NCBI GenBank assembly: GCA_031291075.1
Contig: JARLJS010000274.1
Span: forward strand, 1 to 52,524
Source of the DNA: Nevskia sp.
Lineage (GTDB): Bacteria > Pseudomonadota > Gammaproteobacteria > Nevskiales > Nevskiaceae
DNA length: 52,524 nt
Direction: 5' to 3'
The position numbers and the translations under genes are program-made. The notes below the pieces were generated by a model. The model was not told where the DNA came from and made no database searches. It worked only from the letters and a program-made list of their open reading frames with translations. This document shows positions 1 through 52,524 of the stretch, one piece after another (within the stretch, counting starts at the first letter, position 1; each line of letters opens with the position of its first letter).

Positions 1-58
1 CGGCACGTTCCGCATCGGTCATTGCAAGCTTCGTTGCTGGGCGTCCCGTTCTGGCCAT
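1..58 (-). CDS. Probable IS630-family transposase, N-terminal fragment at window edge
   Basis: Reading leftward from an ATG at 58, the minus strand encodes MARTGRPATKLAMTDAERA and runs off the window. The pattern MxRTGRP...L(S/T)DxER is how many IS630-type transposases begin. Only 19 residues are visible, so the assignment rests on resemblance of this N-terminus. The terminal inverted repeat should lie between 59 and about 200, but I could not delimit it or a TA duplication. An unrelated small DNA-binding protein remains possible. Confidence 0.45.
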   Translation of the reverse strand, partial: MARTGRPATKLAMTDAERA

Positions 59-251
59 CGCTGTAGTTTCCCGCACTTGGAAAGTCATGCGACAGCCATG
101 GGTCTATTTAGTTCACGTTACTTTTGAGACATGACACTAGAAGCACGCCGCTGCGGTAACCGCGCGCCATCAGCAACCGCTCGATAGTTGCGCGCGCGGC
201 AAAGCGTGCGCGGACCGCAAGCGCATCGGATAGCACAATCAAAGGACGGAC

Positions 252-503
252 GTGATCAGATCGCTGCTGTGTGCGCTTGTTGTCGTGGCCCTGACCGGTT
301 GCGGCGCGAGAGGCTTCAAGAAAGAGGGCGCCGGCCAGGAGGATTTCGACCGTGATCTTCGCCAGTGCGAATATCAAGTCAACGTCAGCACCAAGACCTG
401 CATACCGGGCGTCTACTGCGACGTAAACAGTGCGCGCAATTTCTGCATGGAGCAGAAAGGCTGGACCATCACACGCGAGTCCGGCCGGTATATGGCGCAT
501 TAA
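252..503 (+). CDS. Small cysteine-rich lipoprotein, function unknown
   Basis: Starts with GTG; 83 residues. A short basic n-region and hydrophobic stretch (residues 1-16) end in a lipobox L-T-G-C with the lipidated Cys at 17, so the protein should be anchored in the envelope after SPase II processing. The mature part has four further cysteines (about 39, 50, 56, 65), enough for two disulfides, in keeping with an oxidising periplasm. No family recognised. The next gene starts 51 bp downstream on the same strand, but a TACAAT hexamer at 522-527 could give that gene its own promoter. Confidence 0.65.
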   Translation: MIRSLLCALVVVALTGCGARGFKKEGAGQEDFDRDLRQCEYQVNVSTKTCIPGVYCDVNSARNFCMEQKGWTITRESGRYMAH

Positions 504-554
504 AACGCGGAAAGTTTTCGCTACAATTCAGGTTCATTACCCGGGAGCCGGCAC

Positions 555-959
555 ATGCTGAGAAAGTTGATCCTCGTTGCAGCTCTGGCAGTTTCCATGA
601 CCGCTCAGGCGCGGCACGGGGCGACATCGCTAAAGGATCCCCCGCCTCTGCCCGTGCCGCAGGGGGAAAAGCCCGAAGTGGTGGAAAAGGCGATTCTCTC
701 GTCGGGTGTGCGGCGCAACTGGATGGTGGTCGACAAGAAGCCCGGCTTGGTCGTGCTGCAATACGCGCCACGCGAATTCTCGGTGACGGTGAACGTGAGT
801 TACGACAGCCAGGCCGTAAAGATCGCCTACAAGGACAGCGCCAACATGGAATACGGCCAGGAAGACGGCCATCCCGTGATCCATCCCAACTACAACCGCT
901 GGGTCAACAACCTGGCGCACGATATCGCGGGCGAATTGACGCTGGGCTCGGTCAAGTAG
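555..959 (+). CDS. Secreted hypothetical protein with conserved IHPNYNRWVNNL motif
   Basis: 134 residues from an ATG preceded by GGGAG. Residues 1-19 form a signal peptide ending TAQA-R, so the product is probably periplasmic. The body contains W-M-V-V...PG-L-V-V-L-Q-Y, then a Y-D-S...I-A-Y-K-D-S segment and a C-terminal I-H-P-N-Y-N-R-W-V-N-N-L motif. This pattern recurs in small uncharacterised secreted or lipoproteins of Proteobacteria. No enzymatic residues recognised. It lies next to the small lipoprotein at 252-503; the joint role is unknown. Confidence 0.65.
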   Translation: MLRKLILVAALAVSMTAQARHGATSLKDPPPLPVPQGEKPEVVEKAILSSGVRRNWMVVDKKPGLVVLQYAPREFSVTVNVSYDSQAVKIAYKDSANMEYGQEDGHPVIHPNYNRWVNNLAHDIAGELTLGSVK

Positions 960-1001
960 GCCGCGCCGGGCACGCACGGCGCCGCCACGGCGGGGGCGGG
1001 C

Positions 1002-1454
1002 TCAGTAGTTGTACGTCAGCAGCAATACCGGCCGATGGGTCTCCGGCGAATATGACACGGACAGCCGCTGCCGCTTGAGCAGGTTGAGCTGGTGCTGCGA
1101 GTCGGCGAACACGTAGCCGCTGATGCCGAGGATGGGCAGCCCCACTCCCAGCCCCACGGCATAACCGACCCAGATGTTGTGCCGTTGTGGACTGCCGTTG
1201 TTCCTGTTGTCGTGATTTTCCGTCTCGGCCACGGCGGACGCGATCGAACCACCGGCCATCACCAGGCCGCCCACCACCATTCCGGCGATGGCGCCGGTGC
1301 GACGGCTCTTTTCATGCTCGATCGCCTGGTCGAGCGCCGCCCGTGCCGAGGGAGACGCCGTGGCATCGTCGGCATGCGCCGCGAAACTTGCGGCCAGCAT
1401 CGCAAGGGCGCCGCACGCACACGTCACCGTTCGCAGGCGCAAAACCTCGATCAT
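1002..1454 (-). CDS. Secreted/membrane hypothetical protein with glycine-rich helices
   Basis: 150 residues. An N-terminal signal peptide (about 1-28, ending AAHA-D) is followed by a charged helix (DQAIEHEKSRR). Then come two hydrophobic glycine-rich segments, around GAIAGMVVGGLVMAGG and YAVGLGVGLPILGISGYVFA, separated by an Asn/His-rich linker. The tail ends LLLTYNY, an aromatic finish. Two short glycine-zipper-like membrane helices in the envelope are likely. No named family recognised. It converges on the upstream + gene across about 40 bp. Confidence 0.6.
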   Translation of the reverse strand: MIEVLRLRTVTCACGALAMLAASFAAHADDATASPSARAALDQAIEHEKSRRTGAIAGMVVGGLVMAGGSIASAVAETENHDNRNNGSPQRHNIWVGYAVGLGVGLPILGISGYVFADSQHQLNLLKRQRLSVSYSPETHRPVLLLTYNY

Positions 1455-1523
1455 GATATCCCCTGAATTGATCTGCCTGCCGGCAGCGGTTTTTGATTGA
1501 CGCCTGCCGGATGATGCCCGGTT

Positions 1524-2252
1524 TCAGTCGCGGCGGGCAACGAGGTTGATCAGGGTTTCTTCCCTTTTGGGGGACGGTGCGATGCCGAACCAGCGTTCCA
1601 TGATGCCGAGGTCGCCACGGCTCCACCACAGATAGGGATAGGACACGCGCTCGGGTGCAACCTCGAAGCCGGCCCGTCGGATCATCGCCAGGTATTCCTC
1701 GGCCGTGCGCTGCACGTCCATCGGGTGGCGGAACAGCAAGCGGATGATCCAGGAGTGGATGTACTTGCGGGTCGACTCGGCGAACAGCAGCAGGCCGCCG
1801 GGTTTGAGCACGCGGCGGAATTCGGCGAGCGCATGTTCCTGCTCCACCAGGTGATGGAAGGTCTGGTGGCAGAACACCATGTCGACCGACTCGGCCGGCA
1901 GCGGCAGGGCGGCGCTGCTGGCCTGCTTGAATTCCACCTCGATGCCGCGACGGCCGGTTTCAGCCTTCGACGCCTCGATCATGCGCGGATCGACGTCGAT
2001 GCCGATCAGCTTGCGCGGCGCGAAGCGCTCGTGCAGCAACGCGAACGAACGCCCCCAGCCGCAGCCAACGTCCACGATCACCGGATTGGAAGGTCTGGGC
2101 TCCGGGATCAGCCGGTCCAGATCGTCCAGCGCACGCTTGAGCACGTGCACCGCCCAGGTTTCGGTATTGAGGAACCAGACGCCGAAGCGCGTCTCGGGGA
2201 CATGGTCCCGGTGGGGCTGCGGGGTGTTGCCGAGGTTTTCGATGTGCTGCAC
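1524..2252 (-). CDS. Class I SAM-dependent methyltransferase
   Basis: About 242 residues if started at the GTG at 2252, which follows GAGGCGG at suitable spacing; the longer open frame upstream overlaps the divergent oxidoreductase. Motif I is V-D-V-G-C-G-W-G-R-S (about 60-69), followed by the acidic I-G-I-D-V-D strand, VDMVFCHQTFHH after motif II, and LKPGGLLLFAEST for the post-motif region: the Methyltransf_11 pattern. The substrate cannot be read from the sequence. It is divergent from the quinone oxidoreductase, 139 bp apart. Confidence 0.8.
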   Translation of the reverse strand: MQHIENLGNTPQPHRDHVPETRFGVWFLNTETWAVHVLKRALDDLDRLIPEPRPSNPVIVDVGCGWGRSFALLHERFAPRKLIGIDVDPRMIEASKAETGRRGIEVEFKQASSAALPLPAESVDMVFCHQTFHHLVEQEHALAEFRRVLKPGGLLLFAESTRKYIHSWIIRLLFRHPMDVQRTAEEYLAMIRRAGFEVAPERVSYPYLWWSRGDLGIMERWFGIAPSPKREETLINLVARRD

Positions 2253-2391
2253 TGGCCGCCTCGAGTTCCTGATGTCCGTTTGTGGTGATTCTACGCACAA
2301 TTGACGCTGTCGCTCACCCGCTGGCGCCCGCGGCGGCGACCGTTGTATGGTGCAGCGCCGCGCCGATGGCGCCATATCACGAGAAGACGCA

Positions 2392-3366
2392 ATGAAGGCG
2401 ATTGTCTGCCGCGAGCTGGGCCCACCCGAAAAGCTCGTGTTCGAGGAGGTGCCGGAGCCGCCGATGGGCCCTGGCCAGGTGCGCATCGCGGTGCAGGGTG
2501 CCGGCGTGAATTTTCCGGACACGCTGATCATCCAGGGCAAGTACCAGATGAAGGCGGCGCCGCCCTTTACGCCCGGCGCGGAAGTGGCGGGGACCGTGCT
2601 GGCGGTGGGCGAGCGGGTGAAGCACGTCAAGGTGGGCGACCACGTGGCCGCCCTGGTGCCGGTCGGCGGCTTTGCCGAGCAGGTGGTGGCCTCGGGCGAC
2701 AGCGTGATGCCGCTGCCGGCGGGAATGGACCCGGTGATCGCCGGGGGCTTCCCCCTCGCCTACGGCACCTCCCTGCATGCCCTCAAGCAGCGCGGCCAGC
2801 TCAAGCCGGGCGAGACGCTGCTGGTGCTGGGCGCCGCCGGCGGCGTGGGCCTGTCCGCGGTGCAGATCGGCAAGCTGATGGGCGCGCGCGTCATCGCCGC
2901 CGCTTCGAGTGCCGACAAGCTGGCGCTATGCAAGGCGCACGGCGCTGACGAACTGGTCGACTACTCCAAGGAAAGCCTGAAGGAAGCGGTGAAGAAGCTC
3001 ACCCGCACGCAGGGCGCGGACGTGATCTACGACCCGGTCGGCGGCGAGCTGGCGCAGGACTGCCTGTCGGCGATCAACTGGAACGGCCGCTACCTGGTGA
3101 TCGGCTTCGCCGCCGGCACCATCCCGGAGATCGCCACCAACCGCCTGCTGCTCAAGGGCGCGTCGGCGGTGGGGGTGTTCTGGGGCGCGTTCGTGGCACG
3201 CGAGCCGAAGGTAAGCCAGGAAAACTTCGAGCAACTGTTCGGCTGGGTCGCCTCCGGCCAGCTCAAGCCCTACGTATCGAAAATCTATCCCTTGAGCCAG
3301 GGGGCGCAGGCCCTGCGCGACATGCTGGAGCGCAAGGTGACCGGCAAGATCGTGCTGAAGGCCTGA
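2392..3366 (+). CDS. Zinc-independent NADPH:quinone oxidoreductase (MDR family)
   Basis: 324 residues from ATG 2392, preceded by GAGAAG. It has the N-terminal GroES-like fold (GVNFPDTLIIQGKY, PFTPGAEVAGTV) and a Rossmann domain with nucleotide loop V-L-G-A-A-G-G-V-G (about 145-153), then YDPVGGELAQDCL and the typical C-terminal end SQGAQALRDM...GKIVLKA. The zinc-binding cysteines of alcohol dehydrogenases are absent, as in QorA-type enzymes. Likely cytosolic NADPH-dependent reduction of quinones or enones. Substrate and physiological role are not determinable here. Confidence 0.87.
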   Translation: MKAIVCRELGPPEKLVFEEVPEPPMGPGQVRIAVQGAGVNFPDTLIIQGKYQMKAAPPFTPGAEVAGTVLAVGERVKHVKVGDHVAALVPVGGFAEQVVASGDSVMPLPAGMDPVIAGGFPLAYGTSLHALKQRGQLKPGETLLVLGAAGGVGLSAVQIGKLMGARVIAAASSADKLALCKAHGADELVDYSKESLKEAVKKLTRTQGADVIYDPVGGELAQDCLSAINWNGRYLVIGFAAGTIPEIATNRLLLKGASAVGVFWGAFVAREPKVSQENFEQLFGWVASGQLKPYVSKIYPLSQGAQALRDMLERKVTGKIVLKA

Positions 3367-3374
3367 GCGATCAA

Positions 3375-3403
3375 CCGGTCCGCCCGCCGCGCGGGCGGAC
3401 CGG
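3375..3403. terminator. Strong hairpin between convergent genes
   Basis: Perfect 13-bp inverted repeat (CCGGTCCGCCCGC / GCGGGCGGACCGG, loop CGC) just after the oxidoreductase stop and before the end of the small minus-strand gene. No T-run follows on either side, so it may be a pause site or 3'-end stabiliser rather than a classical intrinsic terminator. Confidence 0.45.
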
Positions 3404-3421
3404 GGCGTTGCAGAGAGCGGC

Positions 3422-3628
3422 TCAGCCCTTCACGCAGTTCCGGTGCAGCCCAGCGGACGTGTCGGCCATCAAGGTGCCCACGTCGTCCCACTGCGAGTAG
3501 TAGCGCTGGCCGGCGGTGGGCGTGCGAGCCAGGGCCGCGCCGAGTGCCGCGTTGACCGCCAGGGCCATGACCACTGCGACGACCGTCACCGGTATGCCGT
3601 GATCCCGTGCCGTTTTCGTGCTTTGCAT
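3422..3628 (-). CDS. Small single-span membrane or secreted protein, unknown
   Basis: 68 residues. The start is supported by a strong GGAGAGG seven bases upstream of ATG 3628. After a basic N-terminus (STKTARDHG), one hydrophobic segment runs about residues 12-34 (IPVTVVAVVMALAVNAALGAAL). It is either a membrane anchor or an uncleaved signal. The remainder is short and polar, with YYSQWDDVGTLMADT and one Cys near the C-terminus. No family recognised; it probably stands alone. Confidence 0.6.
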   Translation of the reverse strand: MQSTKTARDHGIPVTVVAVVMALAVNAALGAALARTPTAGQRYYSQWDDVGTLMADTSAGLHRNCVKG

Positions 3629-3817
3629 GACAGCCTCTCCAAAATCTGTTTGTCCGTGGGCCGGAGGAGAATTCCGCCGGCACCACTTGGATGCGACCGC
3701 CGTTGCATTTGGATTAAGGCGGGCGCAAATATTTCGGCGCGATGATTTTCCCGGCGGTAGCGCCGACGCCTTTGCCGCACTGCGGCATGGCTGCGGGTCC
3801 GGCCGGGTGGGCTACGG

Positions 3818-3823
3818 TATAAT
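3818..3823 (+). promoter_or_regulatory. TATAAT -10-like hexamer upstream of miaB
   Basis: A perfect TATAAT lies 38 bases before the miaB ATG within the 233-bp gap that precedes it. At the expected distance upstream only GGGTCC is found, so there is no recognisable -35 hexamer. Plausible promoter for the miaB operon; weak evidence. Confidence 0.35.
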
Positions 3824-3861
3824 TGCCGCTTACCCCCAGCGTGACCCGCCCTAAGCCCCTG

Positions 3862-5199
3862 ATGTCAAAGCTTTTCATCAAGACCTTCGGCTGCCAGATG
3901 AACGAGTACGACTCGTCCAAGATGGCGGACGTGCTGAAGGCCTCGCACGGCTACGAGCTGACCACGGACCCGGAGGCGGCTGACCTGCTGCTGTTGAACA
4001 CCTGTTCGGTTCGGGAAAAGGCGCAGGAAAAGGTGTTCTCCGAGCTGGGGCGCTGGAAGGAGTGGAAGAGCGCGCAGCCGGGCCGGGTGATCGGCGTCGG
4101 CGGCTGCGTGGCGAGCCAGGAAGGCGAGGCGCTGGCAAAGCGCGCGCGCATCGTCGACCTGGTGTTCGGGCCGCAGACCCTGCACCGCCTGCCGGAACTG
4201 CTGGAGCAGGCACGCCGCACGCAGCGGCCGGCGGTGGACATCCGCTTTCCGGAAATCGAGAAGTTCGACAAGCTGCCGGAACCGCGCGCCGAGGGTCCCA
4301 CCGCTTTCGTCTCGATCATGGAAGGCTGCAGCAAGTACTGCACCTTCTGCATCGTGCCGTACACGCGCGGCGAGGAAGTGAGCCGGCCGCTGGACGACGT
4401 GCTGGCGGAGATCGCCTCGCTGCTGGAGCAGGGCGTGCGCGAGATCACGCTGCTGGGGCAGAACGTCAACGCCTACCGCGGGCCAATGGCCGGCGGCGGC
4501 AGCTGCGACCTGGCGCTGCTGATCCACGTGCTGGCGCGCTTCGAAACGCTCGGACGCATCCGCTTCACCACCTCGCATCCGGCCGAGTTCGGCGACGCCC
4601 TGATCGAGACCTACGCCACCCAGCCCAAGCTGGCCGGGTACCTGCACCTGCCGGTGCAGTCGGGCTCGGACCGCATTCTGGGCATGATGAAGCGCGGCTA
4701 CAGCCGCGCGCAGTACCTGGACAAGATCCGCCGCCTGCGGCAGGCGCGGCCGGACCTGGCGCTGTCGTCGGACTTCATCGTCGGCTTTCCCTCCGAAAGT
4801 GACGAGGACTTCGAGCAGACCATGGCGCTGATCGAGGAAGCGCGCTTCGACTCCGCCTATTCCTTCATCTACAGCCCGCGGCCCGGCACTCCGGCGGCGA
4901 ACCTGCGCGACAACGTCAAGGTGGAAGTGAAGCAGCAACGGCTGGAACGCCTGCAGGCCCGCATCCGCGAATTCGGCGCCGGGTTCGCGCAGGAGCTGGT
5001 GGGGAGCAGCCAGACCGTGCTGGTGGAGAAGCGCGGGCGCCACGATGGCCAGCTCGCCGGCAGGACGCCGTGCAACCGCTGGCTCAATTTCGACGGTCCC
5101 GACGCCCTCATCGGCCGCTTCGTCGACGTGCAGGTGACCGAGGCGCTGACGAATTCCCTGCGCGGCCGCCTGGCTGGCACTGCGGCGGCTGGCGCGTGA
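3862..5199 (+). CDS. miaB: tRNA-2-methylthio-N6-dimethylallyladenosine synthase MiaB
   Basis: 445 residues from the ATG giving [18 protein letters not shown]. Cytosolic radical-SAM methylthiotransferase adding the 2-methylthio group to i6A37 of tRNAs. The UPF0004 domain holds cluster cysteines C11, C48 and C82; the radical-SAM motif C-x3-C-x2-C is C156/C160/C163 ([14 protein letters not shown]). A TRAM domain ends the protein (VLVEKRG...[18 protein letters not shown]). First gene of an operon; its stop overlaps the GTG of the PhoH-like gene by four bases. Confidence 0.96.
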
Positions 5200-6194
5200 G
5201 CGCACCCGCCCCGCAGCCCGCCCGCGTGGACCTGGTGCTGGAACCGGACGACGGCGCGCGCCTGTCCAACCTGGCCGGACCGTTCGACGCCCATCTGCGC
5301 GCCATCGAGCTGGGCCTCGGCGTGGAGATCCGCAACCGCGGCAACCGCTTCCGCCTGCTCGGCCCGCGCGACGAGATCGAGCGCGCCGAGGACGTGCTGC
5401 GCGACCTGTTCCACCAGGCCGCCGACGGCGTCATCACACCCGAGCAGGTGCACCTGTCGCTGGTCGAGTACGGCGCCGAGCGGCCGGCCTCGGGCGCGGC
5501 GGAGGAAGGCAGCGCGAACGAGATATCGGTGCGGACGCGGCGCGGCGTGGTGCGCGGCCGCAGCCCGCAGCAGAAAGCCTATCTGAGCAACATCGCCAGC
5601 CACGACCTGTCCTTCGGCATCGGCCCGGCCGGCACCGGCAAGACCTACCTGGCTGTGGCCAGCGCGGTGCAGGCGCTGGAGCGCGATCGTGTGCGGCGCC
5701 TGGTGCTGGTGCGCCCGGCGGTGGAAGCGGGCGAGAAGCTCGGCTTCCTGCCCGGCGACATGGCGCAGAAGATCGACCCGTACCTGCGGCCGCTCTACGA
5801 CGCGCTCTACGAGATGCTGGGCTTCGACCGCGTGGCCAGGCTGGCCGAGCGCAGCGTGATCGAAGTCGCGCCGCTGGCCTTCATGCGCGGCCGCACGCTC
5901 AACGAATCATTCATCATCCTCGACGAAGCGCAGAACACCACCGTCGAGCAGATGAAGATGTTCCTCACCCGCATCGGGTTCGGCTCGGTGGCGGTGGTGA
6001 CCGGCGACGTCACCCAGATCGACCTGCCGCGCGGCCAGCTCAGCGGCCTCAAGCAGGCCATGCAGGTGCTGGAAGGCGTGCCGAACATCAGCTTCACCAT
6101 GTTCCGCAATGAGGACGTGGTGCGGCACCCGCTGGTACAGGCCATCGTGCGCGCCTACGACACCCACGAAAACAGAAACAAACCCAACGAATGA
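5196..6194 (+). CDS. ybeZ: PhoH-like ATPase (PhoL/YbeZ)
   Basis: 332 residues from the GTG that overlaps the miaB stop (GTGA). An N-terminal KH-like region ([19 protein letters not shown]) precedes the PhoH ATPase domain with Walker A G-P-A-G-T-G-K-T at 143-150 and Walker B F-I-I-L-D-E-A-Q (D243/E244). Members act with the YbeY ribonuclease in RNA/ribosome quality control; its position directly before ybeY fits. The upstream open frame is excluded because it lies inside miaB. Confidence 0.93.
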
Positions 6195-6637
6195 GTGCCA
6201 ACCCGATCATCAACGTGCAGCGGCGCGTCGCCGCCGCCGGAGTGCCCGCGCCCGCCACTCTGCGCGCCTGGGTGATGGCGGCGCTGGAAGGCGCCACCCC
6301 GGGCGAGATCACCATCCGCATCGTGGCGGAGGACGAAAGCGCGGTGCTCAACGGCAAGTTCCGCCACAAGCCGTATGCCACCAACGTGCTGTCGTTCCCC
6401 TACGAGGCGGAGGCGCTGAGCGAGCCCGTGCTCGGCGACCTGGTGATCTGTGCGCCGGTGGTGGCGCGGGAAGCGTGCGAGCAGGACAAGGATGCCCACG
6501 CCCACTGGGCGCATATGGTGGTGCACGGGGTGCTGCACCTGCTGGGCTACGACCATATCCAGGAACACGACGCCGAGCGCATGGAAGCGAAGGAACGCCA
6601 GATTCTGGCGCGGCTGGGCTTTGCCGACCCCTATTGA
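6191..6637 (+). CDS. ybeY: Endoribonuclease YbeY (rRNA maturation)
   Basis: 148 residues. The start ATG overlaps the previous stop (ATGA), implying translational coupling. The zinc site [11 protein letters not shown] gives H112, H116 and H122. The conserved upstream segment [14 protein letters not shown] and GDLVIC are also present. Cytosolic metalloenzyme for 16S rRNA 3'-end processing and late 70S quality control. A 150-bp gap follows before corC. Confidence 0.95.
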
Positions 6638-6787
6638 GCCCGCCCCGGGTCGCCGGCCTGCAATGTTCGGCCGCTAAGCTGGCTAATCCGGCCGATCCTG
6701 TACAATCCGGGAAAAACCTCGTGACTTTCCAGGCAGTTACGGTATAGCAGGTGCGCACGAGGCATAATTTTTGGTAGATCAATACGA

Positions 6788-7657
6788 ATGAACGAAGGTC
6801 CGGGACACAACCCTGCCGGCAAGCAGAGTCCGGGCAGCGCCGGCTGGTGGCGGCGGCTGACCCAACGCATGGCGCGCGGCCCACGCTCGCGCGAGGACCT
6901 GCTCGGCCTGCTGCAGGCGGCGCGCGAGGACAACCTGCTCGACGCCGACGCCGCCGACATGATCCGTGGCGTGTTCGGCACCAGCCAGCTGCAGGTGCGC
7001 GACATCATGGTGCCGCGCGCCCAGATGATCGTGCTCGAGCGCACCTGGCCGCTGGACCGCCTGCTGCGCGAAGTGGTGGAGACCGGCCACTCGCGCTTCC
7101 CGGTGATCGGCGACTCCAAGGACGAGGTGGTGGGGATCCTGCTGGCCAAGGACCTGCTCAAGTTCACCGCCAGCGTACCCGGCTTCGAGGCCGGCACTTT
7201 CGACCTGCGGCGCACGCTGCGGCCGGCGGTGTTCGTGCCGGAGTCCAAGCGCGTCAACGTGCTGCTGAAGGACTTCCGCAAGAGCCACAACCACATGGCG
7301 ATCGTCGCCGACGAGTACGGCGGCGTAGCCGGGCTGGTGACAATCGAGGACGTGCTGGAACAGATCGTGGGCGAGATCGCCGACGAGTTCGACGAGTCCG
7401 AAAGCGCCCACATCCTCAAGCAGGACGACCGCCACTACCTGGTCAACGGCCTTACCCCGATCGGCGAGTTCAACCGCTACTTCGACGCCGAGTTCTCCGA
7501 CCAGGAGTTCGACACCGTGGCCGGACTGGTGATGCATCGCCTGGGCCACATGCCGCGCCGCGGCGAGAGCGTCAGGATCGACCACTTCCAATTCAACATC
7601 CAGCGTGCCGACAGCCGCCGCGTGCACCTGTTGCAAGTGGCTTTGGCACAAACATGA
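6788..7657 (+). CDS. corC: CorC/HlyC-type CBS-domain protein (Mg2+/Co2+ efflux)
   Basis: 289 residues. Two CBS domains (VRDIMVPRAQMIVL...DEVVGILLAKDLL and RVNVLLKDFRKSHNHMAIVADEYGGVAGLVTIEDVLEQIVGEI) are followed by the CorC_HlyC C-terminal domain. No DUF21 membrane domain, so it is the soluble YbeX/CorC form. It sits in the conserved miaB-ybeZ-ybeY-corC order. The 150-bp leader region holds -10-like hexamers TACAAT (6701-6706) and CATAAT (6763-6768), so it may also be transcribed on its own. The stop overlaps an ATG of the next frame (ATGA). Confidence 0.92.
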   Translation: MNEGPGHNPAGKQSPGSAGWWRRLTQRMARGPRSREDLLGLLQAAREDNLLDADAADMIRGVFGTSQLQVRDIMVPRAQMIVLERTWPLDRLLREVVETGHSRFPVIGDSKDEVVGILLAKDLLKFTASVPGFEAGTFDLRRTLRPAVFVPESKRVNVLLKDFRKSHNHMAIVADEYGGVAGLVTIEDVLEQIVGEIADEFDESESAHILKQDDRHYLVNGLTPIGEFNRYFDAEFSDQEFDTVAGLVMHRLGHMPRRGESVRIDHFQFNIQRADSRRVHLLQVALAQT

Positions 7658-7671
7658 GTTTGTGCAAGGGC

Positions 7672-7746
7672 CATCCCGGCGAAGGCCGGGATCCAGGGCG
7701 GAGTGCGCGCCGCCGCCATCTGGATACCGGCTTTCGCCGGTATGAC
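7672..7746. repeat. REPIN-like inverted pair of REP elements
   Basis: Two copies of one ~26-base element face each other: CATCCCGGCGAAGGCCGGGA-TCCAG at 7672-7696 and, inverted, CTGGATACCGGCTTTCGCCG-GTATGAC at 7720-7746, 23 bases apart. Each copy is itself a hairpin. This is the widespread proteobacterial REP whose translations read VIPAKAGIQ or GHPGEGRDP. It sits between corC and the signal peptide of the DUF4105 gene. Confidence 0.8.
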
Positions 7747-7752
7747 AAACCG

Positions 7753-9054
7753 TTGAAGGACAGCTTGTCGCTTGTCTGCCTGCTGTTCCTGCTCGCCCTC
7801 CCCGCCCGCGCCCAGGAGCTCTACCCGTCCTCCGGCCGCTCCGGCGAAACCCTCAGCGTCAGCGTGCTCACCTTCCAGCCCGGCACGGTGTACTGGCAGC
7901 GCTTCGGCCACAACGCGATCCTGGTGCGCGACCGCGCCAGCGGCGAGGACCTGGCCTACAACTACGGCATCTTCGATTTCAGCGAAAAGAACTTCCTGCT
8001 CAACTTCGCCCGCGGCTATATGAATTACCGCATGGCGGTGGACGGGCTGGAGCGCGACCTCGACATCTATCGCGAGGACGGCCGCTGGGTCGAAGAGCAG
8101 AAGCTCAACCTGACGCCGACACAGCGCGCGGCGCTGAGCGATTTCCTGGACTGGAACGCCCGGCCGGAAAACATGCGCTACCGCTATGACTATTTCCTCT
8201 CCAACTGCTCGACCCGGGTGCGCGACGCGCTGGATCGCGTGCTCGGCGGCGCGCTGCGCAAGCAGCTGGAGGCGATCCTCGCCCCGATCAGCTACCGCTA
8301 CGACGCGGTGCGCCTGATCTCGCCGGAATTCTTCGCCGGCCTGGGCATGGACGTGGCGCTGGGTCCGGACGCGGACCGGCCGCTCAACCTGTGGCAGGAC
8401 AGCTTCGTGCCGATGCAGCTGATGGGGGCGCTGCGGCAGGTGAAGGTAACCGATGCCGACGGACACGAGCAGCCGCTGGTGACCTCCGAGACGCGCCTGC
8501 TGCAGAGCCGGGTACCGGAAGAGCCGGCGCAGCCGCCCGACTGGCGCCTGCCGTTCCTGGCGATCGGGCTCGGCTATGCCGCGCTGCTGCTGGCGCTGGC
8601 TTGGCGGCGGCGCACGGTGGCCACGGCGCGGATCGGCTTCGCGGTGCTGGCGACCGCCTTCAGCCTGGTCTGCGGCACGGCCGGGCTGATCCTGGCGGCG
8701 CTGTGGGGGCTCACCCAGCACTGGAGCGGCTGGCACAACGAGAATCTACTGCTGCTCGATCCCCTCTGCCTGCTGCTGCTGCCGCACTGGGTCCGCTCGG
8801 CATGGCCGCGCTACCGCCCGGGCAGGTCGCTGCGGCGCCTCGCCGCCATCGCCGGCGGGATGGCAGCGTTTTCGCTGGTGCTGCGGCAGCTGCCGGGCTG
8901 CTACCAGGGCAACCTGGCGTGGATCCTGCTCCTGCTGCCGCCGCACGCGGCCCTGTTGCTGGCGCTGCGCCTGCCCGCCGCGTTCGAGGAGGAGCCGGTG
9001 GTGCCGCCCCCGCCCGAGTGGACGCCCACCTTCCGGGTCAGGCGCGTGCCGTGA
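7753..9054 (+). CDS. Lnb-like DUF4105 membrane protein (putative lipoprotein N-acyl transferase)
   Basis: 433 residues from TTG 7753, directly before a signal peptide (ends ALPARA-Q). An in-frame ATG at 7654 overlaps the corC stop, but would add 33 residues translated from the REPIN. The periplasmic DUF4105 domain shows R-F-G-H-N-A-I-L-V (H53), Y-N-Y-G-I-F-D-F and Y-F-L-S-N-C-S-T-R (C152); the His/Cys pair matches the proposed catalytic residues of Lnb. Four to five membrane helices follow (about 268-410). The family includes Lnb, which moves an acyl chain onto the N-terminus of lipoproteins. Here the gene occupies the usual lnt slot. Function is inferred. Confidence 0.75.
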   Translation: MKDSLSLVCLLFLLALPARAQELYPSSGRSGETLSVSVLTFQPGTVYWQRFGHNAILVRDRASGEDLAYNYGIFDFSEKNFLLNFARGYMNYRMAVDGLERDLDIYREDGRWVEEQKLNLTPTQRAALSDFLDWNARPENMRYRYDYFLSNCSTRVRDALDRVLGGALRKQLEAILAPISYRYDAVRLISPEFFAGLGMDVALGPDADRPLNLWQDSFVPMQLMGALRQVKVTDADGHEQPLVTSETRLLQSRVPEEPAQPPDWRLPFLAIGLGYAALLLALAWRRRTVATARIGFAVLATAFSLVCGTAGLILAALWGLTQHWSGWHNENLLLLDPLCLLLLPHWVRSAWPRYRPGRSLRRLAAIAGGMAAFSLVLRQLPGCYQGNLAWILLLLPPHAALLLALRLPAAFEEEPVVPPPPEWTPTFRVRRVP

Positions 9055-9943
9055 CGCCCTGGCGGAACTCCAGGTAGGCCTGCAGCGTCTCCTCCGGCGA
9101 TTCGATCTGCGGGTAGTGTCCGATGCCCGGCAGCAGCACCAGGTCCGGGTTGGGCACCAGCTGCCGGTAACGCTCCGCCATGTGCAGGCCGCAGACGGGG
9201 TCGCTCTTGCCGCAGATCAGGCGCAACGGCACCCGGGTCCGCTGCAGCACCTCGACCCAGCGCTCGCGCTGCTGCTCGCGCTCCTTGAGATAGCGCATCT
9301 GCTTGTAAGCCAGGTCCGCCCCGCCGTTGTAGGCGATCAGCTGCCAGAATTCCGCCAGCTCGTCGAAGCTGGGCTGGGTGTTGGGACCGAACACGCGGCT
9401 GAAGCTGTGCTGGAAACCGTGCTCGGTCATCAGCTTGCTGACCAGGGCGCCGGCGCGCGACAGCAGCAGTTTCTGCAGCAGCGTCGGGTGGAACGCTTCC
9501 GGGAACAGGCCACCGTTGAGCAGGCACAGCGATTCCAGCGCCAGCGCCGCGGTACTGCCGCCCCGGCGTTCCTCCTGCCGCGCCAGCAGCTCCTGCGCCA
9601 CGGTATCGCCGTAGCCATGGCCGATGACGTGGCAGCGACCGATGCCCAGTGACGTCAGCAGCCCTTCCTGCAGGTCGGCCTGGTCGGCGATGGTGTAGTC
9701 GTAGTCCCGCGGCTTGGCCGAATAGCCGAAACCGATCATGTCGGCGGCCACCACCCGTCCGAAGCGTGCGCACAGCGCCGGCCACAGCTTGTGCCAGTCC
9801 CAGGATGCGGTCGGCGAGCCGTGCAGCAGCAGCAGGGCCGGGCCGTCGCCGCTGCCGCCGGTCTGGTAGAACACCGGGTGGCCGCGATGCATGTAGCGCT
9901 GGCCACGCTCGTACCAGACCTTGAAGGTGACGGCCTCTTCCAT
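9038..9943 (-). CDS. MEST-like alpha/beta hydrolase with missing nucleophile (possible pseudoenzyme)
   Basis: 301 residues with an alpha/beta-hydrolase core: oxyanion loop L-H-G-S-P-T-A-S-W-D-W, D-M-I-G-F-G-Y-S-A-K-P, and a C-terminal G-I-G-H-Y-P-Q with the catalytic His. The nucleophile elbow reads H-V-I-G-H-G-Y-G-D, with Gly110 (GGC, bases 9614-9616) where MEST/haloalkane-dehalogenase-like relatives have Asp. The neighbouring paralogue keeps Asp. No frameshift or stop is present, so the gene is intact but probably lacks ordinary hydrolase chemistry. Its end overlaps the convergent DUF4105 gene by 17 bp. Confidence 0.85.
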   Translation of the reverse strand: MEEAVTFKVWYERGQRYMHRGHPVFYQTGGSGDGPALLLLHGSPTASWDWHKLWPALCARFGRVVAADMIGFGYSAKPRDYDYTIADQADLQEGLLTSLGIGRCHVIGHGYGDTVAQELLARQEERRGGSTAALALESLCLLNGGLFPEAFHPTLLQKLLLSRAGALVSKLMTEHGFQHSFSRVFGPNTQPSFDELAEFWQLIAYNGGADLAYKQMRYLKEREQQRERWVEVLQRTRVPLRLICGKSDPVCGLHMAERYRQLVPNPDLVLLPGIGHYPQIESPEETLQAYLEFRQGVTARA

Positions 9944-9992
9944 GATGGGAACGTAAGCTGATGCCGCGATTTACGCAATGCTCGGCACGACA

Positions 9993-10889
9993 TCACCCTG
10001 CCGCGAGACGGTCATGGAAGGCCATGAATGCCGCCAGCGTGCCGCGCGGATCCTCCACCTGCGGATAGTGGCCGATGCCGGGCAGCAACACCGTATCCGG
10101 GTTCGGCACCAGCTCGCGGTAGCGCTGCACCATGTGCGCGCCGGACACCGGGTCCTCCGGTCCGTCGATGACCCGCAGCGGCACGCCGGTCCGCTGCAGG
10201 GCGCCCACCCACCGCTCGCGGTGACGCCGCCGCTCCGGCATGTAGTGGATCAGCTGGTGGGCGATGCGGTTGCCGCCGGCGTGGGCCACCAGCTGCCAGA
10301 AGCGGTGCATCTCCTCCGGCCCGGGCCTGGTGGCCGGCCCGAACACCGCGGCGAAGCTGCGAGCGAAGCTGCGCTCGCTCATCAGCGCCGACAGCAGCGG
10401 CCCCAGGGGCGTGAGCAGCAGCTTCTGCACCGTGCGCGGACGATGGCTCTCCGGGAACAGGCCGCCGTTGAGCAGGCACAGCGACTGCAGCCGCAACGAA
10501 CCGTCGCCGTCCGCCTTGCGCTCCTCGTGGCGCGCCAGCAGCTCCTGCGCCACGGTGTCGCCATAGTCGTGCGCCAGGATATGGTAGCGGGCGATCCCCT
10601 CATGGCGCAGCAACGCCTCGTGCAGGTCGGCCTGGTCCAGGATGGAGTAGGCGTAGTCGCGCGGCTTGGCCGACCAGCCGAAGCCGATCATGTCCGGCGC
10701 CAGTACCCGGCCGAAGTGCGCGCACAGGTCCGGCCACAGCGCATGCCAGTCCCACGAGGCAGTGGGAAAGCCGTGGATGCAGACCAGCGCGTCGCCGCTG
10801 CCGTTGCCGCCGGATTGCCAGAAGATCGAATGCCCATGGTGCGGGAACCTGCGGCCGCTGTCGCGCCAGGATTCGAAGCTCGGTGTCAT
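9993..10889 (-). CDS. MEST-like alpha/beta hydrolase
   Basis: 298 residues, clearly paralogous to the gene 49 bp downstream: H-G-F-P-T-A-S-W-D-W-H-A-L-W-P, D-M-I-G-F-G-W-S-A-K-P-R-D-Y and D-T-V-A-Q-E-L-L-A-R are shared almost exactly. The nucleophile elbow is H-I-L-A-H-D-Y-G-D with Asp108, an acidic residue follows in D-G-P-E-D-P-V-S-G, and the catalytic His is in G-I-G-H-Y-P-Q-V. The Asp nucleophile places it with MEST, epoxide-hydrolase or haloalkane-dehalogenase-like members rather than serine esterases. Substrate unknown; no signal peptide, so cytosolic. Confidence 0.85.
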   Translation of the reverse strand: MTPSFESWRDSGRRFPHHGHSIFWQSGGNGSGDALVCIHGFPTASWDWHALWPDLCAHFGRVLAPDMIGFGWSAKPRDYAYSILDQADLHEALLRHEGIARYHILAHDYGDTVAQELLARHEERKADGDGSLRLQSLCLLNGGLFPESHRPRTVQKLLLTPLGPLLSALMSERSFARSFAAVFGPATRPGPEEMHRFWQLVAHAGGNRIAHQLIHYMPERRRHRERWVGALQRTGVPLRVIDGPEDPVSGAHMVQRYRELVPNPDTVLLPGIGHYPQVEDPRGTLAAFMAFHDRLAAG

Positions 10890-10942
10890 GAACGCTCCGC
10901 TGTGGAAAGATAGGCGCCAAATCCGCCCGACCGGGACACTCG

Positions 10943-11683
10943 ATGCCGCAACAGAGCGCAGTCTACTTCACCGCAGGCACGTTCAAGTTCCTGCGCGGCC
11001 TGGCCCGCAACAACAACCGCGACTGGTTCGCCGCGCACAAACCGGAATATGAAAGCCAGTTGCGGCAGCCATTCCTGCGCCTGATCGCCGACCTGGCGGA
11101 GCCGCTGCGCAAACTCAGCCCGCAGTACGTGGCCAATCCCAAGACGGTGGGCGGCTCGCTGTTCCGCATCCATCGCGACACCCGCTTTTCGGGCGACAAG
11201 GCACCGTACAAACCCTGGGCCGGCGCCAGCTTCTACCACCAGGCCACCCGCGGCATCGCGCGCGGCGCCGACGGCACCACCGGCATGATGGGCCGGCTCG
11301 ACGCGCCGGTGTTCTACCTGCACGTGCAGCCGGGCCAGTGCTTCCTCAGCGGCGGCCTGTGGCACCCCATGCCGGAATCGGTGAAGCGGGTGCGCAGCTA
11401 CATGGTCAACAACCCGGCGAGCTGGAAGAAGGCCACCCGCTCGGCCGCCTTCACCCGCACGTACGGCGAGCTGGGAGGCGAATCATTGAGTCGCCCGCCG
11501 CGCGGCTACGATGCGGAGCACGAGCTGATCGTGGACCTGAAGCGCAAGGACTACGTCTGCAGCGCCCAACTCGACGACGCGGCCCTGTGCGAGCCCGGAC
11601 TGGTCAAGCTGCTGCTGCGCCACTACAGCACCGCGGCGCCGCTGGTGGACTGGCTGTGCGGGGCCTTGGACCTGGAGTACTGA
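10943..11683 (+). CDS. DUF2461 family protein
   Basis: 246 residues. The start gives F-K-F-L-R-G-L-A-R-N-N-N-R-D-W-F-A-A-H-K, the hallmark opening of DUF2461 (TIGR02453). R-I-H-R-D-T-R-F-S-G-D-K-A-P-Y-K-P and F-Y-L-H-V-Q-P-G follow, as in the family. Biochemical function is not established for this family. Cytosolic by lack of signal or membrane segments. It is divergent from the hydrolase pair (53 bp) and converges on the MFS gene. Confidence 0.88.
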   Translation: MPQQSAVYFTAGTFKFLRGLARNNNRDWFAAHKPEYESQLRQPFLRLIADLAEPLRKLSPQYVANPKTVGGSLFRIHRDTRFSGDKAPYKPWAGASFYHQATRGIARGADGTTGMMGRLDAPVFYLHVQPGQCFLSGGLWHPMPESVKRVRSYMVNNPASWKKATRSAAFTRTYGELGGESLSRPPRGYDAEHELIVDLKRKDYVCSAQLDDAALCEPGLVKLLLRHYSTAAPLVDWLCGALDLEY

Positions 11684-11731
11684 CAAGGACGAAGCCACCC
11701 CGCGGCACAGGCCAGACCGATTCGGCACGGC

Positions 11732-13000
11732 TCACAGCCGCACCGCGAACAGCTCCTTCGAGCGCCGCCAGACGTACAGCACGGTGATCAGAGTGATGCT
11801 GGCGCCGAAGACGACCGACGGCACCGTACCCATCAGGCGCGCGGCCACGCCGGATTCGAACGCGCCCAGCTCGTTGGAAACGGTGACGAAGATGCTGTTG
11901 ACCGACACCACCCGGCCGCGCAGATGGTCCGGCGGCAGCATCTGCAGGATGGTGCCGCGGATCACCACGCTGACGCTGTCGAATGCGCCGGTCAGGAACA
12001 GCAGCAGCACCGACAACCAGAAGCTGCGCGATAACGCGAACAGCAGCGTCGCCACGCCGAAGCCGGTGACCACCACCAGCAGGTTGCGCCAGGCGTGGCG
12101 GGTGGGCGGGTGACGGGTGCAGGCCAGGATGGTGAGCATGGCGCCCAGCGAAGGCGCGGCGCGCAGCACGCCGAGGCCCTCGGCGCCGGCGTGCAGGATG
12201 TCGGCGGCGAAGATCGGCAGGATCGCCACCACGCCGCCGAACAGCACCGAAAACAAATCCAGCGAGATCGAGTACAGGATGATGCGGTTGCCGAACACGA
12301 AGCCGATGCCCTGGCGCACACTCTGCCGCAGGCTCTCTCCGGGCGTCGCGGCCGGCGCCGGCGGGCGCGGCCGCAGGCCACGGAACAGCAGCAGCGCCGC
12401 CAGCATCAGCGCCAGCACCAGGGCGAGCGTGCCGGTGAGGCCGGCGGCGGCGTAGAGGAAGCCGGCACACAACGGCCCGAGGATGGCGCCGGCCTGCCAG
12501 CAAGCGCTGCGCCAGGCGGAGGCGTTGCCGTAGATCTCGCGCGGCACGATGAAGGCGGTGAGCGAACTCGCCGCCGGCGAGAAGAAACCGCGCGCCAGTC
12601 CGAGCGCGGCGATCACGCCATAGATGGTGGCCAACAGCGTGGACTGCGCGATACGCGCGCGCGTTTGCGGCAGGGTCACCCACAGCAGCACGACCGAGGA
12701 ACACAGCACGAAGCTCAGCGCCAGCAGCATGATGCGGCGGCGGTCGTAGCGGTCGGCGACGTGTCCGCCGAACAGCGCCAGGGCGATGAACGGCACCGCC
12801 TCGGCCAGACCCAGCAGGCCCAGCACCAGCGGGTCGCGCGTCAGGGTGTAGAGCTCGTAGCCCAGCGCGACTTCCTGCACCAGCACCGCGATGGTGAACA
12901 GGAACACGCCGGCCAGCACGTTGCGGAACTCGGCATAGCGCAGCGCGGCGAGGGCGTCGCGGCGCGGCGCGGCGGTTTGCGGCGGAGCGGATTCGGGCAT
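11732..13000 (-). CDS. MFS transporter (MFS_3/EntS-like exporter)
   Basis: 422 residues from ATG 13000 (MPESAPPQ); three more residues are possible from 13009. About twelve membrane helices alternate with short loops. The diagnostic loop 2-3 motif is G-G-H-V-A-D-R-Y-D-R-R-R, and the central cytoplasmic loop carries ESLRQSVRQGIGFVFGNRIIL, typical of the MFS_3 group that includes EntS-like exporters. A later G-A-F-D-S-V-S-V-V-I-R-G-T-I-L-Q matches that group. Proton-coupled efflux at the inner membrane is likely; the substrate cannot be inferred. It lies just beyond the rsmI stop on the same strand. Confidence 0.87.
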   Translation of the reverse strand: MPESAPPQTAAPRRDALAALRYAEFRNVLAGVFLFTIAVLVQEVALGYELYTLTRDPLVLGLLGLAEAVPFIALALFGGHVADRYDRRRIMLLALSFVLCSSVVLLWVTLPQTRARIAQSTLLATIYGVIAALGLARGFFSPAASSLTAFIVPREIYGNASAWRSACWQAGAILGPLCAGFLYAAAGLTGTLALVLALMLAALLLFRGLRPRPPAPAATPGESLRQSVRQGIGFVFGNRIILYSISLDLFSVLFGGVVAILPIFAADILHAGAEGLGVLRAAPSLGAMLTILACTRHPPTRHAWRNLLVVVTGFGVATLLFALSRSFWLSVLLLFLTGAFDSVSVVIRGTILQMLPPDHLRGRVVSVNSIFVTVSNELGAFESGVAARLMGTVPSVVFGASITLITVLYVWRRSKELFAVRL

Positions 13001-13013
13001 GCCTACCACGGCT

Positions 13014-13937
13014 TCAGCGAGGGCCGCTATTGTCCTCGTTTTCCGGCTGCGCGCCAGTCAGGCGCACGGCGGCGGCGTACAGCACCTTGCGCGGCGCCCC
13101 GCTGATCTCCGCCGCGAGGCGGGCGGCCGCGGAAGCGGGCAGCTCGCGCAGCAGCAGGCGCAGCACGCGCTCCCCCTCGGCCAGGTCGGCGGCCTGCTGC
13201 GCGCCCTCGATCAGCAGGACGAATTCGCCGCGGCTGCGGTTGGCGTCCGCCGCCTGCCATTCGAGCAGGCCGGCGGCGGTGCCGCTGTAGGTCTCCTCGA
13301 AACGCTTGCTCAGTTCGCGCGACAGCGCCACGCGCCGCTCCGGTCCAAGCACGGCGACGAGGTCGGCGAGCGCCTCGCCGATGCGATGGGCCGACTCGTA
13401 GACGATAACGGTGCGCGGCTCGCGGCCGAGCTGTTCCAACCGCGCCCTGCGCGCTCCCGGCTTAGGCGGCAGGAAGCCGGCGAACACGAAGGCGTCGCTG
13501 GGCAGGCCGGACACCGACAGCGCCGCCACCGCGGCGCAGGGACCCGGTACCGCGTAGACCGGCACGCCGGCGGCGCGCGCGGCCCGCACCAGGGCAAAAC
13601 CGGGGTCGGAGATCAACGGCGTGCCCGCGTCCGAAATCAGCGCCAGGGAGGCGCCGCCCTGCAGGCGCCGCACCAGGTCGGCGGCGATGCGGTCCTCGTT
13701 GTGCTCGTGCAGGGCCAGCAGAGGGCGCTGGATGCCGCAATGGGCCAGCAGCACGCCGCTGGTACGGGTGTCCTCGGCGGCGATGGCGTCCACCGCCGCC
13801 AGCACCTCGCGGGCGCGCGGCGAAAGATCGCCCAGGTTGCCGATCGGCGTGGCGACCACATACAGGGCGCCGGGTCTGACAGTGTGACCCGTGTCTTGTT
13901 GCGGGCTGGGCGCGTCATCCTGCTGCGTGATGGTCAT
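13014..13937 (-). CDS. rsmI: 16S rRNA (cytidine1402-2'-O)-methyltransferase RsmI
   Basis: 307 residues from ATG 13937. Tetrapyrrole-methylase fold with A-L-Y-V-V-A-T-P-I-G-N-L-G-D, A-E-D-T-R-T-S, L-I-S-D-A-G-T-P-L-I-S-D-P-G, V-P-G-P-C-A-A-V-A-A-L and the C-terminal R-G-E-F-V-L-L-I-E-G, all standard for RsmI. It methylates the ribose of C1402 in the decoding centre. The divergent arrangement with lpoA matches the conserved yraL/yraM locus. Its start codon is only 15 bp from the lpoA start, so promoters must overlap the opposite coding sequence. Confidence 0.95.
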   Translation of the reverse strand: MTITQQDDAPSPQQDTGHTVRPGALYVVATPIGNLGDLSPRAREVLAAVDAIAAEDTRTSGVLLAHCGIQRPLLALHEHNEDRIAADLVRRLQGGASLALISDAGTPLISDPGFALVRAARAAGVPVYAVPGPCAAVAALSVSGLPSDAFVFAGFLPPKPGARRARLEQLGREPRTVIVYESAHRIGEALADLVAVLGPERRVALSRELSKRFEETYSGTAAGLLEWQAADANRSRGEFVLLIEGAQQAADLAEGERVLRLLLRELPASAAARLAAEISGAPRKVLYAAAVRLTGAQPENEDNSGPR

Positions 13938-13952
13938 GTCATACTTTAACGG

Positions 13953-15866
13953 ATGAGCCCTCGCAGATTGATTCCCCCCGCCCTGCTGCTGCTGGCGGTG
14001 CATGCCGGTTGCGCCGCCCGCCCGGCCGCCACCGAGAGCGCGCCCGCCGTGGCGGTGCAAGCCCAGAAGACAGCGCCCGCCGGCGACTACGCCGCCAATG
14101 CACGGGCGCTGGAACAAACCGCGGCGCAGATGGCCCCGCCGCAGAGCTACGACTACCACCTGCGCGCGGCCGAGACCGCCGCCGACGGCGGCGATTTCGC
14201 CTACGCCGGCCGCATCCTGGACGCGCTGCCGGTCCCCACGCTGGATCCCGAGCTGCAGTTGCGCGTGCGGCTGGTGCGCGCCCGCGCGGCGCTGGCGCGC
14301 AACGACACGGCCGGCGCCCTGTGGATCCTGTCGCCGGGCTACCCGCAGGGCTCTCCCCTGGCCGAACGGGTGCTGCTACTGCGCGGGCGCACCCTGTTCC
14401 GTCTCAACGACCCGGTGGGGGCGACGCAGGCGCTGGTGCAGCGCGAGCGCCTCCTCGGCACGCCGGCGGCGGTGGCGGAGAACCACGATGCGATCTGGTC
14501 GGGCCTGAGCGCCGGCCCGCTGGACTCGGCGCTCGCGCGTGCCGGCAACGCCGACCCGGTGACGCGTGGCTGGGTGGAACTGGCCAACCTGGCCCGCCGC
14601 AATGCCTCCCTGGAGCTGTACGAGGGCTGGCGCCAGCGTTATCCCGGCCACCCGGGGCAGGATCGGCTGGCTGGCCTGATGATGCCGAATGCGCCGCCCC
14701 TGGCCGCGCCGCCGGCTCCCGCCAATGCCCAGCCGTCTCCAGCAGCGCCGGTAGCGGCCGCGCCCGGCGCGGCACCCGCCACGGCCTTTTCGACGCTGCC
14801 GGCCAAAGCCGGCTTCTATGCCCTGCTGCTGCCGCAGGGCGGGGGCCTGAGCGCCATCGGCGAAGCGATCCGCACCGGCTTCACCGCGGCGGCGGCGCGC
14901 GCCGGCGGCAACGCCGACCTGCGCGTCTATGACGCCGGCAATCCTGCCGCAGCCGCCAGCGCCTACAACCAGGCGGTGAGCGAGGGTGCCGGCGTGGTGG
15001 TCGGCCCGCTGCTGCGGGGTGACGTGAACGCCTTGAGCCAGGGCGGCGGCATCCGCACGCCGGTGCTGGCGCTCAACTACCTGGACAGCGGCCGCAACGG
15101 CCCGCCCGGCTTCTACCAGTTCGGCCTGGCGCCCGAGGACGAGGCGCGCGCCGCCGCCGAGGACGCGGTGGCGCGTGGCCTGCGGCGAGCGCTGGTGCTG
15201 GTGCCGGAGACCGAACGCGGCAGCCGCGTACTGGCGGCGTTCTCGCAGCACCTGGGCGAACTGGGCGGCGACACCGTGGCCACCGGTCGCTATTCGGGCG
15301 AACCGAAGAACTGGTCGGCACCGGTCAGCAGCCTGCTGCACTACCGTCCGGTGGAGGACCGCAAGAAGGCGGCCGAACTGCGTGCCAATGCCGCGCCCGG
15401 GGTCGACCCGCAACGGCGCAACGATTTCGACTTCGTCTTCATCGACGCCGGCGCCAGCCAGGCGCGCATCCTGTGGCCGCTGTTCCGCTACTACCACGCC
15501 GAGCGCATGCCGATCTACGACACCGCCGCGGTGAACGAGGGCCAGGGCGACGCCGACCTGGCGGGCATCCGCTTCTGCGACGCGCCGTGGATGCTGGACG
15601 CCGGCGATACCTGGAACGCATTGCGCGGCGCTGCCCTGAGCGGCCGCAGCCCGGACCTGGCGCGCTTCTACGTGATGGGCGACGACAGCTACACGCTGGC
15701 CCTGCGCCTGAGCCAGAACAGCCTGCACCCGCTGGACGAGCTGCCGGGCGCCAGCGGCACCCTGCGCGTCGGCGACGACGGCGCCGTCCACCGCGGCCTG
15801 GTCTGCGCCCAGACCACCGAGGGCCGGCCCAGGCTGCTCGACGCGCCCGGCCCGGCCGCGCAATGA
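13953..15866 (+). CDS. lpoA: LppC-family lipoprotein, penicillin-binding protein activator LpoA
   Basis: 637 residues. Lipoprotein signal ending V-H-A-G-C with lipidated Cys20. An N-terminal TPR-like helical region (about 45-240; [20 protein letters not shown]) and an Ala/Pro-rich linker (about 245-275) precede the periplasmic-binding-protein-like LppC domain ([21 protein letters not shown]...[13 protein letters not shown]...PVLALNYL). Outer-membrane-anchored activator of PBP1a peptidoglycan synthesis. It heads lpoA-yraN-diaA; its stop overlaps the yraN start (ATGA). Confidence 0.93.
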
Positions 15867-16222
15867 ACGACCGCGCCGCCGCCGGCGCGGCAGCCGAAGC
15901 GCGCGCGCAGCAGCACCTCGAACGGCGCGGCCTCAAGCTGGTGACACGCAACTGGCGCTGCCCCGGCGGCGAACTGGACCTGGTGATGCGCGATGCCGCG
16001 ACCCTGGTCATGGTGGAAGTGCGCAAGCGCAGCCGCAGCGACTACGGCGATGCCTTCGAGTCGGTGCATGCGCGCAAGCGCGGCCGCATCGTCCACGCCG
16101 CGCGGTCGTTCCTGGCGGCGCATCCCGAGCACGAGCGCAGCCCGGTGCGCTTCGACGTGGTGGCGGTCGGCGGTGGCGGCGAGGTGGAGTGGCTGCAAGC
16201 CGCATTCGACACGGAGAACTGA
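15863..16222 (+). CDS. yraN: UPF0102 (YraN) family putative nuclease
   Basis: 119 residues, started by the ATG overlapping the lpoA stop. G-x-x-A-E-x-x-A-x-x-x-L...[20 protein letters not shown] and V-M-V-E-V-R-K-R-S are the conserved UPF0102 signatures and form a PD-(D/E)xK-like site (E-L-D...E-V-R-K). The family is predicted to act on DNA or RNA but the role is uncertain. It is embedded between lpoA and diaA as in E. coli, with a 2-bp gap to diaA. Confidence 0.92.
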
Positions 16223-16224
16223 AG

Positions 16225-16812
16225 ATGAGTCTGCAACAACGGGTACGCGCCCATTTCGAGGCCAGCATCGAGACCAAGCGGCGCACGCTCGACGCCGCAC
16301 TGCCGGTGATCGTCGCGGCAGCCGAGCACATGGCGACGGTGCTCAAGACCGGCGGCAAGGTGCTGGCCTGCGGCAACGGCGGCTCCGCCGCCGACGCGCA
16401 GCATTTCGCCGCCGAGCTGACCGGCCGCTTCGAGCGCGAGCGCCCCGGCCTGGCCGGCATCGCGCTCACCACCGACACCTCGGCGCTGACCGCCATCGCC
16501 AACGACTACAGCTACGAGCAGGTGTTCTCCAAGCAGGTGCAGGCCCTGGTGCGGCCGGGCGACCTGCTGCTGGCCATCTCCACCTCCGGCAACTCGCCTT
16601 CCGTGCTCAAGGCGATCGAGGCCGCGCACGATGGCGGCGCCAGCGTGATCGCGCTCACCGGCAAGGACGGCGGCAAGATGGCCGCGCAGATCCGCAGCGG
16701 CGATTTCGAGCTGCGCGCCGTCAGCGGCGTCACCGCGCGCATCCAGGAAACCCACATCCTGTTCCTGCACTGCCTGTGCGATGCCGTGGACCAGATCCTG
16801 TTTCCCGTCTGA
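16225..16812 (+). CDS. diaA: SIS-domain DnaA-initiator-associating protein DiaA / GmhA-like
   Basis: 195 residues from ATG 16225, which follows a GAAG ribosome-binding segment. The single SIS domain has [23 protein letters not shown] and [14 protein letters not shown]. The sequence alone cannot separate DiaA (a DnaA-binding replication regulator) from GmhA (sedoheptulose-7-phosphate isomerase). The lpoA-yraN neighbourhood favours DiaA. E. coli follows diaA with dolP, which is not present here. Confidence 0.88.
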
Positions 16813-16836
16813 CCGGTCCCGACCAGCCGCGGCGCC

Positions 16837-18228
16837 GTGACCGCCGAACTCGACCCGGCCGCGCGCCGCAGCCTGCTGCAGATCCTGCCCCCCGACCGGC
16901 TGCTGCTCGATCCCGCCGACTGCCTCGCCTACAGCTATGACAACAGCCGCCGCTCGGCCATGCCGCAAGCGGTGGCGCTGGCCGCCAGCGCATCCGAAGT
17001 GCAAGCCCTGGTGGCGGCCTGCTGCGAGCACCGCGTGCCGCTGGTGGCGCGCGGACGCGGCACCAGCACCACCGGGGCGGCGGTACCGGTCGCCGGCGGC
17101 CTGGTGCTGTCGCTGGAGCGCATGAACCGCATCCTGCGGCTGGTGCCGGGCGACCGCCTGCTCGAATGCGAGGCGGGCGCGCTCAACGGCGAAGTGCAGG
17201 CGGAAGCGGCGCGGCACGGGCTGTTCTGGGCCCCCGACCCGAGCAGCGCCGGTTATTCCACCGTCGGCGGCAACCTGGCCTGCAACGCCGGCGGCCCGCG
17301 CGCGGTGAAGTACGGCACGGCGCGCGACAACGTGCTGGGACTGGACGCCGTCGGCAGCGACGGCGTGGCCCTGCGCACCGGCTGCCGGACCACCAAGGGC
17401 GTGGTCGGCTACGACCTCACGCGCCTGCTGGTAGGCTCCGAGGGCACCCTGGCGGTGATCACCCAGGCGACGCTCAAGCTGCTGCCACGGCCCGAGACCC
17501 GGCGCATGCTGCGCGCCGCCTACCGCGACGTGGCGGCCGCCGCCGCCGCGGTGGCGCGGCTGATGGCGCAGCCGGAAACCCCAAGCAGCCTGGAATTCCT
17601 CGACGGCGAAGCGGTGCGCCTGGCGCAGAGCCAGCGCGACTGCGGGCTGGGTGCCGAAGTCGGCGCGCTGCTGCTGCTGGAGGTCGACGGCGCCGCCGCT
17701 TCGATCGGACACGCGGTTGCAGCGGTGTCCGCCGCGGCTGCCGGCGATGGCCTGTTGGATCTGCGCGCGGCACGCGACGAGGCCGAGGCCGACACGCTAT
17801 GGGCGGTGCGCAAGGCGCTGTCGCCGGCGCTGCGCAGCCTGGCCCCGAAGAAGGTCAACGAGGACGTGGCGGTGCCGGTGTCGCGCCTGCCCGAGCTGGT
17901 GGCGGGCATCGCCGAGCTGTCGCGGCGCCATGCCCTGCGCATCGTCACCTTCGGCCACGCCGGCAACGGCAACCTCCATGTCAACCTGTTGGCCAATCCC
18001 GACGACGCCGTCCAGATGAAGGCGATCGAGTCCTGCCTGGGCGAGGTGTTCCGGCTGGTGCTGCGCCTGGACGGCACCCTCTCCGGCGAGCACGGCGTCG
18101 GGCTCGACAAGCGCGACTTCGTCGCCTGGGAGATCCAGGAAGCGGCACTGGAGCGCATGCGCGGCATCAAGCGGGTGTTCGATCCGAAAGGGATTCTCAA
18201 TCCGGGCAAGGCCTTGCCGGGGATCTGA
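16837..18228 (+). CDS. FAD-linked oxidase, D-lactate/glycolate/2-hydroxyacid dehydrogenase type (GlcD-like)
   Basis: 463 residues from GTG 16837. FAD-binding (PCMH) domain with V-A-R-G-R-G-T-S-T-T-G-A-A-V-P (70-84) and G-G-N-L-A-C-N-A-G-G-P-R-A-V-K-Y-G-T-A-R-D-N-V-L-G. The C-terminal FAD-oxidase domain contains F-G-H-A-G-N-G-N-L-H-V-N-L-L (metal/substrate histidines) and G-T-L-S-G-E-H-G-V-G-L-D-K-R-D-F. Family members oxidise D-2-hydroxy acids and pass electrons to quinone or ETF. No signal or membrane helix. The substrate is undecided between D-lactate, glycolate and D-2-hydroxyglutarate. Confidence 0.87.
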   Translation: MTAELDPAARRSLLQILPPDRLLLDPADCLAYSYDNSRRSAMPQAVALAASASEVQALVAACCEHRVPLVARGRGTSTTGAAVPVAGGLVLSLERMNRILRLVPGDRLLECEAGALNGEVQAEAARHGLFWAPDPSSAGYSTVGGNLACNAGGPRAVKYGTARDNVLGLDAVGSDGVALRTGCRTTKGVVGYDLTRLLVGSEGTLAVITQATLKLLPRPETRRMLRAAYRDVAAAAAAVARLMAQPETPSSLEFLDGEAVRLAQSQRDCGLGAEVGALLLLEVDGAAASIGHAVAAVSAAAAGDGLLDLRAARDEAEADTLWAVRKALSPALRSLAPKKVNEDVAVPVSRLPELVAGIAELSRRHALRIVTFGHAGNGNLHVNLLANPDDAVQMKAIESCLGEVFRLVLRLDGTLSGEHGVGLDKRDFVAWEIQEAALERMRGIKRVFDPKGILNPGKALPGI

Positions 18229-18333
18229 AGCGAAGCCGGCAATTCAGGCTCCTTTCCGTTCAGCCGGTCCGTGCCTCCGAATCAAGGCGGTACCATCGTT
18301 GGACTTCCAGGCCGGCTGCGTCGCCGCAGCGCC

Positions 18334-18756
18334 CTACTTCACCACCCGCAATTTCGGCCTGCCGCCCGGCTTGGGCGGGGTCGGCGGCTCGTCCTGGCCC
18401 GGCGCCGCAGGCGCGGGCGCGGCCGCCGGCAGTGGTTCCGGCTCGCCGAACACGATGCCCTCGCCGTTCTCCCGCGCATAGATCGCCAGCACCGCGCCGC
18501 TGGGCACCACGATATCGACCGAAGCGCCGCCGAAGCGCGCCGAGAAGAACAGGGGCTCGTCCTCCAGGTTCAGTTCGCGTACCGCCATCGGGCTCAGGTC
18601 GAGCGTGATGCGACCCTCCTTGACGTGGCTTTTCGGCACGGCCACGCCGGGATAGTCGGCCGTCACCAGCAGGTAAGGCGTGTAGCCGTTGTCCACCGCC
18701 CAGGCGTAGATGGCGCGGATCAGATACGGTCGGCGCGAACGCGAGATGCTGCTCAT
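18334..18756 (-). CDS. sspB: ClpXP protease specificity-enhancing factor SspB
   Basis: 140 residues. R-P-Y-L-I-R-A-I-Y-A-W-A-V-D-N-G-Y-T-P-Y and the central F-S-A-R-F-G-G...I-V-V-P-S-G-A-V-L-A-I-Y-A-R-E-N are the SspB core that binds ssrA-tagged substrates. A flexible Pro/Ala-rich linker leads to a short conserved tail, GGRPKLRVVK, which in the family docks on ClpX. The start overlaps the sspA stop by four bases. Cytosolic adaptor. Confidence 0.95.
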   Translation of the reverse strand: MSSISRSRRPYLIRAIYAWAVDNGYTPYLLVTADYPGVAVPKSHVKEGRITLDLSPMAVRELNLEDEPLFFSARFGGASVDIVVPSGAVLAIYARENGEGIVFGEPEPLPAAAPAPAAPGQDEPPTPPKPGGRPKLRVVK

Positions 18757-19406
18757 CGGGATCTCCTGGGCGCCACCTCGTAGCAGCGCCGGTAGGCCGG
18801 GCGCGCGGACAGCCGCGCGGCATATTGGCGCAGTGCCTGCGCCTGCTCCGGCAATTCGACACCGCGCTGCTGCAGACGATGCAGCAGCGCACCCCAGCCG
18901 CAGTCCACCAGGGTGTAATCGCGGCCGAGAATGTAGCCCTGCGCGGCGAAATGGCGGCCGCCGGCCTGCAAGCGCTGCAGCAGCTCACTGCGCGCGCCTT
19001 CCATCGCGCGCCGGACTTCGCCTTCCAGCGCTTCGACCAGCGGAAACAATTCATGCTCCAGGCTGTGCAGGGCCATGCGCACCCGGGCCCGCCCCGCGGG
19101 CGCCTGCGGCATCAGCGGCGGGTGCGGGTAGCGCTCGTCGATGTACTCGACGATCACGCGTGCTCCTGCGATCACGCCCTCGCGATCCGCCAGGGTGGGC
19201 AGGCTCAGCGCGGGGTTGAGGACCAGGAAGTCCTCGTCGACGGCGGCGCCGGGCTTGATGAAACGCACCTGGGCACCGTCCACGTCCTTCTCCGCCAGCA
19301 CCAGCCGCGCCCAGTCGCTGGCCAGCGAATCGCCGACAAAAAGCATCAAGCCCGCGTTGGGCGCGGGCTTGATGGGAGCTTGTGCCGGCTTATGGCGGCT
19401 GCGCAT
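18753..19406 (-). CDS. sspA: Stringent starvation protein A (GST-fold RNA polymerase-associated protein)
   Basis: 217 residues from ATG 19406, preceded by AGAGG that overlaps the petC stop. The GST-like fold starts at MLFVGDSLASDWARLVLAEK; V-N/L-P-A-L-S-L-P-T-L-A-D-R-E-G, I-V-E-Y-I-D-E-R-Y-P-H-P-P-L-M-P and R-D-Y-T-L-V-D-C follow, all SspA hallmarks. It binds sigma70 RNA polymerase during stress. The first 19 residues are an extension encoded across a strong hairpin. It sits 8 bp after petC and is coupled to sspB. Confidence 0.94.
   Translation of the reverse strand: MRSRHKPAQAPIKPAPNAGLMLFVGDSLASDWARLVLAEKDVDGAQVRFIKPGAAVDEDFLVLNPALSLPTLADREGVIAGARVIVEYIDERYPHPPLMPQAPAGRARVRMALHSLEHELFPLVEALEGEVRRAMEGARSELLQRLQAGGRHFAAQGYILGRDYTLVDCGWGALLHRLQQRGVELPEQAQALRQYAARLSARPAYRRCYEVAPRRSR
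19335..19374 (-). terminator. Terminator-like hairpin inside the 5' end of sspA
   Basis: Perfect 13-bp stem (CATCAAGCCCGCG / CGCGGGCTTGATG, 5-base loop) immediately followed in the direction of transcription by CTTTTTGTC. It lies 32-62 bases inside the sspA coding sequence, and its distal arm includes the ATG of Met20. Structurally a rho-independent terminator or attenuator separating petABC from most of sspA. Confidence 0.6.
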
Positions 19407-19414
19407 GATAGCCT

Positions 19415-20182
19415 CTAGTGCACGTCGCGCCAGAATTCCTTCTTCAGAAGGTAGGTCAGCGGCAACAGCAGGAACACGAGATAGAAGATCACGTGCCAAC
19501 CGGTGGACACGCGCTCCTGCTGCACCGGCTCGGCGGTGTAGGTCAGGAAGTTGGTGAGGTCGGTGACGAAGGCTTTGTATTCTTCAGGGGTCATGCTGCC
19601 GGCCTGCACCAGCTTGAGCGGCAGCTCATCCTCGGCCGGAGCCGAGCCCTTGGCCGGTTCCACCTTGACCTGCCAGCCCTGCAGCTCGCCCAGCACCGCC
19701 GGCATCGACACACCGGGCAGGTAGAGGTTGTTGACGCCGAGCGGACGGCTGGAATCGAGATAGAAGCCCATCAGGTAGGAATAGACCCAGTCCGCGCCAC
19801 GCGCCTTGGTCTCCAGGCTGAGGTCCGGCGGGATGCGGCCGAACCACTGCTCGGACTGCGCCGGCATGGCGGTCAGGACAGGGTCGCCGACCTTGGCCGC
19901 GCCGAAGATCAGGTTCTGCTTGAGCAGCTCGTCGGAGATGCCGAGGTCCTGGCCCATGCGGCTGTAGCGCAGGTACTTGAGCGAATGGCAGCCCGAGCAG
20001 TAGGCCATGTAATCGCGCGCGCCACGCTGCAGCGAGGCGGTGTTGCCGGTGCTGGCCTCGAACGGCAGCGGGTTGATCTCTTCCTCGGCGTACGCGGCAG
20101 GCGCCAGCAACAGGGAGGTCAGCAGGAGAGCAACACCCGCCAGGACGATACCCCCAACACCCCGATTAGTCACGAGCCTCAT
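19415..20182 (-). CDS. petC: Cytochrome c1 of the bc1 complex
   Basis: 255 residues from ATG 20182, whose ATGA overlaps the cytochrome b stop. Signal peptide about 1-32 (ends AAYA-E), heme c motif C62-S-G-C65-H66 (YCSGCHSLKY), the Y-L-M-G-F-Y and N-L-Y-L-P-G-V-S-M-P segment bearing the axial Met, and a C-terminal membrane anchor (VIFYLVFLLLPLTYLLKKEFWRDVH). Electron transfer from the Rieske centre to soluble cytochrome c in the periplasm. Third gene of petABC. Confidence 0.95.
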   Translation of the reverse strand: MRLVTNRGVGGIVLAGVALLLTSLLLAPAAYAEEEINPLPFEASTGNTASLQRGARDYMAYCSGCHSLKYLRYSRMGQDLGISDELLKQNLIFGAAKVGDPVLTAMPAQSEQWFGRIPPDLSLETKARGADWVYSYLMGFYLDSSRPLGVNNLYLPGVSMPAVLGELQGWQVKVEPAKGSAPAEDELPLKLVQAGSMTPEEYKAFVTDLTNFLTYTAEPVQQERVSTGWHVIFYLVFLLLPLTYLLKKEFWRDVH

Positions 20183-21432
20183 GCGGTCACCCGTTGCGGT
20201 TCCGGCTTGGTTGATCCGAGCTTGCTGTAGATGGGCATGCCAAGGAAGAAGAAGAAGTAGTACAGCGTGCCGATGCGCGCCACCAGGGTGCGCTCGGGGC
20301 TGGGCTTGTGCATGCCGAGGTAGTTGAGGATGATGAAGTCGATCGCGAACAGTACGACCAGGATCTTGAACATCGGCCCCTTGTAGCGGATCGACTTGAC
20401 CGGGCTGCGGTCGAGCCAGGGCAGGAAGAACAGCACCACCACTGCGCCGAACATCACGATCACGCCCCAGATCTGGGTGCCGGCGAAGGAGGGCACCGCG
20501 CGCAGCATGGCGTAGAACACGCCGAAGTACCACGCCGGGGTGATCTCTTCCGGCGTCACCTGCGGGTTGGCCGGGATGTAGTTGGGTTTCTCCAGCACAT
20601 AGCCGCCACCGTCCGGGGCGAAAAAGATCACCGCGCTGAAGATGATCAGGAACACGGTCACGCCGACGATGTCCTTCACGGTGTAGTACGGGTGGAACGG
20701 GATGCCGTCGAGCGGGATGTGGGTGACCGGGTCCTTGTTCTTCTTGATCTCGATGCCGTCGGGGTTGTTGGAGCCGACCTCGTGCAGGGCGATCAGGTGT
20801 GCCACCACCAGGCCCACCAGCACGAACGGCAGCGCCACCACGTGCAGCGAGAACAGGCGGTTCAGCGTCGCGTCGGCCGGGTTGAAGTCGCCCTGGATCC
20901 AGGTCTGCAGGGCGTCACCGACGTAGGGGATGGTGCCGAACAGGGAGATGATCACCTCGGCGCCCCAGTAGGACATGTTGCCCCAGGGCAGCACGTAGCC
21001 GCAGAAGGCCTCCGCCATCAACGCCAGGAAGATCAGCGCGCCGAAGATCCACACCAGCTCGCGCGGCTTGCGGTGGGAACCGTAGAGCAGGCCGCGGAAC
21101 ATGTGCATGTACACGACCAGGAAGAAGGCCGAGGCTCCGGTGGCGTGGAGGTAGCGGATCAGCCAGCCCCAGGACACGTCGCGCATGATGTACTGCACGG
21201 AGTCGAAGGCGGTTTCCGCGCCCGGCTTGTACTGCATGGTGAGGAAGATGCCGGTCAGCAGCTGGTTGACCAGCACCAGCAGCGCCAGCGAGCCGAAGTA
21301 GTACCAGAAGTTGAAGTTCTTCGGGGCGTAGTACTCGGACAGGTGGTCCTTCCACAGCTTGGTCGCCGGGAAGCGGTCGTCGATCCAGCCGAGGAAGCCG
21401 GTGGTCTTGTGCGGATTGGGGATGATCGCCAT
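20179..21432 (-). CDS. petB: Cytochrome b of the bc1 complex
   Basis: 417 residues from ATG 21432 (MAIIPNPHK). Multi-pass inner-membrane protein with heme-binding histidines in YLHATGASAFFLVVYMHMFRG and SLHVVALPFVLVGLVVAHLIALHEVGSNNP. The quinol-site P-E-E-W motif appears as P-A-W-Y-F-G after PEEI. C-terminal helices include FILNYLGMHKPSPE. It carries quinol oxidation and transmembrane electron transfer. The stop overlaps the petC start; the Rieske gene lies 13 bp upstream. Confidence 0.95.
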   Translation of the reverse strand: MAIIPNPHKTTGFLGWIDDRFPATKLWKDHLSEYYAPKNFNFWYYFGSLALLVLVNQLLTGIFLTMQYKPGAETAFDSVQYIMRDVSWGWLIRYLHATGASAFFLVVYMHMFRGLLYGSHRKPRELVWIFGALIFLALMAEAFCGYVLPWGNMSYWGAEVIISLFGTIPYVGDALQTWIQGDFNPADATLNRLFSLHVVALPFVLVGLVVAHLIALHEVGSNNPDGIEIKKNKDPVTHIPLDGIPFHPYYTVKDIVGVTVFLIIFSAVIFFAPDGGGYVLEKPNYIPANPQVTPEEITPAWYFGVFYAMLRAVPSFAGTQIWGVIVMFGAVVVLFFLPWLDRSPVKSIRYKGPMFKILVVLFAIDFIILNYLGMHKPSPERTLVARIGTLYYFFFFLGMPIYSKLGSTKPEPQRVTA

Positions 21433-21445
21433 GGTCGGTGGTGTC

Positions 21446-22036
21446 CTAGGCCTTCTGGTCTTCACCGATGATCACCAGCGTGTCGCTGGCGTAACGGTGC
21501 GGCGGCACTTCCATGTTCTTCGGCGCCGGCTGGCCGGAGTAGACGCGGCCGGCGAGGTCGTACTTGGAGCCGTGGCAGGGGCAGAAGTAGCCGCCGAGCC
21601 AGTTGGGGTCGATGGCGGGATCCGGATGATCCGGACGCAGCTTGGGCGAGCAGCCGAGGTGGGTGCACTTGCCGTTCATCACCAGGTATTCCGGCTTGAT
21701 CGAACGGTGGTCGTTCTTGCAGTAGTCCGGCTGCCTGGAGATCTCGCTGTTGGGATCGGCCAGCACGCTGGCGCCCTTGGCCAGGTTGTCGACCATCTCC
21801 TTGGAGCGCTTCAGCACCCAGATGCTGGAGCCGCGCCAGACGAAGGTGACCTGCTGGCCCTCCTCGATCTTGGCGATGTCCGCCGCCACCGGCGCGCCGA
21901 GGGCCTGGGCCTTGGCGCTGGGTTTCAGCGATGCGAGAAACGGCCAGATCACGGCGAGGGTGCCACCGGCACCCACGACGCTCGTGGCAGCGGTGAGGAA
22001 GCGGCGGCGGTTGCCGTCGACGCCTTCGTTGCTCAT
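21446..22036 (-). CDS. petA: Ubiquinol-cytochrome c reductase Rieske iron-sulfur subunit
   Basis: 196 residues from ATG 22036 (MSNEGVDGNRRRF). The twin-arginine-type N-terminus NRRRFL plus a hydrophobic helix serves as Tat signal and membrane anchor. The [2Fe-2S] ligands are C124-T-H126-L-G-C129 and C152-P-C154-H155-G-S. Disulfide cysteines C129 and C154 fit the family pattern. First gene of petABC; a TATAAT promoter element lies about 110 bases upstream. Confidence 0.95.
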   Translation of the reverse strand: MSNEGVDGNRRRFLTAATSVVGAGGTLAVIWPFLASLKPSAKAQALGAPVAADIAKIEEGQQVTFVWRGSSIWVLKRSKEMVDNLAKGASVLADPNSEISRQPDYCKNDHRSIKPEYLVMNGKCTHLGCSPKLRPDHPDPAIDPNWLGGYFCPCHGSKYDLAGRVYSGQPAPKNMEVPPHRYASDTLVIIGEDQKA

Positions 22037-22145
22037 TTGCTTGGCGACCTCTGGAATACCAACATTGAACCGTACTATCCCTGGGGAATTTCCCTGAGCA
22101 GCCCCGTACAGCCTTCCCGGAGGGAGCGGGCTGCAAATTCTTGTC

Positions 22146-22174
22146 ATTATAACGGCCGGGCCGGGGGCAGTCAC
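22146..22174 (-). promoter_or_regulatory. Putative petABC promoter
   Basis: Minus-strand TATAAT at 22151-22146 with GTGACT (22174-22169) 17 bases upstream. The -10 is perfect, the -35 weak. It would give a leader of about 100 nt before petA, which fits the 163-bp gap. Confidence 0.5.
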
Positions 22175-22199
22175 CGTCGCGGCGGGCTTCCCGGCGTAC

Positions 22200-24617
22200 T
22201 TAGAACTGATACTTCACGAAAAACTGCGCAAAATCGCGGTCCGACAGGGTGTTGAAGGCCCCGCCGCCCCAGTACCAGGTGTAGCCGAGGTCGAAGGACA
22301 GGGCCGACTTGTAGCGCGCCTCCACCAGGGTATTGACCTGCTTGCGGCCGGCCAGGAAGTTGCCGGCCGGTCCGGGCGAGGTGCCCTGCACGTCCTGCGC
22401 ATAGATGACGGTCGGCTGCACGCCGACGCCCGGCAGCACATTCTCGTACTTGAAAATGCCGATCAGGCGGTAGCCGTAGGAGAAGGCCCGCGGGTAGCCG
22501 GTGGGGTCCTGCTGGTGCGGGTTGAAGCGCAGGCCGTCCGCACCCACGGCACAGTCCGGCGTGGTCGAGCAGGCCTGGCGCGAACCATTGGCGCCGGAGC
22601 CGTCGGCGCCGGCGGCGTAGTAAATGCCCGGTGCCGAGAGCTGCAGCCGGTCCAGCGGCGGCAGTTGCGGCACGAAGGTACCGCCGAACTCGCCGATGAG
22701 CTGCACCTGATCGGCGCCGAAGGGATTGGCGGTGGCGCCGAGCACACGGGTGGTGCCGAGGTTGAACTCGTAGACCTGGAAGCGCTCGTAGCCGCGGATG
22801 TAGCTGTTGGGCGGGTTCTCGCCGATGACGCCGCCGCGGTACGGAATGATGAAGTTGGGGAAGGCACGGGCCACGCCGGGCACGGCGCCTGCGAGCACGC
22901 CGAGCGTGTCGTTGTAGGGCACCTGGCCGGCGGCGTTGGTGAAATCGCTGCGGCCGTAGTGGATGAGGTTGTTGCTCTCGTTGTAGCCGAGCCCGCCCAG
23001 GGCGGTGCCGGCGCAGTGCAGGCCGGGGTTGCTGCAGCTGGTCAGGGTGGGCCCCAGCGCGGCGAACGCCAGGTCCTGCTGGTCCACCTGCAGCGGCAGG
23101 TTCGGCCGGTAGGCCACTTCGCCCTGGATCGAGTAGTCGCCCACCGTGGTGTTGAAGCTCAGGCCGATCAGGTGGATGTCCTCGGGGTACTCGAGGAAGA
23201 ACTTGGGCGAGTCCAGCGGCGCCACGTTGCTGGTGGCCTTGGCCGGGTTGACCAGGTGGAACAGCGGCAGGTCAGGGCAGTCGAGCAGGAAGCTGGCAAA
23301 GTTGTTGGCGTCGTTGTGGCGCGAATTGCCGGCGGCGCGGGCGCAGCTCGCGTTGGCCGAGATGAAGCTGGCGTACGGCAGCCGGGAGTTGTAGTGCATG
23401 TAGTACGCGGCGAGGTCGGTGCCGTTGCTGATGGATTCGGCGAAGTAGTCGAGCTTGATGCCGAACTGGCCGGAGCTGCGCGGCCGACGGTCGGGCTCGC
23501 GCTGGATGGTCAGCGTGGAGTTGGTGAGCAGGGCCAGCGGGTTGTACTGCAGGAAACCTACGCTGTCGGGATCGTAGGGCGCCCCGCCGAAGCTGACGCT
23601 GGCGCTCTTGCCGGCGTTGCCGGTGCCGTTGTTGGTGTCCGAGAAGAAGCTGCCCGGCGCCGGCGACTCCAGCGATTTCCACTCGAGCTGGTAGAAGCCC
23701 TCCACGGTGGTGTTGGGCAGCGGCTCCAGGCTCAGGTCGATCATGTTGAGCGGGATGAAATCCTCCTCGACCTGGTTGCCCACGCGGTTGTAGTTGTTGG
23801 CATTGATGGGGTTCGCCTGGTTGATGCTGTTGATGACCAGGGTGGTGCTCTCGCCCCAGTTCACGACCTGGCGGCCGATCTTGAAGCTGAGCTTGCGGTC
23901 CTCGCTGAACGGCAGCGGCAGGCTGCCGTAGAAGTAACTGTCCAGGTACTGCAGGTTGGTGCCGACCTGTTTGAGCACCGCACCGTCGGTGCGCTTGCTG
24001 CGCACCAGCTCGCCGGGCCCGAATACCTTGCCGCCCGGATAGGGCAGCAGCAGCGGCGTGCGCGGGCTGACGCCGACATTGGGATCGTTCTTGTTCTGGG
24101 CGTTGATCTCGTCGGGATTGGTCTGGGTGAAGTCGTTGTTGACGAAGTCGTAGAAGTAGAGCACGCGCCCGAACAGCCCGAAGCCCTTGTAGGTGGCGGT
24201 GAGGTCGGTGGTCTCCTTCGCCACCGCTTCGACGAAATGGTACTTGGCGTAGTTGAGGTCGCCCAGGTCACCATTGATCGATGCCGCCCCGGGTGAGCGC
24301 ACCAGCTGCTGGGCCGGGAAGACCTGGTCCTTGAACACGCCCTGGCAGGACTGGTAGGGCACGCCGCAGACATTGCGGTTGAGGTCGCTCTTGGGAATGA
24401 GGTCGGCGCTGGGCGCCTGCATGCGGACAGCGCCGCCGGCGGTGAAGGTGTTGTTGAGCACCAGCTTGACCTGGTCGTCCCCGACCGGGATGGTCTCGCT
24501 GATCGCGTGGGCCGCGCGCGGCAGCACCAGGCCCGCCAGCGCCAACAATAGCGCGGCAGCGTTGCGCAGCACCCTGCCCCGCTCCCGTTCGAATTCCCCG
24601 AAGTCCCCGAAGTCCAT
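22200..24617 (-). CDS. DUF1302 family outer-membrane protein
   Basis: 805 residues from ATG 24617, preceded by AGGGAGCAGGA; the open frame extends further upstream without support. A cleavable signal (VLRNAAALLLALAGLVLPRAAHA) is followed by a beta-rich sequence with D-D-Q-V-K-L-V-L-N-N-T, KIGRQVVNWGESTTL, and a final strand ending FVKYQF with an aromatic terminal residue as in outer-membrane barrels. These are typical of DUF1302. Members often pair with DUF1329 proteins near hydrophobic-substrate or transport genes; none is adjacent here. Probable beta-barrel channel of unknown substrate. Confidence 0.88.
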   Translation of the reverse strand: MDFGDFGEFERERGRVLRNAAALLLALAGLVLPRAAHAISETIPVGDDQVKLVLNNTFTAGGAVRMQAPSADLIPKSDLNRNVCGVPYQSCQGVFKDQVFPAQQLVRSPGAASINGDLGDLNYAKYHFVEAVAKETTDLTATYKGFGLFGRVLYFYDFVNNDFTQTNPDEINAQNKNDPNVGVSPRTPLLLPYPGGKVFGPGELVRSKRTDGAVLKQVGTNLQYLDSYFYGSLPLPFSEDRKLSFKIGRQVVNWGESTTLVINSINQANPINANNYNRVGNQVEEDFIPLNMIDLSLEPLPNTTVEGFYQLEWKSLESPAPGSFFSDTNNGTGNAGKSASVSFGGAPYDPDSVGFLQYNPLALLTNSTLTIQREPDRRPRSSGQFGIKLDYFAESISNGTDLAAYYMHYNSRLPYASFISANASCARAAGNSRHNDANNFASFLLDCPDLPLFHLVNPAKATSNVAPLDSPKFFLEYPEDIHLIGLSFNTTVGDYSIQGEVAYRPNLPLQVDQQDLAFAALGPTLTSCSNPGLHCAGTALGGLGYNESNNLIHYGRSDFTNAAGQVPYNDTLGVLAGAVPGVARAFPNFIIPYRGGVIGENPPNSYIRGYERFQVYEFNLGTTRVLGATANPFGADQVQLIGEFGGTFVPQLPPLDRLQLSAPGIYYAAGADGSGANGSRQACSTTPDCAVGADGLRFNPHQQDPTGYPRAFSYGYRLIGIFKYENVLPGVGVQPTVIYAQDVQGTSPGPAGNFLAGRKQVNTLVEARYKSALSFDLGYTWYWGGGAFNTLSDRDFAQFFVKYQF

Positions 24618-24740
24618 TCCTGCTCCCTCTGCGAGCTGCGATGGCCGCCGCACCGGTCCCGGCGCGCATTCCACACAGCCTCTGTTGGGGCGCAGCTTAC
24701 CGCTTCCTGCCGATGAATCAACCGCGGTGCAACATTTTCC

Positions 24741-25715
24741 CTACATTCCCCAGCCGGTCAGCGGCCGGTGACAGGCGCAGCAGCGGCCAGGGGCCAGGGG
24801 CAACAGGTCCGGGCGCTGCTCCGCGCAGACCGCGACGGCACGGCCGCAACGCGGCTGGAACACGCAGCCGTTGGTCGGTTGGCCCGGCGTGGGGGGCTGG
24901 CCCGGGATCGGCTGCAAGGGCTGGCCCGGGGGCGCGTCCAGCCGGGGCCGGGATGCCAGCAGGCCGGCGGTATAGGGATGGCGCGGCTCCGCCAGCAGGG
25001 CCGCGGCCGGGCCGGATTCCATCACGCGGCCCGCGTACATGACGAGGATGCGTTCGCAGACCTCGGCGACCACGTCCAGATCGTGCGAGATGAGCAGCAG
25101 GGCCAGTCCGAGGTCGCGCTGCAGTTGTTCGAGCAGCACCAGGATCTCCGCCTGCACCGTCACGTCGAGCGCCGTGGTGGGTTCGTCCGCGACCAGCAGC
25201 GCCGGGCGGCACAGCAGCGCGGTGGCGATGAGCACGCGCTGGCGCATGCCGCCGGAGAGCTCGTGCGGGTACTGCGCCAGCCGGGCCACGGCATCGGTGA
25301 TGCGCACAGCGTCGAGCATGCGCGCGCTCTCGGCGAGGGCGGCGGCACGCGGCAGGCCGCGGTGGAGGCACAGCACCTCCGCCATCTGCGTGCCGATGCT
25401 GAGATAGGGATTGAGGCTGGTCATCGGGTCCTGGAACACCAGGGCGATGCGCGAGCCGCGCAGGCGGTTCCAGTCGCGCTCCGCCAGCCCCAGCAGTTCG
25501 CGCCCTTCGAAGCGCACGCTGCCCCGCAAGCGCGCCCGCGCCGGCAGCAGGCCCAGCAAGGCCAGCGCGGTCTGGCTCTTGCCCGAGCCCGATTCGCCGA
25601 CGATGCCAAGCGTGGCGCCGGCTTCGAGCTCGAAGCCGACGCCCTCCACCACGCGCGCGCCGGCGTATTCGATGCTGAGGGCTTCGACTTGCAGCAGCGG
25701 AGGCGATGCGGACAC
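24741..25715 (-). CDS. oppD: Oligopeptide ABC transporter ATP-binding protein (OppD/DppD)
   Basis: 324 residues from GTG 25715, 3 bp after the oppC stop. Walker A G-E-S-G-S-G-K-S (40-47), Q-loop V-F-Q-D-P-M-T-S-L-N-P, signature L-S-G-G-M-R-Q-R (153-160), Walker B L-L-V-A-D-E-P-T-T-A-L-D (173-184). The C-terminal oligopeptide-transporter extension has C-V-F-Q-P-R-C...C...C-C-A-C, the Cys-rich tail of DppD/OppD types. Last gene of the importer; the usual second ATPase OppF is not next to it. Confidence 0.9.
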   Translation of the reverse strand: MSASPPLLQVEALSIEYAGARVVEGVGFELEAGATLGIVGESGSGKSQTALALLGLLPARARLRGSVRFEGRELLGLAERDWNRLRGSRIALVFQDPMTSLNPYLSIGTQMAEVLCLHRGLPRAAALAESARMLDAVRITDAVARLAQYPHELSGGMRQRVLIATALLCRPALLVADEPTTALDVTVQAEILVLLEQLQRDLGLALLLISHDLDVVAEVCERILVMYAGRVMESGPAAALLAEPRHPYTAGLLASRPRLDAPPGQPLQPIPGQPPTPGQPTNGCVFQPRCGRAVAVCAEQRPDLLPLAPGRCCACHRPLTGWGM

Positions 25716-25718
25716 CGG

Positions 25719-26555
25719 TCAGCGCTCCTTCGGGTCGAGCGCATCGCGCAGGGCGTCGCCCAGGAAGTTCAGGCACAGCAGGGTGACCGACAGGAAGGCG
25801 GCCGGCACGCCCAGCGCCCAGGGCGCGGTCTCCATGGCGTGGGCGCCGTCGCTCACCAGGGCGCCCCAGCTCGTCCGCGGCTCGTTGACGCCGAGGCCGA
25901 GAAAGCTGAGGAAGGATTCCACCAGGATCACCTGGGGAACGGTGAGGGTGGCGTACACCACCACCACGCCGAGCAGGTTCGGCACGATATGGCGGCGGAT
26001 CACGGTGGCCGGCCGCGCGCCGGCGACCAGCGCCGCCTCGACGAACTCGCGCTGGCGCAGGCTGAGGGTCTGTCCGCGCACGATGCGCGCCATGTCGAGC
26101 CAGTTGACGCCGCCGATGGCCAGGAAGATCAGCAGAATGTGGCGACCGAAGAACACCGTCAGCAGGATCACGAAGAACATGAACGGCAGGGCGTAGAGCA
26201 CGTCCACCGCGCGCATCATCAACGCATCGACACGGCCGCCGGCGTAGCCCGCGACCGCGCCGTAGGTCACGCCGATCAGCAGCGACACCAGCGTCGCCGC
26301 CAAGCCCACCAGCAGGGAGATGCGGCCGCCGTAGCAGGCGCGCGCGAACAGGTCACGTCCCAGCTCGTCGGTGCCGAGCCAGTGTCCGCCGGACAGGCCT
26401 GGCGGCGCCGACCAGGCGCCGTCAAAGTCGACCGCGTCGTAGGGCCAGGGGGAAAGCATGGGGCCGAAGATGACCAATAGGACGATCACGGCGAGAACAG
26501 ACCCAGCGACCGCGGCGGCGCGGTCCCGGAACAGTGCTGGCAATGTCCCGGCCAA
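25719..26555 (-). CDS. oppC: Oligopeptide ABC transporter permease (OppC/DppC)
   Basis: 278 residues from TTG 26555; a second TTG at 26543 is possible and no ATG lies near the expected start. N-terminal helix V-L-A-V-I-V-L-L-V-I-F-G-P, W-L-G-T-D-E-L-G-R-D-L-F-A-R preceding the transport core, and the EAA loop E-A-A-L-V-A-G-A-R-P-A-T-V-I-R-R-H-I-V-P-N identify OppC/DppC. Multi-spanning inner-membrane permease. The repeat-flanked DUF559 cassette separates it from oppB, and its start lies about 20 bp beyond that cassette, so the original start codon may have been lost. Confidence 0.9.
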   Translation of the reverse strand: MAGTLPALFRDRAAAVAGSVLAVIVLLVIFGPMLSPWPYDAVDFDGAWSAPPGLSGGHWLGTDELGRDLFARACYGGRISLLVGLAATLVSLLIGVTYGAVAGYAGGRVDALMMRAVDVLYALPFMFFVILLTVFFGRHILLIFLAIGGVNWLDMARIVRGQTLSLRQREFVEAALVAGARPATVIRRHIVPNLLGVVVVYATLTVPQVILVESFLSFLGLGVNEPRTSWGALVSDGAHAMETAPWALGVPAAFLSVTLLCLNFLGDALRDALDPKER

Positions 26556-26559
26556 GTAG

Positions 26560-26973
26560 CTAGGCCTGCGTCACGCTCCCCTCTCCCGCTTGCGGGAGAG
26601 GGGCAGGGGGAGAGGGGCTTTTGCGCTCAACGAACAAGCGGATACTCTCCAATACCGCAGCGGTATCCGAAAGGACGTCGTGGTTCCAAAATCGCAATAC
26701 GGTGAATCCTTGTGCGCTTAACCACTCGTCGCGTATGCGGTCCCCGTCTCGCCGCTGCTCATTGTGAGGTCCGCCGTCCACTTCGACAACAAGCGCATAC
26801 TCAAAGCAGACAAAGTCGACAACATACGGCCCTACAGGTTTTTGTCGCTTGAATTTCAAACCCTGGAAGCGATGCGCACGCAAGCGATACCACAAGCGCA
26901 ACTCCGCCTGGGTCGGATTCTTGCGCAGCCGCTTGGCGCGGTTGACCGATGTTGACTTCTTGACGTCTGGCAA
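26560..26973 (-). CDS. DUF559 (Vsr/PD-(D/E)xK-like) endonuclease-domain protein
   Basis: About 137 residues from TTG 26973, for which the inner flanking repeat supplies GGAGAGGGG as ribosome-binding site; the frame is open back to a GTG at 27021, through the repeat. Core: R-L-R-K-N-P-T-Q-A-E-L-R-L-W, F-K-R-Q-K-P-V-G-P-Y-V-V-D-F-V-C, V-V-E-V-D-G-G-P-H, D-R-I-R-D-E-W-L, G-F-T-V-L-R-F-W-N-H-D-V. This is the DUF559 pattern, related to Vsr-like nucleases. The body is visibly AT-richer than its neighbours. The last 17 residues read into the other repeat arm. Probably foreign; function unproven. Confidence 0.85.
   Translation of the reverse strand: MPDVKKSTSVNRAKRLRKNPTQAELRLWYRLRAHRFQGLKFKRQKPVGPYVVDFVCFEYALVVEVDGGPHNEQRRDGDRIRDEWLSAQGFTVLRFWNHDVLSDTAAVLESIRLFVERKSPSPPAPLPQAGEGSVTQA
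26578..26622. repeat. Left terminal repeat of the DUF559 cassette
   Basis: Perfect 12-bp-arm palindrome at 26578-26603 (loop TT) followed by the inner arm ending GAGAGGGGCTTTT. Inverted relative to the copy at 26972-27015. When read through, it encodes the PLPQAGEG-type tail of the DUF559 frame. Confidence 0.85.
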
Positions 26974-27015
26974 AAGCCCCTCTCCCCTACCCCTCTCCCG
27001 CAAGCGGGAGAGGGG
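26972..27015. repeat. Right terminal repeat of the DUF559 cassette
   Basis: Inner arm AAAAGCCCCTCTCCCCTA, then the palindrome at 26990-27015 (12-bp arms, loop AA). It begins six bases after the oppB stop. On the minus strand its GGAGAGGGG lies just upstream of the likely TTG start of the DUF559 gene. Confidence 0.85.
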
Positions 27016-27020
27016 AAACA

Positions 27021-27950
27021 CTACGACTCACCCAATCTCACGCGTGGATCCAGCACCCCGTACAGCAGGTCCACGATGAAGTTGAACAGGATGATCAACG
27101 CCCCGTAGAACAGCACCACGCCGAGCACCAGCGTGTAGTCGCGGTTGAGCGCCGCCTGCACGAAGTAACGCCCGATGCCGGGAATGCCGAACACCTGCTC
27201 CACCACCACCGAGCCGGTGACGATGGCGGCGGCGGCGGGTCCCAGGTAGGACAGCAGCGGCAGCGCCGCTGGCTTGAGTGCGTGGCGCCAGACGATCAGG
27301 CGCAGCGGCAAACCCTTGGCGCGCGCGGTGCGGATGAAGGGGGCGCCGAGCACCTCGATCAGCGAGGCGCGCGCCAGGCGGGCGACGGCGGCGATCTGCG
27401 GCAGCGCCAGGGTGACGACGGGCAGTACCGCGTCTGCGACGCCGTGCCTGCTCCAGCCGCCGGCCGGCAGCCAGTTCAGGGTGACGGCGAACAGCAGGAT
27501 CAGCAGCGGCGCCACCACGTAGCTGGGCAGCGAGATGCCGAACATCGCCAAGGCCATCAACATCCGGTCCGCCGCGCTGTTGCGGCGCAGGGCGGCGGCG
27601 CAACCCAGGGCGCCGCCGAGCAGCACGGCGAGCAGGATGGCGCAGGCGCCCAACCGGAACGAGACCGGCGCGCCGCTGCCGATCAGTTCGGCCACGCGGA
27701 AGCCCTGGTACTGGAACGAAGGTCCCAGGTCGCCGCGGGTGAGGCCGCCGAGATAGTGCAGGTACTGGCGCACCAGGGGTTCGTCGAGATGGTATTCGGC
27801 ACGCAGGGTCTGCTCGATCTGCGGCGGCAGCGCCCGCTCGCGGTCGAAGGGCCCGCCCGGCGCGGCGCGCATCAGAAAGAACGCCAGGGTCACCAGCAGG
27901 AGCAGGGTCGGAACGGCGCCGAGCAGGCGCTTGAATGCGTAGCTAAGCAT
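27021..27950 (-). CDS. oppB: Oligopeptide ABC transporter permease (OppB/DppB)
   Basis: 309 residues from ATG 27950 (MLSYAFKRLLGAVP), the usual family start; ATG 27968 would add six residues. Six membrane helices; N-terminal F-F-L-M-R-A-A-P-G-G-P-F-D and Y-H-L-D-E-P-L-V-R-Q-Y-L-H-Y-L are OppB hallmarks. The EAA loop reads R-T-A-R-A-K-G-L-P-L-R-L-I-V-W-R-H-A-L-K-P-A, and Q-V-F-G-I-P-G-I-G-R-Y-F-V follows. Inner-membrane partner of OppC. The stop is directly beside the DUF559 cassette. Confidence 0.92.
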   Translation of the reverse strand: MLSYAFKRLLGAVPTLLLLVTLAFFLMRAAPGGPFDRERALPPQIEQTLRAEYHLDEPLVRQYLHYLGGLTRGDLGPSFQYQGFRVAELIGSGAPVSFRLGACAILLAVLLGGALGCAAALRRNSAADRMLMALAMFGISLPSYVVAPLLILLFAVTLNWLPAGGWSRHGVADAVLPVVTLALPQIAAVARLARASLIEVLGAPFIRTARAKGLPLRLIVWRHALKPAALPLLSYLGPAAAAIVTGSVVVEQVFGIPGIGRYFVQAALNRDYTLVLGVVLFYGALIILFNFIVDLLYGVLDPRVRLGES

Positions 27951-27997
27951 GGACTGTAGCCGGAACATTCTCAGTCCAGGGCGCGTCCAGAGTTGTT

Positions 27998-28023
27998 CCC
28001 CTCTCCCGCTTGCGGGAAAGGGG
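27998..28023. repeat. Solitary copy of the 26-bp palindrome
   Basis: CCCCTCTCCCGC-TT-GCGGGAAAGGGG: the cassette palindrome with one changed base in the right arm and no inner arm. It lies in the oppA-oppB gap. Confidence 0.85.
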
Positions 28024-28070
28024 ACAGCACTGTGTGCGCCTCGACGGAAAACGCTCCCGGTCCATGCGGT

Positions 28071-29696
28071 TCAATGCGGCAGCAGCCGCAGGTCCTTGCT
28101 GTAGTGGATGTCGAGCGGATTGTCGCGCCAGCCGCCGACCCAGGGTTTCACCAGGTGCTTGGATTCGTAGTAGTAGATCGGCAGGATCGGGTTGTCGGCG
28201 AGCAGCAGCCCTTCGGCCTGCTGCAACAGGCCGCGCCGCCGCGCGGCATCGGGTTCCTGCTGCGCCTGGGCCAGCAGCGCGTCGTAAGCGGGATTGGCAT
28301 AAGCCTCGTCGTTCTGGCTGTCGAAACTGCGCAAAATATTGAGAAAGGCGCCGGCGTCGTCGTAGTCGGCGATCCAGCCGCCGCGGAACACCTCCGTCTG
28401 CGCCCTGGACCGGCGGTTCTGCAGGAACACCTTCCACTCCTCGTTGACCAGGCGGGTCTGTACACCGAGCCGCTGCTTCCACATCGCGGCGATCAGGATG
28501 GCGATGCGGCGATGATCTTCGCTGGTGTTGTAGCGCAGCTCCACTTCCAGCGGATGCCCGGCGCCGTAGCCAGCCTCGGCGTAGAGGCGCTGCGCCTCGG
28601 CCACGCGCCGCTCGCGCGGCCAGTCCGCCCACGGCGGACGCTGCGGCGTGTAGCCCGCGGTGCCCGGCGCCACCAGGCCATAGGCAGGCAGCACGGCGTC
28701 CTGCAGCAGCTTGCCCGCGATCAGCTCGCGGTCGATGGCCATGCTGAGGGCCTGGCGCAGTTTGGGGATGTCCTTGAACGGTGCCCGCCGCAGGTTGTAG
28801 CCGTACCAGTAGCTGCCGATGTACGGCGCGATGTGCAGGTCACCGGGAAACAGGCCGCGCAGCCAGCGCGCCTGGTTCATCGGGATGGTATAGGTGCAGT
28901 CGAGTTCGCCGGCGCGGTAGCGCTTGAGTTCCGAGGCCAGATCCTCGGTGGGAACGTAGATCACCTCGTCGATGGCGGTGTGCGCATTGTCCCAGTAGTA
29001 AGGGTTGCGCAGCAGGCTCACCTGCGACTGCACCACCCATTCGCCGAGGCGATAGGCGCCGTTGCTGACGAGCCGGCCCGGCCGGGCGAAGTCGCGGCCG
29101 TACTGTGCGAGGCTGGGCCGGTGCACCGGAAACGCGGCCGGATGGGCCAACAGGCCCGGTAAGTAGGGAGCCGGGCCGACGAGACGGATGCGCAAGGTGT
29201 GCGCGTCGCGCGCCTCCACCCCCAACCGGTCCGGCGGGAGCTCGCCGCGGCTGATCCCTTCTGCGTTCTCGATCGGCGACAGCAGTTGCGCGTACTTGGA
29301 ACCGGTAGCCGGGTCCACGCTGCGGCGCAGGCCGGCGACGAAGTCGTCGGCGACCACGGAATCGCCGTTGGACCAGCGCGCATCTTCGCGCAGGTGGAAG
29401 GTGTAGGCGAGCCCGTCGTCGCTCACGGTCCAGCGGTCGGCGGCCGCCGGCACCACCTCGCCGACGGGAGAAAAGCCGGTCAGCCCCTCGTAGAGGTCAC
29501 GCAGCAGGTTGAGGGTGCTCACGCCCTCGCCGCGCTGGGGGTCGAGGGTTTCCGGTTCGGGACCGTTGCCGAGGCGCAGGATCTGCGGCGGCGGGTTCGC
29601 CAGTGCCGTTGCGAACAGGCCTGCGGCTCCCGCCAGGGCGAGCGCCGGCAACAGGACGGATCGCAGGCAACACCGGGGGACGGACGCCGCGCTCAA
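28071..29696 (-). CDS. oppA: Periplasmic oligopeptide-binding protein (OppA/SBP_bac_5)
   Basis: 541 residues from TTG 29696, which overlaps the upstream stop (TTGA) and lies just before a signal peptide (VLLPALALAGAAGLFATALA). SBP_bac_5 features: L-R-L-G-N-G-P-E-P-E-T-L-D-P-Q, Y-E-G-L-T-G-F-S-P, A-A-A-D-R-W-T-V-S-D-D-G-L-A-Y-T-F-H-L-R-E-D-A-R-W-S-N-G-D, and the C-terminal YYYESKHLVKPWV. Length and motifs match OppA/MppA-type peptide binders. It would deliver peptides to OppBC. Translation appears coupled to the hydroxylase-sulfotransferase gene. Confidence 0.88.
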   Translation of the reverse strand: MSAASVPRCCLRSVLLPALALAGAAGLFATALANPPPQILRLGNGPEPETLDPQRGEGVSTLNLLRDLYEGLTGFSPVGEVVPAAADRWTVSDDGLAYTFHLREDARWSNGDSVVADDFVAGLRRSVDPATGSKYAQLLSPIENAEGISRGELPPDRLGVEARDAHTLRIRLVGPAPYLPGLLAHPAAFPVHRPSLAQYGRDFARPGRLVSNGAYRLGEWVVQSQVSLLRNPYYWDNAHTAIDEVIYVPTEDLASELKRYRAGELDCTYTIPMNQARWLRGLFPGDLHIAPYIGSYWYGYNLRRAPFKDIPKLRQALSMAIDRELIAGKLLQDAVLPAYGLVAPGTAGYTPQRPPWADWPRERRVAEAQRLYAEAGYGAGHPLEVELRYNTSEDHRRIAILIAAMWKQRLGVQTRLVNEEWKVFLQNRRSRAQTEVFRGGWIADYDDAGAFLNILRSFDSQNDEAYANPAYDALLAQAQQEPDAARRRGLLQQAEGLLLADNPILPIYYYESKHLVKPWVGGWRDNPLDIHYSKDLRLLPH

Positions 29697-31537
29697 GCGG
29701 CGCCGGCCCGGTTCTGGCGCAGGGCGTCCAGGCGCGCCGCCACCTCCTGCAGCCGCGGCAGCAGGGGCGTGATGGCGGCCTCGTTGGTGCGCCACTTGTC
29801 CGCGGCCGGGGGAGTCAGTGTGTATGCCGACAGCGGCAATGGACGCTGCAGATAGGCCGCCAGCCGTTCGTCGAACTCCAGGCCGGCGAAGTCGCACACG
29901 CGCCGTACCGCAGCCGCCGGGTCGCCGAGGAAGTCGGCATAGTTCAGCGCCATCCAGCGTTCGGACGGGAGCCGCGCCAGATCGTCCAGCACGACTTCGT
30001 TGGTGCGGGCCCACTGGAAAGCGGCCACCTCCTCCAGCGGCGCGCCGCGCAGGCTCTGCCAGCCCGGCGGCAGCAGCATCGACCAGGGGCCGTCCCAGCC
30101 TGGCAGTTGCGGGTACATGATCCAGCCGCCGGAGCGCCAGGCTTCCATGATGCTGCTGATGTTTTCGTGCGGGTCACGCCAGAGGAACAGGAACTGCGCG
30201 TCCGGAAACAGGGCATCGAAGAAGGGGATGCGCAGGGCGTTCTTGGGGGTCTTCTCCAGGAAACGGGCGCCGTCGACACCGGCTGGCCCGCCGTCGCGGT
30301 CACGCAGGAGCCCCGCCAGCGCCGCATGGATGTGCTGCCGTACCGTGGCGTCGACATGTGCCTGGGTGAGGCGGTTGGAGTCGACGCCGGGAGCCAGCGG
30401 CCGCAGCTGCGGCAGTCCTTCCACCACGCCGTGGGTTTCGCCGCCTGGCGTGTACAGGCCCGGCGCCTGCGCCAGGGTTTCGAACAGCAGCGTGCTGCCG
30501 GAACGCGGCGCGGCGACGATCAACAAGGGCCGCCGCAGGGGCCCAACCGTTGCCGGCGCCGGACGATGCGCGGCCGGCCGGGTGTCGGCGGGACCATGCA
30601 GCGCGAACCTGAGCACCCGCAGCGCAAACACGTCCACCACCGCCATGCGGTTGCTGGCGCAGACCAGCTCCCGCGGCAGCCTTTCGACCTCGCCGGCGAC
30701 GTAGTCGCGCAGGCGGCCGAAGTCCACCCAGCCTTCCGGCGTGTCGGCGTAGAGCGACCACAGCGTGCGCCACTCGCGGCAGAACCGCGTGGCCAGCACC
30801 ACGAAGTGCTCGTAGGCAGGGCGCTCCGGCGCGTCGGGCGCCGATCTCAGGTCGGCCAGCAGGTCGTAGGTCAGCTGCTCGACCTCGGATGGCGGCATCA
30901 CCACCGACACGTTGTAGCGCTCGCAATGAGGCTGGGCGTCGACTCCCGGGCGGTACCGCAGCAGCGGCAGCTCGGGACGGCGCGCGAAATCCTGGTACTG
31001 GCTGGCGCCGACCATGTTCCAGAAGGCGGCGTTGCCGGTGGTGTCGGCGACCAGGTGGACACGATTGCGGCTGCCGCCGTTGTGCACGCGGTGCAGCCGC
31101 CAGTTGTCGAAGATCCAGGCCTCGCCCGCCGCCATGTGCACGGTCTTCCCGTCGCAGCTGAAACTCACCTGCGGCTCGGTGAAGACCGGGATGTGGATGC
31201 GCACCCGGTGGAACCAATGGTAGTTGCTGTCGCAGTGTTCCGGCACCTCCGCGCCCGGGGCCAGCCGCATCAGCCGCGAGCGGCTGAACACCACCCCGAA
31301 ATTGGCCAGCACCTGGCGGATATAGGGACAGCGCTGCAGCTGCGGCGTGGGCCGCATGGCGCCGGCCACCCGGTCGTTCTCCTCGCCACCGACCGAGATC
31401 AGGCGGATCGCGGTATTGCCCTCGAAACCGTCGGGATGACGCTGCCACTGGTCTTCCGCGAACTGCGCCACCTCCGCCTGCAGGCGCTCGATGTCCAGGA
31501 GCAACGGCAGACGGAAGAAGGGGTGGGAAAGCTTCAT
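29693..31537 (-). CDS. Aspartyl/asparaginyl beta-hydroxylase - sulfotransferase fusion
   Basis: 614 residues. Residues about 1-170 match the Asp/Asn beta-hydroxylase (2OG-Fe(II)) fold: L-A-P-G-A-E-V-P-E-H-C-D (H101, D103), R-V-R-I-H-I-P-V-F, A-G-E-A-W-I-F-D-N, then H-R-V-H-N-G-G-S-R-N-R-V-H-L-V-A-D (H152, R159). Residues about 335-590 are a Sulfotransfer_3-like domain with PAPS loop A-A-P-R-S-G-S-T-L (342-350), F-L-E-K-T-P-K-N and F-L-F-L-W-R-D-P. No signal peptide, so cytosolic. It may hydroxylate and sulfate a peptide or protein; substrate unknown. The stop overlaps the oppA start. Confidence 0.8.
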   Translation of the reverse strand: MKLSHPFFRLPLLLDIERLQAEVAQFAEDQWQRHPDGFEGNTAIRLISVGGEENDRVAGAMRPTPQLQRCPYIRQVLANFGVVFSRSRLMRLAPGAEVPEHCDSNYHWFHRVRIHIPVFTEPQVSFSCDGKTVHMAAGEAWIFDNWRLHRVHNGGSRNRVHLVADTTGNAAFWNMVGASQYQDFARRPELPLLRYRPGVDAQPHCERYNVSVVMPPSEVEQLTYDLLADLRSAPDAPERPAYEHFVVLATRFCREWRTLWSLYADTPEGWVDFGRLRDYVAGEVERLPRELVCASNRMAVVDVFALRVLRFALHGPADTRPAAHRPAPATVGPLRRPLLIVAAPRSGSTLLFETLAQAPGLYTPGGETHGVVEGLPQLRPLAPGVDSNRLTQAHVDATVRQHIHAALAGLLRDRDGGPAGVDGARFLEKTPKNALRIPFFDALFPDAQFLFLWRDPHENISSIMEAWRSGGWIMYPQLPGWDGPWSMLLPPGWQSLRGAPLEEVAAFQWARTNEVVLDDLARLPSERWMALNYADFLGDPAAAVRRVCDFAGLEFDERLAAYLQRPLPLSAYTLTPPAADKWRTNEAAITPLLPRLQEVAARLDALRQNRAGAA

Positions 31538-31569
31538 TGCGCCTCTGGTCGCGGCCGCTGCGCATAATT

Positions 31570-31677
31570 CCCCTCTCCCGCTTGCGGGAGAGGGTGGCCC
31601 GCAGGGCCGGGAGAGGGGCCTTCGGATCCGGTGGAAAGCCCCTCTCCCCTACCCCTCTCCCGCACGCGGGAGAGGGG
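31570..31677. repeat. Gene-less inverted pair of the DUF559-type repeat
   Basis: Palindrome at 31570-31595 (one terminal mismatch), a GGCCC-GCA-GGGCC hairpin and GAGAGGGGCCTTC; an 11-base spacer; then AAAGCCCCTCTCCCCTA and a second palindrome at 31652-31677. Same head-to-head layout as the termini of the DUF559 cassette but without a gene. It lies between the two sulfotransferase genes. Confidence 0.85.
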
Positions 31678-31751
31678 ATCAACGGGTATGACGGGAACAG
31701 GCATCGGCAGATTATTGGACAGCCGTGCCACCACGGCAATCCAGACGTCCT

Positions 31752-33584
31752 TCATTGGCCGCTGCCGGCATAACCGAAGATGCGGACGAACGGCTCCAGC
31801 CGCCGCTCCGCCTCGCCGAACCAGCGGCGATAGTGCAGCCAGCGGTTCTGGGAGGAGCGGTAGATCGGCTTGATCACCTGGTGGTAGCTGGGCGTGCCGA
31901 TGCGGCGGGTGCGCGCATGCTCATGGTAGGCGAGCACCGCCGGGTGCCAGTCCAGGCCCAGGAAAGCCACCAGCCGCCGCGCCTGCGGCTCGAAATCGGC
32001 GACCAGGTCCTCGTAGCGCAGATCGAGGCAGCCCGGCCGCAGGCGGGCGCGCTGCTTCAGCCACAGGTCCATGATCTGCTCGTAGATCGGCGCGGCCTGC
32101 TCCAGGCTCCAGAATCCATGCGTGGTATCGGTGAAGCTGAAGTTCTGCATGAAGCAGCTCAACACCACGTCGCAGGGATGGCGGATGGCGAAGATCCATT
32201 TCGCTTTGGGGAACAGGATCATCGCCAGGTGAATCCGAACCAGGTTGAAGGGGTACTTGTCCACCAGCCGCTTGCCCGGCACACGCCGGATATGGCGTTC
32301 GACCTCGGCCCAGTACACCCGGCGCAGTTCCACCACGGCGCCGGCATCGAGGGTCGCAAGCGCCTGGGGATAACCGCCCGGCAGGGCCGCGACTGCCTTC
32401 ACCACCGCTTCCAGCGCAGGCTTTTCCTCCAGTACCTGCAGCGCGGGATGCGCGTCCAGCATCTGGTCCAGCAAGGTGGTGCCGGAGCGCGGAAAGCCCA
32501 CAATGAAGATGGGTGCCTCCGCATCCACTCCTTCGGCCTGGTGGACGCGAACCGCATCGTCCAGCGCCGGCTCGTCGGTCAGCCACTGGATGCGCCGCTC
32601 GTCGTGAGCCGCCGGGTGATAACGCCGATGGAGGTCGCGGATCAGCACGTTGGCCCGGGTGAAAGCGGCAAAGGCGTCTTCGTAGCGCTGCAGGCGGTCG
32701 AGCACGCGGCCGCGTTCGAATTCGAGCTCGCTGAAATAGCGGTCGGGCACCAGGCCTTTCAGCTCTTCCGGGGCCACCTCGCGCGCACGGTCGAACCATT
32801 GCACCGACGCCGGGTAATCCCCCGCCCGCGCGCAGATTTTGCCGCGCAGCAACAGGTACAGCGGGCGCTGGTCGGTCTGTTCGGGTACCTGCTGCAGCAG
32901 CGCGGTGGCCTCCTCGATCCGGTTGGCGCGTTCGTAGAGGGCGGCCAGGTTGAGCCTGGCGGTGGGTTCCTCCGGGTGGGAGTCGCGCACGAACTGCAAC
33001 ACCGCTTCGGCGCGGGCCACGCGGTCTTCGACGATGCAGAGCTTGGCGTATTGGTAGAGCTCCGGAAGCGGGAACGAGTGCCAGTCCGGCTCCCAGCCCG
33101 CCGACAGGTCGGCAACGCTGTCGCGCTGCTCAGTTTCCTGGCAGGCGCGAATGGCGTAGAGCCGCGAGATGTCGTCCGCCGGGTCGCGGGACACCACGTC
33201 CTTCAGCACGGCGGCCGCGCGGCTGTACTGGGCGGAGGCGAAACAGCAGATGCCGTAGTTGGCACGGATACCCGGATGCTGCGGCCACTTGAGCATGCCG
33301 ATTTTGAGGATGTTCAGCGCTTCCAGGGTGTGACCTGCCGCCAGCAGGCTCACCGCGAGGTTCGCGCAGTGCGTCGGATTGTCCGGCTCCGCTTCGGCCA
33401 GCCGCCCGAACAGGGAAGCCGCATCCTCGACGCGGCCGGTGCCGGCGCAGGCCAGGGCGATCCATTCGGCACAACGCGCCTCCTCGAACGAGGAGACGCG
33501 GCCGATCGAGGTGCGCAAGCCGGCCAGTCCGGCCAGTTCGCCGCGCCCGTAGGCTTGTGCCAGTTTCGCGGAATCCAGTTTCAC
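31752..33584 (-). CDS. TPR-repeat sulfotransferase
   Basis: 610 residues from GTG 33584. The N-terminal ~330 residues are helical TPR-like repeats (EDAASLFGRLAEAEPDNPTHCANLAVSLLAAG; ARLNLAALYERANRIEEATALLQQ). The sulfotransferase domain begins with the PAPS loop I-V-G-F-P-R-S-G-T-T-L-L-D (361-373) and continues V-D-K-Y-P-F-N, I-F-A-I-R-H-P-C-D-V-V-L-S-C-F (3'-phosphate loop) and L-R-Y-E-D-L-V. Cytosolic PAPS-dependent sulfation of a protein or peptide is likely. It lies between the TonB receptor and the hydroxylase-sulfotransferase. Confidence 0.88.
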   Translation of the reverse strand: MKLDSAKLAQAYGRGELAGLAGLRTSIGRVSSFEEARCAEWIALACAGTGRVEDAASLFGRLAEAEPDNPTHCANLAVSLLAAGHTLEALNILKIGMLKWPQHPGIRANYGICCFASAQYSRAAAVLKDVVSRDPADDISRLYAIRACQETEQRDSVADLSAGWEPDWHSFPLPELYQYAKLCIVEDRVARAEAVLQFVRDSHPEEPTARLNLAALYERANRIEEATALLQQVPEQTDQRPLYLLLRGKICARAGDYPASVQWFDRAREVAPEELKGLVPDRYFSELEFERGRVLDRLQRYEDAFAAFTRANVLIRDLHRRYHPAAHDERRIQWLTDEPALDDAVRVHQAEGVDAEAPIFIVGFPRSGTTLLDQMLDAHPALQVLEEKPALEAVVKAVAALPGGYPQALATLDAGAVVELRRVYWAEVERHIRRVPGKRLVDKYPFNLVRIHLAMILFPKAKWIFAIRHPCDVVLSCFMQNFSFTDTTHGFWSLEQAAPIYEQIMDLWLKQRARLRPGCLDLRYEDLVADFEPQARRLVAFLGLDWHPAVLAYHEHARTRRIGTPSYHQVIKPIYRSSQNRWLHYRRWFGEAERRLEPFVRIFGYAGSGQ

Positions 33585-33630
33585 GCCGTCAGGAAAAAAG
33601 CCACCATCGCCATATTGGTATCACACTGGC

Positions 33631-33659
33631 AAAAAAAGAGGGGGCCGAAGCCCCCTCTT
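33631..33659 (-). terminator. Intrinsic terminator after the TonB receptor gene
   Basis: In minus-strand sense a GC-rich stem GAGGGGGC-TTCG-GCCCCCTC is followed at once by seven T. It starts about 20 bases after the receptor stop codon. It should end most receptor transcripts before the sulfotransferase genes. Confidence 0.88.
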
Positions 33660-33679
33660 CAACTGCCCCGATCAAGTGC

Positions 33680-36661
33680 TTACTTGAACTCGAATTTCAG
33701 CTTGGCGTAGTAGGCGCGGCCGGTGAAGTCGTAGAACGATGGGTCGGTCGGGTAACCGGTACCGCCGCCGAGCACGTCCGACGCCATGAACTTCGCCTTG
33801 GCATCGAACAGGTCGGTGATGCCGAGGGTGAGCGAAGTGCCGATGCGGGCGTACTTGTAGGTGCCGCTGATGTCGACGTAGTTGTTGTCGCCGACCTGAC
33901 GACGGCAACGGAAGGTCGAACCGCCGACAGTCACGACGTCAGCCGTGCTGGTGCCGCACTGCCCGGCGTCATTCACGTCGATGGCCGAATCGGGCGCACC
34001 GTTGAAGTAGATCGAACCTTCGCGGACATTGCCCAGATAGCGGTCATAGATCGTCGCGCTCCACGGTCCCATGTTCCAGTACATGGCGAAGGTGGCCTTG
34101 AAGCGCGGGAACGAGCCGTTGCCGCCGCCACCGCCGCCACCGTCGGTCTGTCCGGCCAGGGACTGGTAGTCCACCAGCTGGCCGTTGAGCACCGTGCCGG
34201 TCTTCCAGGACTGCAGGTAAGTGACGTCGGTCGTGAACACGAAGTTGCCGGTCTGGATGCCCATGATCTGGGTCTTCGCGTAGTTCAGACGGAATCCGCC
34301 GTCGATGCCGGAAGTCGTGGTGAAGCCCAGGTTATTGGTCGGCTCGATGCTCAGGTTCATATTTCCAGAGGAGTCACGGTTGACCCCGCCGGCAAGGTCG
34401 CAAAAGGTGCCGAAGTTCTTGCAGGAATTTGCAGAGGACTGGGTCGTCTGCAGGCCGATGTCGTTGCTGATCTTGTAACGGTAGAAGTCGAGCTCGACCG
34501 ACAAGGGCTTGTAGAACGAGGGGCTGAACACCGCGCCGAAGTCGATGGCGAAGCCCCTTTCCGGCTGCAGGTTCGGATTACCGATGCGTACAGCACTAGC
34601 CTGTACGTTTGCCGCCTTGAACGAACCGTCAGTTGGGACGTTCGATCCGCATTCCTTGTCAAGATTTGGCGTTCTCGGATTGGCGGCGCTGCCATACCCG
34701 TTGCACGGGTCCGTGAATCCCGGCGAGTCCTGCAACGCCCCCTTGAACAGGTCGTTGACGGTAGGCGCGCGGAACACGTCCGTATAGGTGGCGCGGATCA
34801 TCAGGTCGCCGTAGGGCCGGTATTCCATGCCGTACTTGGCGTTGACCGTACTGCCGAAACTGGAGTAATCGGAGTAGCGCACGCCAGGCGTGATATCGAG
34901 CGATTTTACGAACGGGACGTCTTTCAGCAACGGCACGCGGAATTCGCCGAAGATCTCGCGCACATTGTAGGTACCGGAAGTAATCTGGGAGTTGGCTTCC
35001 GATAATGCGAATTGCTGCTCCAAAGCGTCCGGAACGTTGTCAAAATGGTAGCTGCGGTATTCGAAGCCGAACGCCGATCCCACCTCGCCGGCCCAGGTCG
35101 GGAACAGGTCCCCGGTCAGCATAGCCAGCACTTGCGACTGGTCCTGTGTGGTGAACGTGTTGGCGGTCACTGCGAGGTTCTTCAGAGTAGCCCCGGTGGT
35201 GCCGAAAATGTCGACCGGCGTGCACTGCCCGATCACGTTGCCTGCAGAATCCAGGCAGCGGGGGATGATGCCGCCGACAAGACCCGACGGACCCAACTCG
35301 TTCTTCAGATTGGCGAAATTGAGATAGCCGTAGTCCGAATTGGTCTGGTCGATGCGGCCATAGGTGAAGCCTACATCCCACTCGAAACGGTCCAGCAGCT
35401 CTCCCTTCAGGCCGACCGTGCCCTGGTACGTCTCGGTGTTGGATGTCAGCAGGCGGTCGCCGGCGATGGTGGCGCGCAGTGCGTAGGTGCCAATGTCGCT
35501 ACCGAACGGGTTGTACATGCTCTTGCCCGAGATCGGGATCGGCCCCGCGCTGGTCGGATCCTGCACGCTGGTGATGGCCTGCACGGTGCCGTTGTCGAAC
35601 GGCTCGGGTGCGAGCTGCGCGTTCGACGTCACGTGCATGAAGAAGCCATTGCCATAGAACTGGATATCCGGCGTCACGTCGTAGCTGCCGGTGCCGAACA
35701 GGCCGTAGCGCTTGGCCGGGGTGAGCAGGTCGTTTTCCGGCAGGAAGTTGTAGCGGTCGGTCGGGCCCGGAGCGGCGTTGTTCACGAAGCAGCGGAACTG
35801 GGATGCCGTGGTTCCGGGTGTGCCGGTGATGCGGGTGACACTGCCGCACTTGTTGCCGTTGGCGTCGGTAAACCCGCCCGGGATGGAGAACTTGCCCGTC
35901 GGCACGCGGCTGGAAGTGCCGGCGTTCGGATCGATCTGGTTATAGTAATAAGCGGTGGGCTGGCTGGTCACCGCGCGCCGCCCGGCATTGATGGCGTCGT
36001 TGCGATCGAAGTCCATGCCAAACACGGCGCGGCCCTTGGGTCCGTTGACGCCGTAGGTTACGTTGACGTTGTCGTGCATGCCGTCGCCGCGGACGGTTTC
36101 GCCCCAGGTTCCCTCGATTTCACCGCCCTTGAAGTTCTTGCGGGTGATGATGTTGACCACGCCGCCGATGGCATCCGAACCGTAGACCGCGGAGGCGCCT
36201 TCCTTCAGCACCTCGATGCGGTCCACCATGTTGATCGGGATCGAATCCAGGTCGACGTAGCTGATGTCGCTGAAGGTGGTGCCGATGATGCGGCGGCCGT
36301 CCAGCAGCACCAGGGTGCGTTCCGCGCCCAGACCGCGCAGGTTGACCGAGGCGCCGCCGTTGCCGCCGCCGTTGTTGACCTGGGGGTTGGTGATGGTGCC
36401 TGCCGCGGCCGGGATGCTCTGCAGCAGGTCGCCCAGGGTGGTGGCGCCGGTGGCCTGGATCGCCTTGCGGTCCAGCACGAACACCGGGTTGGAGGTCTCC
36501 GCGTCGACGCTGCGGATGCGCGATCCCGTGACTTCAACTCCTTGAAGCTTGGTGGAACCGGTGTCCTGGGCCTGGACCACGGGGCTGGCGATGCATGCGG
36601 CACTGGCGGCAAATCCAAGGTAAATCGCGCGCCGGATGCGCGCGTCGCTGCTCAATTTCAT
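33680..36661 (-). CDS. TonB-dependent outer-membrane receptor
   Basis: 993 residues from ATG 36661, preceded by AGGGAGA. Signal peptide ends V-V-Q-A-Q near 31. Plug domain: V-E-V-T-G-S-R-I-R, L-D-R-K-A-I-Q-A-T-G-A-T-T-L-G-D-L-L-Q-S-I-P, N-L-R-G-L-G-A-E-R-T-L-V-L-L-D-G-R-R, I-E-V-L-K-E-G-A-S-A-V-Y-G-S-D-A-I-G-G. The large barrel ends Y-A-K-L-K-F-E-F-K, a typical C-terminal strand. It resembles large receptors for peptides, glycans or siderophores rather than small iron receptors. Own promoter and terminator bound it. The ligand cannot be read from sequence; the downstream peptide importer suggests peptides. Confidence 0.93.
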   Translation of the reverse strand: MKLSSDARIRRAIYLGFAASAACIASPVVQAQDTGSTKLQGVEVTGSRIRSVDAETSNPVFVLDRKAIQATGATTLGDLLQSIPAAAGTITNPQVNNGGGNGGASVNLRGLGAERTLVLLDGRRIIGTTFSDISYVDLDSIPINMVDRIEVLKEGASAVYGSDAIGGVVNIITRKNFKGGEIEGTWGETVRGDGMHDNVNVTYGVNGPKGRAVFGMDFDRNDAINAGRRAVTSQPTAYYYNQIDPNAGTSSRVPTGKFSIPGGFTDANGNKCGSVTRITGTPGTTASQFRCFVNNAAPGPTDRYNFLPENDLLTPAKRYGLFGTGSYDVTPDIQFYGNGFFMHVTSNAQLAPEPFDNGTVQAITSVQDPTSAGPIPISGKSMYNPFGSDIGTYALRATIAGDRLLTSNTETYQGTVGLKGELLDRFEWDVGFTYGRIDQTNSDYGYLNFANLKNELGPSGLVGGIIPRCLDSAGNVIGQCTPVDIFGTTGATLKNLAVTANTFTTQDQSQVLAMLTGDLFPTWAGEVGSAFGFEYRSYHFDNVPDALEQQFALSEANSQITSGTYNVREIFGEFRVPLLKDVPFVKSLDITPGVRYSDYSSFGSTVNAKYGMEYRPYGDLMIRATYTDVFRAPTVNDLFKGALQDSPGFTDPCNGYGSAANPRTPNLDKECGSNVPTDGSFKAANVQASAVRIGNPNLQPERGFAIDFGAVFSPSFYKPLSVELDFYRYKISNDIGLQTTQSSANSCKNFGTFCDLAGGVNRDSSGNMNLSIEPTNNLGFTTTSGIDGGFRLNYAKTQIMGIQTGNFVFTTDVTYLQSWKTGTVLNGQLVDYQSLAGQTDGGGGGGGNGSFPRFKATFAMYWNMGPWSATIYDRYLGNVREGSIYFNGAPDSAIDVNDAGQCGTSTADVVTVGGSTFRCRRQVGDNNYVDISGTYKYARIGTSLTLGITDLFDAKAKFMASDVLGGGTGYPTDPSFYDFTGRAYYAKLKFEFK

Positions 36662-36732
36662 GCGGAATCTCCCTATTTCATGAATGGCGTGGAACGTTCT
36701 GAAGTCCAACTCACACGCTCGTTACGCATTCA

Positions 36733-36761
36733 AGAATAAGTTCCACCCCCTGCCTCGTCAA
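36733..36761 (-). promoter_or_regulatory. Sigma70-type promoter of the TonB receptor
   Basis: Minus-strand TTGACG (36761-36756), 17-base spacer, TATTCT (36738-36733). This gives a leader of roughly 65 nt to the receptor ATG. Both hexamers are good matches. Confidence 0.65.
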
Positions 36762-36933
36762 GGAGCCAACTCATTATCCAGATTGGAAATTTTCCTGCTA
36801 TTAGTGCTGCAGTGCGACACGCGGCGCGCGCGTTCCCTGCGCGCGACTGCACGCAATTGCGGCCGCCGGAAGGCAGCCGGACTTCCTCATCCAATCCGGT
36901 GGCAGCCGCACATCGGGCTGCCACAGACGCGCT

Positions 36934-37230
36934 TCACCGATGGTGCCAGATGGTGATGTCGGGATCGTAGCGGAGGAAATCGGCGACGCTGGTGCCAGCC
37001 TGCTCTGTCAATGCGTCGCGTGTGTATACGGTGCCGTTCTGACCTTCGAGGCAACCGCTGCGCCCCGGCCGGATCAGGGTTCCGGTCTCGTGCAGGCAGT
37101 GCCTGTTATTGGTCCATCCAGCATCGGAAGCTTGCGGCGGCTGCGCGGCCGGCGGAGTATTTTCATCCGCGGCCGCTGTCTGGGACGACAGCAGCATCAG
37201 CGACGCAAGCAGGAAAGCGGACTGTCTCAT
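36934..37230 (-). CDS. Small secreted protein next to the TonB receptor
   Basis: 98 residues from ATG 37230, which follows a perfect AAGGAGG seven bases upstream. Signal peptide MRQSAFLLASLMLLSSQTAAA-D. The mature part has a Pro/Ala/Gln-rich stretch, two Cys (H-C-L-H-E-T-G-T-L-I and G-C-L-E-G-Q-N-G) and the ending Y-T-R-D-A-L-T-E-Q-A-G-T-S-V-A-D-F-L-R. That last part loosely resembles the plug segment of the adjacent receptor (K-A-I-Q-A-T-G-A-T-T-L-G-D-L-L). Similar small proteins occur in Xanthomonadales. Function unknown. Confidence 0.65.
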   Translation of the reverse strand: MRQSAFLLASLMLLSSQTAAADENTPPAAQPPQASDAGWTNNRHCLHETGTLIRPGRSGCLEGQNGTVYTRDALTEQAGTSVADFLRYDPDITIWHHR

Positions 37231-37443
37231 CTTGCCCTCCTTAGCTTCCGGCAGTGAACCCAGGGAGCTATCGTCGCAAACTAGCACAACGTGGTGGGGT
37301 TTGCCAGGGCGGCGACAAAGACAGGCGGTTCAGGTACTTATCCTGGATTCCCCGAGATCCTGCACGAAGACAGCATCCGCCGTATCGGGCAGACTGCGAA
37401 GGAGCGGATCCGCATTCAATCGACACCGTACGCCGCACAGCAC

Positions 37444-38139
37444 ATGAACCCAGCGCCCCTGCAAGTCTCCACCGTATTCGCCTCGCCCATTGTCACGGCC
37501 CGGCTGCCCCAGGCCGGGACGCTCAACCGGGAACTGAGGACGCTGTTCCTGGCGCGAGAAGCCGAGGGCGACCGCTATCGCAAAAGCGACCGCACGCCGA
37601 CCGAGCAGGTGAATATCTTCGAAAGCTCGTTCGACCTGTTCAGCTGGCCCGATGCGCCGATCCAGAAACTGCGCACATTCTGCCTCGACGCGTTGAGCCG
37701 CACGGTGATGCAGCTCAACGACTTCAGCCCCGAGCAGCTCAAGCGTCTGGCGACGGTCAAACTGGAGGTGGACTGCTGGTTCCACATCACGCGCTTCGGC
37801 GGCTATATCGGCAACCACACGCATCCGATGGCGTCCTGGTCGGGCGTCTATTGCGTATGCCCGGGTGAGACGCCGGCCGCATACCCGCACAGTGGCCTGC
37901 TGCGATTCCCGGACGCGCGGCCATGCGCCAACATGTACGTGGATCCCGGTAACGTGCGCATGCGCGCGCCTTACGACTTCGGCGGAGTGAACTACCGGCT
38001 GGAAGCGGGGCTGCTGCTGCTCTTTCCGAGCTACCTGGCGCACGAGGCGACGGCGTTCTTCGGCCGCGATGAACGCATCACGGTGGCGTTCAACTGCAGT
38101 TTCTCGATGCCCGCCGGCGGGGGGGCATTCGGGTACTGA
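37444..38139 (+). CDS. Putative 2OG-Fe(II) oxygenase (TIGR02466-like)
   Basis: 231 residues from ATG 37444; the frame is open further upstream but without homologous-looking sequence. G-G-Y-I-G-N-H-T-H-P-M-A-S-W-S-G-V-Y places H125/H127 at the metal site; L-L-L-F-P-S-Y-L-A-H-E-A (H200) and R-I-T-V-A-F-N (R211) supply the distal His and the 2-oxoglutarate Arg. This layout matches the TIGR02466 oxygenase group, often found near TonB receptors and sulfotransferases. Probably hydroxylates a peptide or protein side chain. It is divergent from the receptor-side genes and ends at a strong terminator. Confidence 0.78.
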   Translation: MNPAPLQVSTVFASPIVTARLPQAGTLNRELRTLFLAREAEGDRYRKSDRTPTEQVNIFESSFDLFSWPDAPIQKLRTFCLDALSRTVMQLNDFSPEQLKRLATVKLEVDCWFHITRFGGYIGNHTHPMASWSGVYCVCPGETPAAYPHSGLLRFPDARPCANMYVDPGNVRMRAPYDFGGVNYRLEAGLLLLFPSYLAHEATAFFGRDERITVAFNCSFSMPAGGGAFGY

Positions 38140-38148
38140 ACGACGCCC

Positions 38149-38177
38149 AAAAAAACGGGCGCCTCGGCGCCCGTTTT
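38149..38177. terminator. Bidirectional terminator between oxygenase and rplQ
   Basis: A 9-bp stem ACGGGCGCC / GGCGCCCGT with a TC loop, flanked by seven A on the left and TTTT on the right. It can end transcription from both the oxygenase (+) and the alpha operon (-). Confidence 0.88.
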
Positions 38178-38198
38178 CCCGACACGTCCGGCCTGCGA

Positions 38199-38591
38199 TC
38201 AGGCGGTGGCTTCCGCCGCGCCGTCCGCGGTAGCCGGGCGGTCCACCAACTCGACGTAGGCCATCGGCGCGCTGTCGCCAGGGCGGAAGCCGCAGCGCAG
38301 GATACGCAGGTAGCCACCCGGGCGGGTGTTGTAGCGCGGCCCCAGCTCCTTGAACAGTTTCTGCACCGCGTCGCGGTCGCGCAGGCGGTCGAAGGCGATG
38401 CGGCGGTTGGCGACGCTGTCCTGCTTGGCGCGGGTGATCAGCGGCTCGGCCACGCGGCGCAGTTCCTTGGCCTTGGGCACGGTGGTGCGGATCAGCTCAT
38501 GCTTGATCAGCGACACCGCCATGTTCTGCATCGCGGCCTTGCGGTGGCTGGTGGTGCGGCCGAGGCGGCGGCCGGCGACTTTGTGGCGCAT
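38199..38591 (-). CDS. rplQ: 50S ribosomal protein L17
   Basis: 130 residues; [19 protein letters not shown] opens the L17 core and [13 protein letters not shown] follows. Near the exit tunnel of the large subunit. Ends with an Ala-rich tail. Last gene of the alpha operon, 29 bp after rpoA. Confidence 0.97.
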
Positions 38592-38620
38592 GGTAGTGAC
38601 TCTTTAAAGTTGGCTTACGT

Positions 38621-39604
38621 TCAGGCCGCGACCTTGGGCGACGACCAGTTGTCGAGCTTCATCCCCAGCTCGAGGTCGTGGGCCTTGAGGGCCTCCTTGA
38701 TCTCGTTGAGCGACTTCTTGCCCAGGTTGGGGGTCTTCATCAGCTCGGTCTCGGTGCGCTGCACCAGGTCGCCGATGTAATAGACGTTCTCCGCCTTCAG
38801 GCAGTTGGTGGAGCGCACGCCCAACTCCAGGTCGTCGATCGGACGGAACAGGATCGGGTTGAGGTCCTTCTTGCCGCCCACGGCGACGGACTCTTCCTCG
38901 CCCTCCAGGTCGACGAACACCGACAGCTGGTCGCGCAGGATGCGCGCCGCCAGGCGCACCGCCTCCGCCGCTTCGATGCCGCCGTTGGTGTCGACGTCCA
39001 GGATCAGCTTGTCCAGGTCGGTGCGCTGCTCCACGCGGGCGCGCTCGACGCTGTAGCTGACCCGGCGCACCGGGCTGTAGGAGGCGTCGAGCTGCAGCAC
39101 GCCGATGGACAGACCTTCCTCTTCATTGACCTGGGTGCGCGAGGCGGCCGGCTGGTAGCCGCGACCGCGAGTCGCCTTGAGGGTCATGCTGAGCTTGCCG
39201 CCGGTGAGGTTGGCGATCACCAGCTCGGGGTTGACCACTTCCACGTCGTGGTCGAGCTGGATGTCGGCCGCGGTAACGGGGCCCTTGCCGGACTTGACCA
39301 GCTTGAGGCTGGCGGTCTCGCGCGCGTTCATGCGCAGGGCGACGTTCTTGATATTGAGCAGGATGTCGATGACGTCTTCCTGCACACCTTCGATGGCGCT
39401 GTACTCGTGCACCACGCCCTCGATCTGGGCTTCGGTGATGGCCGCGCCGGGAATGGAGGACAGCAGGATGCGACGCAGGGCGTTGCCCAGGGTGTGGCCG
39501 AAGCCGCGTTCCAGCGGCTCCAGGGTGATGCGCGCGCGCTGCGCGGAAATCTGCTCGACCTCGACCACGCGAGGCTTGAGAAAATCGGAGACCGAACCCT
39601 GCAT
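38621..39604 (-). CDS. rpoA: DNA-directed RNA polymerase alpha subunit
   Basis: 327 residues. The N-terminal assembly domain (about 1-235) has [24 protein letters not shown] linker leads to the C-terminal domain with [13 protein letters not shown] and [13 protein letters not shown], which contacts UP-element DNA and activators. Standard length. Fourth gene of the alpha operon, 97 bp after rpsD. Confidence 0.98.
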
Positions 39605-39701
39605 AGGATTACCTCGTTGCTAGTGGCTGCCGGTCTTAGCCGGCAACCGGAACCGCTTTCACTGGCCGGCAAACACCCGGTCGCCGGCCACTGAGGAAGA
39701 A

Positions 39702-40322
39702 TTACTTGGAGTACAACTCCACCACCAGGTTCTCGTTGATGTCCGGCACGATCTGCTCGCGCTCGGGCAGCGACTTGAAGGTGCCCTTGAACGCCTTCTC
39801 GTTGACCTCAACCCAGTCGGGGAACCCGATCTGGGCGGCGATCGACAGGGCCGAGGCGATGCGGGTCTGGGTGCGCGACTTCTCGCGTACTTCCACCACG
39901 TCACCCACCTGCACCTTGTAGGACGGGATGTTCACCGTCTTGCCGTTGACCATGATGCCCTTGTGCCCCACCAGCTGGCGCGCTTCGGCGCGGGTGGCGG
40001 AAAAGCCCATGCGGTAGACGACGTTGTCCAGGCGCTGTTCCAGCAGACGCAGCAGGTTCAGGCCGGTGGCGCCCTTGGACTTGCTGGCCTTGACGTAGTA
40101 GTTGTGGAACTGGCGCTCCAGCAGACCGTACATCTGCTTCAGCTTCTGCTTTTCACGCAGCTGCAGGGCGTAGTCGGACAGGCGCGGCTTGCGCGCGCCG
40201 TGCTGGCCGGGTGGGGTGTCCAGCTTGCACTTGGTTTCCAGCGAGCGGCCGCGGCTCTTGAGGAGCAGGTCCGTGCCGACGCGGCGCGAAAGCTTGCACT
40301 TGGGACCGATGTAACGAGCCAT
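39702..40322 (-). CDS. rpsD: 30S ribosomal protein S4
   Basis: 206 residues; [14 protein letters not shown] and the S4 RNA-binding domain [10 protein letters not shown]...[13 protein letters not shown]. Primary 16S rRNA binder; in E. coli it also represses the alpha operon, a role likely but not visible here. Confidence 0.98.
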
Positions 40323-40346
40323 GATGCTTGATCCTCTTCCTGTGCC

Positions 40347-40742
40347 TTAGACGCGGCGGCGCTTGGACGGACGGCAGCCGTTGTGCGGGATCGGCGTGAC
40401 GTCGGTGATGTTGGTGACCTTGAAGCCGGCGGCGTTGAGCGAACGCACGGCCGACTCGCGGCCCGGGCCCGGACCCTTGATCCGCACTTCCAGGTTCTTC
40501 ACGCCGTGTTCGGCGGCGGCCTGGGCGGCGCGCTCGGCGGCCACCTGCGCGGCGAACGGGGTGCTCTTGCGCGAGCCCTTGAAGCCGCAGGCGCCGGCCG
40601 TGGACCAGGACAGCGCGTTACCCTGGCGGTCGGTGATGACCACGATGGTGTTGTTGAACGAGGCGTGGACGTGGGCGACGGCGTCGCTCACGTTCTTCTT
40701 GGCGCGCTTGCGCGTCTTGGCGGCGGTAGTAGGGTCAGCCAT
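40347..40742 (-). CDS. rpsK: 30S ribosomal protein S11
   Basis: 131 residues with [19 protein letters not shown] and the C-terminal [13 protein letters not shown]. Platform protein near the mRNA exit. The spacing of 24-26 bp to both neighbours fits operon transcription. Confidence 0.98.
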
Positions 40743-40768
40743 GGTATGCGGTTCGGTTCCGGCTCAAA

Positions 40769-41128
40769 TCAGGTTTTGCGGATGGCTTTGCGCGGACCCT
40801 TGCGGGTGCGCGCGTTGGTGCGGGTGCGCTGGCCGCGCACCGGCAGGCCACGGCGATGGCGCTGGCCGCGGTAGCAGCCCATGTCCATCAGGCGCTTGAT
40901 GCTCATCGACACCTCGCGGCGCAGGTCGCCTTCCACGGTGTACTTGCCCACCTCGGCGCGCAGCTGCTCCAGCTCGCCCTCGCTCAGGGACTTGATCTGG
41001 GTGGCCGGGTTGATCTTGGCGGCCTCACAGATTTTGCGCGCGCGCGTGGAACCGATGCCGTAGATCGCCTGCAGGGCGATCACCACGTGCTTGTTGGCCG
41101 GGACGTTAACGCCCGCGATACGTGCCAT
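40769..41128 (-). CDS. rpsM: 30S ribosomal protein S13
   Basis: 119 residues; [10 protein letters not shown] and [24 protein letters not shown] near the C-terminus, the P-site tRNA-contacting tail. First gene of the alpha operon, behind its own promoter. Confidence 0.98.
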
Positions 41129-41171
41129 AGCTAAGCTCTCTCAAGGTGCTGCGCGGGCTGGAAAGCTGCGC

Positions 41172-41201
41172 AGTATAACGGAAAATAAACAACTCTTTCA
41201 A
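41172..41201 (-). promoter_or_regulatory. Promoter of the alpha operon (rpsM)
   Basis: Minus-strand TTGAAA (41201-41196), 18-base spacer, TATACT (41177-41172), about 45 bases before the rpsM start. It begins right after the terminator that follows rpmJ. Confidence 0.65.
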
Positions 41202-41207
41202 ATCTTT

Positions 41208-41248
41208 GAAAAACCTCACCGCAATAACTTTTAGTTATTGCAGCGAGG
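41208..41248 (-). terminator. Intrinsic terminator between rpmJ and rpsM
   Basis: In minus-strand sense a stem of about 16 pairs (CCTCGCTGCAATAACT / AGTTATTGCGGTGAGG, with GU pairs; loop AAA) is followed by TTTTTC. It starts a few bases after the rpmJ stop and should separate spc from alpha transcripts. Confidence 0.75.
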
Positions 41249-41254
41249 CTCTTT

Positions 41255-41368
41255 TTAGCCCTGCCGCTGCTTGTGACGCAGATCGGTGCAGATCACCCGC
41301 ACCACGCCGTTACGGCGGATGATCTTGCAGTTGCGGCAGATCTTCTTGACGGAAGCACGGACTTTCAT
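41255..41368 (-). CDS. rpmJ: 50S ribosomal protein L36 (zinc-ribbon form)
   Basis: 37 residues, [20 protein letters not shown] onward to RHKQRQG. Zinc ligands C11, C14, C27 and H32 are all present, so this is the zinc-binding (C+) form. Last gene of the spc block, 44 bp after secY. Confidence 0.96.
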
Positions 41369-41412
41369 GACTCAGGCCTCAAAAGTATGGGGAACGACTG
41401 GCGAACGGCTCT

Positions 41413-42762
41413 TCAGCGGCTGTTGCCGGGACGCCCGGCCGCGCCGCTCAGCGACTTGAGGTTCGCCTTTTTCAGCAAGCCCTCGTACTGGTGCGACATC
41501 AGGTGCGCCTGCAACTGCGCCATGAAGTCCATGATGACCACCACGGTGATCATCAGCGAGGTGCCGCCGAACGAGAACGGCACGTGCCAGTAATCGATGA
41601 AAATTTCGGGCAGCAGGCACACCGCGGTCACGTACACCGCGCCAAGCACGGTGAGCCGGGTCAGCACCTGGTCGATGTACTTGCCGGTCATCAGGCCCGG
41701 ACGCACGCCGGGGATGAAGGCGCCGGACTTCTTCAGGTTTTCCGCGGTTTCGCGCGAATCAAACACCAGCGCGGTATAGAAGAAGCAGAAGAATACGATC
41801 AGCAGGGCGTACAGCAACGTGTACAGGGCCTGGCCCGGCGACAGCGCGTTGGCCAGCTTCTGCAGGAAGCCGCCGTTGGTCGAGTCGCCGAAGAAGCGCA
41901 CGATCGAGGCCGGGAACAGGATGATCGAGGAGGCGAAAATCGGCGGGATCACGCCCGACATGTTGAGCTTGAGCGGCAGGTGCTGTTGCTGGGCGGCGTA
42001 CAGACGGCGGCCCTGCTGCCGGCGCGCGTGATGGATCGGGATGCGCCGCTGGGCGCGCTCGACGAATACCACGAACCAGGTCACGCCGGCCACCACCGCG
42101 GCCACCACCGGGACCAGCCAGGCGTTGATCGAGCCCTCGCTGACCAGCTGCGCGGTGGAGCCGATGGCGCTGGGGAAGCGGGTGACGATGCCGGTGAAGA
42201 TGATCATCGACATGCCGTTGCCGATGCCGCGCTCGGTGATCTGCTCGCCCAGCCACATCAGGAACATGGTGCCGGTGACCAGCGCCACCGCGGCGGTGAA
42301 GACGAAGCCGAAGCCAGGGGCGAGCGCCACGCCGTTCTTCTGAAGCGTCAGGGCGGCGGCGGTGGACTGGAAGATCGCCAGTCCCAGGGTGCCGTAGCGG
42401 GTGTATTTGGTGAGCTTGCGCCGGCCGGCCTCGCCTTCCTTGCGCAGCTCCTTCAGGCTCGGCACCGCCGAGCTCATCAGCTGCACGATGATCGAGGCCG
42501 AGATATAGGGCATCACGCCCAGGGCGAAGATCGACAGGCGCTGCAGGGCGCCGCCCGAGAACATGTTGAACATGTCCAGGATGGTGCCCTTCTGCTGCGC
42601 GAACAGCTGCGCCAGCTTGGAGGGGTCGATGCCCGGCACCGGGATGAACGCCCCGATGCGGTACACCACCAGAGCGCCCAGCAGGAACAGCAGGCGATTG
42701 CGTACTTCGCCGACCTTGGAAAGGTCGGGCATCATTCCGCCGCCGCTGGTTCCGTTTGCCAT
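41413..42762 (-). CDS. secY: Preprotein translocase subunit SecY
   Basis: 449 residues, ten membrane helices. G-I-D-P-S-K-L in the plug region, [23 protein letters not shown], and [15 protein letters not shown] are SecY signatures. Central channel of the Sec translocon, co-transcribed with ribosomal proteins as usual. Confidence 0.98.
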
Positions 42763-42794
42763 GGTCCTATCCGCCCGCCGTCAGGCTCGACTGC

Positions 42795-43241
42795 TTATTC
42801 CGCCGCCGCTTCCGCGACGCTGCCGCCGACGGCGGCAATGGATTCGCGCGCGCCCTTGGTGGCGCCCACGCCGCTGAGCGTGACCTTGCGGCTCAGCTTG
42901 CCGGACTTGATCACCTTGGCCTGCAGCGTATGCACCGGCACGACGCCGGCGTTCTTCAGCACCGCCAGGTCGATCTCGGTTTCGGTCATCTTTTCCAGGT
43001 CGGACAGCCGCACCTCGGCGCTGAACTTGGCCATGGCCGAGCGGAAGCCGCGCTTGGGCAAGCGACGCTGGATCGGCATCTGGCCGCCCTCGAAGCCGAG
43101 CTTGCCACGGCCACCCTTGCGTGCGCGCTGACCCTTGTGGCCGCGCCCGGCGGTCTTGCCGATGCCCGAACCGATGCCACGACCGACGCGGGTGCGGGCG
43201 GTCTTGGAGCCTGCGGCAGGTTTGATCGAATTCAGTTTCAT
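42795..43241 (-). CDS. rplO: 50S ribosomal protein L15
   Basis: 148 residues: [50 protein letters not shown]. Late assembly protein of the large subunit. An 89-bp G-rich gap precedes it after rpmD. Confidence 0.97.
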
Positions 43242-43330
43242 TTCAATAGCTCTCTAGGAAGAGGCGGGAGGCGGGGGCGGGAGGGGCAAAAGCACTGCGG
43301 CTCTAGCTCTCCGAACTCCGGCTTCTCGCC

Positions 43331-43522
43331 TCACGCAATCTCTTCCACCTTCAACATGAACCCTGCCTTGCGCACCATGCCCAGGACTTCCGGGGTGGCC
43401 GACACCTGCACCGTCTGGTGCATGCGCGAGAGGCCCAGGCCGCGCACGCAGGCGCGGTGAACCTGCAGGCGCCCGAACGGGCTCTTGATCAGGGTGACTT
43501 TGATCTGCTTGGTCGCGGTCAT
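43331..43522 (-). CDS. rpmD: 50S ribosomal protein L30
   Basis: 63 residues; [23 protein letters not shown] is the compact bacterial L30 signature. Between rpsE and rplO as expected. Confidence 0.97.
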
Positions 43523-43542
43523 GATGGGTGCTCGTTGGGTTC

Positions 43543-44061
43543 TCAGCCGAGGATTTCTTCCACGGTCTTGCCGCGCTTGGCGGCGATATCGGACGGAAGG
43601 TTCATGCGCTTGAGCGCGTCCATGGTGGCGCGCACCACGTTCATGGCGTTGCGCGAGCCGAACGACTTGGCCAGCACGTTCTGCACGCCGGCCACCTCGA
43701 ACACGGCACGCATCGCGCCGCCGGCAATGACACCGGTACCGTCCGAGGCCGGGCGCATGAACACCTTGGTCGCGCCGTGCTCGCCCCAGATCTCATGCTG
43801 CAGGGTGAGACCCTTGAGCGGCACGGTCACCATGTTCTTGCGTGCCTTTTCCATCGCCTTCTGGATCGCCACCGGCACTTCGCGCGCCTTGCCGTAGCCG
43901 AAGCCGACCCGGCCGGCACCGTCGCCGACCACGGTCAGCGCGGTAAAGCCGAACTGCCGGCCGCCCTTGACCACCTTGGCGACACGGTTGACGGTGACCA
44001 GCTTTTCCTTGAGGTCGCCACCGGCCTGGACTTCGTCGTAGTTTACGTTGGGATTAGCCAT
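43543..44061 (-). CDS. rpsE: 30S ribosomal protein S5
   Basis: 172 residues; [28 protein letters not shown] opens the double-stranded-RNA-binding-like domain, and [15 protein letters not shown] lies in the second domain. Decoding fidelity. 3 bp after rplR. Confidence 0.98.
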
Positions 44062-44064
44062 GTC

Positions 44065-44421
44065 TTAGAACTCCAGGCCGCCTTCGCGGGCGGCGTCGGC
44101 CAACGCCTTGATGCGGCCGTGGTATTTGAAACCGGAACGGTCGAACGCGACCTTGACGATGCCTTTGGCCTTGGCGCGCTCGGCGATGAGGCTGCCGATC
44201 TTCTTGGCGGCGTCGACGTTGCTGGTGCCCTTCAGCTCGGCGGCGACGTCCTTCTCCACGGTGGAGGCGGCGGCCACGGTGTGGCCTTCCTCGCCGGAGA
44301 TGATCTGGGCATAGATGTGCTGCGCGGTGCGGTGCACCGACAGGCGGTGCGCACCCAGCTCGCGGATCTTGGCGCGGCCGCGGCGGGCGCGGCGCTGACG
44401 GGAATCAGTTTTCGAATTCAT
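44065..44421 (-). CDS. rplR: 50S ribosomal protein L18
   Basis: 118 residues from ATG 44421 ([20 protein letters not shown]), the usual L18 start; an open extension upstream is unsupported. [15 protein letters not shown] and [17 protein letters not shown] bind 5S rRNA. Confidence 0.97.
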
Positions 44422-44477
44422 ATGTCTTCTCAAAAAGCAGGTTCGGCTGCGGAACCGCCGCAACGGCGGCTCAGGCC

Positions 44478-45008
44478 TTACTTCTTCTTGGCCTCCTTGA
44501 GCGAGACCTTCTCGTCGGAGTAGCGCACGCCCTTGCCCTTGTAGGGTTCCGGCGGACGGTAGGCCCGGATCTTGGCCGCCACCAGACCCACCAGCTGCTT
44601 GTCCGCACCCTTCACCACGATCTCGGTCTGGCTCGGCGTCTCCACCGTGATGCCTTCCGGAATCTGGTATTCGACCGGGTGCGAGAAGCCGAGGCTGAGG
44701 TTCAGCTTCTTGCCCTGCACCTGGGCGCGATAACCCACGCCGACCAGGCCGAGCTTCCTCTCGTAGCCCTTGGTGACGCCGTTGACCATGTTGGCCAGGA
44801 GGGCGCGCACGGTGCCGGACATGGCGGCGTTGGCGCCGATGGACTCGGCGGTGACGCTGGCCACGCCGTCCTTCACCTCCACCGTGACCTGCTCTGGCAG
44901 CGGCAAGGTCAGGCTGGACTTGGCGCCCTTTACGGTGACAACGCCGTCGGCGTTGCTGACCTGGACTCCGGCCGGAATCTTCACCGGCATTCTTGCGACT
45001 CTGGACAT
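44478..45008 (-). CDS. rplF: 50S ribosomal protein L6
   Basis: 176 residues; two repeated domains. [15 protein letters not shown] and [31 protein letters not shown] are L6 signatures. Near the factor-binding region. A shorter start at Met7 is possible. Confidence 0.97.
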
Positions 45009-45023
45009 GACGATACCTATCCT

Positions 45024-45419
45024 TTACGCGACCAGGCAGATGACTTCGCCGCCGTGGCCGGCGGCGCGGGCCTGGCGGTCGCTGACCACCCCGGACGGCG
45101 TGGAGATGATGGCGATGCCCAGGCCGCCCAACACCTTCGGCAGCTCGTCCTTGCCCTTGTAGATCCGCAAGGACGGCGTGCTGACGCGGTCGATGCGATC
45201 GATCACCGGCTTGCCCTCGAAGTACTTCAGGGCGACGGTGATGAACTTCTTGCCGCCCTCGGCCTTGACCGAGTATTCGCCGATATAGCCTTCCTGCTTG
45301 AGCACGGAGGCCACGGCCTCGCGCTGCTTCGACGAGGGGGAGGTGATGTGTTTCTTGCGCGCCTGCTGACCGTTGCGGATGCGGGTCAGAAAGTCGCCGA
45401 TAGGATCGTTGATGCTCAT
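45024..45419 (-). CDS. rpsH: 30S ribosomal protein S8
   Basis: 131 residues; [18 protein letters not shown] and the C-terminal [20 protein letters not shown]. Central-domain 16S rRNA binder; in E. coli the spc-operon repressor, not demonstrable here. Confidence 0.98.
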
Positions 45420-45465
45420 GCTTGCCTCAAATCTTCTTCGGTTGACGCTGTCAGGTAGCCAGCCG

Positions 45466-45771
45466 TTACCAGCTGGCCTTCTTCAGTCCCGGCACTTCGC
45501 CGCGGGTCGCCGCTTCACGCAGCTTGGTGCGGGCCAGGCCGAACTTCTTGTACACGCCGCGCGAGCGGCCGGTGAGCTTGCAGCGGTTGCGCTGGCGGAT
45601 CGGGCTGGCGTCGCGCGGCAGCTTCTGCAGCTTCTCCACCGCCGCCAGGCGCTCCTCGTAGCTGGAAGCCGGGTTGATGATGGTCGCCTTCAGCTCGGCA
45701 CGCTTCTTGGCGTGTTTCTTCGCCAGGGCGGAGCGCTTCTTCTCGCGCTCGATCATGTTGGTCTTGGCCAT
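45466..45771 (-). CDS. rpsN: 30S ribosomal protein S14 (zinc-free form)
   Basis: 101 residues; [37 protein letters not shown]. It is the long form lacking the CxxC zinc pairs. Small-subunit head. Confidence 0.97.
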
Positions 45772-45797
45772 AAGCTCTTCGCCTTACCTGCGCTGCG

Positions 45798-46337
45798 TTA
45801 CTTGCGGAACGGGAAGCTGAACGCCTCGAGCAGCTGGCGACCCTCTTCGTCCGTCTTCGCGGTGGTGGTGATGGTGATGTTCATGCCCCGGATCTGGTCG
45901 ACTTTGTCATAGTCGATCTCGGGGAAGATGATCTGTTCGGTGATACCGAAGTTGTAGTTGCCCTGGCCGTCGAAGCCGCGCGCGTTGAGGCCGCGGAAGT
46001 CGCGGATGCGCGGCAACGCGATCGACACCAGGCGCTCCAGGAACTCGTACATGCGCTCGCTGCGCAGCGTCACCTTGACGCCCACCGGAAAGTTCTCGCG
46101 CACCTTGAAGCCGGCGATGGACAGGCGTGACTTGGTCACCACCGGCTTCTGGCCGGCGATGGCCGTCATGTCGGCGACGGCGTGCTCGATCACCTTGCGG
46201 TCGGACGTCGCCTCGCCCACGCCCATGTTGAGCGTGACCTTGGTGATCCTCGGCACGGCCATCGCATTGCAGCCGAGCTTCTTCTGCAGCTCCGGCGCGA
46301 CCGTCTTCTGATAGTAAGTTTGCAGGTTGGCAGCCAT
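45798..46337 (-). CDS. rplE: 50S ribosomal protein L5
   Basis: 179 residues from ATG 46337 ([10 protein letters not shown]); upstream in-frame codons overlap the gap and are not conserved-looking. [28 protein letters not shown] and [18 protein letters not shown]. Binds 5S rRNA in the central protuberance. Confidence 0.97.
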
Positions 46338-46350
46338 GACCATCACTCGC

Positions 46351-46677
46351 TTAGACGTCCACCATTTCATGGTTGGACTTGAAAAAACGCACTTTCTTGC
46401 GGTTCTCGCCTTCGCCGACGAACTTGAAGCCGACGCGGTCGCCCTTGCCGGTGGCGTGGTTGAACAGCATCACGTTCGACGCGTCGAGCGGCATTTCCTT
46501 CTCGACGATGCCGCCCGCCACGCCGGCGTTGGGATTGCCTTTCTGGTGCTTCTTGGCAATGTTGATGCCCTCGACGATGACGTGACCATCGTCCAGCACC
46601 GCGGCGACCTTGCCGCGACGGCCCTTGTCCTTGCCGGTGGTGACGATGACTTCGTCGCCTTTCTTGATCTTGCGCAT
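46351..46677 (-). CDS. rplX: 50S ribosomal protein L24
   Basis: 108 residues from ATG 46677 ([20 protein letters not shown]), which is nine bases from AGAGG; ATG 46683 is too close to it. KOW-type start and [14 protein letters not shown] identify L24, an early assembly initiator. Confidence 0.97.
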
Positions 46678-46689
46678 GAGCATCTACCT

Positions 46690-47055
46690 CTAGAGCACTT
46701 CCGGAGCCAGCGAGATGATGCGCATGAAACGATCGCGCAGCTCGCGGGTGACCGGCCCGAAAATACGGGTGCCGATCGGCTCCAGCTTGGGGGTGATCAG
46801 CACCGCGGCGTTGGTATCGAAGCGGATGGTGGAACCATCGGCGCGGCGCACCCCGTGCCTGGTCCGCACCACGACGGCGTCGTGCACCTCGCCCTTCTTG
46901 ACCTTGCCGCGCGGGATCGCGTCCTTCACCGTGACCTTGATCACGTCGCCGATGTCGGCGTAACGGCGGTGGGTGCTGCCCTTGACCTGGATCACCTGCA
47001 CCAGCCTGGCGCCGCTGTTGTCCGCGGCCACGAGCATGGATTCCTGCTGGATCAT
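46690..47055 (-). CDS. rplN: 50S ribosomal protein L14
   Basis: 121 residues; [32 protein letters not shown] and [12 protein letters not shown]. Interface protein contacting 16S rRNA. Its start is 1 bp after the rpsQ stop. Confidence 0.98.
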
Positions 47056-47056
47056 G

Positions 47057-47344
47057 TCAGGCTCCCGTCGCGCCGCTGGCGCTTTCCAGAATTTCGACCA
47101 GGCGGAAGTGCTTGCTGCGCGACAGCGGACGGGTCTCGACGATGGCGACCAGGTCGCCCTCGTGGCACTCGTTCTTCTCGTCGTGCGCGTGCAGCTTGGT
47201 GGTCTTGCGCAGCAGCTTGCCGTACAGCGGGTGCTTCACGGTGCGCTCCACCGACACGGTGATGGTCTTGTCCATCTTGTTGCTGACCACGCGGCCGACG
47301 ATGCGGCGCACGGTCTTGGTCTCAGTAGTTGCCTGCTCACTCAT
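47057..47344 (-). CDS. rpsQ: 30S ribosomal protein S17
   Basis: 95 residues; [27 protein letters not shown] and [17 protein letters not shown]-fold 16S rRNA binder. The start overlaps the rpmC stop by four bases. Confidence 0.97.
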
Positions 47345-47556
47345 GACGCCTTCCCACCCTTGGCCTGTTGCTGCACGATGGTCTTGACGCGCGCGATCTT
47401 CTTGCGCACGTCGCGCACCAGATTCGACTGGTTGAGCTGGCCCACCGCCTGCTGCATGCGCAGGTTGAATTGTTCCTTGCGCAGGGCGGACAGCTCGGTC
47501 TTCAGTTCGTCGATGGACTTGCCGCGCAGGTCCTTGACGTAGTCGCTTGCTTTCAT
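47341..47556 (-). CDS. rpmC: 50S ribosomal protein L29
   Basis: 71 residues of mostly helical sequence: [26 protein letters not shown] and [10 protein letters not shown]. Near the tunnel exit. Coupled to rpsQ. Confidence 0.97.
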
Positions 47557-47612
47557 AGTTGACTTCTCAGGTGGGTCGCCTCGCCAGGCGAATCGAACCC
47601 ACTACCAATGGA

Positions 47613-48026
47613 TCAAAGAATCGTCCGGTACACAAAAGTGGTCTTCACCGGCAGCTTGGCCGCAGCGAGTTTGAACGCCTCGCGCGCCTCCTCCTCGGTG
47701 ATGCCTTCCATCTCGTACAGCATCTTGCCCGGCTGGATCTTGGCCACCCAGTACTCCACGTTGCCCTTGCCGGAGCCCATGCGGACTTCCAACGGCTTCT
47801 TGGTCACCGGGACGTCCGGGAAGATGCGGATCCACAGCTTGCCGCCGCGCTTCACGTAGCGGGTGATGACGCGGCGGGCGGCCTCGATCTGGCGCGCCGT
47901 GATGGCGCCGCGCTCGGTCGACTTCAGGCCGAACTCGCCGAAACTGACCTTGTTGCCGTTCTGCGCCAGGCCGCGGTTGCGACCCTTTTGTTGCTTACGG
48001 TATTTGGTACGCTTGGGCTGCATCAT
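47613..48026 (-). CDS. rplP: 50S ribosomal protein L16
   Basis: 137 residues; [19 protein letters not shown] replaces the usual [34 protein letters not shown] follows. A-site tRNA contact region of the large subunit. Confidence 0.98.
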
Positions 48027-48056
48027 GGCAGCGAATCTCCTAAGTCTTGCCTAGCC

Positions 48057-48749
48057 TTATGCCGCCGCAGCCTCGGCAGCGTCGTCCTTCTTGCCGGTGT
48101 GCTGGTCGGCGGCGTCGAACACCTCGCCGTTGAACACCCACACCTTGACGCCGATCACGCCGTAGGTGGTCTTGGCCTCGGCAGTGGCGTAGTCGACGTT
48201 GGCGCGCAGCGTGTGCAGCGGCACACGGCCTTCGCGGTACCACTCGGAACGCGCGATTTCGGCGCCGTTGAGGCGGCCGCCGACCTGGATCTTGATGCCG
48301 CCGGCGCCCAGGCGCATGGCGTTGGTCACGGCGCGCTTCATGGCGCGGCGGAACATGATGCGGCGCTCAAGCTGCTGCGCCACGCTCTCGGCGATCAGCT
48401 TGGCGTCGAGCTCCGGCTTGCGGATTTCCTCCACCGAGATGTGCACGGAGTCGGGCTTCAGCCCCATGATCTTGGCCACTTCCTGGCGCAGTTTCTCGAT
48501 GTCCTCACCCTTCTTGCCGATCACGATACCGGGACGGGCGGTGTGGATGGTGACGCGCGCCGACTTGGCCGGGCGGTCGATCTGCACCCGCGACACGGAG
48601 GCCTGCGCCAGCTTCTTGAGCAGGAACGCGCGCACCTGCATGTCCTTGGCCAGGTTATCGCCGTAGGCGCCGCGTTCGGCATACCAGTTCGACGTCCACT
48701 TGGTGGTGACACCGAGACGGAACAGGTTCGGATTGACTTTATGACCCAT
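48057..48749 (-). CDS. rpsC: 30S ribosomal protein S3
   Basis: 230 residues; [14 protein letters not shown], the KH domain [16 protein letters not shown], and [16 protein letters not shown]. mRNA entry-site helicase region. Ends with a short Ala-rich tail. Confidence 0.98.
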
Positions 48750-48752
48750 GGC

Positions 48753-49115
48753 TTAGTCCTGGCCGGCGACGGCGCGGCCGTCGGAAACCTTGATCGTGAT
48801 GTGGCTGGTGCGCTTCAGGATGCGGTCGGCGCGGCCCTTGGCGCGCGGGCGGATGCGCTTCATGGTCGGGCCCTCGTCGACGTAAATGGCCGAGATCTTC
48901 AGCTCATCCACGTCGGCGCCGTTGTTGTTCTCGGCGTTGGCGATGGCCGACTCCAGCACCTTGCGGATGATGCCGGCGGCGCGCTGGCGCGAGAACTTGA
49001 GGGTGTCCAGCGCCTCGCCCACGGGCTTGCCGCGCACCAGGTCGGCGAGCAGGCGGCCCTTCTGCGGCGAGAGGCGTACGAACTTGAGCACGGCTTGAGT
49101 CTGCATGGCACTCAT
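48753..49115 (-). CDS. rplV: 50S ribosomal protein L22
   Basis: 120 residues; [19 protein letters not shown] and the extended loop [18 protein letters not shown] that lines the exit tunnel. Three bp from both neighbours. Confidence 0.97.
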
Positions 49116-49118
49116 TCC

Positions 49119-49406
49119 TTAGGCGGCGCCCGGGGCGGCGGTCTTCTTGTCGCCCGAGTGGCCCTTGAAGGTCCGGGTCGGCGCAAACTCGCCGAGCTTG
49201 TGGCTGATCATGTTCTCGGTGATGAACACCGGGATGTGCTGGCGGCCGTTGTGCACCTGCAGGGTCAGGCCGACCATGTCGGGCGTGACCATGGAGCGGC
49301 GCGACCAGGTTTTGATCGGCTTCTTGACGCGGCTGGCCTGGGCATCGGACACCTTCTTCGCCAGATGGTGGTCGACAAACGGGCCTTTCTTGACGGAACG
49401 CGGCAT
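49119..49406 (-). CDS. rpsS: 30S ribosomal protein S19
   Basis: 95 residues; [31 protein letters not shown] and [15 protein letters not shown]. Small-subunit head. Confidence 0.98.
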
Positions 49407-49424
49407 GGCTCTATCTCGGAACGT

Positions 49425-50255
49425 TTACTTCTTGTGACGGCTGCGCACGATGAACTTCTGCGTGCGCTTGTTCTTTCTGGTCTTCAGACCCTTGGTCTTC
49501 TGACCCCACGGCGAAACCGGGTGCGGGTTGCCCTGGCCGGACTTGCCCTCACCGCCACCGTGCGGATGGTCGACGGGATTCATGACCACGCCGCGCACGG
49601 TCGGGCGGATGCCCTTCCAGCGGCGCGCGCCGGCCTTGCCCCAGTGACGCAGGTTGTGCTCGTTGTTGCTGACCTCGCCGATCACGGCGCGGCACTCGCT
49701 GTGCACCTTGCGCATCTCGCCCGAACGCAGGCGGATGGTGGCGTACTCGCCTTCGCGCGCGACCAACTGCACCGCCGCACCGGCGGAACGCGCCAGCTGC
49801 GCGCCCTTGCCGTGGCGCAGCTCGACGCAGTGAATGGTCGAGCCGATCGGGATGTTGCGCAGCGGCAGGGCGTTGCCCGGCTTGATCGGCGCGTCCGACC
49901 CGGACTGCACGGTGTCGCCCTCGGTCACGCCGCGCGGCGCGATGATGTAGCGGCGCTCGCCGTCCTTGTACAACAGCAGGGCGATGTGCGCGCTGCGGTT
50001 GGGGTCGTACTCGAGACGCTCGACCTTGGCCGGGATCGAATCCTTGTCGCGCTTGAAATCGACCAGGCGGTAATGCTGCTTGTGCCCGCCGCCCTGGTGG
50101 CGCGTGGTGATGTGGCCGTGGTTGTTGCGGCCGCCGTTGGACTTCTTGCTCTCCAGCAGCGGGGCATACGGGTCGCCCTTGTGCAGCCCCGTGGCCTTGA
50201 CCGCCACCACATGGCGGCGCCCCGGCGAGGTCGGCTTCATTTTCTGTAAGGACAT
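49425..50255 (-). CDS. rplB: 50S ribosomal protein L2
   Basis: 276 residues; [23 protein letters not shown], and the C-terminal [19 protein letters not shown] bearing the peptidyl-transferase-region His. Core 23S rRNA binder. Confidence 0.98.
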
Positions 50256-50288
50256 GGTTTTAGTCCTGTCTCTATCTCAAATAAGCGG

Positions 50289-50606
50289 TCAGTTGCCGGC
50301 GCCGGACATGAAATCGATTTCCTGTCCTTCGGCGAGCGTGACGTAGGCCTTCTTCCAGTCGGAGCGGACGCCCATGGAGGCGCCGAAGCGCTTGGACTTG
50401 CCCTTGACGTTGAGCGTGCGCACACCCTCGACCTTGACGTTGAACATGCGTTCCACCGCCGCCTTGATCTCGGGCTTGCGCGCATCGCGCAGCACCTTGA
50501 ACACCGCCTGGTTGTGCTTCTCCGAGGCGCGGGTGCTCTTTTCCGACACCACCGGCGCGACGATGATCTGGTGCAGGCGCTCGCCCGCGATGCTGATCTT
50601 GCTCAT
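50289..50606 (-). CDS. rplW: 50S ribosomal protein L23
   Basis: 105 residues; [24 protein letters not shown] and [14 protein letters not shown]. Docking site for trigger factor and SRP at the tunnel exit. The start overlaps the rplD stop by four bases. Confidence 0.97.
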
Positions 50607-51208
50607 GACAGCCAGGCCTCCAGCTTCTTAACCGCCGGCGCCGTGAACAGCACCTTGGAAAAGGACAGCAGTGCCACCGGGTTCAGACCCTCGACGTCCA
50701 CCACGTCCACGGTGTGCAGGTTGCGAGCGGACAGGTACAGGTTCTGATCCAGCGAATCGGTGACGATCAGGATGTCGTTGGTACCCAGTTCCTTCAGCTT
50801 GTCGAGCAGGCTCTTGGTCTTGGGGCCGGCCACGGCGAAGCTGTCGGCCACCAGCAGGTCGCCCCGGCGCGTCAGCTCGGACACAATCGAGCGCAGCGCC
50901 CCGCGGTACATCTTCTTGTTGACCTTCTGGCTGTGGTCGCGCGGCACCGCGGCGTGGGTCTTGCCGCCGCCGCGCCAGAGCGGGCTGCGGATGGAGCCGG
51001 CGCGCGCGCGGCCGGTGCCCTTCTGCTTCCACGGCTTCTTGCCGCCGCCGGAAACCTCGGCCTTGGTCTTCTGCTTGGCGGTGCCGGCACGGCCGCCGGC
51101 GAGATACGCGGTCACCACCTGGTGAATCAGCGGCTCGTTGAAATCGGCGCCGAACACGGCATCCGCCACGCTCAGCTTGTCTTTACTCTGATGGAGTTGC
51201 AGTTCCAT
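50603..51208 (-). CDS. rplD: 50S ribosomal protein L4
   Basis: 201 residues from ATG 51208 ([14 protein letters not shown]); the open frame further upstream overlaps rpl[26 protein letters not shown] is the tunnel-lining loop. In E. coli L4 also represses the S10 operon through its leader; the leader here is much shorter. Confidence 0.97.
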
Positions 51209-51222
51209 GGCGTGAGTCCTGG

Positions 51223-51858
51223 TTACTTCACCGTCGGGTGCACGATCACGTCGGCGCCCTTGTGGCCGGGCACAGCGCCCTTGACCAGCAGCAGGTTGCG
51301 CTCGACATCGATCCGCACCACGTCGAGATTGATGGCCGTGACGCGCTTGTCGCCCATGTGGCCGGCCATCTTCTTGCCCTTCCACACCTTGCCCGGGCTC
51401 TGGCGCTGGCCGATGGACCCCGGCATGCGATGCGACAGCGAGTTACCGTGGCTGGCGCGACCGCCGCCGAAATTCCAGCGCTTGTGCCAGCCGGCAAAGC
51501 CCTTGCCCAGGCTGGTGCCGGTGACGTCGACGGCCTTGACGCCTTCGAACACGGAAACCTTGATTTCCGCGCCCGGCGCAAAGTCCTGGCCCTCGCCATC
51601 CTGCAGGCGGAACTCCCACAGGCCTTCACCGGCGGCTACGCCGGCCTTTTTGTAGTGGCCGGTGAGCGCCTTGTTGACGCGGCTGGGTTTTTTCTCGCCC
51701 GCGGTGACCTGTACGGCGCGATAGCCGTCGGTTTCCACGGTTTTGACTTGAGTGACGCGGTTAGGGGTGCATTCGATCACGGTGACCGGGATGGACTCCC
51801 CGCCTTCCGTGAACACGCGGGTCATGCCCGCTTTGCGCCCGACGATGCCGATGGTCAT
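51223..51858 (-). CDS. rplC: 50S ribosomal protein L3
   Basis: 211 residues; [39 protein letters not shown] and [23 protein letters not shown]. The Gln in the GxxGQ motif, methylated by PrmB in relatives, is present. Confidence 0.98.
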
Positions 51859-51877
51859 GATGCTTTCTCCTTCGGCC

Positions 51878-52195
51878 TTAGTTGACGCGGATCTGCACTT
51901 CGACGCCGGCCGGGAGATCGAGCTTGGACAGGGCGTCCACGGTCTTCTCGGTGGGGTCGATGATCTGCATCAGCCGCTTGTGGGTGCGGATTTCGTACTG
52001 ATCGCGCGCATCCTTGTCGGCGTGCGGCGACACCAGGACGGTGTAGCGCTCCTTGCGGGTCGGCAGCGGGATGGGCCCGCGCACGACGGCGCCGGTCCGC
52101 TTGGCGGTTTCTACGATCTCCCGCGCCGATTTGTCGATCAGGCGGTGATCGAAGGCTTTGAGCCGAATGCGAATCGATTGGCTGGTCGCGGCCAT
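51878..52195 (-). CDS. rpsJ: 30S ribosomal protein S10 / NusE
   Basis: 105 residues from ATG 52195 ([21 protein letters not shown]); a TTG four codons upstream is less likely. [24 protein letters not shown] and L-P-A-G-V-E-V-Q-I. Small-subunit head protein and, as NusE, partner of NusB at boxA RNA. First gene of the S10 operon. Confidence 0.98.
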
Positions 52196-52208
52196 GCTCT
52201 CACTCAAG

Positions 52209-52220
52209 TCTTAAAGAACG
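52209..52220 (-). promoter_or_regulatory. boxA-like element in the rpsJ leader
   Basis: Minus-strand CGTTCTTTAAGA, 13 bases before the rpsJ ATG, matches 10 of 12 positions of the antitermination boxA consensus YGCTCTTTAACA. It lies inside the predicted leader. Confidence 0.4.
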
Positions 52221-52277
52221 GTCCCGCGCGCAACCCTGGGGTCAAGCGAGGGGTTTGTTTGAAACGAAAGGGCGCGA

Positions 52278-52306
52278 ATTATATCCGCGCCCTGGGGAAA
52301 CTGCAA
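52278..52306 (-). promoter_or_regulatory. Promoter of the S10 operon
   Basis: Minus-strand TTGCAG (52306-52301), 17-base spacer, TATAAT (52283-52278). This predicts a leader of about 75 nt before rpsJ, in the tuf-rpsJ gap. Confidence 0.75.
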
Positions 52307-52317
52307 CACCGGAGCGG

Positions 52318-52348
52318 GCTGGCGGGCGCTTGCGGAGCGCCCGCCAGC
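52318..52348 (-). terminator. Hairpin after tuf
   Basis: Perfect 13-bp stem GCTGGCGGGCGCT / AGCGCCCGCCAGC with a 5-base loop, starting seven bases after the tuf stop. The T-run after it is broken (GGTGTTGCAGTTT), so termination may be partial. Confidence 0.6.
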
Positions 52349-52355
52349 CGGCCGG

Positions 52356-52524
52356 TTACTTCAGGATTTTGGTCACCACGCCCGCGCCGACGGTCCTGCC
52401 GCCCTCGCGGATGGCAAAACGCACCTGCTCTTCCATGGCGATCGGCACGATCAGTTCGACCTTGACCTTGATGTTGTCGCCCGGCATCACCATTTCGGTG
52501 CCTTCCGGCAGTTCCACGTTGCCC
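52356..52524 (-). CDS. tuf: Elongation factor Tu, C-terminal part (runs off the window)
   Basis: 56 codons visible, ending [17 protein letters not shown], preceded by [22 protein letters not shown]: the end of EF-Tu domain 3. The rest lies beyond the window. Its place before rpsJ is the usual str/S10 junction. Confidence 0.97.

What the first reader, a model, noticed from the sequence alone, without database searches (positions are those of the whole stretch)
26578..27015. DUF559 nuclease-like gene bracketed by inverted palindromic repeats: a candidate undescribed mobile element
Seen: a DUF559 gene, visibly AT-richer than its surroundings, lies exactly between two ~45-base repeats in inverted orientation, each a perfect 12-bp-arm palindrome plus an inner arm. 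It interrupts oppB-oppC without damaging either frame. Known: REP/REPIN sequences are mobilised by RAYT transposases, which are single genes flanked by inverted REPs. Inference: DUF559, a Vsr/PD-(D/E)xK-like nuclease domain, may play the RAYT role for this repeat family.
Basis: partly seen in the sequence, partly recalled or inferred. Interest (0 to 1): 0.75.

Follow-up and report, generated by a model that had tools for sequence, protein, structure and literature searches.

The report
Nuclease gene bracketed by triplex repeats
A small DNA-cutting enzyme of unknown purpose turns out, in many bacterial groups, to sit between two inward-facing copies of a scattered repeat that can fold into three-stranded DNA, which gives those long-known orphan repeats a likely enzyme of their own, testable in ordinary E. 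coli.

Summary
The DUF559 gene between oppB and oppC lies between two inverted copies of a dispersed repeat. Of 118 anchored DUF559 loci from several phyla, 102 have such a hairpin on at least one side and 62 on both, at a set distance, over 70-fold above background.

Each repeat, read outside to inside, is pyrimidine arm, loop, purine arm, linker, second purine arm. The second purine arm mirrors the first, with A or T opposite A: the code of an intrastrand purine triplex. These are the known BoxC/PIT/TM_ECO triplex repeats (PMC4666352); ten literature searches showed no enzyme tied to them. E. coli YcjD is a DUF559 protein and its gene lies beside a BoxC.

The cassette is absent from the same junction in 29 of 31 genomes read, the own genome included. 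Repeat arm type tends to match the type flanking a genome's DUF559. RAYT-like genes in this genome have other repeats. The predicted fold resembles a homing endonuclease and Vsr.

Cleavage and mobilisation are inferred. Eight of 34 repeat-rich genomes lacked a detected DUF559.

The parts
26560..27021 (-). DUF559 (Vsr-like PD-(D/E)XK) nuclease gene, longest ORF 153 aa, running through both repeats; a start nearer the domain is possible (e.g. TTG at 26973, just inside the inner purine arm; inference)
   Evidence: domain 26632-26946
26632..26946 (-). DUF559 domain; 21 columns invariant in an alignment of 59 homologues
26990..27015 (-). upstream repeat: hairpin (pyrimidine arm - loop - purine arm)
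26977..26987 (-). upstream repeat: inner purine arm, mirror of the hairpin's purine arm (putative third strand), after a 2-nt linker (26988-26989)
26578..26603 (+). downstream repeat: hairpin
26606..26617 (+). downstream repeat: inner purine arm (putative third strand), after a 2-nt linker (26604-26605)
25719..26555 (-). oppC-like permease gene on one side of the insertion
27021..27968 (-). oppB permease gene on the other side
31570..31677 (.). gene-less inverted doublet (REPIN-like) with like ends: one end with a 2-nt linker, the other with a mini-hairpin linker
27998..28023 (.). single, slightly decayed hairpin of the same family between oppA and oppB; no comparable match (6-8 of 18 letters wrong at best) at that junction in six relatives

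Best explanation
DUF559 is the dedicated nuclease of the BoxC/PIT intrastrand-triplex repeats. Each repeat, when single-stranded, can fold into a hairpin whose purine strand takes up a fold-back third strand (hairpin plus mirror purine arm). The gene travels or is kept as a cassette between two inward-facing copies. The enzyme, related in fold to Vsr and to the homing endonuclease I-Bth0305I, most likely recognises the folded ends and cuts beside them, and so drives the spread and turnover of units bounded by an inverted pair: the gene cassette itself and short gene-less doublets. Host replication or repair completes insertion, because a PD-(D/E)XK nuclease is not known to join strands (recalled). 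Shown here: the bracketing, the inverted orientation, the mirror rule, gene-repeat matching, empty sites, conserved residues and purifying selection. Inferred: triplex folding of this copy, cleavage, substrate, mobilisation.
For: Position: pyrimidine-rich hairpins at 8.7/kb (-250..-200) and 9.0/kb (+150..+200) around the catalytic motif of 80 loci, against 0.04-0.12/kb beyond 600 bp; other palindromes 0.5-2.25/kb throughout. Inward-facing pairs 250-900 bp apart bracket DUF559 in 27 of 78 loci and another stretch only twice. Orientation: of 60 two-sided loci, 42 inverted, 10 direct, 8 ties. Mirror rule: among 114 flank repeats with asymmetric arms, mirror beats direct 63 to 4, 47 ties; opposite A 171 A, 58 T, 2 G, 1 C when A positions were not scored; in 38 hairpins from 20 stretches picked for other arm types in ten other genomes, mirror beats direct 31 to 0, 7 ties. 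Gene-repeat matching: own arm type commonest in 17 of 23 genomes, permuted mean 9.3. Copy number: 10 or more copies in 26 of 60 genomes with a strong DUF559 match against 8 of 216 without. Insertion: 29 of 31 oppB-oppC junctions without the cassette. Separate system: the four Y1 genes of the same genome have GTAG repeats. Short doublets: 34 matches in this genome. Enzyme: 21 invariant columns, dN/dS 0.04-0.25 in 18 pairs, Foldseek 3hrl, 3r3p, 1vsr. E. coli ycjD beside a BoxC.
Against: 16 of 118 loci show no such hairpin within the windows used, among them all four Legionella or Legionellaceae loci, although one Legionella genome has 43 copies of one arm type. About a third of loci (40 of 118) have a hairpin on one side only, as does E. 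coli ycjD. Eight of 34 genomes with 10 or more copies lack a detected DUF559. Arm type and genome abundance disagree in 6 of 23 genomes. Two O157:H7 records keep 15 BoxC-like places each, while two O157 rows of another listing match only the sapF end of the ycjD region. No target duplication or excision product was seen. PD-(D/E)XK nucleases are not known to transfer strands (recalled). At some sites (acnD-prpF; one Rhodanobacter locus) the gene is positionally conserved between species, so movement must be rare.
Confidence: 0.58

Rival explanations
1. Homing-type selfish gene: the nuclease cuts at BoxC repeats that already exist and is copied into them by host repair, the two flanking repeats being its landing pad. 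The repeats themselves spread by other means.
For: Fold neighbour is the homing endonuclease I-Bth0305I; the gene lies at different sites and on plasmids; the two DUF559 genes of this genome fall far apart on the tree.
Against: Does not explain why repeat number follows the gene or why arm type tends to match it. The junctions of relatives show no repeat to land in.
Confidence: 0.2
2. Housekeeping role: the nuclease resolves or repairs triplex-forming sites that stall replication. It sits beside repeats because both are kept as a pair, and it does not move DNA.
For: Purifying selection and conserved positions between species. PMC4666352 tells of polymerase arrest by such structures and reports instability at BoxC loci.
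Against: Inward-facing bracketing at many different sites, empty sites in relatives, patchy presence (60 of 276 genomes with a strong match). The same paper tells that an earlier study of PIT elements saw the polymerase block in vitro but no effect in vivo.
Confidence: 0.13
3. Passive association: the repeats accumulate between genes and DUF559 merely tolerates them.
For: Repeats are numerous in many genomes; some have them without a detected DUF559.
Against: Over 70-fold local peak with no such peak for other palindromes; 27 against 2 bracketed stretches; RAYT-like genes of the same genome have other repeats.
Confidence: 0.04
4. The repeats are ordinary REPs moved by the RAYT transposases also present.
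For: Four Y1_Tnp matches exist in this genome, one below the family's cut-off.
Against: All four are flanked by GTAG-tagged repeats of other sequence; only 1 of 14 Y1 loci checked has a pyrimidine-rich hairpin within 350 bp, an imperfect one. G003 (84% complete) has 15 copies of the palindrome and no Y1 match.
Confidence: 0.02

Closest known systems
BoxC / PIT elements / TM_ECO: class II G/C-rich intrastrand triplex repeats (PMC4666352; abstract, sections 3 part 1, 15, 16, 18 and passages read)
   Same: Same order of arms (pyrimidine, purine, third-strand purine), same base code, dispersal, and inverted pairs of one linker type with the other. The published pattern CCCTCNCCC-N3-6-GGGNGAGGG-N3-GGGNGAGGG fits many flanks here by inspection, the window's with a small register shift.
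   Different: That paper found no link of the motif in E. coli with transposons, phages or plasmids, and its main text holds neither 'nuclease' nor 'DUF'. Here a gene family is tied to the repeats, and further arm types are added.
REP/REPIN repeats with RAYT (TnpA-REP) genes
   Same: Gene flanked by inverted copies of a dispersed short palindrome; gene-less inverted doublets; matched gene and repeat types.
   Different: Enzyme is PD-(D/E)XK, not HUH Y1; no constant GTAG tag; the ends carry a mirror purine arm.
Vsr / EDxHD homing endonuclease I-Bth0305I (PDB 3R3P) and PDB 3HRL ('putative endonuclease-like protein NGO0050')
   Same: Fold. A Neisseria DUF559 gene fetched from the plasmid collection has such a repeat downstream.
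   Different: Homing endonucleases lie in introns or beside target genes, without bracketing dispersed triplex repeats (recalled; the EDxHD label too).
E. coli YcjD (DUF559), grouped with PD-(D/E)XK nucleases near Vsr (PMC1189080, passages read)
   Same: Same family (E 1.4e-49); one BoxC about 170 bp beyond its 3' end.
   Different: Only one recognised repeat; in the three ycjD-less strains looked at an efflux operon lies at the site, named eef in PMC12817139 (passages read).

Membership tests
BoxC/PIT/TM_ECO intrastrand-triplex repeat | Pyrimidine arm - loop - purine arm - linker - mirror purine arm with G opposite G and A/T opposite A | tested here: met
   134 of 160 flank repeats match the mirror at 0.88 or better; 63 to 4 over direct in asymmetric arms; unscored A positions 171 A, 58 T, 2 G, 1 C; 36 of 38 dispersed copies
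BoxC/PIT/TM_ECO intrastrand-triplex repeat | Dispersed, with inverted pairs of two linker types | tested here: met
   34 inverted-doublet matches in this genome, each with one short-linker and one mini-hairpin end by inspection; six are identical copies at contig ends and may be fewer places
BoxC/PIT/TM_ECO intrastrand-triplex repeat | Measured triplex folding | not testable with these tools
   Reported for the E. coli motif in PMC4666352 (abstract); not measured for this repeat
REP/REPIN-RAYT | HUH (Y1) transposase | tested here: not met
   DUF559, Vsr-like fold
REP/REPIN-RAYT | GTAG tag at the foot of the hairpin | tested here: not met
   Linkers vary (CC, CT, TT, TC, CA, TA, mini-hairpins). 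The window's TA linker happens to spell GTAG with its neighbours, but this is not constant. GTAG-tagged palindromes flank the four Y1 genes instead
REP/REPIN-RAYT | Gene flanked by inverted repeats, with gene-less inverted doublets elsewhere | tested here: met
REP/REPIN-RAYT | Repeats persist only with the gene | tested here: inconclusive
   Strong association but 8 repeat-rich genomes without a detected gene
Vsr/EDxHD PD-(D/E)XK nucleases | Fold | tested here: met
   Foldseek 3hrl E 3.4e-9 (rank 1), 3r3p 2.5e-4 (rank 2), 1vsr 8.3e-3 (rank 6); Toxoplasma mitoribosome chains rank 3 and 5; model pLDDT 88.5
Vsr/EDxHD PD-(D/E)XK nucleases | Conserved putative catalytic residues | tested here: met
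   D60, D73, H77, D85 invariant and E71 nearly invariant in 59 homologues (numbering of window:26611-26994); their catalytic role is inferred
Homing endonuclease | Cuts an empty allele and is copied into it | not testable with these tools
   Only empty sites were seen

The most novel reading that the evidence does not exclude
DUF559/YcjD is the first known enzyme dedicated to intrastrand triplex DNA: a structure-guided nuclease that created and keeps spreading BoxC-type repeats in Proteobacteria and, by the few loci seen, in Cyanobacteria, Deinococcus and other phyla. That would be a repeat-plus-nuclease system unrelated to RAYT-REP in both enzyme and DNA structure, in which the cassette is the autonomous element and the short doublets are its gene-less passengers.
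Probability: 0.45. Interest if true: 0.92.

Novelty: new variant of a known kind. Interest (0 to 1): 0.82.

Why it matters
BoxC/PIT triplex repeats have been known since the 1990s (as told in PMC4666352) without an assigned function, and DUF559/YcjD is a common nuclease family without one. Tying them together turns two orphan problems into one that can be tested in E. coli K-12. It would show that the logic of REP-RAYT systems arose a second time with another enzyme and another DNA fold. It would offer a natural enzyme for handling triplex DNA and an explanation for the reported instability at BoxC loci.

Tried and rejected
RAYT as the mover: rejected, because the four Y1 genes of the genome have their own GTAG repeats.

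A recent transposition copy in Rhodanobacter sp. C06 (L046/L047): rejected. The two loci are identical over 12.5 kb, so it is a large duplication or an assembly effect.

The inner arm as a direct copy of the hairpin arm (a competing hairpin): rejected for asymmetric arm types. A G-quadruplex was considered and set aside because CCTTCTCCC-type repeats lack four G-runs of three (inspection; not computed).

Target-site duplications: none evident by eye; not tested formally. Likeness between the interior of the short doublets and the cassette interior was seen by eye only.

Rows dropped or not taken: the relatives search gave 48 matches, of which 46 were fetched; the GTDB scan kept the best 80 of 187. 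Of these 126 loci, 118 passed the motif anchor; 8 did not (L034, L040, L042, L043, L044, L153, L154, L155), of which L034 and L040 do have C-rich hairpins. The identical or near-identical L047 and L055 were counted but left out of the orientation, mirror and pair counts. Of 41 genomes in the arm-type matrix, 23 entered the permutation test; 18 with mixed, other or no flank types did not. Of 60 listed E. coli rows one partial record was dropped. One of 19 dN/dS pairs was saturated.

Possible bias: one of six peptide patterns of the GTDB scan lies next to the repeat. The Pfam-based set of relatives has no such bias and gives 33 of 38.

Full report
1. The observation. The DUF559 gene (PF04480, E 5.3e-39) lies between two perfect 26-bp palindromes at 26578-26603 and 26990-27015. 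Each palindrome has an inner arm, and the ends are inverted copies over 33 nt at 97%. The stretch is less GC-rich, about 0.58 against 0.68-0.73. Both neighbouring frames are intact; they are an OppB (above its NCBIfam cut-off) and an OppC-like permease (best match OppC, below its cut-off). The core palindrome occurs exactly 110 times in the 5.65-Mb draft genome, with none for the reversed control pattern; several copies lie at contig ends.

2. Association with DUF559 in general. I gathered DUF559-family loci without looking for repeats: 46 of the 48 matches of a Pfam search of the genome and its relatives, and the best 80 of 187 from a protein search over GTDB genomes. Of these 126, 118 could be anchored on the catalytic motif. 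Pyrimidine-rich hairpins peak sharply on both sides: in the GTDB set 8.7/kb at -250 to -200 and 9.0/kb at +150 to +200, against 0.04-0.12/kb beyond 600 bp. Other palindromes lie between 0.5 and 2.25/kb throughout in that set (up to 3.7/kb in the smaller set of relatives) and show no such peak. In the fixed windows, 37 of 80 GTDB loci have pyrimidine-rich hairpins on both sides, 32 on one and 11 on none; in the relatives the figures are 25, 8 and 5 of 38. Inward-facing pairs 250-900 bp apart bracket DUF559 in 27 of 78 loci and another stretch only twice (L081 and L091, in each case upstream of the DUF559 gene and ending within about 350 bp of its anchor). From 32 plasmid-collection records with a match (some are whole chromosomes) I chose eight to span phyla. 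Six have a pyrimidine-rich hairpin within 350 bp by the same rule; in the other two, both cyanobacterial, hairpins with shorter C-rich arms are seen by inspection; one of the eight also has such hairpins beyond 600 bp.

3. Anatomy. Read from the outside inward, a repeat is: pyrimidine arm, loop, purine arm, linker, second purine arm. The second purine arm is the mirror image of the first, not a copy. Over 160 flank repeats the mirror score is 0.932 against 0.875 for a direct copy; among 114 with asymmetric arms the mirror wins 63 to 4 with 47 ties. Swapping inner arms among loci lowers the score to 0.863 (maximum 0.873 of 200), so inner arm and hairpin co-vary. When only the G positions are required to match (118 of 147 repeats), the bases opposite A are 171 A, 58 T, 2 G and 1 C. 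G opposite G and A or T opposite A, antiparallel, is the code of a purine-motif triplex (stated in PMC4666352, section 3). Of 134 good mirror matches 113 start at offset 0-5, 3 at 7-8 and 18 at 14-25, the last often with a mini-hairpin as linker. In 20 stretches picked for other arm types from ten other genomes, 36 of 38 hairpins have a mirror arm, and mirror beats direct 31 to 0 with 7 ties. In this genome 34 inverted-doublet matches without a gene have, by inspection, one short-linker end and one mini-hairpin end each; six of them are identical copies at contig ends and may be fewer places. One lies in the window at 31570-31677. The two flanks of a DUF559 gene are inverted: 42 inverted, 10 direct, 8 ties of 60.

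4. What the repeats are. They are not new. The plan and sequence are those of the BoxC/PIT/TM_ECO intrastrand-triplex repeats (PMC4666352: abstract, sections 3 part 1, 15, 16 and 18, and passages read). That paper gives the pattern, 3610 copies in 262 proteobacterial genomes, biophysical work on the fold, instability at these loci, and inverted pairs of its type A with its type B. In E. coli it found no link to transposons, phages or plasmids, and its main text contains neither 'nuclease' nor 'DUF'. My ten literature searches showed no paper that by its listing links DUF559 or YcjD to these repeats; that library lacks most subscription journals and bioRxiv.

5. Gene and repeat vary together. 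Among 276 sampled genomes of the class, 10 or more copies of the commonest arm type occur in 26 of 60 with a DUF559 match at 1e-15 or better and in 8 of 216 without (odds ratio 19.9, Fisher p 1.9e-13, not corrected for ancestry). With the looser cut of 1e-3 it is 26 of 87 against 8 of 189. The eight exceptions (G121, G130, G132, G160, G169, G235, G330, G355; 10-78 copies) tell against strict dependence. The search may miss genes: its E. coli control did not ring, although K-12 YcjD scores E 1.4e-49; I do not know which strain the control is. For 23 genomes with a clear flank type, that type was the most abundant of the four counted in 17 (permuted mean 9.3, p 0.00025). On the protein tree arm types change 22 times over 93 rows against 31.5 for shuffled labels (minimum 26 of 300), though the tree is poorly resolved.

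6. Insertion. In 31 of the 37 genomes with an oppC match, the own one included, I read the oppB-oppC junction: 29 lack the cassette, and only this genome and G001, of the same genus, carry it. One of the 29 (L161) has an unrelated 266-bp filling. The single hairpin between oppA and oppB in this genome has no comparable match at that junction in G001, G003, G007, G008, G011 or G019 (best 6-8 of 18 letters wrong), although G011 has about 1.5 kb of other sequence there. The two DUF559 genes of this genome are far apart on the tree. Elsewhere the gene is stable in place: between acnD and prpF (TIGR02333, TIGR02334) in Marinobacter, with shared flanks in several other gamma- and betaproteobacteria, and at one shared locus in Rhodanobacter.

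7. The enzyme. Twenty-one columns are invariant in 59 homologues, including D60, D73, H77 and D85, with E71 nearly so. Pairs of close homologues give dN/dS 0.04-0.25 in 18 of 19 comparisons, one being saturated. The AlphaFold2 model (pLDDT 88.5, pTM 0.80) is nearest in the PDB to 3hrl (NGO0050), then the homing endonuclease I-Bth0305I catalytic domain 3r3p; Vsr (1vsr) is sixth, with Toxoplasma mitoribosome chains third and fifth. YcjD was already placed among PD-(D/E)XK nucleases near Vsr (PMC1189080, passages).

8. E. coli. K-12 ycjD has a BoxC about 170 bp beyond its 3' end and none recognised on the other side. A ycjD match is in 3365 of 5426 complete E. coli genomes. In three strains without it an efflux operon lies beside sapF or fabI, which PMC12817139 (passages) calls eef and describes as the alternative to ycjD at this site. 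In a spread sample, 38 records with the ycjD-linked BoxC have a mean of 21.6 BoxC-like places and 21 without it have 10.6, the lowest 2-4. This follows lineages and is not independent evidence; two O157:H7 records have 15.

9. RAYT as control. The four Y1 matches of this genome (one below the family's cut-off) are flanked by GTAG-tagged palindromes of other sequence. Of 14 Y1 loci checked only one has a pyrimidine-rich hairpin within 350 bp, an imperfect one. A GTAG tag was detected in only those four of the 14.

10. Mechanism. I commit to a nuclease that recognises the folded triplex ends and, by cutting, drives dispersal and turnover of units bounded by inward-facing pairs, with host enzymes joining the DNA. 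The partnership of gene and repeat I hold at about 0.9; mobilisation at about 0.55. The nearest rival is a homing-type gene that uses existing repeats as landing pads. Cutting, substrate and movement are not shown.

11. Verdict. It works like a RAYT-REP system but is not a member: the enzyme superfamily and the constant tag were tested and not met. The repeats are members of a known family; the nuclease family is known; what appears new is that they belong together.

Noticed in passing
L136 (G000:C259), 1504-1815: A second DUF559 gene in the same genome, with a different repeat subtype (CCCTCTCCC-TCT-GGGAGAGGG) and a distant place on the tree, as if acquired separately.
   Followed up: partly
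L137-L140 (same genome): Four Y1 transposase (RAYT-like) matches, each with its own GTAG-tagged palindromes: two repeat-plus-nuclease systems side by side in one genome.
   Followed up: yes
L069 3250-7657; shared flanks in L026, L027, L053, L056, L060, L061, L064, L068, L094, L125: DUF559 sits between acnD and prpF in Marinobacter, and loci of several other gamma- and betaproteobacteria share those flanks: another operon junction entered without breaking a frame.
   Followed up: partly
L102, L103, L115, L124 (Legionella and relatives): A DUF559 clade without recognisable flanking repeats; one of these genomes has 43 CCTTCTCCC-type palindromes elsewhere.
   Followed up: partly
L227 (E. coli K-12) 2252-4635 against L228-L230: ycjD and an efflux operon are alternatives at the sapF-fabI junction; whether the triplex repeat took part in the exchange is open.
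   Followed up: no
L046 and L047: Identical 12.5-kb stretches on one Rhodanobacter contig in opposite orientation: a duplication or an assembly error.
   Followed up: partly
L161 (G023), oppB-oppC junction: A different 266-bp filling with an unrelated palindrome at the same operon junction.
   Followed up: no
G000 contigs C7, C59, C124, C162, C245, C292: Six contigs begin with the same copy of the doublet, so the repeat seems to break the assembly; copy numbers in draft genomes are therefore uncertain and DUF559 genes between repeats may be lost from them.
   Followed up: no
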